DNA from: Alternaria dauci
Lineage: Eukaryota > Ascomycota > Dothideomycetes > Pleosporales > Pleosporaceae
DNA: 64,000 nucleotides
Assembly (NCBI RefSeq): GCF_042100115.1
Contig: NC_091281.1
Location: 682,001-746,000, forward strand
Direction: 5' to 3'
Shown: in pieces, positions 1 through 64,000 of the stretch
Layout of the letters: each line of letters begins with the position of its first letter
Numbering within the stretch: the stretch's first letter is position 1
The notes under the pieces: model-generated
What the model was told of the DNA's origin: nothing
Database searches by the model: none
The model's input: the letters and a program-made list of their open reading frames with translations, nothing else
Position numbers and translations under genes: made by a program

Positions 1-22
1 GCCATGTGCTAACTGATGGCAG

Positions 23-3000
23 AAATGGATCCTGGGTTCGACAAACGCGACTTCGAGTACCTGGTCAAATGGCAAGACAAGGCACACTACCATTCCACAT
101 GGGAAGACTACACGACGGCTGCAACATACAAGGGCTACCGCAAGTTGGACAACTACTACAAGGGTCCTGTCCAGAATGACATGTATGTCTACAGCCGCAA
201 GAACGCCGACCCAGAAGAGTACGAGCAGCACATGGTCGCACGCGAAGCTGAGCGCGAGAGCCAGCTCGATTTCCACGTCGTAGAGCGCGTCATCGACTCA
301 CGAGACGGCGAGGATGAGCTGGAATACTATGTCAAGTGGAAGGGTCTGACATACGAGTTCTGCACATGGGAACCTGCGTCGCTGGTCAGCCGCTTGTCGC
401 AATCCGAGATCGACCGATTCCTTGACCGCTCGTCGAACCGACCCTCCTCCGACGCCCGCGAGGCGAACCCGAATACCCGCAGGAAGTTTGTCAAGTTGGA
501 TGCGCAGCCTGACTACATCAAGTATGGTCAGCTGAGGTCCTTCCAACTTCAAGGTGTCAACTTCCTTGCGCACAACTGGTGTCGAGGCACAAACGTCATC
601 CTTGCCGATGAGATGGGTCTCGGAAAGACAGTGCAGACGGTGTCTTTCATCAACTGGCTGAGGCATGATCGGAGGCAAGATGGCCCCATGATCTGCGTTG
701 TGCCATTATCGACCATGCCTGCCTGGGCGGACACCTTCAACAACTGGACACCAGATGTCAACTATGTCATCTATACCGGTAGAGAAGAGGCTCGCAGCAT
801 CATCCGAGACAAGGAGCTGTTGGTTGACGGCAACGTGAAGAAGATCAAGTTCAACGTCCTCTTGACAACCTACGAGTACGTTCTTGCGGACTGGCAATTT
901 CTGCAGAGCATCAGCTGGCAGTTCCTTGCTGTCGATGAGGCCCACCGGTTGAAGAACCGCGAGTCGCAGCTGTACGATAGGCTGCGACAGTTCAAAGCAC
1001 CATGTCGACTTCTCATCACGGGTACTCCCATCCAGAACACACTGGGTGAGCTGGCCGCCCTGATGGACTTTCTTATGCCAGGAAAGATCTCCGTTGACGA
1101 GAACGTTGATCTTGCTTCGGAAGACGCCAGCCAGAAGCTTGCCGAACTCAGCTCAGCCATTCAGCCCTACATGATTCGCCGCACCAAGGAGAAGGTGGAG
1201 AACGACCTACCTCCCAAGTCTGAGAAGATTCTTCGAGTTGAACTGTCCGACATTCAGCTGGAGTACTACAAGAACATCCTCACCCGCAACTACGAGGCTC
1301 TTAATGAGGGTGGTGTGGGCCACAAGCAGTCTCTGTTGAACATTGTCATGGAGCTCAAGAAGGCTAGCAACCATGCTTTGCTCTTCCCCAACGCTGAGAA
1401 CAAGCTCGTCAAGCCCGGTGCGTCAAAAGAAGAGACTCTCAAGGCCCTCATTACCTCCAGTGGTAAAATGATGCTGCTGGACCGGCTCCTCGGAAAACTC
1501 AAGGCCGACGGTCACCGTGTGCTCATCTTCAGTCAGATGGTGCACATGTTGGACATCTTGACCGATTACCTCAAGCTGCGCAACTACCCCTTCCAGCGTC
1601 TGGACGGCACAGTCCCAGCGGCAGAGCGGAAGATTGCTATCGACCACTTCAACTCTCCCGGTAGTGAGGATTACTGCTTCCTGTTGTCGACTAGGGCGGG
1701 TGGTCTCGGTATCAACTTGATGACTGCTGACACCGTTGTCATCTTCGACTCCGACTGGAACCCTCAGGCAGATCTGCAGGCCATGGCCCGAGCTCATCGT
1801 ATTGGTCAACAGAAGCCTGTCAGCGTCTATCGTCTAGTCTCGAAAGATACCATCGAAGAGGAGATTCTGGAGCGTGCTCGCAACAAGCGTATGCTTGAGT
1901 TCATCACAATCCAGCGTGGTGTGACCGATCGTCAACAAAAGGAGCTCAACGACAAGATGAGTCGCGCTGCAGCAGAGCCGACTTCCGCCGATGATATCAA
2001 CAATATCCTCAAGCGTCGTGGACAGAAGATGTTCGAGCAGTCTGGTAACCAGAAGAAGCTTGAGGAGCTCGACATTGACTCCGTCTTGGAGAATGCTGAA
2101 GAGCACAAGACTGAGCAGGCTGCTGGTCTTACATCTGACGGTGGTGAAGAGTTCCTCCGGAACTTTGAGTACACTGATGTCAAGATCGATCTCGAATGGG
2201 ACGACATCATTCCGAAAGAAGAGCTGGAGGCAGTCAAGGCCGATATCCAGCAGCGGAAAGATGAAGAAGAGACCCAGAAGTTGCTCGAAGAGAATGCTCC
2301 ACGAAAGCGCAAGGCAGCCTCAGCAAGTGCACGAGAGCAGCGAGCTGCAAAGAAGCGAGCACTCGAGGCTTCTCAAGTCGATGTCGATGATGACGAGCAA
2401 TCCGAGCCAGACGATAGCGTTAAGCGCGACCCGAAGCGCCCTCTCAACACGAAGGAGGCTCGTAATCTTATTGGCGCATACTGCCGGTATGGTTCGCTCG
2501 AGGAGCGTGGCGAGGAAATGCTCCGCGCGGCAAGGCTTGTCGGTCGGGACATGGGCGTAGTCAAAGCTACTCTCGATGAAATCATTGCCATGAGCACGCA
2601 GCTTGTTAAGGACGAGCAGACTAGGCTCAAGAACTTGGAGGCTGAGACTAAGCGCCCAATCACGAAGAAGGACAAGAAAGCCGTTCTTTTCGACTTCGGT
2701 AACGTCAAGAAGGTCAATGCAGAGACCATTCTGGAGCGACCCATCGAGATGCGCGTCCTGAAGGAAGCGGTTGAGGCAACGCCCGAGTGGCGCAACTTCC
2801 GGGTACCGGACGCTATCAAGCCCGCAAGCTACTCTTGTCCCTGGGGTGCACGCGAAGATGGTATGCTTTGTATCGGCATCCAGCGCCACGGCTACGGCGC
2901 GTGGATCCCCATCCGCGACGATCCAGAGCTTGGTCTGACTGACAAGTTCTACCTTGAGGAGCACCGTGTCGACAAGAAGGAAGAGCGGACCAAAGCTGAC

Positions 3001-3960
3001 GAGAAGAATGCCAAGTCCCCTGGTGCTGTGCATCTGGTTCGTCGCGCCAACTATTTGCTTACTGTCCTCAAAGACAAGAGCACGTCGGACCCCAATGTCA
3101 AGCGCCTGATGGAAAACCATCACCGCAACAACAAGAAGCATCAGCTGAACATTGCGCGACGGGCAGACAAGGGTGTTTCTGCTAGTCCTGCTCCAGCTGG
3201 CCTAGCACGTAAGGTACAAGGACGGGACTCGGAGCGTCCCACGCATCGCGCCCATAGCGGCAGCGAGATCCGTCGTCCTGACAGCCGGACTGAAGGTCGT
3301 CATCATGATCGGAGCCGGGATGATCGCCCTAGGCATAGCGACCAATACAGGCCGTCTGACGCCCACCGCAAGGAGCACCGCAACGACCGAGGCAGCATTG
3401 ATCGTCGTGTGCAGACGTCTGATCGGAACGGCACGCCAGAAAACCGCAAAAAGACCAACGGCGACGTGGATAGACAGCGTGTTAGGGATGATCGACCACG
3501 CCTCTCTGAGGACCGCCCACGCTCTCACAGTCAGAGCCAAGTGCCTGACCGCAGTGTGGAGACGCCTAAGCCCAAGGAGAAGAAGCCGGATGACTTCCTT
3601 GAGCGAAAGCTTCGACCGGTGCGCGACAATCTCGGCCGCCTTAAAAAGGCGACACCGAAGAACTACCCACAGAAGGAGACGATGGTCAAGGTGCTCAAGA
3701 TTGAGTTGATCGCTATCGGCAACTTCATTCGCGCAGAGACTCGCGACAATGCGGAGCTCGAGGATCGTCTATGGTAAGCATTCACGACGATGTTGTAGAG
3801 ATGTATACTGATTCTTGACAGGAACTATACGATCAACAACCATTGGCCTCGGCCCGGTGTCACCGTCGCGGCAGTCAAGGGCATGTACAACAAGATGCTG
3901 AGCCAGGAGAAGCCAGCGGCGAATGCGACTCCAACGAACGGACAAAAGAACGGCGCTTGA
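23..3960 (+). CDS. CHD1: CHD1-type chromatin remodelling ATPase, 5' truncated
   Basis: ATP-dependent nucleosome spacing factor of the CHD1/Hrp family, acting in the nucleus on transcribed chromatin. About 1,300 residues are visible. In order: the tail of chromodomain 1 ([14 protein letters not shown]), chromodomain 2 near nt 280-390 ([16 protein letters not shown]), SNF2 ATPase with DEMGLGKT near nt 607-630 and DEAH at about 931-945, helicase C with ARAHRIGQ near 1786, a SANT/SLIDE-like region near 2,500-3,080, an Arg/Asp-rich linker, and the CHD1 C-terminal helical domain ([16 protein letters not shown], about 3590). The window opens inside an intron: a TGCTAAC branch site at 7-13 precedes the acceptor CAG at 20-22, and an in-frame TAA at 10-12 rules out simple read-through, so the first exon lies upstream. 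A second intron is 3774-3821 (gtaagc...acag), giving a last exon 3822-3960. The ATG at 16 is not the true start. Confidence 0.93.
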
Positions 3961-4998
3961 GGATGCGTTCCTGTGCAGGTGCATAGTATGCCCATGCATC
4001 AGTCCACCACTTCCATCAAAGACATATGGGCGTTTTCGATTTCTACGGCGGCACACCGCCATGTATATTTGCAGCATAGCGTAGGTGTTCGGCTCGGTTG
4101 ACTACTCAAGACATGGCTAGTTACGGGCACTGTTTGCTTCTTCGTCTTTTTTCTTGTATTGCATGGACTGCCCAGTTAGGGCGTGTCCCGGTGTTTATGA
4201 TTTTAGCTGGGCGGCGCAAATAAAAACTAGCGTACAGGTTGTTGAACACGCATCGGCGGCGGCACTTGGGATAGTGCATACGATATTTCAAGAAGGGAAG
4301 GTATTTTTGCAAGGAGGGAATTCATCTTTAGCAACATGTAGATTCAGCACCTGCGGGTTTGCAACATGCAACGAACTACACACTTGGCGTCTTTGGCTCA
4401 CTGCATGATGTGGAGTTAGTGCACGCATGCTGATGGTGAGGTATTATTATTGTCCGACTGCAGCCTTGGCCTACGTGGAGGAAGGAAATTGATCACGCGA
4501 GTCATCTGCTGCCCAATCTTCCACATGTGCCGTCCTCCGGGGGTTTGGATTCTCGGTTGTCTAGAGTATTCGACGGCCCACACGTGGCTTGGAGGCCAAG
4601 CGGTGAGTGATGATCGGGGCGGTGGTGGCAGCAGCATGATGGAGCAACTGACACTGAGCGAATTCAAAGGCGACGAATGTCGGACACTGGAAGATCACAC
4701 GATCAAGGGACGCGTAGGGCTAGCGAGACATATGCGGCTGTGGGGAAGGGGCATGTGTACATATGTCTCTGGCTGGGGGATGTGTGGGAGAAAGTGTTAG
4801 TGCGAGTGCGATGACGCGCCAATGACAAGGGTCGCTGAAGGATCGTGCTCGCAGCGGTGGCTCCCGTCGCCGTCGGGCCATCAGGGTATCCTGTCTTCGG
4901 CGGGCGGCGCTTCTGCATAGCATTCTCGAATATACAGTCGCACGACTCCCCCAGGTCTGCTTGCAAATGCCTGGTCTTGACTCTCCACCACCATAGAT
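3961..4998. other. intergenic, CHD1 3' side to PPN1 5' side
   Basis: Both flanking genes point right, so this holds the CHD1 3' UTR and the PPN1 promoter. An AATAAA-like stretch (caaataaaaact, about 4216) could serve polyadenylation. A CCAAT box lies at 4819-4823, about 175 bp before the PPN1 start. Only short unconvincing ORFs occur. Confidence 0.5.
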
Positions 4999-7386
4999 AT
5001 GCTGCGCGTACGGGACGCATGTTTATGCGGGCTGCTCTTCTGGGCGCACGCGACCGCAGCTCCAGCTAATGCGGCAGGTGCTACAGAAAACAGCCGCGTT
5101 GCGGGTTCTGGAACCACTGACGCGGATAGTCGACGAAAGCTTACGGGCAGGTTCCTCCATATTACGGGTACGTCTTATCTGATCTTCAGGGCAGCGTCGC
5201 AGCTAACGTCATGACGTAGACTTTCATCCAGACCCATTCTACAAGACATATTCCAGCACAGAAGCCGACGCCGCGTGCCACCGCAGACATGGACCCGCCG
5301 GCCTCTACGGCGCAGAAACTACCGGCTGCGACTCGCCCTTTGCGCTCGTCAACCAGACGTTCCAATGGATAGAAGACAACCTAAAAGACCAAATCGACTT
5401 CGTCATATGGACCGGCGACTCGGCGCGGCACGACAATGACGAGGGGATACCGCGGACGCAGCAGCAGATCATCGAGCAGAATGAGTACATGGTCTCCAAG
5501 TTTGCCCAAGTCTTTGGACAGAGCCGCGGGGGCCATGGCCCCGACAGCTTCGCCATACCCATAGTGCCGACATGGGGGAACAACGACATCATGCCACACA
5601 ACATCTTCACTGCCGGCCCGAACAGATGGACCCTCAAGTATCTCGACATATGGCGCGGCTTCATACCTGAGGCGCAAAGGCATCAGTTCCAGCAAGGAGG
5701 ATGGTTCTCGGTCGAGGTGATCCCGGGCAAGTTGGCTGTCATCAGCTTGAACACCATGTAAGCGGGGAAAGAAGGATCGCGGTCTTCGGGACAGGAGCTA
5801 ACTTGCGCAGGTACTTCTTCACCTCCAACTCGGCTGTCGACGGCTGTGCAAAGAAACACGAACCCGGCTACGAACACATGGAGTGGCTGCGCATCCAGCT
5901 TCAAATCCTGCGAGATCGCGGCATGAAGGCTATACTCATCGGCCATGTCCCACCCGCTCGGGTCGACAGCAAAGCAAGCTGGGACGAGACATGCTGGCAA
6001 AAGTATACACTTTTCGTCCGACAGTTCCGAGACGTCATCGTAGGAAGCCTCTATGGGCACATGAATATCGACCACTTCATGCTGCAGGATTTCGAACACA
6101 TCGAAAAGGATACGGAAAACGGGAAAATGGGGGCAATCCAAAACGGGCCTTCGCTGGCCAACGATATCGAGCTTCTCGAGGACGGAGAGGTAACAGTGGC
6201 ATCCGCATCCGACTACCTGCTCAATCTGCGGGATGCCTGGGCTCAGCTGCCCGCGCCCCCGGCCAAGTCGAACAAGAAGTCGCGCTCGAAGAATGTCGAT
6301 GAAGGCGAGGACGAAGATTCTGTATGGACATGGCTCGTATCCCAGTTCGCGAAACCCTCGAAAGACCGAAAGGAAGAGAGGAAGAAGTATCTGGAGAAGA
6401 TTGGTGGGAGATACGCTGAGCGCTATGCGGTAACACACGTCGCACCCAGTGTAGTACCCAACTACTTCCCCACCCTGCGCATCATTGAGTACAACATCAC
6501 TGGTCTGGAACACCTCAACGTAGCCTCTAGCCCCATCAGTCCACAAACGATCGATCCACCCGTTGAGGAGCTGCCGATCACCGCTACGAACTTCGATGAC
6601 GACGAAGAATACCTTCGGGACGTGGAGACTGCGCGAAAGAAGAAACACAAAGGCAAGAAGGACAAGAAGAAGCCGCGAAAGTACAAATTCAAGGTTCCAG
6701 ATGGTCCCTCAAAGTCCTCCCCGCCTGGCCCAGCGTACTCGCCGCAGACGCTGACGTGGACGCGACATGTTCAATACTTTGCAAACCTCACGCACATCAA
6801 CAACGACTTTGTCGAGCCTCCGCCAGAGGTTCTTGGATCTGCCGCCACCGAAAGTTCGATAAACAAAGACTCTGCAAGCACCATTTTTGGTTTCGCAGTC
6901 AGTCCGGATGGCAAGCTTGAGAACAAGAAGTGGAACGAAGGCAAGCACAAGAAACACCAGGGCAAGCAACCCAGGCCAGAACCACATCCCAACGAGTTTG
7001 TATTCGAGGTTGAATACGATACGAAGAAGGACAGGGGATTTGCCGATCTCACAGTAAGGCGGTGGGTGGAGTATGCTAGGAAGATTGGATCATCTGCATC
7101 GAAAAGTGCTGAAGTAGAAGAGGAGGAGGCCGATGTGATCGAAGATGAAGACGACGAAGACGAACTCGACACGACAAAGGGAAAGAAGCACAAGCATAAG
7201 AAGGGGAAGAAGGGAAAGCATCACAAGAAACACAAGGCGTCAAGGGAATGGTTCACTTTCGTCAGGCGAGCATTTGTAGGCACCATGGATCCTCACGAGA
7301 TCAAGGAATTGTTCGGCGCGGGATTATCAGCATCATCAGCATCATCAGAAGCATTAGAAGAGGCGCAGGAGATTATGGAGTTGTAG
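4999..7386 (+). CDS. PPN1: endopolyphosphatase (vacuolar metallophosphatase)
   Basis: Endopolyphosphatase that cleaves long inorganic polyphosphate chains in the vacuole. Spliced as join(4999..5167, 5220..5757, 5811..7386), 760 residues; both introns have GTACGT/GTAAGC donors, and the second has a GCTAAC branch site next to its acceptor. The N-terminus (MLRVRDACLCGLLFWAHATAAPA) is a signal or anchor helix, as expected for a type II vacuolar membrane protein. Metal-binding motifs appear in order: HITDFHPD (built across intron 1), WTGDSARHDND, PTWGNND, GHVPP and GHMN. Very basic Lys/His-rich stretches occur late in the protein (KKHKHKKGKKGKHHKK near nt 7190-7230), a feature of fungal Ppn1 proteins. 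The gene ends tail-to-tail with ERB1. Family assignment is firm; exact substrate is inferred from the family. Confidence 0.92.
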
Positions 7387-8220
7387 GTGGTTGTTTGATG
7401 GGATGCATTAGAAGAGCTGTTGCTGAGGCACCGCTCATTGATACCCTGCTGGCGTTTGATGGCCGCTCTTTTTTCCCTTTTGGTCGGTTTTGTAGTGGAG
7501 ATGTGTATATGTAACTGGCGGGTGGTGGGATATTGGCAGTCTTGGTGTGCATAGCGAGGATTGCTTCGTCGCATAGCATGTCATGACATGGTTGAATATG
7601 TAGTATGAGAGAATGAGAACCAAATAAGAAGAATACACATACAATCGCGTACAAATCTATCCCAATGCCAGTACGACCATGATTTCTTTCTGCAGACCTG
7701 ATGCGAAAGCCCTTGCACAATAGTGGCCAAGTGCGTCGAATGTAACAGAGAGCGCGTTGACGGACAGTCTGAATGTACCGCATTCGGCAGGTTTCGCTGA
7801 AACCGTTGATGACGGCGGACTGTTACCCTTTCCACCGGAAGTCTTACCCCTACCCTCCAACCTCATCACCGCGCAACGCCAGATATTCAAACAAGATTGA
7901 TCACACCGATCGCTCCAGCGGAACAATCTCTCTAGAGTGAGAAAATCTAAATGCACTAGTTGGAATAATAGAAGAGAACATGAGAGTTGTGGTCGCAGGC
8001 GCGTTGGTGCTTACGCCCCAAGTCTGATCTTCCCTCACCAGCACACTTGATAGTTGATTCACCACAGGACATGTTATCATCAGTAGACCGCAGATAATCT
8101 GTAGACACAAAGTATGAAAAAAAGGCATAGAATCTGTTACATTTTCCATAACTGCTCCAACGCCATGCAGAATGCAAGTTCATGTTATCTCAAAAAAAAG
8201 GGCATATTAACACACAACAT
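7387..8220. other. convergent 3' region between PPN1 and ERB1
   Basis: Two genes converge here, so the stretch should hold both 3' UTRs. It is AT-richer than the flanking coding sequence. Short ORFs on the minus strand (around 7430-8180) have no recognisable domains. No other signal seen. Confidence 0.5.
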
Positions 8221-10629
8221 CTAGCTCCATAACCTCAACGTCCCATCTGCACCAGCCGACACACACCACGGCTCTCTAGGATGCCAATCTAGGCCCATAA
8301 CACCCAACCTGCTCTTGACCTTGTGTCCTCGCAGTACCTTCAATGGCACAATCGTCGCATTCTCCATGAGGTCGCCTACGACCTTTCCGTGGAAAATCTG
8401 AATGGTGCCGTCGTCGGAGGTATCGGCGAAAAGAGGGAGACCACCTTGGTGGAAGCGTACTGCACGGATAGCTTCCTTGTGGAAACGGAGAGTCTTGTAG
8501 GGTTTGTTGGAGAGATCGAGATCGTGCCAGAGGAGACGCTGTGTGGAAAAGTCAGTGTGTGGTTTTACTAATAGTCTAGTGTGACTCGAACTTACCTTGT
8601 CGTATGTTCCGACAATGATGTTGTCACCACCAGGATGCACATCGATAGACGAGATCCACTTGGCACCTGGTTGCAAGATTTTGACGAGTTCCTGCTTGGC
8701 GAGGTCGTAGCTGCGGATGGTGTTGCGGGTAGCGACGAAGAAGATGGCCTTGGAAGGATGGAATTGTGCGGTTTGAGCAATACCCTTTAGGCGGCGGAAG
8801 GGCAGTTGAGTGAGATGTTTCGAGACGGTGTGGATGGCTACGGCTGTGCTTTGACCACGAGGCGATACCGTGGCGAAATAGTCTCCTCTCCGGTGCCAGT
8901 TGATAATCTTGACAGCTGATCGGACTTCGACTTGAACGAGAACGCCCTTGTTTTCAAGGCGAGCTCCCGGACGGCTCCACTTGCCGGGTGCTTGCTTGGG
9001 TGCTTCGCCGTCATTTGATTTCGGCTTCGACGTTGCGTAACCCCAACCCGCGTCGAGGACCTCGCGACTGGCCTGCTCTACGTCTGGTGACAGAAGCGTG
9101 AACGGTACGATGAGGTAGACGTTCTCGCCACAAGCGGCGGCGACTACGGCGGCGTCCTTGGTAGGCCTCCACTGTACAGCGTCCACGGCCTCTTCATCAG
9201 ACAGCTTCGCATTCCAGACCTGGCGACCTGTCAGAATCTCCCAGATTCTCACATAGCCGTCGTCACCTCCGCTCGCAACAAAGATACCGTTGGGATCGAT
9301 CGACACACAGCGGACGCGTCCTTCTTGTCCACGGAATATCGCTGCGCAAGTAGTCGGGAAAGGCTTCAGCTCTTCCGGGTTGGGTAGCTTAGGCAGCAGG
9401 GATTCAGGGTCAATGTTGAGTCGGTTTCTTCGGATACGAGGAGCCAAGTACAGATCCAAGCTTCGCTCAAATCGTTCCTTGACGAATGTTTCGTAACCAG
9501 GAACCTTGCGCAACGCAGCGTAGTCCTTGGGCAGGAAGTCCCTCTCCCGGTCCTCCTCGTCTTGTTCCAGCCATGCCTGCTCCTCAGCCTTATCCGGTAG
9601 ATACTCGGGCGGTGGGTGGTAACTCGCTTCGTAGCCAGGCGGTGGCAGCTTGGGGGCGGGAATGTGCATCGAGTTGTCTGGTCGTGGCTTCTCGTCCGCC
9701 CATACATCGAAAGTGAAAGCGTCCTGCTCCTCTTCCTGCTCCTCGGGTGCCTTGTATGGCTGGATCCTGCCTTCTCTGATCGCCTTGACGAGTTTCATGA
9801 CACGCTTCGCCTCGTGCTTGGAAGGAATGAATCGTCGCTTGGGCTCTGGTGCAGCGCTGAGCGGCATGATTTCCTGGTGGCCAGAGAAGTAGGCAACCAT
9901 GTCTGGATATGGGTCGTATCCATCCTCAACCACCTCGTTCCTTGTGAGCTTCTTGAGCACCTGCAGCTCCTCGTCCGTCAAGTTCAGCGGCTTTCCTGTC
10001 TGAGGATCCGTCAAACCTGTCCAGCCCTTGGGTATATCAATGCTGTCCAACAGCGCGTCCAGTGCCTCGCCCTTGGCTGGGCGCATGATCTTCTTGCCGT
10101 TGATGTCGTAGCCAATGTGCGGGTATTCATCGTAGTACTTGAGGTCGATGTTTCCGATCGTGTTGGTAGCTTCGACATCAGAATCGTCCGACTCGTAGAC
10201 TGGGTCGATTTCCTTGTAGATGTAGCGGGTATTGCCGTGCGCGTCCGTGGTGACGGTGTAGTTGGGTTTGAGATCCTCATCGTCGTCCAATTCCTCTGTT
10301 CCATTGCCATATGCGTCGAGGTCCATTTCGTGTGTCGGCACGCCCTTCTTCTTGCGCAGCGGAACGTCTGAGGTGTTCAAATTGCGCATTTCCTCACGAA
10401 TTTGCTCAGAGTCGCTGTCTTCCTCATCCTCCTCTTCATCCTCGTCCGACAGACCCTCAATCACACTGCTGGCATCGGTATCGGCGTCTTCATCCTGGCT
10501 GTCGTCCGAGTCGTCCTCGGAATGCGACAGGATGCCTTCCAGCAGTCCGTCGCCCAGTTCGTCCTCTGAGTCACTGGGCTCAGGCGCCGGGCGCGTAACT
10601 ACCTTTCTCTTGCGCGGATTGACAGACAT
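8221..10629 (-). CDS. ERB1: ribosome biogenesis protein ERB1/BOP1
   Basis: Component of the PeBoW (Nop7-Erb1-Ytm1) complex needed for 27S pre-rRNA processing and 60S assembly in the nucleolus. complement(join(8221..8538, 8596..10629)), 783 residues. The N-terminal third is strongly acidic (SDSEDELG, then long D/E runs), followed by the BOP1NT domain with the conserved [16 protein letters not shown] and [13 protein letters not shown] blocks, then C-terminal WD40 repeats ending in [10 protein letters not shown]. The 57-bp intron 8539-8595 (gtaagt...cacacag on the minus strand) is a multiple of three with no stop, so unspliced sequence stays open; the spliced join [11 protein letters not shown] matches the family. 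Start chosen at the ATG encoding MSVNPRKRK; an in-frame ATG 21 nt upstream (MNSKHQI) exists but lacks the family pattern. Shares a 265-bp divergent promoter with PRP5. Confidence 0.94.
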
Positions 10630-10894
10630 GATTTGGTGTTTGCTGTTCACTTGTCACGTCGACCTCGGACTGTCGCAACTTCCCAAAAATTATCGCTAGC
10701 GTCCAAGATTTCGGTTTTAGCGCGTCGCACGTGCCAGGCGGCCATCAGCCAAGGAAACATACTCGGGGTCCCTATTCGTTACAACACTCAAACTCCGCAA
10801 CTCACTCATACCCCACGCCATTGCAACCGCCCGCATCGGCTGCTTGAAGACACCACATCGAGACTGATTGCAGCAGTAACTTCACCGACTCACG
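10630..10894. promoter_or_regulatory. divergent promoter ERB1/PRP5
   Basis: The 265 bp between the two starts must carry both promoters. It contains a CACGTG E-box at 10728-10733 within a GC-rich core (gcgcgtcgcacgtgcc). Pairing a ribosome-assembly gene with a splicing helicase suggests shared growth control, which is inference. Confidence 0.55.
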
Positions 10895-13800
10895 ATGGCG
10901 ACGCGCCACACTGATTACGATCGTAGACGCCATTCCCCGCGCCGAGACCGTGACCGCGACCGCGGAGATCGTGGAGACCGCTATGGCGAAGGACGCTTCA
11001 GAGACGACCGTGACCGCCGGGACCGCCGCGATGACCGTAGGGAGCCAGACCGGAGAGAGCGCGATCGCGACACGTACCGTCGACGCTCGCGGTCCCCACC
11101 ACCTCGCCGCCGCGACCGATCTCGAGACCGTGGCGACCGTGGCGTAGACCGAGGAGACAGCTACAGGCGCGACCGTGATGGCGACAGGGATAGGGACAGG
11201 CGTCGCCGCTCTACTTCCCGCCGGCCTCTGTCTCGTTCCTCTGCCACACCTGCACCCGGATCCGATAGCTATAGGCGTGACGACAGGCGTGACGACAGGC
11301 GTGACGACAGGCGCGATGACAGGCGTGAGCGACTGGAGCCCTCCTCGCGCGACGAGAGGAGAAAAGACCCCGAGACACAGGTCAAGGACAAGCTCGCTGA
11401 CCGCGCTGCCAAGCTGGCCGAGTGGAAGAAGCTCAACGCTGAGCGTCTGGGCAAGGAGAAGACGGACACGCCTGGCTCGGGTGCTTCACCAGCTGTTACT
11501 GCGCCTGCAACCCCCTCGGCTGCTGCGACGCCCCCGCCAGCCCCAGTAGCTGAAGCCAAGCTTGATACCGCTAAGACCAAAGCTGTTGCACAGAAGAGCG
11601 CTACTGAGAAACTCAAACAGAAGCAGCCCGAGAAGTCGACCTTCAAGCTGGATGCTTCCGCCGCAGCACGCCCACTAGACATGGCCAAGCCTGCTGGAAA
11701 GACCGTCACCGCTAGCAGTAAGTTTTCCTCTAGATGCTCTTCCGCGGACCACCGACTTACTCTTGCAGAACCCCCCATCGCCAAGGCCAATGGTAACATT
11801 GGTGCGTTCGGCCTCAAGACCAAGACGGCTGCCGAGACCGAAGAGGAGACTTCCAGAAAAGCCCTGCTCGAAGAGGAAGGCCCTACCAAGAAGCGCAAGC
11901 TCCAGGCCCTCCCCGAGTTCACCTCCAACGACGAACCTGAGCCCGAGGCCGACGGCGCTGATCACGACTCCGAGATGAGTGGAATCGGCAGTGACGACGA
12001 AGAGAACAACGCCGAGCTTCAGGCTCGCCTCGAGAAGCGTCGCGCAGAGATCGCCAACGAGAACCAACAGGACACTGCCATGGGAGAAGCATCTGCTGTC
12101 GAAGCCCCCGCCGACGACAAGATGGAAGTTGACGAAAATGCAGGCGCCGAAGAAGATGAAATCGACCCTCTCGATGCCTTCATGGCTGATCTCTCTGAGC
12201 CACAGCCAAGCCGCGGGGCTCCTTCGGGTCAAGCCATGTTTGCTGACGAGCTTGAGCCTGTCGAGACCTCTGTCGAGGCGGAAGACCTTCTCGCCCTTCG
12301 TGCTGCAAAGAAGAAGAAGAAGGAGGTACCTACTGTCAACCACGATAAAGTTGAGTACGAGCCATTCAGGAAAAACTTCTACACTGAACCGTCCGAAGTT
12401 GCACAGATGACACCTGAGGAAGTTGCCGATCTGCGCCACGAACTTGATGGTATCAAGGTCAAGCCCGACGACGTACCCCGTCCCGTCACCAAGTGGGCCC
12501 AGATGGGCTTGCTACAAGCTACCATGGATGTCTTCACCAAGATCGGCTATGAGAGGCCCACGGGTATCCAGTCTCAAGGTGTGCCTACAATCCTCTCTGG
12601 TAGGGATCTTATCGGAGTAGCCAAGACTGGCTCCGGAAAGACACTTGCCTTTGGTATCCCCATGATTCGCCATGTCCTTGATCAGCGCCCTCTTAAACCT
12701 ACTGATGGGCCCATTGGACTGATCCTCGCTCCAACGCGAGAGCTGGCGCTGCAGATTGTCCATGAGCTCAAGCCTTTCCTCGCTGCATCTGGCGTCACAA
12801 TCAAGTGTGCTTATGGTGGTCAACCAATCTCCGACCAAATCGCTATGATCAAGCGTGGAGGCATCCATATCTTATGTGCAACTCCAGGCAGAATGATTGA
12901 TCTGACAAACGTCAACCAAGGCAGAGTGCTTTCTTTCCGACGTATCACTTATGTGGTCCTTGATGAAGCTGATCGTATGTTCGATATGGGCTTCGAGCCT
13001 CAAGTCATGAAAATTCTTGCGAATGTACGCCCTGACCGTCAAACTGTCCTCTTCTCAGCAACTATGCCAAAGAACATGCAGTCCTTGGCGCGCAAGGCAC
13101 TGCATGACCCAGCCGAGATCACTATTGGTGGCAAGAGCAAGGTTGCCCCCGAGATCACTCAGATCATCTCGGTCGTCCCGAATAGTTATGAGAAGAAGGT
13201 CCACAAGACTCTGCTATACCTTGGTCAGCTGTTCTCCGAAGATGAGAACGCCCAGGTGTTGATCTTCACCGAGCGACAGGAGACGGCTGAAGACCTCTTA
13301 TCTAAGCTCTACAAGTCTAAGTATTTCTCTGTCAACACGATTCATGGAGCCAAAGACCAGACGGATCGTAACGAAGCGATCAATGACTTCAAGCAAGGTG
13401 TTCTTTCTATTCTTATTGCCACATCTGTAGCAGCCCGTGGTCTTGATGTACCTGGACTGGCTATGGTATTGAACTTCGACTCACCTACCCATTTGGAAGA
13501 TTACGTGCACCGCTGCGGACGTACCGGTCGCGCTGGCAACAAGGGCACAGCTATCACACTCATCGAAAACCCTGGCCAAGAGCGCTTCGCGCTCCACATT
13601 GTCAAGGCACTCAAAGAGAGCGGTACAGAAGTACCTCCAGAGCTCCAGGAGATGGCTAACACGTTCCATGAAAAGGCAAAGGCAGGCACCGAGAAGTACT
13701 ACGGTGGTTTCGGTGGTAAGGGTCTTGACAAGCTTGACGCAGCACGTGCTCTCGAGAAGAAGCGCGAGAAGCGTCAACTCAAGCTCGAAGGTGTTGATGA

Positions 13801-14413
13801 GAGCGACGACGACGAGGAGATTGCGCCGATCATCAAGAAGCCCGAAGTCGCTGGTCCGGGTGTTGTCAAGGCCGCTGACCCTGCTGCAGCTGACGCCGAG
13901 GATCAACCACACTGGATGAAGCTCCTGAACAGTAAGATTGTGGTCAGCAAGACCGAACGCCCTGACGCTGCTGCCTCTGGCAAGCCGATGACTGCGCGCG
14001 AGCGAGCAATGGCTGCTGCTTCCAAGGTCGACGGAAGACTGAGCAAGAAGGGTATGATCCATGCAGGCCAGCCCATCGACAACAAAGGCCCAGATGCTGG
14101 TCTCTACCACTCAACCATTGAGATCAACGACTTCCCCCAGAAGGCTCGATGGGCCGTCACCAACCGCACCAATGTCGCCAAGATTTTGGAACAAACTGGT
14201 GTTTCCATTACGACCAAGGGCAACTTCTACCCAGCTGGCAAGCAGCCGGGTGAGACTGATCTCCCTAAGTTGTACATTCTCGTCGAGGGCGATACCGAAA
14301 ACATTGTCACACAGGCTATGATGGAGCTCACCCGTCTTTTGCGTGAGGGCACCATTGCAGCTGAGGATGCGTCTGCGACTCGCGGACCGACTGGGCGTTA
14401 CTCAGTTGTCTGA
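10895..14413 (+). CDS. PRP5: pre-mRNA splicing DEAD-box ATPase Prp5
   Basis: RNA-dependent ATPase that remodels U2 snRNP during branch-site recognition. join(10895..11717, 11769..14413), 1,155 residues; the 51-bp intron (gtaagt...cttgcag) is frame-neutral. The N-terminus is an Arg/Asp/Ser-rich RS-like tract. The Prp5-specific DPLDAFM motif, which contacts SF3b, is present at about nt 12167. The helicase core follows with AKTGSGKT, PTRELALQ, a DEAD box in VLDEADRMFDMGFEP, SATMP, and HRCGRTGRAG. A C-terminal KH-like tail ends at RGPTGRYSVV. DPLDAFM together with the long N-terminal arm separates Prp5 from other DEAD-box proteins. Convergent with PSF1. Confidence 0.94.
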   Translation: MATRHTDYDRRRHSPRRDRDRDRGDRGDRYGEGRFRDDRDRRDRRDDRREPDRRERDRDTYRRRSRSPPPRRRDRSRDRGDRGVDRGDSYRRDRDGDRDRDRRRRSTSRRPLSRSSATPAPGSDSYRRDDRRDDRRDDRRDDRRERLEPSSRDERRKDPETQVKDKLADRAAKLAEWKKLNAERLGKEKTDTPGSGASPAVTAPATPSAAATPPPAPVAEAKLDTAKTKAVAQKSATEKLKQKQPEKSTFKLDASAAARPLDMAKPAGKTVTASSKFSSRCSSADHRLTLAEPPIAKANGNIGAFGLKTKTAAETEEETSRKALLEEEGPTKKRKLQALPEFTSNDEPEPEADGADHDSEMSGIGSDDEENNAELQARLEKRRAEIANENQQDTAMGEASAVEAPADDKMEVDENAGAEEDEIDPLDAFMADLSEPQPSRGAPSGQAMFADELEPVETSVEAEDLLALRAAKKKKKEVPTVNHDKVEYEPFRKNFYTEPSEVAQMTPEEVADLRHELDGIKVKPDDVPRPVTKWAQMGLLQATMDVFTKIGYERPTGIQSQGVPTILSGRDLIGVAKTGSGKTLAFGIPMIRHVLDQRPLKPTDGPIGLILAPTRELALQIVHELKPFLAASGVTIKCAYGGQPISDQIAMIKRGGIHILCATPGRMIDLTNVNQGRVLSFRRITYVVLDEADRMFDMGFEPQVMKILANVRPDRQTVLFSATMPKNMQSLARKALHDPAEITIGGKSKVAPEITQIISVVPNSYEKKVHKTLLYLGQLFSEDENAQVLIFTERQETAEDLLSKLYKSKYFSVNTIHGAKDQTDRNEAINDFKQGVLSILIATSVAARGLDVPGLAMVLNFDSPTHLEDYVHRCGRTGRAGNKGTAITLIENPGQERFALHIVKALKESGTEVPPELQEMANTFHEKAKAGTEKYYGGFGGKGLDKLDAARALEKKREKRQLKLEGVDESDDDEEIAPIIKKPEVAGPGVVKAADPAAADAEDQPHWMKLLNSKIVVSKTERPDAAASGKPMTARERAMAAASKVDGRLSKKGMIHAGQPIDNKGPDAGLYHSTIEINDFPQKARWAVTNRTNVAKILEQTGVSITTKGNFYPAGKQPGETDLPKLYILVEGDTENIVTQAMMELTRLLREGTIAAEDASATRGPTGRYSVV
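11273..11320 (+). repeat. 12-bp tandem repeat in PRP5 exon 1
   Basis: Four tandem copies of AGGCGTGACGAC (the fourth with two substitutions) encode four RRDD units of the N-terminal RS/RD arm. The number is likely to vary between strains, as for most coding minisatellites (inference). Confidence 0.85.
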
Positions 14414-15509
14414 GAAGTTTCATAAAGGTACAGTCCGCTTGTTTGCAATTTTTCTTTCTTTTCCTCAGCGTCAGTTCACTGCATTGGGAGGAATGGTATA
14501 CTGGACGGGTCGGAGTGGCACTGGATGGAGTTGAAGGTTTCGACAAATTTACGCTTGAAAAGATAGTAGCAGACTCGCCACATCTCTCTCGGCTATACTA
14601 AAACGTAAGTGCTGGCCTGATACATTCCTCAATACTTTCTCTGATTTACACACCCTGTCACAGATCACTTCTCCGCTAAGGAGCTTCTACCGCGGCAAAG
14701 GTATCACGATGTCGAATTTACCATAGCATCATTGTACATTAATGGGTCACGGACACTGTTCACCGATATGCCAGGAGAGGGATGATGAGCCTAGGTTTCG
14801 GGAGACGCAATTATGGTGTCAGGTATCTCTGCTCTGCGCAAGCATGCCCACAAATGGTCAAAAAAATAAAAATTTCCCAAATCATGTGTGCCAATATACA
14901 TGCAAGCGAACGTCGGCGACTCATGCTCTCTAACCCAGACCCTTGGTATGACTACAACCTATTGCCCAGTATGGAATGACGTAGCGATGCAGATACCAAG
15001 CAACAGCGGTATCGCCAGCCAGGATTCATCATCGGTATTCTACATGCATGTCGGACATGTACCTGTAGTGGCGCCATAGTCGCATGCATCCTTCCTCTCA
15101 AGTTACAGACCGACCGACAGGCCTGCCGCAAAGACTGCATCTAGCGTCCATCTCTGCCTATTTTAGGAATCCTACGGGAGTCTGCGGGAAGAAGCACCAG
15201 CAAGAATCCCTGACAGCGTGGTATTCCTACGAGTGGTGATGATGGATGGCGCGTGCTACCAGAAAACACAGCCTTGCCGCCACCAAGCTCTGGATCTAGA
15301 GATCCCTTGGTCTCGGATGCGGCTCAGCAACCCAGCCTCGGGTCTGTTCCTACAAAAGTGTTCTGGGGGCCAGAGTCACGGAAGCGCGAAGGATTTTCCA
15401 AGGCAATATCTCCACAGGAGGACATTCCAGGCTACTTGGTTGGTTGAAAAGGCGTGCTGCGTGATGCTGCAGGGTAAGGAGCGCCAATCTCACATATATT
15501 GAAGAGCGA
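14414..15509. other. convergent intergenic region PRP5/PSF1
   Basis: Tail-to-tail 3' flanks. Contains short ORFs only, with no domain or RNA gene recognised. An A-rich tract near 14860-14880 may belong to a 3' UTR. Confidence 0.5.
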
Positions 15510-16309
15510 TTAGCTTAGACGTTGAAGGTATCCTTGCGTGATTAGGCGTTCAACGTCGCCATGGCGGACGTAGAATTGCGAGTTCTTGGTCAGGGTTATG
15601 GACCTGGTAGTCTAGTTAGCAGAGGCATGGCATTGGGCAAGTAGTCCCGCTGAAGAACAGCCTTCGGCATGCCGAGATCGTCATCACGTACCCGTATTCT
15701 GTCTGTATCTCGCCCGCATCCTTCAGGACGCGAACGTCGATGAACAGATCGCGAGGCGGCTCCAGGCTGCCCGTCAGATCAATGTCAGTCCACTGCCCCT
15801 TGTACGCAGCAAGCAGATCGCTGTATTGCCTCACATATTCTTCCTCTTCTGGACTTAGACTGCTCTCTTCTTTTCCGCCTCCGGCGCCCATGCCACTTCC
15901 CCTCCCTCCTTCTCCACTATGGTCCTTGCTGCCCTGTTGCTCCAGCACGTCGATACCCTCCCAGCAGTACTCCTCTAGCTTGTCGCTACGCACGCGGTGG
16001 TAGGCGAGTAGACACCGCTTGTTCCGGCGCATACACAGGTGGTTTACAAGGAGAGCGCAGGCTGTTTCAGGCGACGCGCTGGGGTTGAAGGAGCCGTTGT
16101 AGGGAGCGAGGATCGATGAAACGTCTTTGTCAAGGTCGCGCACTTCGCGGACTATGGAGCGTGTGAGCTCTGAGGCATAGGGTGGGAGATGGGGGAGGGC
16201 AAGAGTGCGCTTCGCGTTTTGCACCTGGGCTTTGTTAGATAGGTGGGAGAGTAGCAAAGTTGGGGGATGCATTGGATTTTACCAATTTGTTGGCCGCCTC
16301 TCCATACAT
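15510..16309 (-). CDS. PSF1: GINS complex subunit Psf1
   Basis: Subunit of the GINS tetramer that with Cdc45 and MCM2-7 forms the replicative CMG helicase. complement(join(15510..15603, 15692..16224, 16283..16309)), 217 residues, near the family's usual length of about 200. Exon 1 encodes only MYGEAANKL; exon 2 continues VQNAKRTL and carries the A-domain, including RNKRCLLAYHRVRSDKLEEYCW. Exon 3 supplies the B-domain, rebuilt from the acceptor at 15604-15605: EYG joins SITLTKNSQFYVR, then HGDVERLITQGYL. Each intron has a canonical GT donor and AG acceptor, and the first has a CTAAC branch site. A naive single-exon reading would lose the start and the whole B-domain. A Gly/Glu-rich insertion (GEGGRGSGMGAGGGKEE) interrupts the A-domain, as is common in fungi. 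Confidence 0.92.
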
Positions 16310-17013
16310 GATATATGCCTAATTCCTCCCTCCTAACGTCTCGTATCTTGATAATGTGACAGATGTGGTAGTTTGCGTGAGCTCAACTGTCGCTGCAATT
16401 GTAGAACACGCAAAGTCGTCAGCTTCTCAAGATGACGCGTCGTGATATATGTGGTTTCGTGGCTCCTTGATCAGAAAACCAGAGGGCAATTGGCGTATAT
16501 GTCTTGCTGTGAATATTAATCGAACCTCCTCTACCACGCAGGCGCGTTCGCGACGCGGGGACAGGTGGGGCAGAACGGGCCTTGGCTCTGTCGAGTCCAA
16601 CTTCACTCTTCCGGCAACCCCTTCGACAAGACCAGCAACCCAAACAAGCTCATTCGCCAGCACCATCGTCCCCTCCGCTAGTGCTCTTCTCTTTGTCGTC
16701 ACCATGGAGCGCGATGGATTCATGTTACATGGGATGCGATGTCACGTCACGTCCCTACGTCGAGATGATGGAACGAGGCTGATGGAACACTAATATGTAC
16801 ATCTCAGTCTACACACGCGATAACACCATGTCTAAATGCTCTAAACCCCCGGACTTTTTGGTCCGATCAACGCCTTGGATGCTGCCCACCATGTAAGAGT
16901 CCGTCAGAAATATCCCTACGATGCTGAAAAGAATCGTCGTCGCTTCGGAACAACGTCGCACGTAAATACAATGGCAACACAACCACCAAAACCACTAGCT
17001 AACGTGATGTAGA
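16310..17013. other. PSF1 promoter and 3' flank of HMG-box gene
   Basis: Both neighbours are on the minus strand. The stretch contains small ORFs without recognisable products and no RNA gene. Confidence 0.45.
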
Positions 17014-18658
17014 TCACTGCTCACCCATCCACTTATCGAACTCCGACTCTTGTTCGAGCGATACCATGGTTGGGTCGGACTGCCACGATTGGAACTCGTT
17101 GGGCGAGAGATCTAACAAACCGCCGAGGTTGTGTTGATCAAGCCTATCTCCGTGCATGTCCGGGTGAACGTGCTGGTATACATTGTTCTGCAGCGCCGCA
17201 GGATCGATATCCGAGCGGTTACCTCCGTCGTAGGCCAACAGCATAGGATCCAGCTGCCCCTCGTCGAATGGTGTACCGAGATCTGATTGTAGTAGAAGAT
17301 CATTCGTGTTGCCTCCGGGCAATCCCAGCATCGACGGGTTCGTGTGGAATTGCATGGAAGATTGCGGGCTGTCTACCATCCTCATGTGCATTTCGTCTGC
17401 GTAATTCGGACTCATGTGCACGTTGGGATATGCAGTGGTCTGGTAGTACTGGTTGTAGAGCTCGTTGTGGCTTATCGGCATCGGCATCGGCCTGCCTTCG
17501 TTCGTCACCTCCCAGGAGGATCGGTTGATACCGTTGCCGTTTGGACCGAACGAGTGGTCAAAATACTCTGCAGCAACACCACTCGATGGATAGCTGAACG
17601 ACCGGTCCACTCTCCTAGCCTGTCGGGAGCGAGACCTGCCACTACCAGGAGCCCATTCAGCATCGTCAAGGTCGCTAGGTTCTTCTTCGTCGGACCATTC
17701 GCTTCTTCGTTTCCGCGCCGGGACTGCTGTCTTGCTGGGCGAGAACTTGTATGTTGGGTGTGCGTTTTGATGGTTGATCCTCTCGATCTTTGCGTATTCG
17801 TTGTACAGCTCACGGATCTCTGGTGGTTCCAGAGGCCAGCTCTCTCCGGCTACTGAGGACACGACCTGGTGGTTGTTCTGAAGACACCATGACTTGGCCC
17901 TTTCCGCAAACGCCGACCGATACAGCATGAACGAGTTCATGGGACGAGTGATGTATCCGTTCCTCTTCTCCACTTCCCGCCTCCTGACGTCCGCTGGCCT
18001 ATTCACCCACTCCTCCATGTTCTTGACCGGAATATGATGCAGCTCTTTTGTCAGGATGCTCAGTGGTGCAGTCAGTTTGGGCGTCTTGTGCTTTTCATTC
18101 TTCGGCGCCTTCGCCTTCTTAGCTCTAGGCGTCGCCTTTGGTCGGGGGCTACTTTCGTTCCGACGTGGAGAGCTGGACGACGTCGTGGCTCGTCCGCTGC
18201 GGGTCGTTCTACGTCCAGAATCATCACCGTTTGATGATCTTGGCGTTGGCGGCGAGAACAGAGCTTGGTCGTTCTGGCATTCATTAGTCGTCGGGTAAAA
18301 CACCATCAGTGGTAATTGCTCACCGGCATGCCGTTGTACGAGTCGTTGTGGTAGTACTCTGCCGGCGGACCATACCCATCCTGTGTTTTGATCAGCATGG
18401 TTGTATGTGTAAGAATGCAGGGGCTCTTACATATTGTATACCTAGTCCGAGCCCGCGAGAGTGGTTGTCGGCATGTGACGCATGTGAAGGGATCCCTTCG
18501 CGTGCCACCGAGCTGGGAGAACCATACTTTGCCTCACCAAATGGATAGCCGCGATCTACGTTGTATTGCGCAACCTGGTGCAGCCTGGTCTGGTACTCCG
18601 GCCCAGCATTCGGCGGCGTAGGGGGGTGTTGTTGGATGAGCGTATCACCCCTCATCAT
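17014..18658 (-). CDS. HMG-box (MATA_HMG type) transcription regulator
   Basis: Sequence-specific HMG-box DNA-binding protein of the fungal MAT/Ste11-like class. complement(join(17014..18273, 18324..18380, 18431..18658)), 514 residues with all exon junctions in phase 0; both introns are 50 bp. The box reads RPMNSFMLYRSAFAE, then NNHQVVSSVAGESW and LYNEYAKIERINHQNAHP, preceded by a basic Ser/Arg/Lys region (PRAKKAKAPKNEKHKTPK) that probably carries nuclear localisation signals. The C-terminal half is low-complexity, Asn/Gln/Met-rich, typical of an activation region. The start is uncertain: the frame is open upstream to a TAG near 18837, but the first in-frame ATG is at 18658; a further 5' exon is possible. 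The target genes cannot be read from the sequence; roles in sexual development or secondary metabolism are known for relatives. Confidence 0.82.
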
Positions 18659-21600
18659 TGCGGGTGTTGACGCCTTACTCAGTTGCTGCGACGGTGGAGA
18701 TTGCGGGCTAACGCTCTGTTCACCTCTACCGATTGGCCTCGTTTTGAACTCCACGAGACAGACAAGCGACAGCGGTTGACGAAAAACAAGACTAAGCGTA
18801 ACTGGTGTGGGCGGAATGAGTCCTCTGTTGGCCTAATGTCTCGGAGCCTGAAGACCAATGGAGAACTGTTGCTACTGGATACCGAAACGGATCCTTCTGG
18901 CCTCTTGGGAAGATGCTGAACCAGTCCGCTCTTCTCCAAATAGGGTGCTGATATGTGTCAGTAACGATGTCGACAGTGTTGCTCTTTGCTAGGTTTGCTT
19001 CGTCGCAATGATGCATAGCAGTTCGCAAAGAGTTCAGGGAACGAACCTGTTGCAGTTACCCGCTTCTCACCGGCACCAAGGTTTTGGTGCAGAGACAATC
19101 AACGTGGACGACTACGCGATGCCAACTTACAAATCAGACACCGCTGTACTGTTTGAGTTGTGTTGTTTCGGCCGTGTCTTTGTGGCGAAGGCAGAGCTCG
19201 AGCAAAGCGTGAAGGGCAAATCAACGAAGAAGGATTCTTTGTCCGGGGTCAGTACACCGAAGGTATTTGTAGCGACTACCAAACCTCGAGGTCGACTGTT
19301 CACGTATAGTGTATAGTGTACCTGGCCGTCTCAATATGGACAAAGGCCTACCGGATTGGTGCTGCCTGGGCGCGCTTGACACACTGAGAAGTCGCGCTGC
19401 TTTTGGATCGTGGGCCTCCCAAGCGATTCAATACCTACAAAATGGCGTAAGACTTAGCCTTCTGGCCCGTTCACGTTTCGAAGTCGAAAATACCATCTCC
19501 CTACTGCTGTGGGGTTGAAAGCGGCCCTCAGCCCCTCCACAGTGACTGCTATGGACGGGAGCTACGCTCGATTCGGGCGCCCTTCGTCAACTCTCGCCTA
19601 CCCCAAAAAGCTGTCTACCAATCTCGACAGGGATTTAGATGGCTTGCAGCACTTGTATGCACTGGGCGCTCGCTGTAGCAAGCCACACGCTCATTGGTAT
19701 CTTTAGCCTCTAGAGCGACCCTTGGAGTTGTGCTCGACAAGAGCATGGGCTGCTTTCTTCGCACCAATTGCACCACCGGCGGCTGCCGGTCTCCTTTCTC
19801 GAGCAACCAATGACATATCTGGTACATGACCACATATTTCCTTAGGCTCAACGCGGTTGGTCGACCAAAATCTGGGTTCTTTCGCTACGTAGCTAGGCCC
19901 TGCGTGCTTTTTACGGACGCCCGCATCCTATCATGCCAGTACCCTGACAGCTGTTCATCCTTGGCAGGGCTGACCACTACACCATGAGATCTAACTTTTA
20001 CCATGTGCGTCAATGTCCATCTACACAATCGATGTTCAAGCAGCGTCAAACCAGGCACATCTCAAACATTTGATCTCAAACGCTTTATCATCGTTTTGCA
20101 TCTCCGGGACAAAGAATCAGCGCAGCAATTCCGACATAGTGGTCACGATGCGCCTCCGCGGCGAGGCTTAGGCTCGTTGACCGCTTAGGCCAAGAGTAAT
20201 TCCGTCAATCCTGCCTGTTCGGCTACCAATGCCAATATTCTACGCCGACGAGCTGCCCGGTAAGTCCGTTACGGTCAACTAGTCCTCCGCGTCCTTGGGC
20301 GTCAAGCCGCGGACAGCTGGGCAACGTCCTGCATGTTGCATGCATAGAGCAGAAGTTCGGTTGCTTCCGGTCGATCGTGTTGACATGGGGACCTGCCTCT
20401 GGAATGCGTACTATCACCTTTTCGGCTCGACAACCAAACAGTTCCGACTTGGGGCGACCAGGTTTGACCGAGCCTCAAAGACGAGAGTGATTGGTTTGAG
20501 CAAGCGCGAAACATGAGTGGAACCACTGTCTGCGACATTGCTTTGAATCAGGAGGTTTGAATACGTCTATGATGTTTGAACATGCATGTTCTGACCGGTC
20601 TACCTAAAAATGAACCCAAACATGCTATCAACACAACAGGATGTGTTCACAGTACCGCAAAAGCACATGTCAGATGACATAGAAGGTGCTTGTAGTGGGT
20701 ACGGCAGTGGCGACTCGAGCTATTCGTAGTCACAGGTTCAGAGAGGAGCCTTCGAGCACATGTGCGTGTGATCGACGCTGTAGCTGTCAATGTCTGCCTC
20801 CGCTGACCCAATCTTCGCATCGCTCAGACAGGCCAAATCTCCTTTGACTTTTGCCATGTATGGCAATTTCAAGATTGCCTTTCCGCCATCTTCCCATACC
20901 GTGATGCCGTTCGCAGAGCTAGGAAGATAAGCTCCGTTTGCTCTACCCGTCATTGACCCGAATCGAGCCGGTTACACACCTGTCCGCGCCTCTTGATACG
21001 TTGTACAACCATCGTATCCCCCTAAAACACTCGGTACCTTGCAATAACGGCGAATGAAGAGCTATTGTGGTCCCATTCCGCGGCGGCTAAGAACCAAGGT
21101 CAGCCCTCATTTTCCTGCGAGGAAGGGTCTAGTGGTTTACTCCACTTTCCCAGCGTTGCTACCATGGGACGAGCTCATGGCACGGGAATGCCGTCGATAG
21201 TGTAATCGGAACTACCAACATCATCGAGCTCGACACATCCTAAGCTCAAGCTTCAAGCCTTTTCTATTCACACCATGACAAGTGCTGCGCCACCAGCAAC
21301 CCGCACTGGAGCCGCATCTACGCGAAATCTTAGACCCCGCATACCTAGGTATGCCCAGTCGCATCCAGTATATACGCCTCCGATTCATGGAGACGGGATT
21401 GGTACGCTAGTACGTGGTCTTGCAGTGGGCCAACGGTCTCGGTTGAATCGAGCAATTATGCCGTGAGGTACCGACGTTCATAATGATGGTTGATATGGAT
21501 CTCATGCAAGTATCGCATGATGTGCCTGGTATTCCTCGACTCCTCTCAATGGAAGTTAACCCGTTCCAGCTTGATCAGAAGACACGGCACAGGGGTCATA

Positions 21601-22816
21601 GTCGGTTACGTAGCTCCAGAGCAAAAGCTTATCATGCAATTCTCGCGTCCAGGCAAACCCCAACACCCCACTCAACCCAAGCAACGAGAAGGCTCCGTCG
21701 CTTCTGGCGCCAGAGCGCCTATCTCGGGTAGTCGCCCGGCTAAAGTAGGTTTGTGACGAGCGGCACACCAGCGTCCAGGAGGAACAGGGAGAGACATGTC
21801 ACAACACGTGCAAGATCCACCAAACACGGTCCTACGCTCGGCGATCGCTTCCCAGCGGCTCACCTCTGGTTGTCGTAGACCCAGCGCCACCGTCAGCCTT
21901 AGGACACGCCTTTCACTTCTACCCCTCACCCACCTCTCGTCAATCCTGCTTGCTTCTCTGTTCCTTCGGGTAAGGCGCCAGGAATACTCAAATCACAACT
22001 CGACTCATTTCCCTGTTGCGTTGATGCGGCTCAAAAGCGACATGGGTCTTTCTACAACCAGCTAGCACGGTGTTACGCCACGCCATGGAGTCGGTACGCG
22101 CTAGCACGTGATGCTACTAACGCTGCGCTCGCATCGCTTACCCCAGTTGCTGGGCAAGCGCCTTCCGCAACGGCTACCAGACTGCATGTGGGTAATGGTG
22201 ACTTTCGCAAGAGGTGGTGAAAGTGTATGTTTTCGTCCGGTGGTGTTTCTTCTGACGGCCCTACTTCCATTAAACAGCCTAACACCGTACGGAGACTGTA
22301 CGCACGATACAGGATAGTTTATGTCTATTACAAGGTTCCAGGGCTCTGGCAACGGGAAAAGGCTGATTATGTAGCGCGCACATCGTCCAGCAAAGTGGTT
22401 GCGCGATCAAGAGATGTCGTAAAACCAGACAAAAAAGCCAAGTGTCCGCTGACGCTTGAAATCTGCGCAAATTTCCAGAGTAAGAATCTCGACGAGGAAA
22501 GCCCACGTCTGTTGGGGAGCTGGTGATCATCCATCAGCCTTCACTATGTCATTGTGTCTCAAAGTGCTTTACTATGTTGCCCAGATGATTCACATGTCCA
22601 TTAGATGGTAGGCAGCTGCTCTAGAATGAGAGGCTTTGTGCGATGCAGAAGGCAGTTTGAGACAATGTCTTGTCGGACAATGAAAAAGGAAAGACAGAAT
22701 ACGTCCGTCAAACTGGAGCTGGAAGCCAATTCCCAGTGCTCCAAGCATAGGAATCCTACAAACATATCGCAGAACAAAAGTCTCTTGCAGGTGACGAATT
22801 GACAGGTGCCCTAGAT
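18659..22816. other. 4.2 kb gene-poor stretch
   Basis: No ORF over about 100 codons with recognisable features on either strand, no tRNA and no clear transposon remnant. Composition is close to the genic average, so it is not an AT-rich RIP block. It contains one perfect TACCTAGGTA palindrome (21342-21351). It must hold the promoters of the HMG gene (left) and the coiled-coil gene (right); unusually long upstream regions are common for fungal developmental regulators. Small spliced or non-coding genes cannot be excluded. Confidence 0.5.
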
Positions 22817-25420
22817 ATGAGCGACAAGGCAAGGCAAAAACCATGGGATGATCCCGCGGAGATTGGTGTGGATAACGAACCTACGTTGCAGAATTCTCTG
22901 AATGAAGACGCAGATACTATGCACGGAAAAGAGAAAGAGCAGAACGAGGTTGTACCGTCGAGCCGTATCGCCGAAGAGCATACCCGCAAGGAAGAGCAAA
23001 TTACGACCAGACCTACACTGCGAGCAAGTGTATCGTCGTTCGCTGCTCCTACTAGAGCATCAGAAGCGAAGAAGAACGAAAAGATCGAGCTTGCTCAGTT
23101 CATCAAGAAAGGATCTTTGGGCAAAGAGCTGCCTGGCTGGACTAGTTCTGCAATTCCGCTCCAACCGGCTTCTGTGCCTGTTGGCCGACACCCGAGTCTG
23201 AAGCGCCACTCTATCCCTAGGCCTAATCTCGCTAAAGACCATGCCGGTACAGCTGAATTTTCGTCACGGATCGAGAAGCGTCGTGAAACAAGAAGTCAAA
23301 GTCTTGTTTCTGCCGTGTCTGATGGATCGGCAGAAGAAGAAGAGATCGGAGAGAGACTAGAAGAGCCGCGCGTGATAGAAAACGAGGCGCTAGAGAAGCA
23401 ATTGCCAGAGCAGCAAACACAAGTTGAGGAAGAAGTACAAAAAGAGGAAGAACCGCTTGTACATGATGAGAAAGAGCTTGGAGAGATGGAAGCTTCCCCA
23501 AAGAAAGAACCACCAGAGTACCATATCGAGGAGTCTGAAGTTGAGCTTGAGGTGTCGCAAGAGCCGTCGTCTACCCTAATAGGAGACAGCACAGCGTTGG
23601 CATTAGAAGAGGTTCACGTCAAGATTCCAGAATCGCAGATCGAAACACCTCAAGACCAGGTCGAAAGCATGTCGCAAAGCATTACAAAAGAAGACGGGAC
23701 AGGTACTGCTGTGATTTCTGCCGACAACAATGACACCGCCTTAGATGAAATTGCTGCGGAAAAGGAAGAGCTTCGACATGAACTTGCGCAGGCGGAGGCA
23801 CAGCGTGACGAGGCAATGAGGCAATGTGAGACAGTACAACAAGACTTAGAAACCGTCAAAGACGACACCAAGAAGTTGAAAGAAGAGAATAACAAGCTAA
23901 TCACACAACTTCGTGAGAGTCAGAATCTAATCGCAGCGCGCAACGCGCGCGAGCCAAACTTGCCGGCTCTTGAAGCAATCGAAGCGGAGAACCGGAGGCT
24001 CCGAATGGCGGTCGATAAGAAAGAGAAAGAGCGGAGCGATGCAAACGCATGTTGTAGAAATCTTGATGATCAGCTCAGGGATGCTCAGGAAAAGCTGAGC
24101 CATCAGGTAACGTCTATCAAGCAGCTTTGCCATATTTTCGACGCGATGTCTCGAACTGTATCTCGAGGCGAGGATATCCCCCTCCCTCACACCCAGGCCC
24201 TCAACGAGGGGCTTGCCCAAGCTTCCGAGATAGAAACATTGAAGATCAAGATAACCCTGTTAGTTAAAACGTTTGGTGAGGACCTCAAGAAGGAGCAGAA
24301 TAAGAACAGAGAATTGGAGCGTCAAGTTGCGGATCTGAAATATGAGATCACTCAGCTAGACAAGTCCTTGGTCGCACAGAAGAGGGAATTGCTGATCCCT
24401 AGTTTACAGAGCCCGCTACTTTCGCCGGAAATGACTTTAGATAGAAATGAGTTTAAGGACTATTACCAGCAAGAGCGACAGAAGCGCAAAGAAGTAGAGC
24501 TGGAGCTCTCCAAGGCCGAGAAGCTACTGTCGCATCTACACCCAAAGAACGAAAAGCTACAGTCTGATCTCGCCAAGGCACAAGAAGAGCTTGCAAATTT
24601 GCGTCCCAAAGCCGATCGCTTGGAAAAAGTCGCCGAAGGGTGGAAAGAAGACTCTGAGGAAAAAAAGTCCCAACTTGAAAAACGCACTGATGCCTTCGAA
24701 ACCAGTAGCAATCAGCAAAGACAGGAAACCCTCAAGTACATTAGGGATTACTACAGAAAAATCAAGGACGAAGCATATTGGGAAGTCGAAGGTCTGCATA
24801 AGAAGCTCGCAACTGAAGAGGAAAGTCGTAGAGCAATAGAACGAGATTTTGCACAGGCAAAGGTAGAAAACGCGCGCTTGGCAGACGGTGTCACCCGACT
24901 ACGGAAGATGAATAAAAAACGCAATGCAGATATTGGGAAGATACAAGAATCGATCGTATACGGCGAAGGTTTTCCCGACCTTTCAGATGAAGATTATAGC
25001 TCGTCTTCGGCTTCGACTTCCACAAGTTCGTCACCCACTAATCCGCTTGACCGTGTTAGGAGACGAGTGCCCATCCCACGCTGTCATCTCCCCACAGCAA
25101 TCAATGCACGTAACGCCAAAATAGCTGCTTACATGCAAGAACTCCAGAACGTGCGAGAGCAAGAATTGTTTAATGTGAGCGCCAAACCATCCACGTTTTT
25201 CAACCACAGGATCGACATGGGACGCAAAGATATTATGGAAAAGGTACGCGAATGGAAGATGGGAGATTCTTATCCACCGAAAAAGCCAGAGTGGGGAGAA
25301 GTCCGGAGAAAGAGTGCGTGGGAGAGGTGGGATGGAGAGACCTGGGCGAAAGAATGTGCTCAGGGGAATGACATTGAGATGTTGAAAAAGTGTGGACTTT
25401 GGAATGAGGCTTGGGATTAG
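22817..25420 (+). CDS. large coiled-coil protein, function unknown
   Basis: Single-exon gene of 867 residues starting at the ATG encoding MSDKARQK; the frame opens slightly upstream without an ATG. I do not recognise the family. The first 300 residues are charged and probably disordered, with repeated Glu-rich runs (EEEEIGERLEEP, EEVQKEEEPLV). Residues about 310-720 have strong heptad character (AAEKEELRHELAQAEAQRDEAM and further blocks) indicating a long parallel coiled coil. A Ser/Thr tract near nt 25000-25040 precedes a more globular C-terminus rich in Trp (WKMGDSYPP, SAWERWDGETWAKE, GLWNEAWD), which looks conserved rather than random. A cytoskeletal, spindle-pole or septal scaffold is possible but is inference only. 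Codon use resembles neighbouring genes and there are no internal stops, so it is a real gene. Confidence 0.8.
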   Translation: MSDKARQKPWDDPAEIGVDNEPTLQNSLNEDADTMHGKEKEQNEVVPSSRIAEEHTRKEEQITTRPTLRASVSSFAAPTRASEAKKNEKIELAQFIKKGSLGKELPGWTSSAIPLQPASVPVGRHPSLKRHSIPRPNLAKDHAGTAEFSSRIEKRRETRSQSLVSAVSDGSAEEEEIGERLEEPRVIENEALEKQLPEQQTQVEEEVQKEEEPLVHDEKELGEMEASPKKEPPEYHIEESEVELEVSQEPSSTLIGDSTALALEEVHVKIPESQIETPQDQVESMSQSITKEDGTGTAVISADNNDTALDEIAAEKEELRHELAQAEAQRDEAMRQCETVQQDLETVKDDTKKLKEENNKLITQLRESQNLIAARNAREPNLPALEAIEAENRRLRMAVDKKEKERSDANACCRNLDDQLRDAQEKLSHQVTSIKQLCHIFDAMSRTVSRGEDIPLPHTQALNEGLAQASEIETLKIKITLLVKTFGEDLKKEQNKNRELERQVADLKYEITQLDKSLVAQKRELLIPSLQSPLLSPEMTLDRNEFKDYYQQERQKRKEVELELSKAEKLLSHLHPKNEKLQSDLAKAQEELANLRPKADRLEKVAEGWKEDSEEKKSQLEKRTDAFETSSNQQRQETLKYIRDYYRKIKDEAYWEVEGLHKKLATEEESRRAIERDFAQAKVENARLADGVTRLRKMNKKRNADIGKIQESIVYGEGFPDLSDEDYSSSSASTSTSSSPTNPLDRVRRRVPIPRCHLPTAINARNAKIAAYMQELQNVREQELFNVSAKPSTFFNHRIDMGRKDIMEKVREWKMGDSYPPKKPEWGEVRRKSAWERWDGETWAKECAQGNDIEMLKKCGLWNEAWD

Positions 25421-25506
25421 TAGTTGCATTTGACGTTTCAGTGAATGTGTTAACGGAATAGTTTTAGAACACTGAGGCCTTTACTGCCGAGTGATGATAC
25501 AGTTGA

Positions 25507-25782
25507 TCAGTCTGTATCCTGCCAATGTTGACGCCTATATACAGGCTGCCATAAAAATAGATCACTATAGATGTCATACTTATCCTCAACTCCTTTCGTT
25601 TCGCACTCATGGCACAAGCTCTTTGCAATGTCGATATCCGGTGCGATGTTGTTGATCAGAGAGGCACATTCGAAATGTAGACCTGAAGGGCCTAAGACTG
25701 CGAGACCATGGTTGCAGTTGCTTCCGTGACGCCTAATTAGTGTTTGGCAACTCACGCAGTGTATGCGAACGAAGTGGCACAT
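25507..25782 (-). CDS. small Cys/His-rich hypothetical protein
   Basis: ORF of 91 codons beginning MCHFVRIHCVSCQTL. Six Cys are spaced as CxxxxxxCxxC, then C, C and CxxC (SLCHECETKG), suggesting a zinc-binding fold like the many short fungal proteins that begin MC-aromatic and carry two Cys pairs. No signal peptide. It sits between a convergent coiled-coil gene and the sugar transporter. It may be incomplete if spliced, and could be a chance ORF. Confidence 0.4.
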   Translation of the reverse strand: MCHFVRIHCVSCQTLIRRHGSNCNHGLAVLGPSGLHFECASLINNIAPDIDIAKSLCHECETKGVEDKYDIYSDLFLWQPVYRRQHWQDTD

Positions 25783-26069
25783 GGTTGTTCGTTCCGAAGA
25801 ATGGTGTCGTGGTGAAGTTCAGAATGGGCGTGGGAAAGTGTTCATTGTATGGAAATATGGTTATATACGGGGATGCACGTGTTTGACACTGGTTAACCAC
25901 GTCGTCCATAAGCTCATAGCGTCATTGCGATGGCTTCACGTTTGGCACCACATATCACTGACCACGAATGTGACAGGTCACGTAATAGCGATCTTTGAGT
26001 GAACGAAAACAAGCCAGGTATTAGGTAACTCGATACTGTATATACTAATCTTTGCACGCTCTAGACCGC

Positions 26070-27867
26070 TCATACAGTCTCAGTCTTCTCAGTCTCGCCC
26101 TTTTCCTTCTTGGCGATGTTCTCAATAGCGGCAAGAGCATCGCCCTTGGCTTGCGCGGCTACGACGTTCTCGACGTCTTGAGCGAGGTGTGAGCTGCCCT
26201 TCTTGGTCTGCCAAGCATGTGGGCCATCTTTGCTGAACAAGACCTCAATCTCTTCGAGAGTCTTTCCACAAGTCTCAGGGTATGTGAAGAAGAACTGAAT
26301 GGCAGCCAGAACACAAAGTACTCCGAAGACTACGAAAAGTCCCCATTTGATGTTGATAAAGGCGGGCGGAATGAAGAGTCCAATGGCGAAATTAAATAGC
26401 CAGTTTCCGATAGCAGCAATGCCCATTCCGGAGGCGCGGGTCTCTAGTGACCACACCTCAGCGGCATACACCCAGCAAATGGGCGCAAGTGTAAGCGCAT
26501 AGATCTGATGTGAGGTAAGTATGGTCTCTACTACATGCGAAAAGAAATTGCTTACGATAATCAACAGATATGAGAACGCGATGACTGTGTACGCAGGCGA
26601 TCCGGTAACCTCCATGACGACGTTTTTGTCGCCACCGACACCATCGGGCACGTAGGTATAATGGGCTCCCAAGACTCCACCAACAACAAAATGGCAAAAG
26701 CCCATCGTGATTGCGCCCCAGACTAAGAGTGTTCTGCGACCAATCTTGTCGACAAAGAAGAACATGATGGACGAGAAGACGATGAACAAGGCGTACTGTA
26801 CGCCAGATGAGATGAGCTTGGTGTTGCCTTGGAGACCTGCCATGGCGAAGATGTATACGACTGCAGGGATGAAGAGACGAAGTCAGTGGATATCTTATAT
26901 GCATTTCGTACATGTCGAACTTACCGTAGTAGGTCATCACATTGGCTCCCGAAAGCTGTTGCCATGCTTGGACAGAAAACCCGGCAAGAGTTCGCTTCCA
27001 CATGCCGTTCACAACGAATTTTCTCCATCCCTGGGGAGCTAGACGCTCAGCAGTAAGGGCGGTTACAATTTCTTCGTATTCAGCGATAACGTAAGGGTCT
27101 TCGATGTTGCCGTCGGCTTGAATGGCGGCAAGAATACGGATCGCGTCTTCTGTGCGGTCGACCTTGGCGAGCCATCGGGGAGACTCAGGAAGGAACGGCA
27201 GGCCAATCATGAACATGACGCAAGGAACGAACTGGATTCCCCAAGCGGTGCGGAACGAGGCGGTGGCGCCAGGGATAAACGTACAACCATAACCGATGAA
27301 GTACCTGCAAAGTATGAGTCAAGCTGCTTTCCTCGTGTTTGGTTCACTTACATAATAAGGATACCCCATTCAATAGCTAACTGCTGAATAATGATGATGG
27401 CACCACGCTGTGAGTGTTTCGAGATCTCGGCAAGGTATACAGGCACCTGAGACGATGTGATACCGACCGTTACTCCGTTCAAAACACGGCCTGCAATAAG
27501 CATGCCGCGGCCAGTGCAAGCGACCTGAATAGCGGTACCAACAAGCCACCAGAGACAGGCGAACATGAGAGCATCGCGACGACCGAACTTGTCGGAAATG
27601 GGACCAGCCATAGCACTACCAACTACTGACCCAGCAGCAAGGGCAGAACCAATGGCTCCCTGAACAACACCAGATGGGTTATCGAAGTAGTCACTATTGC
27701 AAATCAGTCAGTTTACTAACAAATTCGACCGTCGTGACGTACATGTACTGGTCTGATGGAATGATGGCGCTCATCGATGAGATGTCAAACCCGAAGAGCA
27801 TACCTCCCATCGTGGCAACAATTGCCAAGAAGTATACATTGTAAATCTTGGGGAATCTCTCAAACAT
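26070..27867 (-). CDS. MFS sugar transporter (hexose/H+ type)
   Basis: Plasma-membrane monosaccharide transporter of the sugar porter family, 528 residues and about 12 helices. complement(join(26070..26504, 26556..26860, 26925..27304, 27352..27693, 27743..27867)). The four introns are 47-64 bp, and the 51-bp one at 26505-26555 is frame-neutral. Motifs in order: GMLFGFDISSMS in helix 1, DKFGRRDAL (motif A), PESPRWLAK after helix 6, AWQQLSGANVMTYY in helix 7, DKIGRRTLL, and PETCGKTLEEIE after helix 12. The C-terminal tail is Lys/Glu-rich. Start chosen at the ATG giving MFERFPKIYNVYFLA, which leads straight into helix 1. Specificity (glucose, xylose, quinate) cannot be told from the sequence. 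Confidence 0.9.
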
Positions 27868-29787
27868 CTTGACTTGAACCTCTCCAGGACCTCGGGTGGA
27901 TGCAAAGATGGCAAGCTATTGACCTATCGATCCACGTTCGCGGGGAAAGTCGAATATAAAGCTTCAAGCAGTCGGCACATCATGCCGTTCCGCTCAACGT
28001 GACGAACCTACTTGAGTAGCCGTCCCCACTGAAGTCCTTGCTCCGCATGAGGCTCCCTATACCGACACACTGATCAGCCAGGTAAAATGGTTATAATCGG
28101 ATTTGCCGTTATGAGTATAGCGGCCGCACGCCGAAAAGCCTGCCGTCTTGAACATCGGAGAGAAATGAGGTCGAGTCAGTGTCGGACCCAAGTTGATTCG
28201 TGGAAAATCATGAGTCTGGAGATGCTGGGGTGTTGGACTGGAGGTGGAGACAGGGGCGCTTGAGGTCGGAGGGATGTGGAGATCGCCTCACCCGCGTTGT
28301 GCATGTGTCGATGTCGTCAGTGGCGCCCCAGCCGAATTGGCGGCTCTTTTGCGGGGCTTTCTGGGATCCGATGGCACATTGCAAGGCTGCTGAAATGCGA
28401 CGACGTTACATGTGAACTGGAATTATTTCCCGATGTGATATGGTTTCCGCGTGTCGCTGGGGGATTGGGCAGGAGTGCGGCGGAATAGTGTGAATAAACA
28501 GGGCGCGATCATTCCTCTACTTGGCAACATCGACTCCAATCTTCCGATTTCTATCCTTGGCATCGCGATGTTGTTATTGGTTTGCAGCTCCGCACGCATG
28601 GGATTGCATTGTCTGTGGTTGATTCAGAGTGAAAAGCTTGATGTGTAGGAAGTTGAGTTGACAAAGTCAATTCTGTCTGCTCGTTACAGGCATATCTGTA
28701 GTTCGCGCAACTGCGATTCAGAAAACCCCTAGTCATGATCGGGGTTACGGGGAACGTTGCATTCGCTCATCGATGATTAATCCTGCCTTTCCTCGTGTTC
28801 GGGCTAGATAACTGCATGTGGAACCTTGAACCATCACATTGTGGGAACGTCGAAGCGCAATGACCACAAGTGTCAGGCCACTCGACGCACCGACGCGTAT
28901 AGATCCTACCTAGGTAATTCTGATATATGGCTATGTTTTGCAGAACTTGGCCGATACAAAACCAAGTTCCCAAGCAGCCGGCAGCACAAATTACCTAGGT
29001 AGGTCAAGAAAAGCTTTGCGTATAATACAAGAACTTTAATAGTGAACCTCGATATGATCTGGTGCAACTGTACCAAACCACTAAAATCCGTTCAGAGATT
29101 GATCATGACAAGCACTGCCCATGTTGCTGGATCCGATACCTACATTCATGACATAAGATAGATCAGTCTTTCGTGTGCGTGGCAGATGCACGTGAAGGCG
29201 TACAAGCCGCGTGAAGTTGTGATGCGTAAAATAGTCTGCGTCAATGGCTTTGGACTTGGAGATATTTGTCGCATGATCGCGCCATCGCTCACACGAGAGT
29301 TTTACCAATTGATTTTGTTTCTTCACACGATTTGATAGAACCTGGCTTCATGGAAGAATGCTCGCGCAAAAGGAAGAATCGCAAATACGGCGGAGATTGT
29401 GTGCATCGAGAACTGTCGTTGACACAACCTTGGAAACCTCATGTTTCCCCAATCTGTATCACTAGAGTTTCCACCAACAAATGGTATGCCAGGCATGCCT
29501 GGAATCTGGGTTTCGATGCCGTTGGACAAGAGCGTTCAATATTCAGGTAAAAGTTCCGGTGTTCGAGTTCGGGTTTGCCGCCCCCTGAACCGCCCTTGTC
29601 TGCGCGGCTAAGTTCGGCCACCATGCAAGCCAGAACCTTGGAAGTCCACGATTTTTGTGGGGTTGTCGGGACCTGTCGTAGAAACAGGCTTAGGATAATT
29701 ATGAGGCTTTACATTGCCATATGCTCAAAATTCGTGAAGTACTTTATATATCATACGATGACTCATTTCACCATCAAAACAACAGTT
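27868..29787. other. gene-poor flank between sugar transporter and tRNA-Pro
   Basis: Holds the transporter promoter at its left end. Short ORFs (60-95 codons) carry no recognisable features. Two TACCTAGGTA palindromes lie at 28907-28916 and 28992-29001. The right half becomes AT-richer toward the tRNA. Confidence 0.5.
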
Positions 29788-29796
29788 GGTCCTGTG

Positions 29797-29847
29797 GTAA
29801 GTTCATACCAATCCCTCACAGTCATCAGTAAATCTAACAAGACACAG
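29797..29847 (+). other. spliceosomal-intron-like insertion 1 in tRNA-Pro
   Basis: 51 bp beginning GTAAGTTC and ending GACACAG, with a CTAAC branch site 13-17 nt before the end. Length, donor, branch site and acceptor match the mRNA introns elsewhere in this window. It interrupts the tRNA between nucleotides 9 and 10. Confidence 0.75.
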
Positions 29848-29858
29848 GTCTAGTGGTA

Positions 29859-29914
29859 GTAAGTTACCCTATCTGCAGCCGGCACCTACAGTTTATCATC
29901 TAACATATCATCAG
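29859..29914 (+). other. spliceosomal-intron-like insertion 2 in tRNA-Pro
   Basis: 56 bp beginning GTAAGTTAC and ending ATCATCAG with an ATCTAAC branch site. It interrupts the D-loop. Like insertion 1 it starts GTAAGTT and contains ATCTAACA near its 3' end, but the interior is otherwise different. Confidence 0.75.
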
Positions 29915-29934
29915 TGATTCTCGCTTAGGGTACA

Positions 29935-29974
29935 CCCGAGCACAGCTTGCGAGAGGCCCCGCGTTCGAGTCGCG
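29935..29974 (+). repeat. left 40-bp direct repeat (tRNA-Pro 3' half)
   Basis: Runs from the tRNA intron through the T-arm (cccgagcacagcttgcgag...gtcgcg). It matches 34437-34476 with two mismatches (c/g and a/t). Confidence 0.85.
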
Positions 29975-29983
29975 GCAGGACCC

Positions 29984-30656
29984 CAATCTTTTGCGCTCTT
30001 AGCGTTCATGATGCACCCACAAAGTTCCTCAACTGTCTGTGACTATGAGTGAAAGATTTTAATTTTTCAAGAAACCGAACTCAAGCTCATCTAACTTGAG
30101 AAATGTCTAGGAAAGATTCCCTTTGTCTCATCTAACTTTTTTGGGTCAGCCGAATACCTGCGTTTTTCCTCAAGAACGCGGCTTGTATAATACCTTGTAG
30201 TCGTAGTAATCAGGTAGACGCAGGCCAATTGTTCAATACGGAACTTTCGTTATAACTGTTTAGGTAGGTATTTACAAGTCAAGCCTGCTCATGATGTACC
30301 CCGGCTTGAGTGCAATATGGAATACTCTTAACAGCTCCATCCATCGTTCGATAGATCCCGATAGCTTGAGTCCCATTATACCTGCTATCTATTATACTAA
30401 TACAAGCAACACTTTCAATTAGACTCTAGAAGTAGCTATTAGGGTGCTTGTTGAGGGACCTTTCAGGGTGGTCGCGTCGGGAAGAACTGCGGGAGCATTC
30501 AAAACACTCTTTCACTTCACCTCAACCAACACCAGACGAAGAAGCGAAAAGGAACCTTGGCAGGGTCCAAGCACAAGCGCACAATCGCGTAGAAATATAC
30601 CATTTGGACCATCCCCTCCACTACACCACAATCGCGCCCACCGCAGATACCTAGGT
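29984..30656. other. left non-coding part of the element
   Basis: AT-rich. Contains the Pol III terminator of the tRNA, a short inverted repeat CTCAAG/CTTGAG at 30080-30100, and the 12-mer CTCATCTAACTT twice (30086-30097 and 30127-30138). The frame of the degenerate gene is open from about 30444, so its 5' leader lies here. A TACCTAGGTA palindrome at 30648-30657 overlaps the candidate ATG. Confidence 0.45.
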
Positions 30657-33600
30657 ATGGCCCGCTCCAAGTCCAAAGGATCTGGCCGATCCAGCGCCAC
30701 TCCCAAGTCTAAAGGCTCTGGCCATTCCGACGTCCATGACATGTCCAATGTTTCTGGCCTATCGAGCGCACCTGACCAGTCAAACCCCCTGGGTCGGTTT
30801 GCTTCAGATCTAACTGCTGGAGCAGCAACAAGGTTGTTGCAGCGAGCTCGTCGAACTATCACCTACAACAACGAATACATCGTTCGTGTTGGCGGCAAGA
30901 CCACCGGGCGTATTGACGAGGATGTTGTCTTTACAAGCCTTAGATAGCTTTAGACTGCAGTCTTCAGGTTGCTCGTAGAGCGGCTGAAGATTCATGGTAT
31001 CCTGACAGACACTCTCACTGAGGCCGACTTCCACTAGTGTTTATCCACCTCGTATGATAACACTAAAAATTACTCTTAAGTCTAACTGCTAGCTAACCTG
31101 TACAGTCTCCTTAATGAAGAAAAGTGGCGTCTACTGTTCGTAGACTCTTTGTTTGTCCTGACGTGGTGGCTTGAGTTTATGTTGTCCCTTAAGATCAACA
31201 ATGCTAATAGCCTAAGGCCGTCTCCAACTATCAACACCTTCTACATTCGCACTTTCACTTTTACGATTGCAGATGCTATGGCAGTGTTACAAGCTATGGC
31301 TCACGATGAGTGGTTTAGTAACCCGAACATCTTCTCTATCATGGATAGGTTCAGCAACTATAAGGGGTTCCCGGATGTCGACCCCTCAGAGACCGTGCAT
31401 TTGCGCTATTGCGGTTAGGTATCTGGGCATGAGCGACCCTGGGACAGGCACCACTCCGATATATACAAGACGTCACTTAAGATATGGTATGCGCAGTTCG
31501 TTAAGACAGTGGGCATGTACGCTATTGAAGCTTTGTCTACCTCCGAAGTCCACACAGTTGAGAAAGCCTGCTTGGCGGTGAAGTTGGATGATAGTGTAGT
31601 GGATCTTTGAGAGCAAACTCTGATCGCACTTTTCGGAGACTGTGTCCTTAATAGCCAGTTCGGTGGCAAGAATATGATGATCCTCACAAAGGCAGACTAA
31701 GACGCCTTCGATTCACTAAAGACTGACTTCCTGGTGAGTGACGTATGTGCGAACTGAATTTGAGACATAAACTGACTTTATATACGAAAAAATAGGCTCT
31801 AGTTAAGAATTTGGCGTTCTGTCTAATACTAGTTCTGGAACAACTTAAGAAATATGCGGCTAGTATTATGAAATATATAATAACTTACCTAACCACAACA
31901 ACTGGCTTAGGCAAGACGAAACATAAGTTCACGAAAGCTACTATGGATATGCTCGTAACTTAGGGTAGCACAGTGGTACTTTCTGATGGCTCCGCTGTTA
32001 TGGTCTCTGTTGGCACTGACCTTGGCGACACCCACGATGATGAAACATTCTGGTACGCTGGTGGCCGATCTGCTGATGCTGTTTCGACCGTCTACAATCA
32101 CTTTGGCTACTGGGAATAGGGTGTTGTGCAAACCTCGTTTAATGCGAAGCTCACGCGACGTCTGGCGAGGAAGTCCTGCCTCCTATTTACGGATGTGTTT
32201 CTATAGTTCGTAAAGCACGAAAACGATTATTCGGCTAGTAGCAAGTACTTGCGTAGGTATATGGGTATAGTCAAGCCTATCGTTATCTTGTCCTATGGCT
32301 GTCTGGTATGTTAACTTCTCTTCTTGACTTCTGATTCTACTAAAACCTTATTAGCCTACCTACGCTGCTTGACAGAACTTCGCAAATTTTATAGAGAGGC
32401 AGTTTACTAGGGGTAACCACCTTTCTAACTCGACTAGGAGTTGGACTGACCAAGTTGGTCATCCTAAATTATGCGCCTTTGGTAGTAACAATTACCTTTC
32501 TGTCGGAAAAGAGTGCGTGGTTATACCGAGCTTCTATCTGGGCTATCTTGGTTACTTAGGTATCGCTAAAGAAAAGCTCTTAAGAGTGTTTGTGTTGACC
32601 TCTACTATCGCCTAGAAGGCAGCTAGTCTGGCGATACAGCTAGACTAGGACAGTGTCCAGCGGACGAGGAAGTAGACATGCAAAGAGATTATTAGGATCT
32701 TAGATGGTGATCTCTAACTTAGCACTATGTTTGGCTAAACCTTCTACTAGGCGAAACAAGACTCTGTCTTGGCGCGCACGGCGTATGAACAAGCAAAAGT
32801 GGTTCACTCCGCTAGGGCTTAGATTAAGAAGCCTCCTAAGGGTATCTTGCCAGGTAAAACCGTATCTAGTCGTGGAGGTAAGCGCATCGGCGGGGAAGGA
32901 CAGACACTAGAGTTCTTCAATAATGGGTTTGAAGTTGTGATCTATAGAGTAGATGATTTCTTAGTTGGCGATAACAAGACCTCTATACGGCACAGTCTTT
33001 CATAGCAAGAAGATGATGGTCGAAAGTGGTCGCTCTCGCCTATTATTCTACCGTCTTAAGTCGTGAAGAATGTAGGCAAGAAAGGTAAACATTTTATCCT
33101 GCACTAGTGAGTTTCTTTCTTAGCGATTTAAGATATGTTACTAACCTTATCTGTAGCTCATCTAGTGGCATTAACATTCACAATAACGACGGAGTCTCCT
33201 AGGGTACTCGTAAGGCTACACTGACGGGAAACACAAAGCTAGAGACGATTCCTATCGCAAGTCTGATAATAACTTTAGGGGAGACGCCTAGATCCGACTT
33301 ATTCTTCAAGCACTAGGAAGAGATCACTGGGTCTAAGATTGAGGATGTCCTCTACGGAATATTGCCTAGGCACTTACCCATTGTTAATTTGGTGGCCAAA
33401 CCTAGTAAGTATTATCTGGCTTCATTCTTTAAGAATTCCAGAAGCAAGCGCATTCTGCCTTTCAGCTCCTCAGAAAAATCGAAAAAGGAGGACATTAATA
33501 GCCTCATTTTCGTAGCTAGCAAGCACCTTCTAGCTAACCTAGGAGACTTGCTATAGCTAATTAATTGATTCTTTCAGTCTGTAGTCATTCCCGGTGGTAG

Positions 33601-34162
33601 CACAATAGACTTCTTCTACTCCTCTATTCACCCTACTATCAATTCCGTGTACATACTTATCGCAGCCTTCTGCGCTAAAGGGACCTATTGACACTACCCT
33701 CACCTAAGGGCCTTCATTGCCTTCGCCAACATAAGTGAGATGGACGAAGATGAGCGCATAATATTAAACAACGCTCTCATGACCGCTGCAGGAATCTTGA
33801 CAGGATTATACACTAAGAAGAAGGTTACTAAGAATCTTAAGATTAACGGAAAGAGAGAGAGTCCGTCTAGGAAAGTACTCACGCTAGGAGAGGAAAGGCC
33901 TCTAGACGTTGTCCGCGAAGATGAACCTGAGCAGCTTGAACAGGACGTTGTCCTGGGTGACGACATAACTAACGACAAGACGAGTGAGAGCAACGGCGAG
34001 GACGCGAGTAATACAGGTGGAAAGTCAAGGGGTATAAAACGGTTGAGGGAAGAGGATAAAGATGCTAGGGTAAGCTCGAGCAGGACTGCTAAGCGCAAAG
34101 CATGACGAGGTCCCGTTGTGGAGGAGTCCGATGATGAAGATATGCTGTTTGACTACTCCTAA
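30657..34162 (+). pseudogene. long degenerate gene of unknown family, 25 in-frame stops
   Basis: A continuous frame of roughly 1,090 codons in five apparent exons: 30657-31051, 31106-31733, 31796-32305, 32355-33106, 33157-34162. Introns of 54, 62, 49 and 50 bp keep usable GT and AG ends. The frame is crossed by 16 TAG, 4 TAA and 5 TGA codons but no frameshift was found, so decay was by point substitution. The N-terminus has two SKGSG repeats (Ser/Lys-rich). Exon 2 includes a stretch RYCG-stop-VSGHERPWDRHHSD, followed about 60 codons later by LIALFGDCVLN, reminiscent of GIY-YIG nucleases. Exon 3 has TTGLGKT, a partial P-loop-like string. The C-terminus is highly charged (EDEPEQLEQDVV, RTAKRKA). 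I cannot name the family. The start is chosen at the ATG before the SKGSG repeats. Confidence 0.65.
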
Positions 34163-34953
34163 GTAGGAAGCATATGATTTTCTAGAGGAGTCAGTTACGA
34201 TAGACTGTGTTCAATTGCGAGGCCTTAGATATCCTCATTCGAACACGATCCATGTATTGTACTGATGCATGGAGTTTCCCCAAAGCTCAACCCCAATGAT
34301 TATCGCGATACAGTACCTAGATAGGCCTCCATCGAGACCAAAAAGCAAACTCTACACACTCGTGCATGGTCGCTCCATAGCGTGCGGAGTGGGCCGCTTA
34401 CCTAGGTATGGTAGGCGTCTTCTAGGCGCTACAAAGCCCGAGCACAGCTTGCGAGAGGCCCGGCGTTCGTGTCGCGTGATTAAACTCCGAACACACCAGG
34501 CAGGGCATACCACACGAACACATGCAAACGTAAACACCCCTCAATCATTTCTCAGTATCTCTCGACCCTTTATAACCGCCCGCTGCCTGCATGTGTCCAT
34601 ACCTGGCAGATCACCTTGTAGTTGTTTTTTTCTCCTTTATTTTTGCGACAACCTTGGAACCTTGAAATGTTTCTTGCGAGATCCGCAGATTTCAATACCC
34701 CACATTTGATAAAGACAAACATCCGACGCTCTTCTGTTAACGCCTTCAACTATCTTTGTCTTCTCCTATTCGGCTTTCCACGTTTCTATAGATAGTGTTT
34801 TCGTACTTGGGTAGCGTGCGAAGTGGGTCGCCGTCAGGGGTCATAGCGCCAACCACCTGCTCCAAGTAGAAAAGCATTGCAGACAACAACCTCACCGACC
34901 TCACAGCATCCGAAGAACCTCAACTTCACAGCCCGCAGTCTTTGTACGTCAAG
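34163..34953. other. right end of element and ceramidase promoter
   Basis: Contains a TACCTAGGTA palindrome at 34399-34408, then the right tRNA-derived repeat, then the presumed ceramidase promoter and leader. A T-rich tract (34620-34650) is present. No ORF of note. Confidence 0.45.
34437..34476 (+). repeat. right 40-bp direct repeat (orphan tRNA-Pro 3' half)
   Basis: Second copy of the tRNA-Pro 3' half, covering the end of the tRNA intron, the anticodon 3' strand, variable loop and T-arm. It has no 5' half and no acceptor strand, so it cannot form a tRNA. Two substitutions relative to the left copy alter the T-stem and T-loop. Confidence 0.85.
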
Positions 34954-35988
34954 ATGCAGTTGCGATGGGACTACCCAAATGAGTACATTGTAGGAGCTTG
35001 GGAGCCGAAAACGTCGAACCATAAGTGAGTTGGTGCTGTGCCTGCATGTTCGACCGAAAGTGACTGACTTGAGATAGCTTCTGTGAAGAGGTAGGCGAAA
35101 TTATTAGGAACCTCAATGGGTATGGTCAAGTTTAACATACGCAGGACTACATCATCACACCCTACATTGGCGAGTTCATCAACACCCTGACAAACATCAC
35201 CTACGGTCCGTGCAACATCTGATCAAGTCCAAAACCAGCAACTAACTCACTCTCCAGTAATTTATGGCCTTTACGGTCTCCGCCGCGTCGCCCCAAAACC
35301 CGATGGCGGACTGATCTCCACTCTGGCATTCCCATACTGGGGTCTCATCGGCGTAGGCGTCCTATCAGCCTGGTTCCACGCAACCCTAAAGTACCACTCG
35401 CAAATGGGCGACGACCTATCCATGTTTCTGGCCGTAGGCGCCATCCTGCACCAGCTCCTCTGTTTCGGCGCCACGCAATCGGAGCGCCAGAAATACACCT
35501 TCTACATCCTCGGCAGCCTGATTCCCATCTCCATCTACCATGTCTGGGCGGACGAGATCATCATGCACGAAATCGCGTTTGCAGTCATGATTTTCCTAGT
35601 TAGTAAGCAGACGCGCGCGCTCATCAAGAAGCAAGTCAAGAACGAAGAGAGTAAGAAGAAGCTGGGCAGCATGGCTACGTTTGGGATTTCGACGGGCTTA
35701 TTTGGGTACTTTCTTTGGAATATTGACTTCCACCTTTGCGCATATGTTACGCAGTTTAAGCGATATGTTGGGCTGCCTTGGGGGTTCTTGTTTGAGTTGC
35801 ATGGGTGGTGGCACATTTTTACTGCTATCGGTGCGTATGTAGGTATGGCATTGGTGGAGTACCTGGTCACGATTGAGGAGGGCAAAACGGACACAGTTGA
35901 GGAGGGGTTTGTCTGGCCTGTCAAGGCTGTGCTGAGGGATTTGGACGGTGTTGAGCGGAAGGGTGTAGAGAGCAAGAAGACGATGTGA
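34954..35988 (+). CDS. YPC1: alkaline ceramidase (YPC1/YDC1 family)
   Basis: Integral membrane hydrolase of the ER/Golgi that splits ceramides into sphingoid base and fatty acid. join(34954..35024, 35078..35090, 35145..35205, 35258..35988), 291 residues. Exon 2 is a 13-nt microexon encoding the join N-FCEE. The N-terminal block WDYPNEYIVGAWEPKTSN leads to NFCEEDYIITPYIGEF and the helices. Metal/catalytic motifs are WFHATLKYHSQMGDDLSM and the late LHGWWHIFTA, which supply the family's His and Asp ligands. About seven helices are expected. The C-terminus ends in SKKTM. Which of YPC1 or YDC1 it corresponds to cannot be decided. Confidence 0.92.
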
Positions 35989-36664
35989 GAACTTGTTGGA
36001 GCGTGGGCTTGTATGCCGAGGCGATGGGCGAGGAGCTTGGGCTCTTTTGTTGTACCTGTCCTACCATACAGTGATCGAAATAGAACCAGATTGATGATTG
36101 AATAGCAATGGACAGTGGTGTGAGTTGTCCGGAATATCCAAGGTCAATACTGACGGCATGCACTACATTGTGCGATTGGTTCGCAAACACACAAGCTTCT
36201 TACTGCCGCAACTGCGGGAGCTTGATCAGGAGTACCGGCTTCACGGCTCAGCAAATCGTATCACCATAGGACAACCGTTTCGGCTTACCAACACGACCTC
36301 ACACAAATTGCCAACTATGCCCTATGGCACACAGTCGCGCATGCATTCCGCTGGAGCTATCGGGCAAAGTCCATGTTTTAACGCCACGCCCGCTTTTGAT
36401 TGGCCGCGCGGAGTTAAGATTTGATCCCGATAGATGCTTGTGGAACCCGGCGTCATCACATCCAGTTACATAAAAATGATTTCGGGCCCGAGAAGACTAC
36501 CATGCGGTATAAGAGCCTCGCGGAAGAACGGCGAAATAGGACATCAAACTACAGCGACAACAACAACCACACGATCAATTAACGGGCATCACTAATCAAT
36601 TCCCAAAAACTCCATCTACCCCACCATTATTTACGATTCTTCACAGAAGCACCAACCAACCAAC
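35989..36664. other. promoter region of the aldo/keto reductase
   Basis: Contains an inverted CCAAT box (ATTGG at 36399-36403) and a TATAAG at 36508-36513, about 150 bp before the start. The left part is the ceramidase 3' UTR. Confidence 0.5.
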
Positions 36665-37754
36665 ATGCCTGAACTCGTCGGAAAGACTGTAGGTCCAGTG
36701 GGCTATGGACTCATGGGTATGCAAACCATCACCTACCTCTTTACCACTATTCTAACCCATCACAGGCCTGACATGGCGCAAGAACCCACCGCCAGCCGAG
36801 CAGAGCTACGAAGCTATGCGCACGGCACTTTCGCTCGGCGCAAACAACTGGAATGGTGGCGAACTCTACGGCTCCCCAGAGCGCAACTCTCTACACCTGC
36901 TCAACGAGTACTTCACCAAGTATCCAGGTGACGCAGAGAAGGTTGTGCTGTCCATCAAGGGTGGACTCAAGAAGGGCGAGATGGTGCCCGATGGCAGTCG
37001 CGAAAACATCAGGCGCAGCATCGACGAGTGCTTAAAGGTCTTGGATGGCAAGAAGAGCCTAGATCTGTTCGAGTGTGCTAGAGTGGACCCCAAGACACCA
37101 ATCGAAGAGACTGTCGGCTACATCGCCGAGTACGTCAAGGAGGGCAAGCTCGGCGGTATCAGCTTGTCGGAGGTTGGACCGCAGTCGATCCGCAAGGCGC
37201 ATGCGGCACACCCCATCTCTGCGGTCGAGGTAGAGTTCTCGCTCTGGAGCACTGACATCCTGGAGAACGGCGTGGCGGCGACGTGCGCAGAGCTTGGTAT
37301 TCCCATCATTGCCTACTCTCCTCTTGGACGCGGATTTCTGGTAAGCGCATATTTTTCCAACTGAAGACTTACTGCTAATGTATTGGAGACTGGCAGGTAC
37401 AGGAAGCACGAAGACATCGAGCCAGACTCTATGCTCCATCACTTCCCTAGATTCCAGCCCGACGTCTTTGACGAGAACATCAAGCTACTCAACGCTGTCG
37501 AGGACATGGCCAAGGCAAAGGGAGTCACACCAGCCCAGATTGCCATCGGCTGGGTGCTCGCGCAGAGCGGTGTCAAGGGCATGCCCACCATCATCCCGAT
37601 TCCGGGTGCTACGACGTCGGAGAGGATTCAGGAGAACACGAAGCCGGCGCAGCTGACCGATGAGGACATGAAGGCGCTTGACGAGATACTGAAGAGGTTT
37701 CCCCCACTCGGTGGCCGGTATCACGAGTCTCACTCGGCATTGCTGTTCGCATAA
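36665..37754 (+). CDS. aldo/keto reductase, pyridoxal reductase-like
   Basis: NADPH-dependent AKR resembling S. pombe Plr1, which reduces pyridoxal to pyridoxine in vitamin B6 salvage. join(36665..36716, 36766..37340, 37389..37754), 330 residues, usual AKR length. MPELVGKTVGPVGYGLMG joins GLTWRKNPP across the first intron. The catalytic region reads NWNGGELYG, with the family's Tyr and the pyridoxal-reductase NGGE signature; the active-site Lys lies in LSIKGGLKKG and the HARVD-type motif appears as FECARVDPKTP. The C-terminal cofactor region has IPIPGATTSERIQEN. The second intron uses an acceptor ending TTGGAG at 37388; an alternative CAG a few bases further would break the TGRYRK motif. Confidence 0.9.
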
Positions 37755-38161
37755 ATAGCGGTAGATCTAGTCTGAAGCATGTTAGCCACCGCAGCTGCAA
37801 TGTAACAAGCTTAGTGCGTATTTGAATAGCAGATCAGAAAGAAATGTAGTGTAGAGCTAATCCACATTCGAGCTGCCGTAAAGCGACTCTTGAGAATTGC
37901 AGAACTCTGGAATAGATCATCATGAAGACGAGGCGAAGAGTGTAGCGAACGACTTACCTGCAGATGTTCCTGGCGGAGAAGTGTGGGAGAGTGGACGTGA
38001 GATGCGCAGAGCTGACCAAAATATGCGACGGAAGCTAAACGGCTGGTCCATGCACCTCCGCTAGACGTCCAACGCGCCGGACAGCCATCGTCACGCTCTT
38101 GCCCTCCTCTTTCTCCCAGACGCGCCCGAAGCAGCTGGAACATTCACATCACACGGCGAAC
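37755..38161. other. intergenic, AKR to zinc-finger gene
   Basis: Reductase 3' UTR and the promoter of the zinc-finger gene. No other feature seen. Confidence 0.45.
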
Positions 38162-39495
38162 ATGGACTCGCCTTCAGAGCTATCCGAATACGGCAGCGAC
38201 GATTTTTCAGAGGACATCAAAGGCCGCCAGTACGAAGCCACTCCTGACCACGACCCGCGCCCAAGCAAGCGACCACGTCTGAACATCCGCGCGCCATCTT
38301 CACCGCCTCACATCAACACCATGCCGCCCGACGAAGAGGGCGAACTGTCCGAAGACACGGATGGCTCAGTTCCAGCGTCGCCACACCACCACCCGGGCAT
38401 GTCGCAAGACGACGACTATGGCCAGGAGCAGGTCACCGTCTGCAAGTGGGACGGCTGCACGGCGGGTGACGTCCAGAACATGGACAACCTGGTCGAGCAT
38501 CTGCACGAGGATCATATTGGCACCCGGCAGAAGAAGTACAGTTGCGAGTGGAGCGACTGTACGAGGAAGGGCATACCACACGCCAGTGGATATGCGCTAC
38601 GGGCACACATGCGCTCTCATACCAGGGAGAAGCCCTTCTACTGCACACTTCCAGGTACGTCACAGTCCCAGTCTCGACCCGTCCAGTATGCTGACCCTTG
38701 CTAGAATGCGACCGCTCCTTCACACGCTCCGACGCGCTGGCTAAGCACATGCGAACGGTCCACGAAACCGAAGCCCTCCGCCCTTCCGACCCAGTCCCCA
38801 AGCACCACTCGTCCAACCCCACAAACAACAAGCAGCGCCTCAAGCTCGTCCTGAACAACGAGGCCAGGAAGCTGCCACACGACAAGGCCTCGACGCCCGG
38901 CTCCCCAGCCTCACATTCCCACCCTTCCAACAGCGCCACCATCCCGCCCAACGCAGCACCTACACCAGACGCCGACTACGCACACAACAACGTCATCTAC
39001 CTGCAAGATCTCGCCAACCCAAGCGCGCCTACACTCGTGCAGTTTCCACCAGATATTGAGTTTACGCCCGAAGAACTCGCGAAACCCGCCCCAGACCTGT
39101 TCCAACTGCTACGTCGGCAGCTGCTCTGGGCGACGCGACAAGGCGAACAACTGCGCGCCGAAGCCGAGGAGCTCGAGAAGGTGCGCCAGGAGGAATGGCA
39201 GGCCAAGGAGCTTCTCTTCGAGAACTTTATGGAAGCACAAGCAGCGACCGAGCGGCGGCGACGAGCCGAGCAAGGCATGCCAGACGACATGGAGGGCTGG
39301 CAGTCTGTCGAGAACGACATCATCCCTGCCAAATCCCTCCCAATCCCACCAAGGGACGGAAAGCTACCGTGGTGGCGAGTCGAGACTGCACAAGCCCAGC
39401 GACCACAGATCAAGGATGAGCTTCACCCTCCCAGGCCGCCTCCAGCAGATGCTCGGCACCGCGATGAGCTCCACCCCCAAGTCCCTGTTGCTTAG
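38162..39495 (+). CDS. C2H2 zinc-finger protein, IEC1-like INO80 subunit
   Basis: join(38162..38654, 38705..39495), 427 residues. An acidic N-terminus (MDSPSELSEYGSDDFSED) precedes three GLI/Kruppel-like fingers: CKWDGC...HLHEDH, CEWSDC...HMRSH and, across the 50-bp intron, CTLPECDRSFTRSDALAKHM. The C-terminal half carries a conserved helical block (FTPEELAKPAPDLFQLL and WATRQGEQLRAEAEELEKVR) likely to form a coiled coil. The architecture resembles fission yeast Iec1, a zinc-finger subunit of the INO80 remodeller; that assignment is by recall of domain layout and is tentative. A DNA-binding or chromatin role is otherwise well supported. Confidence 0.82.
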
Positions 39496-40063
39496 AATGT
39501 ACAAGGACCGAGCCGTATAGTGTTCAAGCAAAGAACTTGCTTCGTCCTTTTTCCATCCGGCCGCTCCCCGTTGCTGAGTCCACTATCGTTTTGTTCTGGG
39601 CTACCAACAACCAGAAAGGAACATTTGGTAACCGGCCCTCCAACACTAATGCAGCGTTGGGCTTGGAAGATCATCTAGTTCGGGGAAATCGAAAGGCAGG
39701 ATTTAATGTGGAAAGGGAAAAAACGGGCGCGTTCTTTTAGTGCTTTTCTTTTTGGCGGGTTTCGTGTATTACTATGGGATAGATCAAAGGTTCACGGTCT
39801 CTGGGTACATTCAAGATTAAAGATACCCATTCATTTGATGCTTCCATGTTGTACAGCTTGATTCAACCCGTGTCTGGCAATTTCCTGATGCCAAATTTTG
39901 ATGTCCGCTTCCATGCAGGACTCCCATTGTGTGCGCATTTCCCTATTTGCCTATTGGTGCTTGAGCGCTGTAGGCATGCCTTCTATGCCCCTACCCTCGC
40001 CCAAAGTATGTCTTGTCGACTTTCACAATCGACCATGTTGCGACAAACGTAGAGTATACGCGC
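39496..40063. other. convergent 3' region
   Basis: Lies between the 3' ends of the zinc-finger gene (plus) and the membrane protein gene (minus). Only short ORFs; nothing recognised. Confidence 0.45.
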
Positions 40064-40823
40064 TTACCTGGCCTTCCTCTTGTCGGCCTCTTGGTTCTTG
40101 AACGGAAATCCAGATGTCCTCTTGTCAGCACCCGTCTTCCTGCTGATGCGGCCATTGCTGCTAGCGAACAAGATGCACCAGAGCGCAATCATAGACAGGA
40201 AGCCCGAGCCGAGCGTGCCCAGACCGAAAGTTATGACACCAGTCTTGGTCCACATGGCGTAGCCGTAGAAGGCGAGGGTTGCGTGGAACATGGCGGTTAT
40301 GGTGAGGGTGGGGAGCGCGTAGGGGGCTTTGGGATCTTCAGCGTTGGTTGTCGCACCTGGACATGTGTTAGTCGTAGAATTGACAGGAAAAGCAACATGA
40401 TCGTACCCTCGGAAAGTCTACTGGAGAGCGGAACAGAGCCCGTGAGCAGAACAGTCAGGATGCCCAGCGCGATGAGCGAAAAGCCCAACGAGCGGGAGAA
40501 GTAGACCTCGAGAGCTGATCGCGGCGGTTAGCATTCCACGCTCTTTCGCATTTCTGACTTCTGGACGTGTACGTACTGGAGGCTTCGCGCACCTCGGGTG
40601 ATAACAGTGCTACTATCATTGTTGGGGACGCGATGAGAGGCGCGGCTTGGGTTGCTGCACTCTGTTAGCAAGCTGTACGATATTCCTGGCAGATAGTGTA
40701 TAACTTACCCAGCCATGCGGCAGTGCCGTAGGAGTAGAAGTAGTAGACCTTGTATTCATCGTCAGCTTCTCCTCATTGAGCAAACATCCTCCCTTCTCCA
40801 GGAGCAAGGATACGTACATCCAT
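40064..40823 (-). CDS. small four-helix membrane protein, unknown function
   Basis: complement(join(40064..40356, 40407..40514, 40577..40654, 40709..40748, 40818..40823)), 174 residues. The first coding exon is only 6 nt (Met-Asp). Five exons in 760 bp join in frame with canonical splice signals. Four hydrophobic segments are visible: AATQAAPLIASPTMIVALL-like start, LGFSLIALGILTVLLTGSV, ITAMFHATLAFYGYAM and GFLSMIALWCILFAS. The C-terminal tail is strongly basic (RISRKTGADKRTSG, QEADKRKAR) and probably cytosolic. I do not recognise the family; the consistency of frame across four introns and the helices argue for a real conserved fungal gene. Acceptor choice at 40655-40656 over the nearby one at about 40662 is needed to keep frame. 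Confidence 0.72.
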
Positions 40824-42924
40824 GTTGGAAGAGTTGTTGGATGTCAATTGAGGTGTCGTTTCGTTTTTTTGAGTGTTGCCGAGTGTTTGAAGAGAGATAC
40901 AGTTGTGAAGATGATGTTCTTGAGAAGGGTGAGAGGAAGGGTTAAACGTGGGCCTGGTGATGCAATGTCTTGTTCCTCGCGGGATTTGCGCAAGCATCCG
41001 CGAGCCACTACGTCATTGTTGCGCTACATGGAACGCGGCACATGCCACCATACTGGTTCTGGACATTGCGCGTAATCGGGATTACTTGTTTGCCATGCGT
41101 ATTGCTGCTTTCGCCCATCGGGATCGTCCGTACTCTGCATTGGTGAGACGTGTCTATGACGGGCAAGCTTCCGTACGAGGGCATGCGAGGCTGAGGACCG
41201 CGTCGCTACAGCTACGCGAGGTTCTTCCAGTCTTGTGCCGTTAAAATAGCCACAACGTCAGAGGCATAGCAACCTCTGCACTGACTTTCTCACAACACCG
41301 CACCGAGCTCATGCAACATGTTTCGGCGCCCTACGGGACACAGTTGTAGAGCAGCTACAATGCCTTGAGAGCGCACACACGCACCAGTGATTACTGTGCT
41401 CTTTTCCTAACATGCACGTCTTAACCTTCAGGTCGGGGAAGATTCACAGGCTCCTCAACACTACGATGACCAGGCAGAGGACTTGTCTTACGACTTGCGC
41501 ACACGTCCGAAACAGGAAACAGACTCTACCATCCATCGATTACTGTCAACGGCTGCCAGACCCGTTTCCCGCGCCACCTCTGCACGTCTAGCACTCAAAG
41601 AGCTTGGTTGCCGTACATCCAACGGCCAAAATATACCACAAGAGGAAGGGCGTCGAGACAAGCATCGATTGTGGTAGATTGCGCTATCGAAAAAGACCCA
41701 CGAACCAAGATGAAAGTTTCGACCGAAAACCGGGTCTTGGGGTCGAAGTCTGGTACGTGGCTGCTGAAAAACGTGGTAGCGAAGCAGTCATAGAAGCCGA
41801 GAGGGGAAGGAAGAAGGAAAAGCATCGATTATTGCGGGCGACAGGATACATCGCCTGAAAAAGCAAAGGTCGTCGTCTTGCCATGGAGCTTGGGTCGTCT
41901 GTGTCACGCGATTCGACATACACGGTTATTGCCTCGGGGAACAGGGACAGGCCTGGATTGAGGACAACGCGTTCGTGCTATACTACGGCCCTAATACCAA
42001 CACGATGGCCTAGGAGGATCAGGGCGCGCATCTCCTTCTGGACCATACCCGATACACATAGAACCGGAGCGTATTGCGCACATGTCACACACCGCCTATG
42101 GACCTCGGTCTTGTGTCCAAGCAAACGTTTCACGTACTCAAATCTTCCCCTCGAAGTAGACTGCCAGAAAGGGCAACCGCAGTACTCGCGTCGATTCCAG
42201 ATGGCGTAAGGAGAATAAAAAGTTTGCACTAGGGACGTCTGAAGAGTTCCAGATGTCCTAAGCTTTCACCTGACAGCTTTACGCACCGGCTCAGCACATG
42301 GAGTAAGACCAGTGTTTGCCCGATTAGGCAACATAGATCTGAGGTGTCGAAAGCAGCTCAGGCGTCCAGCCTTGGACTTGGGGTATGCTTTGTTTTGCCA
42401 GCTTCTTTTGACGGGTCAGATCACTTACCGATCGCCCGCCATGCCCAAGGCACGCGCTACCAAACTACAACACCATGGGCAGTCCGCAAAGGGAAATTCG
42501 AGCTTTCACTGTCGATTCTAGATGTGATTTGTGGCTTGATGTGTGAACAAGCAAGAAGATGCGCAAGCTCTTCGATAGGCCGCTTGTTTCTTTTCACTGC
42601 TGTGTTGTTACGGTCCCAGACGTTCTGTTACCCAAATAGGAAAGAGAAGGGAAGGTGTTGGACTCAGTACTGAATCGTAGGCGTATTCTCCGAGCGCACT
42701 GAGAGAACGTGCGCGGCCTGTTCCATGTGCTTAAACCGGTTGAGGATTGGAAGGTTCGGAGCGCAATGCCAACACGGACCTTGGGGCTTAAGGTATCCGC
42801 TCGCACGTTCGGTTGGATGGAACAATGCCAAATCTCTAGCTGTCCATCATGCTGGAATACTCTCAACGACATGTTGAGCCAGCCGTTTGTACATTCTAGT
42901 ATTCTACACAGCCTATGAAACGTA
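40824..42924. other. 2.1 kb intergenic region
   Basis: Promoter of the small membrane protein at the left; 3' UTR of the SWT21-like gene at the right. ORFs up to 109 codons on either strand lack domains and mutually overlap. No tRNA or repeat recognised. Confidence 0.45.
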
Positions 42925-44487
42925 TCAGCCCAAACCTAGGATATCCAAACTCCCCCACTCCCTCACCCTCGGTCTCGAACCACCACCTCTCTTCATACCT
43001 CTCCCCTCCATGTCTTCCTCAGTCCCAACAGTTCCACAAGCAGCAACAGCCAAACTGCCCGACGCATGTACAAGCGACGCCACGACCGGCACCCCTCCAT
43101 CACTCACAGAAATAGCATCATCAGCCTCCACGGCACCCTCCCTCCTATACGGGTCTCTCCAAACTCTGATCATGCCATCTGTGCCCCCAGCCCAGACCTC
43201 ATGCGAGAGACCCTCGACATCATACGGCGAGGCTCCCGCATTCCAGATATCGAAGCCCAGTTTCTGCCTCGTGAGCGCCTTCCTGCCCGCGCAGTAACCC
43301 AACGAGAGAGAAAAGTTGCGCACGTCGTATATAAGCAAGACGTCTGAACTGCGCTCGGCAACGTAAAGATACTTGCCGCAAGGACTCCATTTGAGAGACG
43401 AGATGCCATCGCCCATGACGTGGTTGAGCTTCTCGTTGCGGAACTTGATGCCATTTGTTGTTCCTGGGAGAGAAAAGTGCGTTACTTCGTTGCCACCGAC
43501 AGGGTCGTAGATGCCGATGTAGCGGGTTCGTGAGCCTGCTGCCAAGAGGCCGTCATGCGACGTGTGCGAGGGTGGAGAGAGAGCCAGGGCGGAGATCCAA
43601 CCTTTGAATCCACGGCCGCCGCCTTTGAGCTTGTTGCGCTTAGCGGGGATGGTGCGGATTGTGTGGATGGGTTTGTCGGTTTCTTTGAGGTCGAATATGG
43701 CGATTTCGTCTTTTGCGCCTCCAAAGAAATGGGTGGCGCCGTTGGAGTAGACAAGACTGATGGGTGCGACGACGGCTTCGGTGAGACCGTTGATTAGTTT
43801 GTAGGATGCTAGAGGGGTGGATATGTCCACAGGCCCTGCGCTTGCGTTGTGACTGTCGTCGTTATTGGGAGCTTTTGGGGTACCCCACAACGCGTTGTGT
43901 AAACTGATATAGGTGTCTCGTCGACTGAGTAGGACAGTTGTACTGCTGGCATCTTGCAAGTTGAAAAGTGGATTGACAGCAAAAGCCCAGATAGGATCGG
44001 AGGAGCGGAGAGCCGCATAATGTGTGAGATTCTGGGTGCTGGTCTGGCTCAGAATGTCGTTGGAGATGGGATACACTGACAATCGACGGCCATAGTCTGC
44101 TGTAAAGACGCAGCTACCGTCCGGAGACAGCTGGGCTTCTTGTATGCAGCTTGTGTGACGTTCGCTATCCAACGAAGAGTCCGAGACGATAGACTCACTA
44201 CCGTATTCGGACTCTGATTCTGATTCCGGTGACGAATCTGAATCATCTGAAGATGAATGGCTGTCTCCTTGGCGATCATTTTCGCTTTCCGATTTGTCTT
44301 GCTTCGACTGTTGCTGTGCGCCATCATGGCTGGCCATCGCCCTCGCCTGTTCGTCCTCGACCCCATTTGCTTCGGCAGAATCTAGGTTTCCATGCACTTC
44401 CTCATTCTGGTCCTTCTCTTGCACACCGCATCTCAAAACCCTCGTGCTAGCCAGACATCTTACACTGATAGCCGAACCGCTCATCAT
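42925..44487 (-). CDS. SWT21: WD40 protein of the SWT21/WRAP53 (TCAB1) family
   Basis: Intronless, 520 residues. After an acidic Ser/Glu-rich leader (SSSDDSDSSPESESESEYGSE) the WD40 propeller begins with CIQEAQLSPDGSCVFTADYGRRLSVY and includes DPIWAFAVNP, GGGRGFKGWISALALSP, GLLAAGSRTRYIGIYDP, GISSLKWSPCGKYLYVAERSSDVLLIYDVR and WAGGTDGMIRVW. The WSPCG...LYVAER block is characteristic of the TCAB1/WRAP53 family, whose yeast member Swt21 is linked to pre-mRNA splicing and whose animal member binds Cajal-body RNAs. Two adjacent ATGs open the frame. Divergent from the SAM carrier with a 215-bp shared promoter. Confidence 0.83.
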   Translation of the reverse strand: MMSGSAISVRCLASTRVLRCGVQEKDQNEEVHGNLDSAEANGVEDEQARAMASHDGAQQQSKQDKSESENDRQGDSHSSSDDSDSSPESESESEYGSESIVSDSSLDSERHTSCIQEAQLSPDGSCVFTADYGRRLSVYPISNDILSQTSTQNLTHYAALRSSDPIWAFAVNPLFNLQDASSTTVLLSRRDTYISLHNALWGTPKAPNNDDSHNASAGPVDISTPLASYKLINGLTEAVVAPISLVYSNGATHFFGGAKDEIAIFDLKETDKPIHTIRTIPAKRNKLKGGGRGFKGWISALALSPPSHTSHDGLLAAGSRTRYIGIYDPVGGNEVTHFSLPGTTNGIKFRNEKLNHVMGDGISSLKWSPCGKYLYVAERSSDVLLIYDVRNFSLSLGYCAGRKALTRQKLGFDIWNAGASPYDVEGLSHEVWAGGTDGMIRVWRDPYRREGAVEADDAISVSDGGVPVVASLVHASGSLAVAACGTVGTEEDMEGRGMKRGGGSRPRVREWGSLDILGLG

Positions 44488-44702
44488 TCAACGCGCCATA
44501 TTCTTTTGTTCAATCCCCTCCGCGTTATACGAAAAGAAAATAATGTATTTTCGCAAACTGAGAGTTGTGTCAGAAGAGTGCTGCAAGTGTCAGAGAATCG
44601 ACCAGTCGGGACGAAGATGCAGCTAGCTTGCGCACAGACGCTTCGTTCCTGGAACTCATCGTCTCGAGCACGTCGTCATGGGTCTCGAATTACTTTCCCA
44701 CC
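44488..44702. promoter_or_regulatory. divergent promoter SWT21-like/SAM carrier
   Basis: 215 bp separate the two start codons, so regulatory sequence must be shared. No TATA box or named site is clear. Confidence 0.45.
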
Positions 44703-45758
44703 ATGCTGCACGCGCTCGACTCCAAGTCCGCACCACCACCACAAGCATGGGTTGAGTCGCCATACCTGCGGTCGCTCATTGTAAGTACTTGCTCTAATTA
44801 GCACCATAATATCACCATGCAATTACTCTCAACGTCCGAATATCAGGCTTGGTGGTGCCACTCTCCGCATCTCCCACAAAACATCCCACTAACACCCCAC
44901 CCACCCTAGGCCGGCGGCCTCGCAGGCACAACAGTAGACCTCTCCCTCTACCCCCTCGACACGCTCAAAACGCGCCTCCAATCCGCCTCCGGCTTCGCCG
45001 CATCCGGCGGCTTCAACGGCATATACCGCGGCGTCGGCAGCGCAATTGTCGGTTCCGCCCCCGGCGCCGCCCTCTTCTTCATCACCTACGACTCGATCAA
45101 GCGCTCCTTTTCGCAAAACAGGCCCGCGACAATAAGTTACAACGCCGAGGGCAAGCCGTACAAAGAGGACGTGAGAGATGGCGGGACAGAGGCCCTGGTA
45201 CACATGCTAGCAGCTAGTGCAGGCGAGGTCGCGGCGTGCGCGGTACGTGTACCAACAGAGGTTATCAAGCAGAGGGCACAGGCGAGTCAGCACCCGAGTT
45301 CGCGCGAGGCACTCGCGTTTGTGCTTAGGCAGCGGCATACAAGGGGGTTGGCGCACGTGTGGATGGAATTGTATCGGGGGTGGTCGATAACGATTATCCG
45401 GGAAGTGCCTTTTACGGTCATCCAGTTCCCGCTGTGGGAGGCGTTGAAGAAGTGGCGCTTGGCGAGGACGGGGAGGACCGAGGTCAGTGGGTGGGAAGGG
45501 GGGCTGTTGGGAAGTGTGGCGGGCGCGGTGGCTGCGGGTGTTACGACGCCGTTGGATGTGTTGAAGACGAGGATGATGCTTGCTAGGGAGAAACAGCCCA
45601 TGTTTTCTATGCTGTCGACGATTATGAGAGAGTCGGGCCCGAGGGCGTTCTTTGCGGGCATGGGTCCGCGTGTTGGCTGGATCAGTGTGGGTGGTGCCAT
45701 TTTCCTTGGCTCCTACCAATGGGCGAGTAATGCCTTGGGCGGTGCGGTCGAGGACTGA
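44703..45758 (+). CDS. PET8: mitochondrial S-adenosylmethionine carrier
   Basis: Inner-membrane carrier importing SAM in exchange for S-adenosylhomocysteine for mitochondrial methylations, biotin and lipoate synthesis. join(44703..44780, 44910..45758), 308 residues. The three carrier repeats show PLDTLKTR, PTEVIKQR and PLDVLKTR signatures. The N-terminus VESPYLRSLI joins AGGLAGTTVDLSLYP across a 129-bp intron, matching the SAM carrier start. GIYRGVGSAIVGSAPGAALFF is the family's first-repeat signature. An open frame upstream of the ATG lacks another ATG. Substrate assignment is from family resemblance. Confidence 0.9.
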
Positions 45759-46037
45759 GATGGTTCAATTCATTTCACGGTTCAGATGAACTGAAAGACG
45801 GGAAGCAAAAGGAACGGCCATGACAGCATATGATATCAACTCCATCCTTGCTTGGGCCCATGAGGCCGAGCCCACGGACTCATGCATGAGTCTACTGGCT
45901 GGCAAGCAGGTATGCTATGTACCCTATTCAACCCTCTGGTTCTGAACCAAGAATAATATCCAACGTTCACAACTTGGCCGCAATACAGCCGCCTTTTCTC
46001 CTTGCGTCTATCCAACTCGACCCAATCCAAACACGCA
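45759..46037. other. convergent 3' region SAM carrier/WDR48
   Basis: The two 3' UTRs meet here; nothing else seen. Confidence 0.4.
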
Positions 46038-49000
46038 TCAAGGTCCAAACATGGCAGCATCCTTGGTATTTCTATCCGCCTCGCTGCTCTGCTTCCCCTC
46101 ACTTGCATTACTGCTACCCGGTGCTGAGTTTAGGCCAGCACCAACCTTCAATCCATGTATAGGACCAGGCGGAGCGCCAGACTGCGGACCAGGATAAGGA
46201 GCGTGTTTGATCTCCTTTCGGCCGTTGGCCTTGTAGAGAAGAAGTACATCGCCGCCGCCGCGCCAGACGTGTGCGCGGATACTAGCCAGCGTCATCGTTG
46301 GGGGAATCAACTACCCAAAATTAGCATGGTTCATTAACCAATCTTCGATTCCAAATTCCAGCATGAAGACTCACCTGCCCATTACAGTACAGCTCCAAGT
46401 ACTCATCAGGCTTCAGCACGCCACCCGTCTCGGCCTGCCTCTCCAGCTCCTCCTTGGTGGGCGCAGGTTCAATGCGCTCAGCCACGTAGCCCAATATCTT
46501 GCGCGCACGCAGCATGCGGTTCGCGTTGAGACGATTGTTGCTGAGTTTCGAATTAGCCAAGGCTGCGGTTTCGAAGGGGAGGGAAAAGGGAATGTACCCG
46601 TCGGAAGAGATGGACGGTAGTGCATTGCCAAAGGGTTCGAGGACGAAGGATACTTTGACAATGTCTTTGGGCGGGAGTTGGTTCTGCCGTAGTTAGTCTA
46701 TGCTGTTTTGCACAAGCTGATGCACATGTTCGACTCACCAGTAGCAAGACTTCAGCTAGCCACATTGGTGCCGCTTTCTCGATGAGATCTGCCTGCAAAC
46801 CCAGGGTGCCGACTTTACCCTCGAAGAGATCAGCCACACCGCCAGAGTCTGGGCGGTCTTCCTGAATCAGAATGGTAGTCATGGCAGGTGGCTTTAGTAC
46901 AGGTGTTTCGTTGGGCAGACTGGGTGCAATCTGGGTATCCAGCTTTGTTGCGCCGGCCGCAACTTGCTCCTCATAGCCCTGCCGTATCCGTTGAAGAGCG
47001 CCGTAGAAGTTATCTTCGATGGTCTTTTCGTCCGTCTTGGTGGAGCGCGAATCGCTGTCTTCGGCCTTTTCGTCAACGGCAGGCTTGGCAGGCTCAGGCA
47101 CTGCTGTGCCAGTGCTAAACTTCTTCATGCTGAAGCCCATGTTGAACTTTTTGCCAAACATGCCTTTGCCCTTTTTCGCTGGTGTGTCGGCCTCGGCAGG
47201 TGATTGTACGGTTTCTTCTTTTGAATCTGTGGAGCCTTCCTTGGAAGCTTCTGCGGGCTTTCCGTTACCGTTGCCGTTGGCAGCAGAAGCGGAACCAAAG
47301 TAGTCGCCCCCCTCTTGAGTCGAGCTCCGCTGGGTTTGTGTCTTTTCTAGTTGCGAGCCCTCTTCTTTTGTTGGAGTCAGAGGGTTGGTGGCAGAGTTGC
47401 GTCCTGCACTCATCGGAGCTGCCATTGGCGTGGCCAGACCGATAGCCAGACCTGGTGTGTGCGGCAGACGCATTCCGTTCTCGGCTTTGATAGTCGAAGC
47501 CGAAGTAGGCCCTGAGGCCGCATCCTTCCATCCGTTGATGTTTGTGTTTGGCAGCTCGATGTTGGTCGGGCGGTTGGCCTGCGGCTGTTCCTCCTTTTGC
47601 TTGAGCAACTCTGCCCGCAAGACTTCGTCGCGCTTGATCTCTTCGTCGATGAGATTGGAGAAGAGGTAGCGTAAGATCCACTTGCCAAGATTTATGCGGT
47701 GGTCTTCTCGGAAGTCAATCTGCTCCTCTAGATCCAGCTCGTCTGCATATGTCTCGGCATCAAAGCAGTAGTTCTCCTCGAGCATGCACGTCAAGGTTCC
47801 TATCCTCGTGTCGACGGCGCACCAGTGTGCGACGCTGTCCTGCGTGTTGACCTCTGGTAGTACGTCTTCCATGTGCTTTTTGCCGTAGGATTTAATGGGT
47901 GCGCACTGCAGTAGATCCCACAGAACCACTTCTCCTGCCGTATCAAGTGTAAGGACTCTTCGCCGGTCGTTGAGCAGATGGTGTTTGATAAGACCATTCT
48001 GGCCTTCGATTGTAAAGTCTGGCAGAGCGCGAACAGTTCCAATGGCACCGTGTTCTGGGGCCGCTAGTACCTCGGACGGTTTACGCGCGCTGGCTAGAGT
48101 GGATGCGTCGGCGTCTTTGGTCGCCAGCGCTCGCGGGAAGGGTGCGGTGTTGGACATGCGCAGTATAGACTTGAGCGGTATCTTGGACGTCTCTTCGTTC
48201 TTTGGAGGGCTGCCAGCAGGAGGCGAGGGAATTCGCGATTGCATAGTCGACACGCTGTTTCGCTGCCACCTGTGTGACTCGGGAAGCTCCACCTCGGCCG
48301 CAGTTTCGACGTCGTTCCATCGGTTGATGCTCGAGCTGGACGTGGCAGTCCAGACGTAATCGCCGGCTGCGACAATCTTGTTGACACCCTCGTGTTCCTG
48401 GCACACTGCCAGGGAAAGCCCCTCATCCATCTCAGCGCAGTTGCGTACATCGCTCTTGGCGACTATGCCGGAGCGGTCTGACGAGTAGAAAACGTCGAGC
48501 TCGGGCGAGTCTGAATGCAGAGACCATACGCTGTCGTTGTGCATGGTGAGCGTGTACATGCAGCGTCCTGCCGTCATGGACCACACCTTGACTGTCTGGT
48601 CGGACGAGCCAGTCAGGATGGTGTCGCCGTCGTGCGCCAGAAGGATGTCGCGTACGTTGTCGGTGTGTCCGACAAACTTTGTGATGCGCTTGCCTGATCG
48701 CGCGTCCCACACGCGGACGATGCTCTCTGGTCCGCCACTTGCGATGAGGTTTGGTGTCGCTGCCAGGGCGTATACGGAGCCCTTTGCGGTATTCTCGTCC
48801 TCGCCGACTGCGATTTCCAGCTTCTTGCCCGCGCCATTGAGATCCCACAGGCTGATCTTGCGGTCCAGCCCGCCCGAGGCCACCCAGTTCTCGCTACCGC
48901 CCGGGGATGCGACGCGCTTGACATAGTCGGTGTGCAGGCCGATTGTCTGGGGCGGGAGCTTGTCCGTGGCAGCGGGTCGCCATACCTTTACGGTGATGTC

Positions 49001-49503
49001 GGACGAGGCGGAGACGAGGGCGTCGTTGTTCTGGGCGAGGACAATGTCATTGATCCAGTGCGTGTGCGCCTGCACCTGGTTGCGGAACTGCGTGGGCGGA
49101 GGTTTGGAGTCTACAGCGTGGGAGTCTACCACGTTGGAGTCGGCAAACGGGTCGTCGTCATCGTCGGCGGCGTCGGCTTCGGTCTTGTCGAGGTCGAGAT
49201 GCAGGTCCCATGCGCATATTACGCCATCACGTCCGCCCGAGTAGCTGTAGCGTGTTAGTGTTGGGGGCGCATTCCGACAGAGGGCGGCGGCGGCGACGGC
49301 GACACGTACAGGATCGAGTTCTGGGGGTCGACGGCCAAGCCATTTACTCCGAGTCTGTGTCCTCCGGCCGAGTTGGCAAGTGGCAGCACTGGGGAGACGT
49401 CACGTCAGCGCTCAGCTCTATCAATTCGCGACGGCGCACGCAGCAGCAGCAGCAGCAGCCGACACTTACCGTACGAGATACGCTTCCGCGCGTTGCGTCC
49501 CAT
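46038..49503 (-). CDS. WDR48/UAF1-like WD40 cofactor of deubiquitinases
   Basis: complement(join(46038..46310, 46375..46683, 46739..49244, 49310..49388, 49470..49503)), 1,066 residues. The start [11 protein letters not shown] joins [21 protein letters not shown], the conserved WDR48 N-terminus, then [17 protein letters not shown] repeats run through [57 protein letters not shown] and [16 protein letters not shown] low-complexity middle (Ser/Thr/Pro/Lys) separates the propeller from the C-terminal DUF3337 domain, reconstructed across two introns ([22 protein letters not shown], and [20 protein letters not shown]). Human WDR48 and fission yeast Bun107 activate ubiquitin proteases; a similar role is inferred. 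A single long ORF would miss both ends. Confidence 0.9.
49441..49458 (+). repeat. (CAG)6 microsatellite in WDR48 intron 1
   Basis: Six perfect CAG units on the plus strand, close to the intron donor of the minus-strand gene. Non-coding in the chosen model. Confidence 0.85.
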
Positions 49504-50109
49504 GCCCCTCGATTAGCCCTGCGCGGACATGCGGACGGCGATGAGTGGTGCGAGGGTGGGCAGAGAGCTTGCTGGTGCCTGTGCTGTGTGCTACTGGGGG
49601 AGGGAGCGATGTGTAAAGGGCGGCTTGGTACCAGGATCCAAGGCGGGCGACATGTCCCCTGCCCGAGTGCATCATAGTCCAGCCTGCGCCCGGACATGTT
49701 ACCAGGACCGACTGGGCCATTGCGGCGCGGAGAGGCTTGCGAGGCTGACCAGTGCACGCCTCGTGCCCGCCTGTCCTCGTCACCACCCGCGTCTGTCGCT
49801 ATCCTCGAGAAAAAAAAGACAAGACGTCATTGACTGCCAAGATCGGAGTATTCATGCTACCGTCACATTGTTGAATTAAAGTCCATGCCCAGCAGCAAAG
49901 CCGTTCTACCAGCTGGCTTCCCGGCAACGTGGGCGCAGGTTTGCGGGGTTTGGCAGCCCACGAGCCGGGCGTTCGCATTCGGACTACGGCTTGATTCGGG
50001 CGGCTAGCCGGCTATCCAGTGACATGGTACAGCATGCCCTGCATTGCCATGCTCGCTATTCCACCACACAACACACACACACACACACACACCAACTCCT
50101 CCTCCTTTC
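49504..50109. other. WDR48 promoter and GNAT 3' flank
   Basis: Both flanking genes are on the minus strand. Includes an (AC)n microsatellite near its right end. Short ORFs only. Confidence 0.45.
50064..50093 (+). repeat. (CA)n dinucleotide microsatellite
   Basis: About 30 bp of nearly pure CA repeat with one interruption (cacacaacacac), just beyond the GNAT stop codon. Confidence 0.9.
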
Positions 50110-50838
50110 CTAACCGCCCTTCGCTGGCCGAACCATGCATCCATGCCAGTCTTTGCCCTCGCCGCCCCACGGCACTCGATCCCACTCAAGCTCTTTCACC
50201 ACCTCAAATCCCCTCCGCTCATACACCGGCCTTCCCGTCATTGTCGAATCCAAATATGTCACCATTCCCTCTGCATCCGCCTTCTGCATCCCCCAGTCTA
50301 GCATCAACTTCGCTGCCCCACGGCCTTGATCATCTGGGTGCGTCGCCAGCTGATTCAACATAAAGTAAGGCGTCGACGTGCCCATGATGGAAGCTTGAGC
50401 GGCCCGCAGAGGTCCCAGCAATGACCCCAGAGCATCCAGACGCAGTTCCGGTGGCAAGAAGCCTGGAGTGCTCCCCTCTTCTCTTCCTTTGGTTTGCATG
50501 TTATGCATACTCCACACTGACACGGCGATTGTGCGTCCGCCATTGTCTGGAGGGTCGTCGGAGCTAGGCTCTAGATCCGTGTCTACCACCTTCCAGTGCC
50601 ATGTGTTTGGCTTCTTGATCTCACATTTACGGTCCTCCGCTACACCGCGTATTGAGGCTTCGCTAATGGCTCCGCTGTGCATGACGTCGTGTGTCGGACC
50701 GTAGTAGGCGAGTGCGCGAACTCGTGTCCAGGACAGCGTGTCTTCCGTCGACATTGGATCAAGTTGAAGTGGCATGGTCGTCATATAGAAGCTTTCTGGA
50801 GCAGTACACTTCAGAAGTCGAACAGGGCAAGCAATCAT
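50110..50838 (-). CDS. GNAT family N-acetyltransferase
   Basis: Intronless, up to 242 residues. Motif A of the GNAT fold is visible as LNQLATHPDDQGRGAAKLMLDWGMQKADAEG, with the acetyl-CoA-binding Q-x-x-G-x-A/G signature in DQGRGAA, followed by motif B (TYLDSTMTGRPVYERRGFEVVKELEW). The N-terminal part varies between relatives. The first ATG is at 50838 (MIACPVR), but the ATG at 50784 (MTTMPLQLDP) gives a start closer to typical fungal GNATs, which open directly on the first strand. Substrate unknown. Confidence 0.83.
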   Translation of the reverse strand: MIACPVRLLKCTAPESFYMTTMPLQLDPMSTEDTLSWTRVRALAYYGPTHDVMHSGAISEASIRGVAEDRKCEIKKPNTWHWKVVDTDLEPSSDDPPDNGGRTIAVSVWSMHNMQTKGREEGSTPGFLPPELRLDALGSLLGPLRAAQASIMGTSTPYFMLNQLATHPDDQGRGAAKLMLDWGMQKADAEGMVTYLDSTMTGRPVYERRGFEVVKELEWDRVPWGGEGKDWHGCMVRPAKGG

Positions 50839-51554
50839 ATGGTATGGCCCTTCATGTTGGATCTTGTAGTCGATGACTCAGAGGACCCATACGACACAAC
50901 GCTTCCATTGATCTGCAGGCTCAACACGGCACCATGCAGGCACTGGGCTTGATCGTGACCCCGACAGATACCGACCTTCCTGATCTGGAGGCAGTGCTGA
51001 CACAATACTTCAGTTGGATACATTCTGCAATCACTAGGCGATAACTTAGGCAACAACGTATCGAATATGTACAAGCGGCCTCGAAGCATGCTGTGAAAGT
51101 GGAAGCCAAGGCGGGCAAGACGACACCACTGCTCTAACTAACAATGAAGCTATACTAAGAAAGCTTAGGTCTATCCTTCCTCCACATATCCTACCACCGA
51201 TAACTGAAACTCATCTGGTTGCAAGTACAAATGTCTCACGATCCCAACAAAGGCACTAGTTCAGGCGGAAGCCCACCATTCAGCTTCCAAGTCCAACAAC
51301 CTTGTTGACAAGAAGAATTGTGCGATGCAAACATTTCAGGTGGGTTTCTTGGCTGATGGGAGGTCGCCAGGCAGATACGGCGGGGGTTTGCAATCGAATT
51401 GATTCATGTACCTAGATGGTGCTGCGCCACATCTACAAAACTGCTGCCTATTTGTTCACGTGAACTTCACCATACCTCAATTCTTTCCTAAACCACCCCA
51501 ACCAACACACGAAGGTAAAACAATCAGGCCTTCTAATTCACCAAACGCACCGCA
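50839..51554. other. divergent intergenic region, GNAT/PARG-like
   Basis: Promoters of the two divergent genes. Small ORFs without recognisable product. Confidence 0.45.
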
Positions 51555-52373
51555 ATGACAGATTTCGCCATCCGCCGTGCAATCTGCAACGACACCATCG
51601 CGCGATCCCCATCCATCGCAGCCTCAACCCCAGGCGGCTCCCTCACCAGCTACTTCATCCCCTCGCAACTCCCACCCCTTTCCAAAGAATCCTCCTCCTA
51701 CCCAAACCTTACCCTAAAAGCTCCCCCAACAATCCACAACAGCGACGCCTTCGCCCTCGCACCAACACTCCCCGGCAGCGGCAAAATCGGCGTCTTGAAT
51801 CTCGCCTCGGACGAGCAACCAGGCGGCGGCTGGCGCTTTACGCTTTCAAAAACGCAAGAAGAAGCTCTGTGCTATTCTAGCACCTTGTATGTTACGTTGC
51901 AGCGGAAATGGTACCCGTGGCCGAATACAGGACAAGGGTCTGTGGCGGGCATCATGTCGCCCGACGTCGTCGTCTTCAGGGACACGTTAGATAATGGGCT
52001 TGCCGAGTTGCCGGTAAGTGAGTGGCATGTGGTGGCTGTTATGACGGTTGCGGCGCCGTGTTTACCGGCTCTTACGGAGGGGGGCGGGGACTTTGCTAAC
52101 AAGGAGGATGTGGAGGATCTGAGGGGGAAGATTTTGTTGGTGTTGAGGATGGCGGCGGGAGAGGGGGTTACGAGGTTGGTGCTGGGGGCTATGGGTTGCG
52201 GTGCTTATAGATGTCCGCCACGGGTTGTTGCGAGGGAGATGAAGGCGGCTTTGGAGAGAGAGGAGTTTGAGGGGTGGTTTGAGCATATCGCTTTTGCTGT
52301 TTATGCTGCTGGATCGATTGGAAAGGCTAACCTGGAAGCTTTTCGGGAAGTGTTTGCAGGTGAAGCGGTGTGA
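51555..52373 (+). CDS. PARG-like macrodomain protein (TIGR02452/DUF2263)
   Basis: Single exon, 272 residues. The catalytic-loop signature of microbial-type poly(ADP-ribose) glycohydrolases is clear: VLNLASDEQPGGGW then KTQEEALCYSSTLY, with the adjacent Glu pair. The C-terminal macrodomain features follow: VMTVAAPCLPAL, LVLGAMGCGAYRCPPRVVA and HIAFAVYA. The N-terminal helical part has the family's RRAICNDTIA. Family members remove ADP-ribose chains or bind ADP-ribose derivatives; activity here is inferred from intact motifs. The 3' half is noticeably G-rich with GGGG runs compared with the C-rich 5' half. Confidence 0.88.
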   Translation: MTDFAIRRAICNDTIARSPSIAASTPGGSLTSYFIPSQLPPLSKESSSYPNLTLKAPPTIHNSDAFALAPTLPGSGKIGVLNLASDEQPGGGWRFTLSKTQEEALCYSSTLYVTLQRKWYPWPNTGQGSVAGIMSPDVVVFRDTLDNGLAELPVSEWHVVAVMTVAAPCLPALTEGGGDFANKEDVEDLRGKILLVLRMAAGEGVTRLVLGAMGCGAYRCPPRVVAREMKAALEREEFEGWFEHIAFAVYAAGSIGKANLEAFREVFAGEAV

Positions 52374-52630
52374 GTACCGATGCGCGTACTTGCAATGCCT
52401 TCAATTTACATAGAAGCTTTGCGAGCTTGCATTCAAATTTATAAGGCAAGCCTGTAAGAACAAAGAGTTACAAAACCTCCAACTGGATGCTGTCTGAAGA
52501 TAATTACATAAGAGTTTCAATAGGGGGTAAAGTAGATACAGAGAAGATAGATGTCGCGTCCCCAAACTTCCAGAGGCCCCGCCCCTAGCATCGGCCATGC
52601 AGGCAATTGCATCATCACCACCAGAATGCT

Positions 52631-53908
52631 CTAGATCTTACCAACACCAGCAGTGTTGGCAATTTTTGAGCTCGCCGCCGCAGCACTAGCAACGTTCTTG
52701 CCCTGGAAGTTGGCCAAGAAGTCCGTCTGGCTGCCACTGAAGCTACCACTGCTTCCAAACGCATTAATCTGGCATGTGTGGCCGAGGGAGCTCTGGCAAA
52801 CAGCATTCGCAGCGGTCGAAGGTGCAGAGAAGAGCTTCCCCTTGTTGTTCAAGAGCGGAGTAGCAACGTTCTGGAACACGTTGCCCTCGGCGACGACCAT
52901 GCCGCCAGCCTCAATATCAAACGCGTGGCCCGTGTTGCTGTAGAAGTAGTTGTTGACAGCATGGAGCAGTGTGTTTCCTTGTCCACCAACCTTGGGGCTG
53001 CGGCCAGACGTGTGGTGGATGTAGTTGCCCTTCATGGTGATGAGGTCTCCGCCACCGAGGAGCAAGATGCCCCAGTAGTGACGTCCATCGCAAGACGCGG
53101 ACCAGGAGGTTTGGCCGTCAAACTCTGTGTTGCTGATTGTCACGCGGTTGGAGTTGCCGTAACCGGCAACGAACATCTGGCGACCGATGAGCGAGATCTT
53201 GACATGATCTGTTGTATTCGTCAGTTTGGTAATGAGCGTGGAATAGAGATTGACATACCAATCCAGACGAGATCAGCTCCGTCGAGAGTGATGGCGTCAC
53301 CGCCCCAGATGTACCGAGGGTTCAATTCAGTGATGTGAACCTAAAGAATGGCGTTCCAAGTCAGTATCTGTCTCACATGCAGTTCGTAAACAAATATTAC
53401 ATACGTTTTGGATGATAATGTTCTTTGCGCCATTGGCAATGCGAAGACCCTTTCCGCGGATAACACCCTTGTTGCCAACACCAATGATGGACTTGTTGGA
53501 GCCCATGTTGATAGCAGTTACACCAGCATTGTCGTAAGTGACAGTAACCGATGTAGCCCCCGCTCCAGCGTTTCCGTTGGTACACCAGCTGGCCGAGTTG
53601 ATAGCATCCTGACCTCCGTTACCAGGGCACTTGTTGGAGGCAGGACGGCAACCGGTCGCAGTCGTGGTTCCCTCAGTACCCTTGAAGTTGTACTCTTTGT
53701 CGAGCACGATACAACGCGCGGTGCTATCAGTGAGCCAGGTCTTCAGTTCTGATACGGAAGAAGGAACAACACATGCTGCACTACCACCTCCGGTGGTTCC
53801 CTTTCCGAAGCCCTCGGGTGTGCCCGTGACAGCGTATGTTGCTCTCTCTCCGATGACGGCGGCGCTGGCTGTGTATGCGCTTGCAAGCGCTAGAACGGAG
53901 AACTTCAT
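52631..53908 (-). CDS. secreted pectin lyase (PL1)
   Basis: Extracellular enzyme cleaving methyl-esterified pectin by beta-elimination. complement(join(52631..53208, 53259..53340, 53405..53908)), 387 residues. A signal peptide ([16 protein letters not shown]) precedes the mature start. The parallel beta-helix shows [25 protein letters not shown] across intron 1, [19 protein letters not shown] across intron 2, then [38 protein letters not shown] and [10 protein letters not shown]. This set matches pectin lyase A rather than pectate lyase: the calcium site is missing and the IGRQ Arg is kept. An enzyme of plant cell-wall breakdown, consistent with a plant-associated or saprotrophic fungus. Confidence 0.93.
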
Positions 53909-55281
53909 AGTAAATTTGTGTCGAGAAGATGCTTGCCTGAAGCGAAGGAGAAGGTTGAATGTGGTAAAGGAGTGAATTGATAGTGTGAATAGCCCATTAC
54001 CATGGAGATATCTGCTCTTTTTAAAGTACTTCCCGTACTAACTTGGAGGATACCCCACTGGAAGAGCATTGCAATACCCATGTCCGCACCGAGATGAATT
54101 CGATCTTGATGAGAGTAGTTTTTGCGTGTTAGTGGTAATTCCGCCATTAGCAAGACAGAAAGACCAGCGCTTTGTGATGATAGGGGCATTGCAAAGCACC
54201 AGCTCATGGCGCTAGCGCACACCCTAAATGACGGCGACGCAGTCACGTACGCCACAGGGCCTCGAACAGTTTGACATCTATCCAAACCCCGGTAATTTAG
54301 TTCGCTTCAGGCATTATCGCCGGTGGTTCGCTGCCATCGATTGAGGGCTCGGAGATATGTTTGCATCTCTCTGTCTTTAATGAGTTCTCGAGCCCTGACG
54401 GACCACATCGTTGGAATTTCTTGTGGGTACCTTTGATCGGAAGTTTTGACTATGAGATCCAGTTGTTGACCGTACCTGTTTGCAGATGTAGTCGAGAGAC
54501 ATATTTTTTTCATACACAAATCGGTCCAAATGATGTTACTACTTTATTGTTAGATCCTACAGTAATTACTTATCTCTTTGTGACCAGCATTGGGCTCAGT
54601 TATGGTCAGTTGACCTCTCTTCATCTACAGATGGCGCTTGAGCGGTGGAAAATAAGGTGAACTTCGGCGTTCTCTTCGGAAACGGGTAGAGCGGATATGT
54701 GACGGGCTAGCACGTTTCGTCTTTCCGCACTTTGGCCTACACTAGCGCACCATGTGCCGGCACTAAGACTTATCACAAGCAATCCCGAGCAAATCTCGGC
54801 AACGTTTTGCCCGATGACAGGCGGGAGTCCTTGTGTCTGTTAGGTACCAGCATTCCAGCCATAACATCTGTCCCTACCATAATCACCCAGTGACGGCATC
54901 CTCTTTCACAATGCGACATTGCAGCCATGGCAAGGTGCCCTTGGTATACCGCTTCCAGGCATGATCGTTCATTTCGCGACCCGCATAACGGAAGCCGCCT
55001 CCCGCGTCTATCACACATCGGAAGAATACTTACGCGCGCGGCTCGCCCGATCTTAAAATGAAATGACACGACTGGTGCGGGCAATACTCTGGTGGATACA
55101 GATATTCGTCATCCACTTACACGTGGTTACCAAATCTTCGGAAGACGAATCGTATTGTCCAGGCTCTGGTGCTGGCTGTGAATTTTTTTCCTTTTACATG
55201 TTGCTCGTCTCTTCATGAAAACGACTTCTCAAAGCATCGAAACTGGGTTGTTTGAACATGCTCATGGCCACTGTCGAATGT
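53909..55281. other. pectin lyase promoter and DPP3 3' flank
   Basis: 1.37 kb without a credible gene. A long promoter is common for regulated cell-wall enzyme genes. TTTTTAAAG near 54021 could be TATA-like. No repeats recognised. Confidence 0.45.
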
Positions 55282-57499
55282 TCACACATACTCCCTATCC
55301 ACACAGCTCTGGATCATGCCCTTGTTGGTAGCTTCGTACTCAATCAAGTCGACCTTTCCGTTCCTTTCGACTGTGTTTGCTTGGACAAACACCTTCCTCG
55401 GTTGCTTCTTCTTCAGAACGGCTGGCCTGACCATGTTCTCGTAGAAGGGCTCAACAGTGGTGATTTCGTCATACATCCTCTTTCCGGCTGCAAAATCTGC
55501 AGTCGCCTTGTAGATATGAAGCTTCTGTAGATAGTCGTTGATGGCAGGGCGGCCTAGATCTAGGATGCGATCGCGCTCAAGGCGGATAGTAAGGTCGGAG
55601 AGATCATCCTTCTCCCATTCCAGCTGACAGAACTCGACACCAGCATTGAGGAATGTGCGCAAGATAGAGAAGCGGGCCTGCATGTGCGCCTGGCCCCACT
55701 TCCTGCTCTTTGGATCCCAGAACTCCAGAGCTGCAATACCCGCACGTGCCATCTGGAGGTATGCGGTGAATAGAACATCCCCTGCCTCACTGTTCATATC
55801 GGCTCTGCCGTCGCCAAAGCCGAAAAGTTGCAGGATTGGGAATTCGCAAGAGAGCGCCATGGCAACGCACTCGGCGCGACATTCCTCGTAGGACGCAGCG
55901 ATAGCACCAAACGTCGACCCCCAAGTCTGGCCAGGCTTGTACCAGGATTTAATTGGCTGGCCAGTTAGGGGCGAAATCGGGGGCTTCGCCGTGTCGAAGT
56001 TGAAAACGCCCGGCTCCGTCTCCTGAAGCAGCTTACCACATCCGTGACCGAGCAGCTCGTGGAGACCAACCTGGACCTCGAAGGCAGGATCCCGGTACTT
56101 TTGATAGGTTGCTAGATCACGGTCTTTGATGAACGGAACGCTCTCATTGGGTGCCTTGGCGGAAAGAATGTTGCCAAGAGATACGTTCTTGAAACCGAAG
56201 TTCTGCCGAATGTCGTCGTAGTTTGGGATGTTGATGCCGGCCGGTATACTGTTTGGTATTAGATGAGTGGTTAGATGGTGGAGATTACAACGACTTACCC
56301 ACTGCCCGCAAACGTCAGCACCTCGAGCGACGTAAAGTCAGGACTGAGGAACTTGTCCTTTTCGAAAGACTTGTCCCATGGTAACAGAGGAATGTACTGG
56401 GGGGCTGTCTCGACCAACTTGCCAAAGGCGCGCGTCCGCTCCTTGTTGACCATCGCTACGAAGCCTTCCCACTCGCCACGAATGCCGTGTGGGTCGCGAT
56501 ACGTCTCGATGAAGCCGATGTCGGATTCTACCTGAGGGCCCTTGTCCTGTACCCAGGCCTTTTGGCTCTCCTTGAAAGCCTGCAGTGACCCTGTCCTGAA
56601 GCTCTTGGAGTATTCTTCCATCATCTTAACCTCGTGGTCGTTGGCTGCGTACAGCTTTGCCTGCTCGATGTGATGTGCGATAGTGTCCATTTCTTTGGAG
56701 TAGTCGCCAAAGACCAGTTTCACCCTGCTTCCATCGTCCATGGTCCACTCGCTTTCCTTTAGATCCCGTTGCTCTGCTGGCGGGTTGTCGGACGCCGAAG
56801 CAATGAGAACCTCGTAACCATCGTTGATCTTCCTGATCCTTGTATTTTCGGGAAGCAACCCTTTTCCTTCGAGGAAATCGCTTACGCTGGAGATTTGCTC
56901 GCTGGTGATGTGGGGACTGTCAGGGTAGTAGGTGGAAATGTGACCAGCACCGGGATAGCCCAAATGCAGCTTCCCTACATCATTGCCGGTGTATATGGCG
57001 TCCTTGAACTTTTCGTAAATGGCTAGGGTGTCTTTGGAGGCGGTCGCGAGTGCCTTCAGCTGGCGGGGGTCGAGGCGGGGTACGAATTTGGAGTCACCAA
57101 AGGACTTGAAGTTGCCTAGATTGCCTAGGAACTGCGCTGAGTAATCGAGGTATGCGTCCATCTCTTCTTGCGAAAGACCGGTGGTTCTGGCGAGGGAAGC
57201 ATAATCGCCCTTGGCGTGCTTGTGGAGAGCGACGATGAAGTCGTAGATGTGCTCGGATTCGGGGGAGACCTGGCGGAGGACGACGCGTGTTCCGGCGAAG
57301 CAGGCCCTGTGGGACGGATCAATTGTTATGTCAGAGACAACTGATGAATGCACTTGTCTTACACTGAGAGGTGGTGGGCATAGAGCTTCTCTTTATCGGT
57401 CAGCGCATCGAAGTGAGGCTTGATGGCCAGAGGCACGATAGAAGGCGGACTATCGGCCAGGTACTGCTTGAGCGTCTCGGAGTCTACCGTGGCGGACAT
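55282..57499 (-). CDS. DPP3: dipeptidyl peptidase III
   Basis: Zinc metallopeptidase (family M49) that removes N-terminal dipeptides in the cytosol. complement(join(55282..56248, 56299..57306, 57363..57499)), 703 residues from the ATG encoding MSATVDSETLKQYL, close to yeast (711) and human (737) lengths. The active-site HELLGH is at about residue 443 and the third ligand Glu in SYEECRAE follows; both Glu and His residues are intact. [20 protein letters not shown] and KLYAHHLSV-ACFAGTRVVLRQVSPES are reconstructed across the introns and match the family. The frame stays open upstream of this start to another ATG at 57748, adding a helix-turn-helix-like 83-residue extension described separately. 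Confidence 0.93.
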
Positions 57500-57748
57500 G
57501 TTGGTGGTGGCGGTGGTGGGGTTGGTATTGGTGTTGGTGGTGGTTGAGGAACGTTTACCGGGAGGTCTACCAGGCCTCTTCTTTGGGGTAACAGGGCCAG
57601 AAGCAGCGTAGTTGACCTGCCTGAGGGTCAAATTGAGATGATTGGCTATCCACTGTTGTGTGTGACCAGCTTTGTAGAGCGTATGTATCATAAGCCTCTG
57701 GTCTCTAGTCAGCTGCTTTCTGTGGGTTGGGGTCGTGGGTCCGTTCAT
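57500..57748 (-). other. possible HTH-encoding 5' extension of DPP3
   Basis: In-frame continuation upstream of DPP3 from an ATG at 57748. It encodes QLTRDQRLMIHTLYKAGHTQ, then WIANHLNLTLRQVNYAASG, a helix-turn-helix of the type found at the N-terminus of fungal Tc1/mariner-like transposases, then PVTPKKRPGRPPGKR (AT-hook-like) and a Thr/Asn linker. No stop separates it from DPP3. It may be translated as part of a longer DPP3, or be a transposase-derived fragment read only as leader. Confidence 0.5.
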
Positions 57749-58451
57749 GCTAGCCGTATGGAGAGAGGGCTCCCAAGGGATCGGGCTTGGAGGAGAGAAG
57801 AGGAGGTGTGAGATCAGGCCCAAACTTGGCTTAGTGCTATCCGAAGTCGCGCCGAATCGACGATTTTCTAGCTTCTCTACACACAAAACTTACGCCTGGT
57901 ACGTTGCTACCACCACTGTAAGGAGCTCGAAATGCATTGGCGGAGAGCGGGCCCGGCGGGCGTGGGGTAGCGGCTGTCCTATAAGCTCGCGGGAGGTTTG
58001 CGTCCGACCTGCCGCGCGGTTGGCCCAAAAGCCGTGGCCGCGCAGAGTACCTGCAAGTGCGCACAGTAATCACTAAAGAGACCCTCGTATTTAGACCTCT
58101 CTTTCTAGCTCGAGTTGTGGAGGATTACTCACTCTATGTCTCCAGTGTCTTACTTCTTCCGCAATTATAATCAGAGTCGAGTACACGCGCAGCCCTGCAA
58201 GCAGAATGGTTATTCGCTTAGCCTTAGCGGGAATCTAAGGATGCGCCCGCTGCCGACACTTTCGACTCGACGAATCATCATCTCCACCATGGATAAGATT
58301 ACAAGATTCCCGAAGAACTGCTCCTCAGCATCGTGGGCTAACTTCGGGAGCCCCGTGAGCTAATCAGACCCAGCTGACTATGGTTGTGACGCACGAGTTG
58401 GAGAGACACGATAAGATTGGTATAATGCTATTCCTACACGATAGATCCATC
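57749..58451. other. intergenic, DPP3 5' flank to OYE 3' flank
   Basis: DPP3 promoter and OYE 3' UTR (both genes minus strand). Contains short ORFs only. Confidence 0.45.
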
Positions 58452-59612
58452 TTAAGCCTTCGCCATGGATTTCAGATACTGCGCACTATGTGGGTAGTCA
58501 ATATACCCCTTTGGTGTCTTTGGGGTATAAAAAACTGAGCGGTCATACTTGACTAGCGGTACGCTCTCCTTGACGCGAAAGACCAGATCGGGGTTGGCGA
58601 CGAAGTACCTTCCAAACGCAATGATCACATCGTAGTCCTTGTATGTTTCGTCAACAGACTGCTTCGCCGAATCAGGCAGGAACCCTCCGGCAAGCATGAC
58701 TGGACTTGCGTTATCCCATAGCTCAATCATCCAGCGCACAGTCTTCTGTCCTCCGCATTCCGAGTCGTCGTTGCCAGTAATGCGGGCTTCGATGAGGTGG
58801 AGGTAAGCTAAGCCCAGCACCTTTAACTCTTCTGTGAGGTACTTGAAGGTCGGCTCGGGCTCATCCATCAACATGCCGTTAAAGTCGCTGTATGGGCTCA
58901 GACGCATTGCCGTTCTTTTTGCGCCAACAGCGGCGATTACCGCCTTGGTTACTTCGAGGTGGAATCGCGCTCGTTGCTCAATAGTCCCTCCCCAGCTATC
59001 TGTCCGTTGGTTGCAGGTCGTCTGTAGAAACTGATCCGGCAGGTACCCGTTAGCACCGTGTATCTCGACGCCGTCAAATCCCGCAGCGATCGCGTTCTTG
59101 GCTGCAGAGGCATAATCTGTTATCGTAGCCCAGATCTCCTCCTCGGTCATTGCTTCTGGTGTCCGATCTTGAGGACTCATGGGGACCGCACTGGCAGAGA
59201 CCATCTTGATGCATTCCTCGTCCAACGTATCGGGTTTCGCAGCACGGCCCTGATGCCAAAGTTGGCAGTATATCGCACAGCCTTTGGCGTGTACTGCTGT
59301 TGTGATATCTTTCCATGCATCAATCTGATCTTGCAACCATATTCCAGGTGCGTTCCGACATCCGATAGCGTTCCTGGAGATGATGGTTGCCTCGCTGACG
59401 ATGAGGGTGCCTGGTACACATGCTCTTTGCTCGTAGTACTCTAGCACACTCTGTCAGAATCGCATCTATGTGATGATGGCAGTATATGTACCTTTACTCA
59501 TGGGCGTCGCTTTGAAGTCATCGTCCATACGATACCGGGTCAATGGTGCCATAGCGACACGATGGTCTAACTTAACATCCCCGACTGTCAGCGGTTGAAA
59601 AAGTCGTGACAT
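58452..59612 (-). CDS. Old Yellow Enzyme family FMN oxidoreductase
   Basis: NAD(P)H:flavin oxidoreductase reducing activated alkenes, 369 residues. complement(join(58452..59440, 59492..59612)). The start MSRLFQPLTVGDVKLDHRVA with MAPLTRYRMDDDF is the OYE N-terminus. The intron acceptor GCTAG at 59441-59442 gives MSKEYYEQRACVPGTLI; nearer AG dinucleotides break the frame. The FMN-site pair His/Asn lies in GVEIHGANGYLPDQFL, followed by TDSWGGTIEQRARF. Related fungal enzymes act in detoxification or in ergot-alkaloid-type biosynthesis; no such cluster is visible. Divergent from a DHA2 transporter, suggesting joint expression in handling a small molecule (inference). Confidence 0.92.
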
Positions 59613-60315
59613 CTCTGTAGGCGATGGTGATATTGTTTGAAAGTTGCGTAGGCTTCGACGATTCTTGCTGAGACCGAGTTTGCTCGCTGTGTCAGTACTA
59701 CGTTGCCGTTTGGTCCTTGTGCAGCTGTGGACTATCACACGTATTATGGCCGTTGGCTAGAATCTGGCGATGGATTGCTGTACTCGTCATTGGCAGCCCA
59801 GAGCCCACTTGACACGCGACGTTTGTCAGGCTCAGCCACGATGCCGAGATTCGGCTGGACATTTGGAGTGCCGTTCTCAGCATTTTGCTCCGATATTGAC
59901 GGAAATTGCAATCAAGGAAGCAGCATTGGGGGTTGAAGATACGTCGGCTGAAAAAGTGCCGATAAGAGGTCATTGTGCTACAACGACCCACTTGGCGCCC
60001 CTACCTCGACCGGCTGCTTTCATCCGCAATGCCACTTACGCCATCGAAGCGTGTCAGCGTTTCTGCAATGCGCGTTGACAGCTCAGCCGTAACTGGCTAC
60101 TCTCCCACTGTCTCTGAGGGGAAATACGTACCGATCCCGCAGCTGTCAATGGCCGTCATTACGAGGCTCCGTCCCGCCCGGATAGCCTCCCGAAGCTCCA
60201 CGTCCAGCTTCAACGCTAGCCGCGATGTTTGGTACGGTTGGCCTTGTGCCAAATATACACGTCCGAAGATTCGCTATGTTTTCGAGGCTCATTGTGATCC
60301 CGGCAGAATACCACA
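59613..60315. promoter_or_regulatory. divergent promoter OYE/DHA2 transporter
   Basis: 703 bp between the two start codons. No TATA or known activator site stands out. Small ORFs are not convincing. Confidence 0.4.
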
Positions 60316-62226
60316 ATGAGAGACCAACAGGCCTCCGTCAACGAAACGAATTCGATGCAACCCGGTGAAGATAACAACACATGCGTCGGACATACCCTCG
60401 CTGAGAAGCCATCCGGAGACGATGTGCTATGCGACCCAGAAACACCTACGAAAAACCTTCACAGTCCACCTGCTTCGCCTACCATCCAACGAGTCGACAA
60501 TGACGACGATAGTGATGCAGCATCCATTGGCGGCCAGAGAAACACGATGACATCTACCCAACTCAGAATCGCCATTCCGGCTCTATCAGTCTGTCTCTTC
60601 GTCTCTTTCATCGACCAAACAAGCGTTTCAACCGCAACACCTGCCATCGCTGTGGACCTGAACACCGGAACAGCAACATCGTGGATTGGCACATCGTTCC
60701 TCATCGCATCAACAGCGTTCCAGCTGATCAATGGCCGTCTATCCGATATCTTTGGTCGCAAGAATCTGTTGCTGATTAGTCTCACATTGATGGCTCTGGG
60801 AGACCTTGGTTGTGGTTTTGCGCGAACGGCGGTGCAGCTATTTGTCCTACGTGCCATTGCGGGTATCGGTGGCGGTGGCATTAACAGTCTTGTGATGATC
60901 ATCGTCAGCGATATCACAACATTGCAGAATCGCGGCAAATATCAGGGTGAGCGAAACCGCCTATGCGTAATCACATGGTACTAACACTTCTGCGTAGGAT
61001 GGCTGGGTGCAATCATCGCTCTGGGAAACGGCGCAGGTCCCTTCCTTGGAGGTGCCATCGTCGAAGGGGCGACGTGGAGGTGGGTGTTCTGGATAATACC
61101 TATTATGAGTGTTCCCACTTCCATGGTCATTCTATTCTTCCTGCCGCTAAAGCATCGGTCTGGCGATCACCTTGAAAAGATCAAAAAGATTGACTACGGC
61201 GGCATGCTACTCAACATTGCATCCACCCTGCTACTACTCATTCCACTATCAGGGGGCGGCGTAACCTACGCATGGGCCTCTCCATTTTTTATCGCTTGCA
61301 CTGTCGTTGGTGCAGTGTTGGGCGTACTATTCGTGCTCTACGAATGGAAACTTGTGGCTCTTCCAATCATGCCGCTTCGATTGTACCGAGCACCACACTG
61401 TTGGGCACTATATCTGCAGACATTCCTCATAGGCCTTGCATACTTCGGCAACTTTTTCTACCTTCCAATCTACTTCCAGTCGGTTCTCAGGTACTCGCCC
61501 CTGGTTTCAGGTGCCTTGATCCTGCCGGTAGTTATCACGACGTCTTTCGCGTCTATTGCATCTGGCCAGTACATGAACCGAGTCGGCAGCTATATGCACT
61601 GCATCTTGCTCGGATTTGGCCTTTGGACTCTCGGAAATGGCCTTACCTTACTATTCGACCGAGACACGAGTCTTGCTGTATTGATAGTCGCCCTCATCAT
61701 AGAAGGTGCGGGTATTGGTCTGACGCTTCAACCGACGCTTGTGGGCATGTACGCCAATAGCCGCGCAGAGGATCGCGCAGTGACGACCGGTTTGCGCAAC
61801 TTCATCCGCACTATTGGTGGTGCTTTTGGCCTGGTCATTTCCGGAGCTATCCTCTCAAATACGCTCAGTCGAGATTTATCGAACAGGCCTTTTGTGTCAG
61901 ACGATCTGATGAGCCAATTAACATCCTCAACGTACGACCTAGACCAGTTTGGTCTTTCTTCAGACCAAAAGCATGAGGTTTTCGACACTTATATGCTCGG
62001 CCTACACTACATCTTTATCTTTTTCACAGTCTGCTCCGGTCTAAGCTTGTCTTTGACATTCTGGGTTGGTAACACCAGTCTGAAAGCACCCAAAAAGCTG
62101 GACGAGGAAGCAGCACAGCGGACAACATCGCCAGATGAGCCTCAACAAGAAGTCATCCATGGCCAAGATGTTGAGACAGAGGAAAAGATGTCTGATGAGA
62201 AATCGAGGGTGGGAGAAGCCGTATAG
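60316..62226 (+). CDS. MFS multidrug/H+ antiporter, DHA2 (14-helix) type
   Basis: Plasma-membrane efflux pump, join(60316..60946, 60998..62226), 619 residues. A hydrophilic N-terminus of about 90 residues precedes helix 1 (IAIPALSVCLFVSFIDQTSVSTATPAI, where the conserved D of the DHA family is intact). SWIGTSFLIASTAFQLINGRLSDIFGRKN contains motif A; GAGIGLTLQPTLVGMYAN and GLRNFIRTIGGAFGLVISG are late DHA2 motifs. The intron joins NRGKYQ to GWLGAIIALGNGAGPFLGG, the motif C region. The C-terminal tail is charged. Substrate unknown; the divergent OYE neighbour suggests export of a xenobiotic or metabolite. Confidence 0.92.
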
Positions 62227-62988
62227 CAAGCAACATCTGCTCAAGTCGAGCAACTACATAGCGGAAAAACGAGATACACAGCCTAGGCATCGAATTACTA
62301 AAGCACTTGTGTATTAAATCGAAGGGTTTCTGTGATACCCCAATTTTAGTGTATTATAAACCACCCTCAATCATGCCCTTCTTCGGCACCTTCCATAACT
62401 CGTCCCGATCAAGCCAGTGAAGCGATTGCGATTGCATTGAAACATCCGGAGAATGTGGAGCAGCGACATCGGAACACGGGCACGAATGTTCTTAGCTGTA
62501 GCTCTCGTTACTCACAATCAAATTACCAAAAATTTGTCCTCAGATTAACCTGGGCTTTTCCCTTGGTATGCCGACATAGGTAGGTCCTGCCCAGGTGTGC
62601 AGCCCCACAAAGGTCGGTCGTTATCGGCGACGTCGGATTGGCCTGTCCGCTCACTCCAACGATCCCCCTCACGGCGATGTTCCGCATACGGTTCCTTCCA
62701 AGCCGATAACTACTCCATCGTTCTGATAACACTGCAGTGGGTCGCATTCGGCCGCAATCATGACATCGCATCGTAAGGCACGGCAAGGCCTGGGATGTCG
62801 CCGATTACGTGAAGGCGTCACGGATGAGAATGGCCGATAGCTTGGTAGGCGATGAGCAATGGCTGTTGCGAGATGCTCCGCTGATGGTACATATATGTAT
62901 GCGTCGCGAAGCGTAAGTGTTATCTACGTCAAATCTAGTACATTATCTATTACCAGATCTTACTTCTCAATTTCCAAATATTCTCATC
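62227..62988. other. intergenic, transporter 3' flank and deacetylase promoter
   Basis: No gene seen. TATATATG near 62890, about 100 bp upstream of the next start, is TATA-like. Confidence 0.45.
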
Positions 62989-64000
62989 ATGCCTGAAGTT
63001 TACGCAGCACCGCCTGATTATGCCTTTCCACGCGAATTCAAAGGTTACGGCGAGAAGGGTCTTCAAGGCTTGAAATGGCCCAACAATGCCAAGATTGCTG
63101 TGTCTTTTGTCATCAACTATGAGGAGGTAAGTTATCGCCTAGTTACTCTCCACTGTTGAAACGTCATTAACGTACCAAAGGGTGGCGAACGTTCTGTGAT
63201 GAAAGGCGACGGAGTTTCTGAAATCAACCTCCGCGAATACCCAGCGCAGCACAGAATCAACGAGCGCGACTACAGCGGCGAATCAGAATTTGAATATGGT
63301 TCCCGTCGCGGCTGGTGGCGTATCTTCAAGCTCTTCAACGATTACAAGATGAAGTTTACCCTCTACGCTGTCGGCTCAGCCGTAGAAGAACAACCAGAGG
63401 CCGTCATTCGAAGCGTGGAAGAAGGCCATGATATTGCATCTCATGCCTACCGCTGGATAGATCACGCCAATCTCTCCGTCGAGGCTGAGAAACAGCACAT
63501 CAGAGATGGTATCACGTCACTGAAGAAGCTTGCTGGTTATGCACCAAAGGGATGGTACTATGGTCGTCCATCACCACAGAGCAGAGCTCTGATTCCGCTC
63601 GTATATGAGGAAATGGGTGAAGAACTTCTGTGGGCTAGCGACACATACGCCGACGATCTTCCTTACTGGACCGATCTGCCTCAAGAGCGTGGTAGCGCAA
63701 ACCCTAAAGGTTGCCTGATGGTTCCCTACAGCTACGACTGCAACGACTTCAAATTCCACTGCCAAGGAACTGGGTTTCGTAGCTCCGGAGCTTTCTATGA
63801 GCACTTGAAGAACGCTTTCGATGTGCTGTACGAGGAAGGTGAAGCGGGTGAGCCAAAAATGATGACCATCGGGCTGCATTGCCGCATCGTTGGTAGACCA
63901 GGAAGGTTCAAGGCACTTCAAGACTTTGTGAAGTACATCTCAGAAAAGGAAGGCGTTTGGGTTGCGACTCGGACTCAGATAGCAGAGTCGTTTAGGGAAC
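62989..64000 (+). CDS. polysaccharide deacetylase (PuuE allantoinase-like), 3' truncated
   Basis: join(62989..63126, 63181..>64000), 319 residues visible before the window ends. MPEVYAAPPDYAFPREF leads to the NodB-fold domain: SFVINYEE joins GGERSVMKGDGVSE across a 54-bp intron, then EYGSRRGWWRIFKLF, FTLYAVGSAVEEQPE, GHDIASHAYRWIDH and GWYYGRPSPQSR. This is the signature of PuuE/urate-catabolism-type deacetylases, whose bacterial members hydrolyse allantoin, rather than of secreted chitin deacetylases: no signal peptide is present. Fungal relatives are usually annotated as polysaccharide or chitin deacetylases, so the substrate is open. Confidence 0.88.

Follow-up and report, generated by a model that had tools for sequence, protein, structure and literature searches.

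Introduction

Introns of nuclear tRNA genes are taken to lie after position 37 and to be processed by the tRNA endonuclease. The closest precedent for the arrangement described in this study is the U6 gene of fission yeast. Excerpts of PMC10484740 describe an mRNA-type intron in the U6 snRNA gene of S. pombe, and cite by title a study (Frendewey 1990) according to which Schizosaccharomyces U6 introns match the tRNA box B consensus. Among small structured RNAs, frequent interruption by an intron is known only for U3 and U6 (PMC5832005), and the abstract of that paper terms U3 a polymerase III gene. The U6 genes of Schizosaccharomyces pombe and other fungi resemble the genes considered here in that they are Pol III genes for a small structured RNA that carry a spliceosomal intron. 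They differ in that their product is not a tRNA, whereas here 28 introns are found in 19 tRNA genes. The U3 snoRNA of fungi, another small structured RNA, likewise carries ordinary spliceosomal introns, but U3 is not a tRNA and has no accompanying classical tRNA intron.

Several introns per tRNA gene, located in the D and T arms and splitting boxes A and B, are known from archaea, Cyanidioschyzon merolae and nucleomorphs (PMC4090602, PMC3978253). According to those papers, the archaeal and Cyanidioschyzon introns have the bulge-helix-bulge form and are cut by the endonuclease. The tRNAscan-SE 2.0 paper treats eukaryotic tRNA genes as limited to one intron (PMC8450103), and the excerpt of PMC11782384 contains no mention of a spliceosomal intron in tRNA genes. 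A search of open-licence PMC papers, preprints excluded, turned up no paper describing tRNA genes of the nucleus with spliceosomal introns. The introns themselves resemble ordinary U2 introns, with U6 as a mechanistic precedent; as a type of tRNA gene, no precedent was found in the literature searched.

In the present genome, both full U6 genes found are without an intron; the other U6 matches are one truncated copy and a weak match (L079) below the family cut-off. At L077/L078 (G000:C1:5437718-5438105), a full U6 gene has next to it a truncated 3′ half of U6 that points the other way.

Structure of the interrupted tRNA-Pro(AGG) gene

The window, that is the whole stretch of 64,000 nt analysed here, corresponds to G000:C10:682001-746000, within a 34.9-Mb genome of ten contigs (named C1 to C10). 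The segment at 29788-29983 of the window consists, in order, of an exon, a 51-nt insertion, an 11-nt exon, a 56-nt insertion, an exon, a 17-nt classical intron and an exon, all on the + strand. The exons were assigned from the sequence and by comparison of the spliced copies, as was the classical intron, and the branch-site motifs from the sequence and the intron survey described below. Exon 1 (29788..29796) comprises the 5′ strand of the acceptor stem and positions 8-9. It is followed, between tRNA positions 9 and 10, by spliceosomal-type intron 1 (29797..29847; 51 nt, GTAAGT...CAG), with a branch-site motif, CTAAC, at 29834..29838. Exon 2 (29848..29858) is an 11-nt micro-exon in the D arm, and intron 2, also of spliceosomal type (29859..29914; 56 nt, GTAAGT...CAG), separates positions 21 and 22 of the D loop and has CTAAC at 29900..29904. 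Exon 3 (29915..29930) holds the anticodon AGG, and the ordinary tRNA intron (29931..29947; 17 nt) follows position 37. Exon 4 (29948..29983) provides the 3′ strand of the anticodon stem, the T arm, the 3′ strand of the acceptor stem and the discriminator C. Read directly, both insertions start with GTAAGTT, contain TCTAACA and end with CAG.

When all three introns were removed, ARAGORN recognized a 72-nt tRNA-Pro(agg) with a full cloverleaf and a 7-bp acceptor stem. The sequence-only reading had proposed precisely these deletions of 51, 56 and 17 nt and had taken the two insertions for spliceosomal-type introns beside a normal tRNA intron; its boundaries proved exact to the base, and both the locus and its spliced product support that interpretation. 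Introns 1 and 2, at 9/10 and 21/22 rather than 37/38, are not placed as classical tRNA introns are. ARAGORN returned nothing for the unspliced window or for the region of the locus (L011), and a search of the window at Rfam gathering scores was empty, as would be expected since the gene is interrupted. On the sequence evidence, the locus is very probably a working nuclear tRNA-Pro(AGG) gene with two U2-type spliceosomal introns in addition to a classical tRNA intron.

Interrupted tRNA genes elsewhere in the genome

Candidate genes were collected by several scans. The initial tRNA scan of the genome gave at least 58 matches (63 of 931 candidates were scored), some of them from a mitochondrial-type cluster on C3. 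A pattern combining the T arm with a TTTTTGC terminator gave 76 rows, compared with 9 in the reversed control; 41 of these rows (40 loci) were fetched, 26 were already in hand, and 9 were excluded as not resembling a T arm. A pattern for introns in the T loop had 15 matches, compared with 14 in its reversed control; eight are tRNA genes, four failed the splice test and three were judged by eye. One further pattern scan (111 matches versus 53 in the control) supplied, among the matches listed, 14 of the 15 regions of one fetched set. A further CTAAY pattern scan gave 16 rows versus 6; three places are interrupted tRNA genes and, two places excluded, the rest are intact Ile genes or belong to the mitochondrial cluster. 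In that cluster (L028-L031, G000:C3:3344209-3399162), which lies close to the end of nuclear contig C3, mitochondrial-type tRNA genes are densely grouped, owing either to a join made in assembly or to the insertion of a large piece of mitochondrial DNA.

In the splice test, 35 candidate tRNA regions were examined and 19 yielded a tRNA on removal of introns, a count that includes the doubtful L137, which was excluded from the tally of genes. The same test yielded no tRNA in 382 control chunks of the window (915 spliced variants, with one or two GT/GC..YTRAY..AG introns removed). It is apparent from this comparison that the spliced tRNAs are not due to chance. Where several boundaries gave a tRNA (e.g. 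L041, L111), the one with canonical signals was taken. By fetching and splicing, a total of 28 spliceosomal-type introns were found in 19 tRNA genes, and ARAGORN recognized a tRNA in all 19 of the spliced genes. The window gene, the one case visible to the sequence-only reading, is thus part of a larger phenomenon. The anticodons of Ser(GCT) on C9, Arg(TCG) and the intact Glu gene L088 were assigned by eye, because ARAGORN misplaces their classical intron. Nineteen is to be read as at least 19, as the census leaves out His, Phe, Pro(TGG), Thr(TGT), Leu(CAA), Arg(ACG) and much of Val. The intact genes used for comparison (n=73) are ARAGORN calls less duplicates and mitochondrial loci, and include some miscalled anticodons.

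Besides the four Pro(AGG) genes, the 15 interrupted genes encode Gln, Ser, Lys, Arg, Glu, Gly, Ile and Pro-CGG tRNAs, with introns in the D arm, the anticodon or the T arm. All copies found are interrupted for Pro(AGG) (four), Gln(CTG) (three), Ser(GCT) (two) and, with one copy each, Pro(CGG), Gln(TTG), Ser(CGA), Lys(TTT) and Arg(TCG). Thus, 14 of the 19 genes belong to isoacceptors for which no intact copy was found, the direct search having covered Pro(AGG) and Gln(CTG) only. Interrupted and intact copies both occur in the case of Arg(CCT), with the interrupted ones being (one of two copies found), Gly(GCC) (one of six), Glu(CTC) (two of five) and Ile(AAT) (one of five).

The intron sites, in our own cloverleaf numbering, are 9/10, 10/11, 11/12, 13/14, 14/15, 21/22, 34/35, 52/53, 53/54 and 57/58. 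Pro-AGG genes are interrupted at 9/10 or 10/11 and at 21/22, Pro-CGG at 34/35 (within the anticodon), Gln at 11/12 and 57/58, Ser-GCT at 13/14, Lys at 14/15 and 57/58, Gly and Glu at 57/58, Ser-CGA and both Arg genes at 53/54, and Ile at 52/53.

Several loci deserve separate mention. In Pro(CGG) (L097, G000:C3:1306212-1306728), the classical tRNA intron follows three bases after the intron that splits the anticodon at 34/35. One Ser(GCT) gene (L112, G000:C10:482673-483191) has a GC-AG intron that starts with GCATGT, compared with GTACGA in its paralogue. Downstream of one Gln(CTG) gene (L108, G000:C8:593369-593883) there is a second copy of the 3′ end of the gene (CGTTCGATTCCGGGCAAGATC). L114 (G000:C1:5872674-5873203) contains a stretch similar to an interrupted Gln gene (TAGTGTACGTCTTC), with a TATA and T runs, the splicing of which yields no tRNA; it is possibly degenerate, a relic or another Pol III RNA. 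L135 (C1:347180-347700) and L137 (C2:1392885-1393400) have tRNA-like ends and insertions of about 100 nt in the anticodon arm without clear spliceosomal signals. The arrangement patterns of the Pro and T-loop genes had no matches in prokaryote and viral contigs which, being non-fungal, are silent on the distribution of such genes.

Origin of the introns

In the Gly and Glu genes, a recent gain or loss of introns can be read cleanly from copies that are identical except that some bear the intron and others are empty. The spliced Glu(CTC) gene on C5 matches its intact paralogue L109 at 99 of 99 positions, and the spliced Gly(GCC) gene on C2 matches intact L102 at 88 of 88. The T-loop introns of Gly(GCC) and Glu(CTC) seem to be related to one another (z values of 7.0 and 5.6 versus shuffles), values to be read against the z of 5.0 otherwise reached by intron pairs from different tRNAs, and shared splicing signals inflate z. 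A 20-base core of the Gly/Glu intron has exact matches in just three tRNA genes; ten others, at three mismatches, are at the control level.

Such data might be taken to indicate a recent invasion of the tRNA genes by introner-like mobile introns, with one or a few families multiplying, a scenario that overlaps with the explanation preferred below. Introner-like elements of Dothideomycetes are a described source of intron gain in filamentous ascomycetes (excerpt of PMC4457414), and the kinship of the Gly and Glu introns, their shared 20-base pattern and the empty sites in most of the Gly and Glu copies found all speak for it. Introners would be expected in many similar genomic copies, however, and in this respect the present introns differ: for those searched (the window introns and the Gly/Glu intron) no repeated family was seen outside tRNA genes, and the window introns matched nothing similar in the genome except their own gene and the Pro paralogue on C5. 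The sequence-only reading had offered introner-like insertion as one possible origin; a genome-wide introner family was rejected on this ground for the introns searched. Gene conversion through the common CCCGGGTTCG/ATTCCCGG T arm would, moreover, account for Gly and Glu. A recent introner-like invasion is therefore considered unlikely.

Transfer of introns between tRNA genes is likely in its own right. In the case of Gly and Glu, it may have occurred by gene conversion via the shared T arm or by reverse splicing into a tRNA and copying back. The Pro and Gln introns look older, as their positions are common to all of the copies found and to both Gln isoacceptors.

Transcription signals

The window gene is preceded by a TATA element (TATATAT, 29745..29751, +) 30 nt upstream of CATCAA, a spacing like that at ordinary tRNA genes, and by a CCATCAA leader motif (29771..29777, +) that also precedes many ordinary tRNA genes here and probably marks the region of Pol III initiation. 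Since exon 1 must be present in the RNA, the start site is likely to be upstream of that exon, where the TATA and CATCAA elements place it. An intact box B, CGTTCGAGTCG, is situated at 29962..29972 (+), and the TTTT of CTTTTGC, at 29989..29992 (+), resembles a Pol III terminator, TTTTTGC being common after ordinary tRNA genes. The run is four T long in this copy, so short that it counts against the explanation preferred below. The consensus for box A is TRGYNNARNGG. The sequence-only reading had taken insertion 1 to split this element, which Pol III needs intact. The insertion does not destroy it, since the terminal AG of intron 1 and exon 2 together rebuild a box A-like sequence, AGGTCTAGTGG (29846..29856, +), that fits seven of the eight specified positions, the first being the misfit.

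At many ordinary tRNA genes of the genome, ATAT or TATA precedes CATCAA or CATCGAA by about 30 nt, and CTTTTTGC stands at the end. Ten of the 18 interrupted genes have a TATA located 24-36 nt before ATCRA (shuffled mean 0.36), as do 34 of the 73 intact ones (shuffled mean 1.42). The remaining eight interrupted genes fail this strict test, which counts against the preferred explanation, and for two of them the upstream region is short. The distance from TATA to the motif is 30 in the Pro copies on C10, C5 and C6; the copy on C4 has CGCCAAG in place of CATCAA, again an unfavourable observation, with the TATA spacing kept as judged by eye.

Box B was examined in relation to the position of the introns. 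T-stem introns leave it whole at the 3′ junction (scores of 15.6-16.2 in three). Eight T-loop introns split it, the score at the 5′ junction being −2.7 in seven genes and 2.0 in Lys. Inside seven of these eight introns there is a substitute box B (scores of 7.6-14.3, shuffle p of 0.005 or less), and a score of 7 or more is reached by only 1 of 19 other introns (7.7, p 0.013). The difference is significant (Fisher p 7e-5), in a calculation for which the threshold of 7 was chosen after the scores had been seen and in which related introns are counted singly, with about four independent origins. Three of the genes with a split box B were first met via the substitute; all eight are in the set from the T-loop-intron pattern, which demands no box B. 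The eighth gene, Gln(TTG), has an intronic score of 2.0 (shuffle p 0.07) and a box B located 13 nt after the tRNA and ahead of the terminator, where none of the 73 intact genes has one within 45 nt. The Gln(CTG) gene on C8 has an additional box B downstream, past a T run. A run of four or more T occurs in 1 of 27 introns.

The genes thus have the features of Pol III genes of type 2, namely a box B, a T-run terminator and upstream elements as at other tRNA genes, and the most telling evidence that the RNAs of the interrupted genes would be made by TFIIIC and Pol III comes from the substitute box B elements. Transcription by Pol II, whether within a longer RNA or as a dedicated capped transcript from which the tRNA is processed after removal of spliceosomal introns, would provide the usual substrate of the spliceosome, and Pol II also uses TATA boxes. 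The TATA-CATCAA leader and T-run terminator, shared with ordinary tRNA genes, the replacement of a split box B and the near-absence of T runs from the introns all argue against it, and we consider it improbable. The suggestion in the sequence-only reading that the tRNA is embedded in a Pol II transcript has accordingly become less likely for the window gene, with its TATA, CATCAA and TTTTGC.

Two further observations were made in this context. An element similar to GTTCGAATCGCGTTGTTACTTCATC, followed by a T run and resembling box B, recurs at L140, L148 and other loci, ten or more in total, distributed over several contigs. L085 and L113 are Met tRNA genes, as called by ARAGORN, with partial TTGGTGTAGT repeats upstream.

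Splicing signals of the introns

The main set consists of 27 introns in 18 genes; the 28th is in an Arg gene. All 27 are 48-59 nt in length. Their 5′ ends are GT in 26 and GC in one, and their 3′ ends are YAG in all 27, as in U2-type introns. The branch motif is CTAAC in 22 and CTAAT in five, with the branch A 9-13 nt from the end of the intron. In all four Pro(AGG) copies, the introns are 50-56 nt long and have GTAnnT, CTAAC and AG. CTAAY was a search criterion for those genes known solely from the T-loop-intron and further CTAAY scans, and the splice test required YTRAY; with these motifs serving as filters, it is chiefly in the Pro(AGG) genes that the branch motif provides independent support.

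The introns may be compared with those of a sugar-transporter gene in the window (26070-27867, − strand), which has four mRNA introns of 47-64 nt, supported by the restored reading frame. These start with GTACGT, GTAAGT or GTAAGC and end with YAG, and have branch sites like CTGAC or CTTAC. The length of the tRNA-gene introns is thus mRNA-like, insofar as four introns of one gene can indicate. The match of the two insertions to the mRNA introns of the window, as put forward from the sequence only, is borne out in length and ends; CTAAC is not shared by the mRNA introns. Strings of the form GTANG..CTAAY..YAG occur nine times on the two strands of the window, versus a shuffled mean of 3.9 and maximum of 8, and two of the nine are the Pro insertions.

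An alternative in which the tRNA splicing endonuclease removes these introns, as it does the non-canonical ones of archaea, red algae and nucleomorphs, and in which GT, CTAAC and AG are incidental, might be envisaged in view of the D- and T-arm tRNA introns of nucleomorphs and Cyanidioschyzon (PMC4090602). None of the 27 introns, however, fits a strict test for the bulge-helix-bulge motif (a 4-bp helix between two 3-nt bulges, with flanking helices), and that reading was rejected. The 4-bp helix alone is present in one of them, and random positions show it at a rate of 5%. The GT/GC-YAG ends, CTAAY and a tight branch distance are present in all 27, and most interrupted genes also keep the classical intron after position 37, the new introns with their spliceosomal signals lying elsewhere. 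Endonucleolytic removal of the new introns is thus highly improbable.

Selection on the spliced tRNA

An exact search of the genome for the anticodon arm found Pro(AGG) in three places, and a 71-nt proline tRNA query added a fourth, on C4, missed by the pattern because its classical intron is longer. Both spliceosomal-type introns are present at the same places in all four copies found (C10, C5, C6 and C4), the boundary of intron 1 being offset by one base in the copies on C6 and C4. Exon 2 is 11 nt long, or 10 nt in two copies. The genes on C10 and C5 encode one 72-nt tRNA and those on C6 and C4 another. Members of a pair agree at 72/72 positions and genes of different pairs at 68/72; the four mismatches amount to two compensatory base-pair changes in the acceptor stem, at 5:68 (C-G/T-A) and 7:66 (G-C/A-T). 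Intron 1 is identical at 44-45 of 51 positions within pairs and at 24-28 of 51 between pairs; the 5′ splice site, CTAAC and AG of the Pro introns have been kept although the rest has diverged. As the strands of the acceptor stem flank both introns on opposite sides, the selected molecule would be the spliced one. The compensatory changes, together with introns that have diverged outside their splicing signals, argue that the Pro(AGG) copies are working genes rather than relics.

No intact Pro(AGG) copy was found in a genome search the sensitivity of which reached 35-nt halves. The sequence-only reading had called for a count of intact tRNA-Pro(AGG) genes, regarding many intact copies elsewhere as a mark of a dead copy; such copies were sought, and none of the four found is intact. 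A contiguous Gln(CTG) query likewise had no match in the genome. An empty answer by itself shows little, but 35-nt Pro halves were detected in a search of the same kind, which argues against an intact Gln(CTG) copy.

That the interrupted genes are dead copies, unexpressed pseudogenes carrying insertions, as the possibly degenerate L114 might suggest and as a reverse-spliced relic would imply, is the least probable explanation of all, contradicted as it is by both introns in all four Pro copies, the compensatory changes, the conserved splice signals, the blank Gln(CTG) search, and Pro(AGG), Gln(CTG), Gln(TTG) and Ser(GCT) copies that are all interrupted yet splice to complete tRNAs.

Proposed pathway

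The best explanation of these results, and one that we hold with considerable confidence, is that the interrupted genes give rise to Pol III transcripts that would need the spliceosome and then the tRNA endonuclease. In the window gene, Pol III would start near CATCAA, 30 nt below the TATA box, assisted by TFIIIC on boxes A and B, and would halt at the T run. In genes whose box B is split by an intron, the substitute in the intron or just downstream would sustain TFIIIC binding. Excision of introns 1 and 2 by the spliceosome would be a precondition for folding of the acceptor stem and D arm. The ends would subsequently be trimmed, and the intron of the anticodon loop removed, by RNase P, RNase Z and the tRNA endonuclease and ligase. 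Two points count against this pathway: Pol III transcripts would be uncapped, and exon 2, at 11 nt (10 nt in two copies) very short, would be lost if the first 5′ splice site were joined to the last 3′ one.

Implications

Two unrelated splicing systems seem to be required for the tRNA genes described here, and the RNA on which the spliceosome would act has to fold exactly afterwards. The results suggest a wide-scale settling of spliceosomal introns in Pol III genes, the price of which is a split box B and the repair an intronic one. As the interrupted genes were missed by ARAGORN and Rfam, fungal genomes that are seemingly poor in Gln or Pro tRNA genes may hide such genes likewise. It is probable, to judge from the copies found, that the Pro-AGG and Gln-CTG and, with less certainty, the Gln-TTG, Ser-GCT, Ser-CGA, Lys-TTT, Pro-CGG and Arg-TCG tRNAs are made solely via the action of the spliceosome on a Pol III precursor, the introns having taken over box B, so that translation capacity would be tied to the spliceosome. 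The cell apparently depends on its mRNA-splicing machine for some essential tRNAs.
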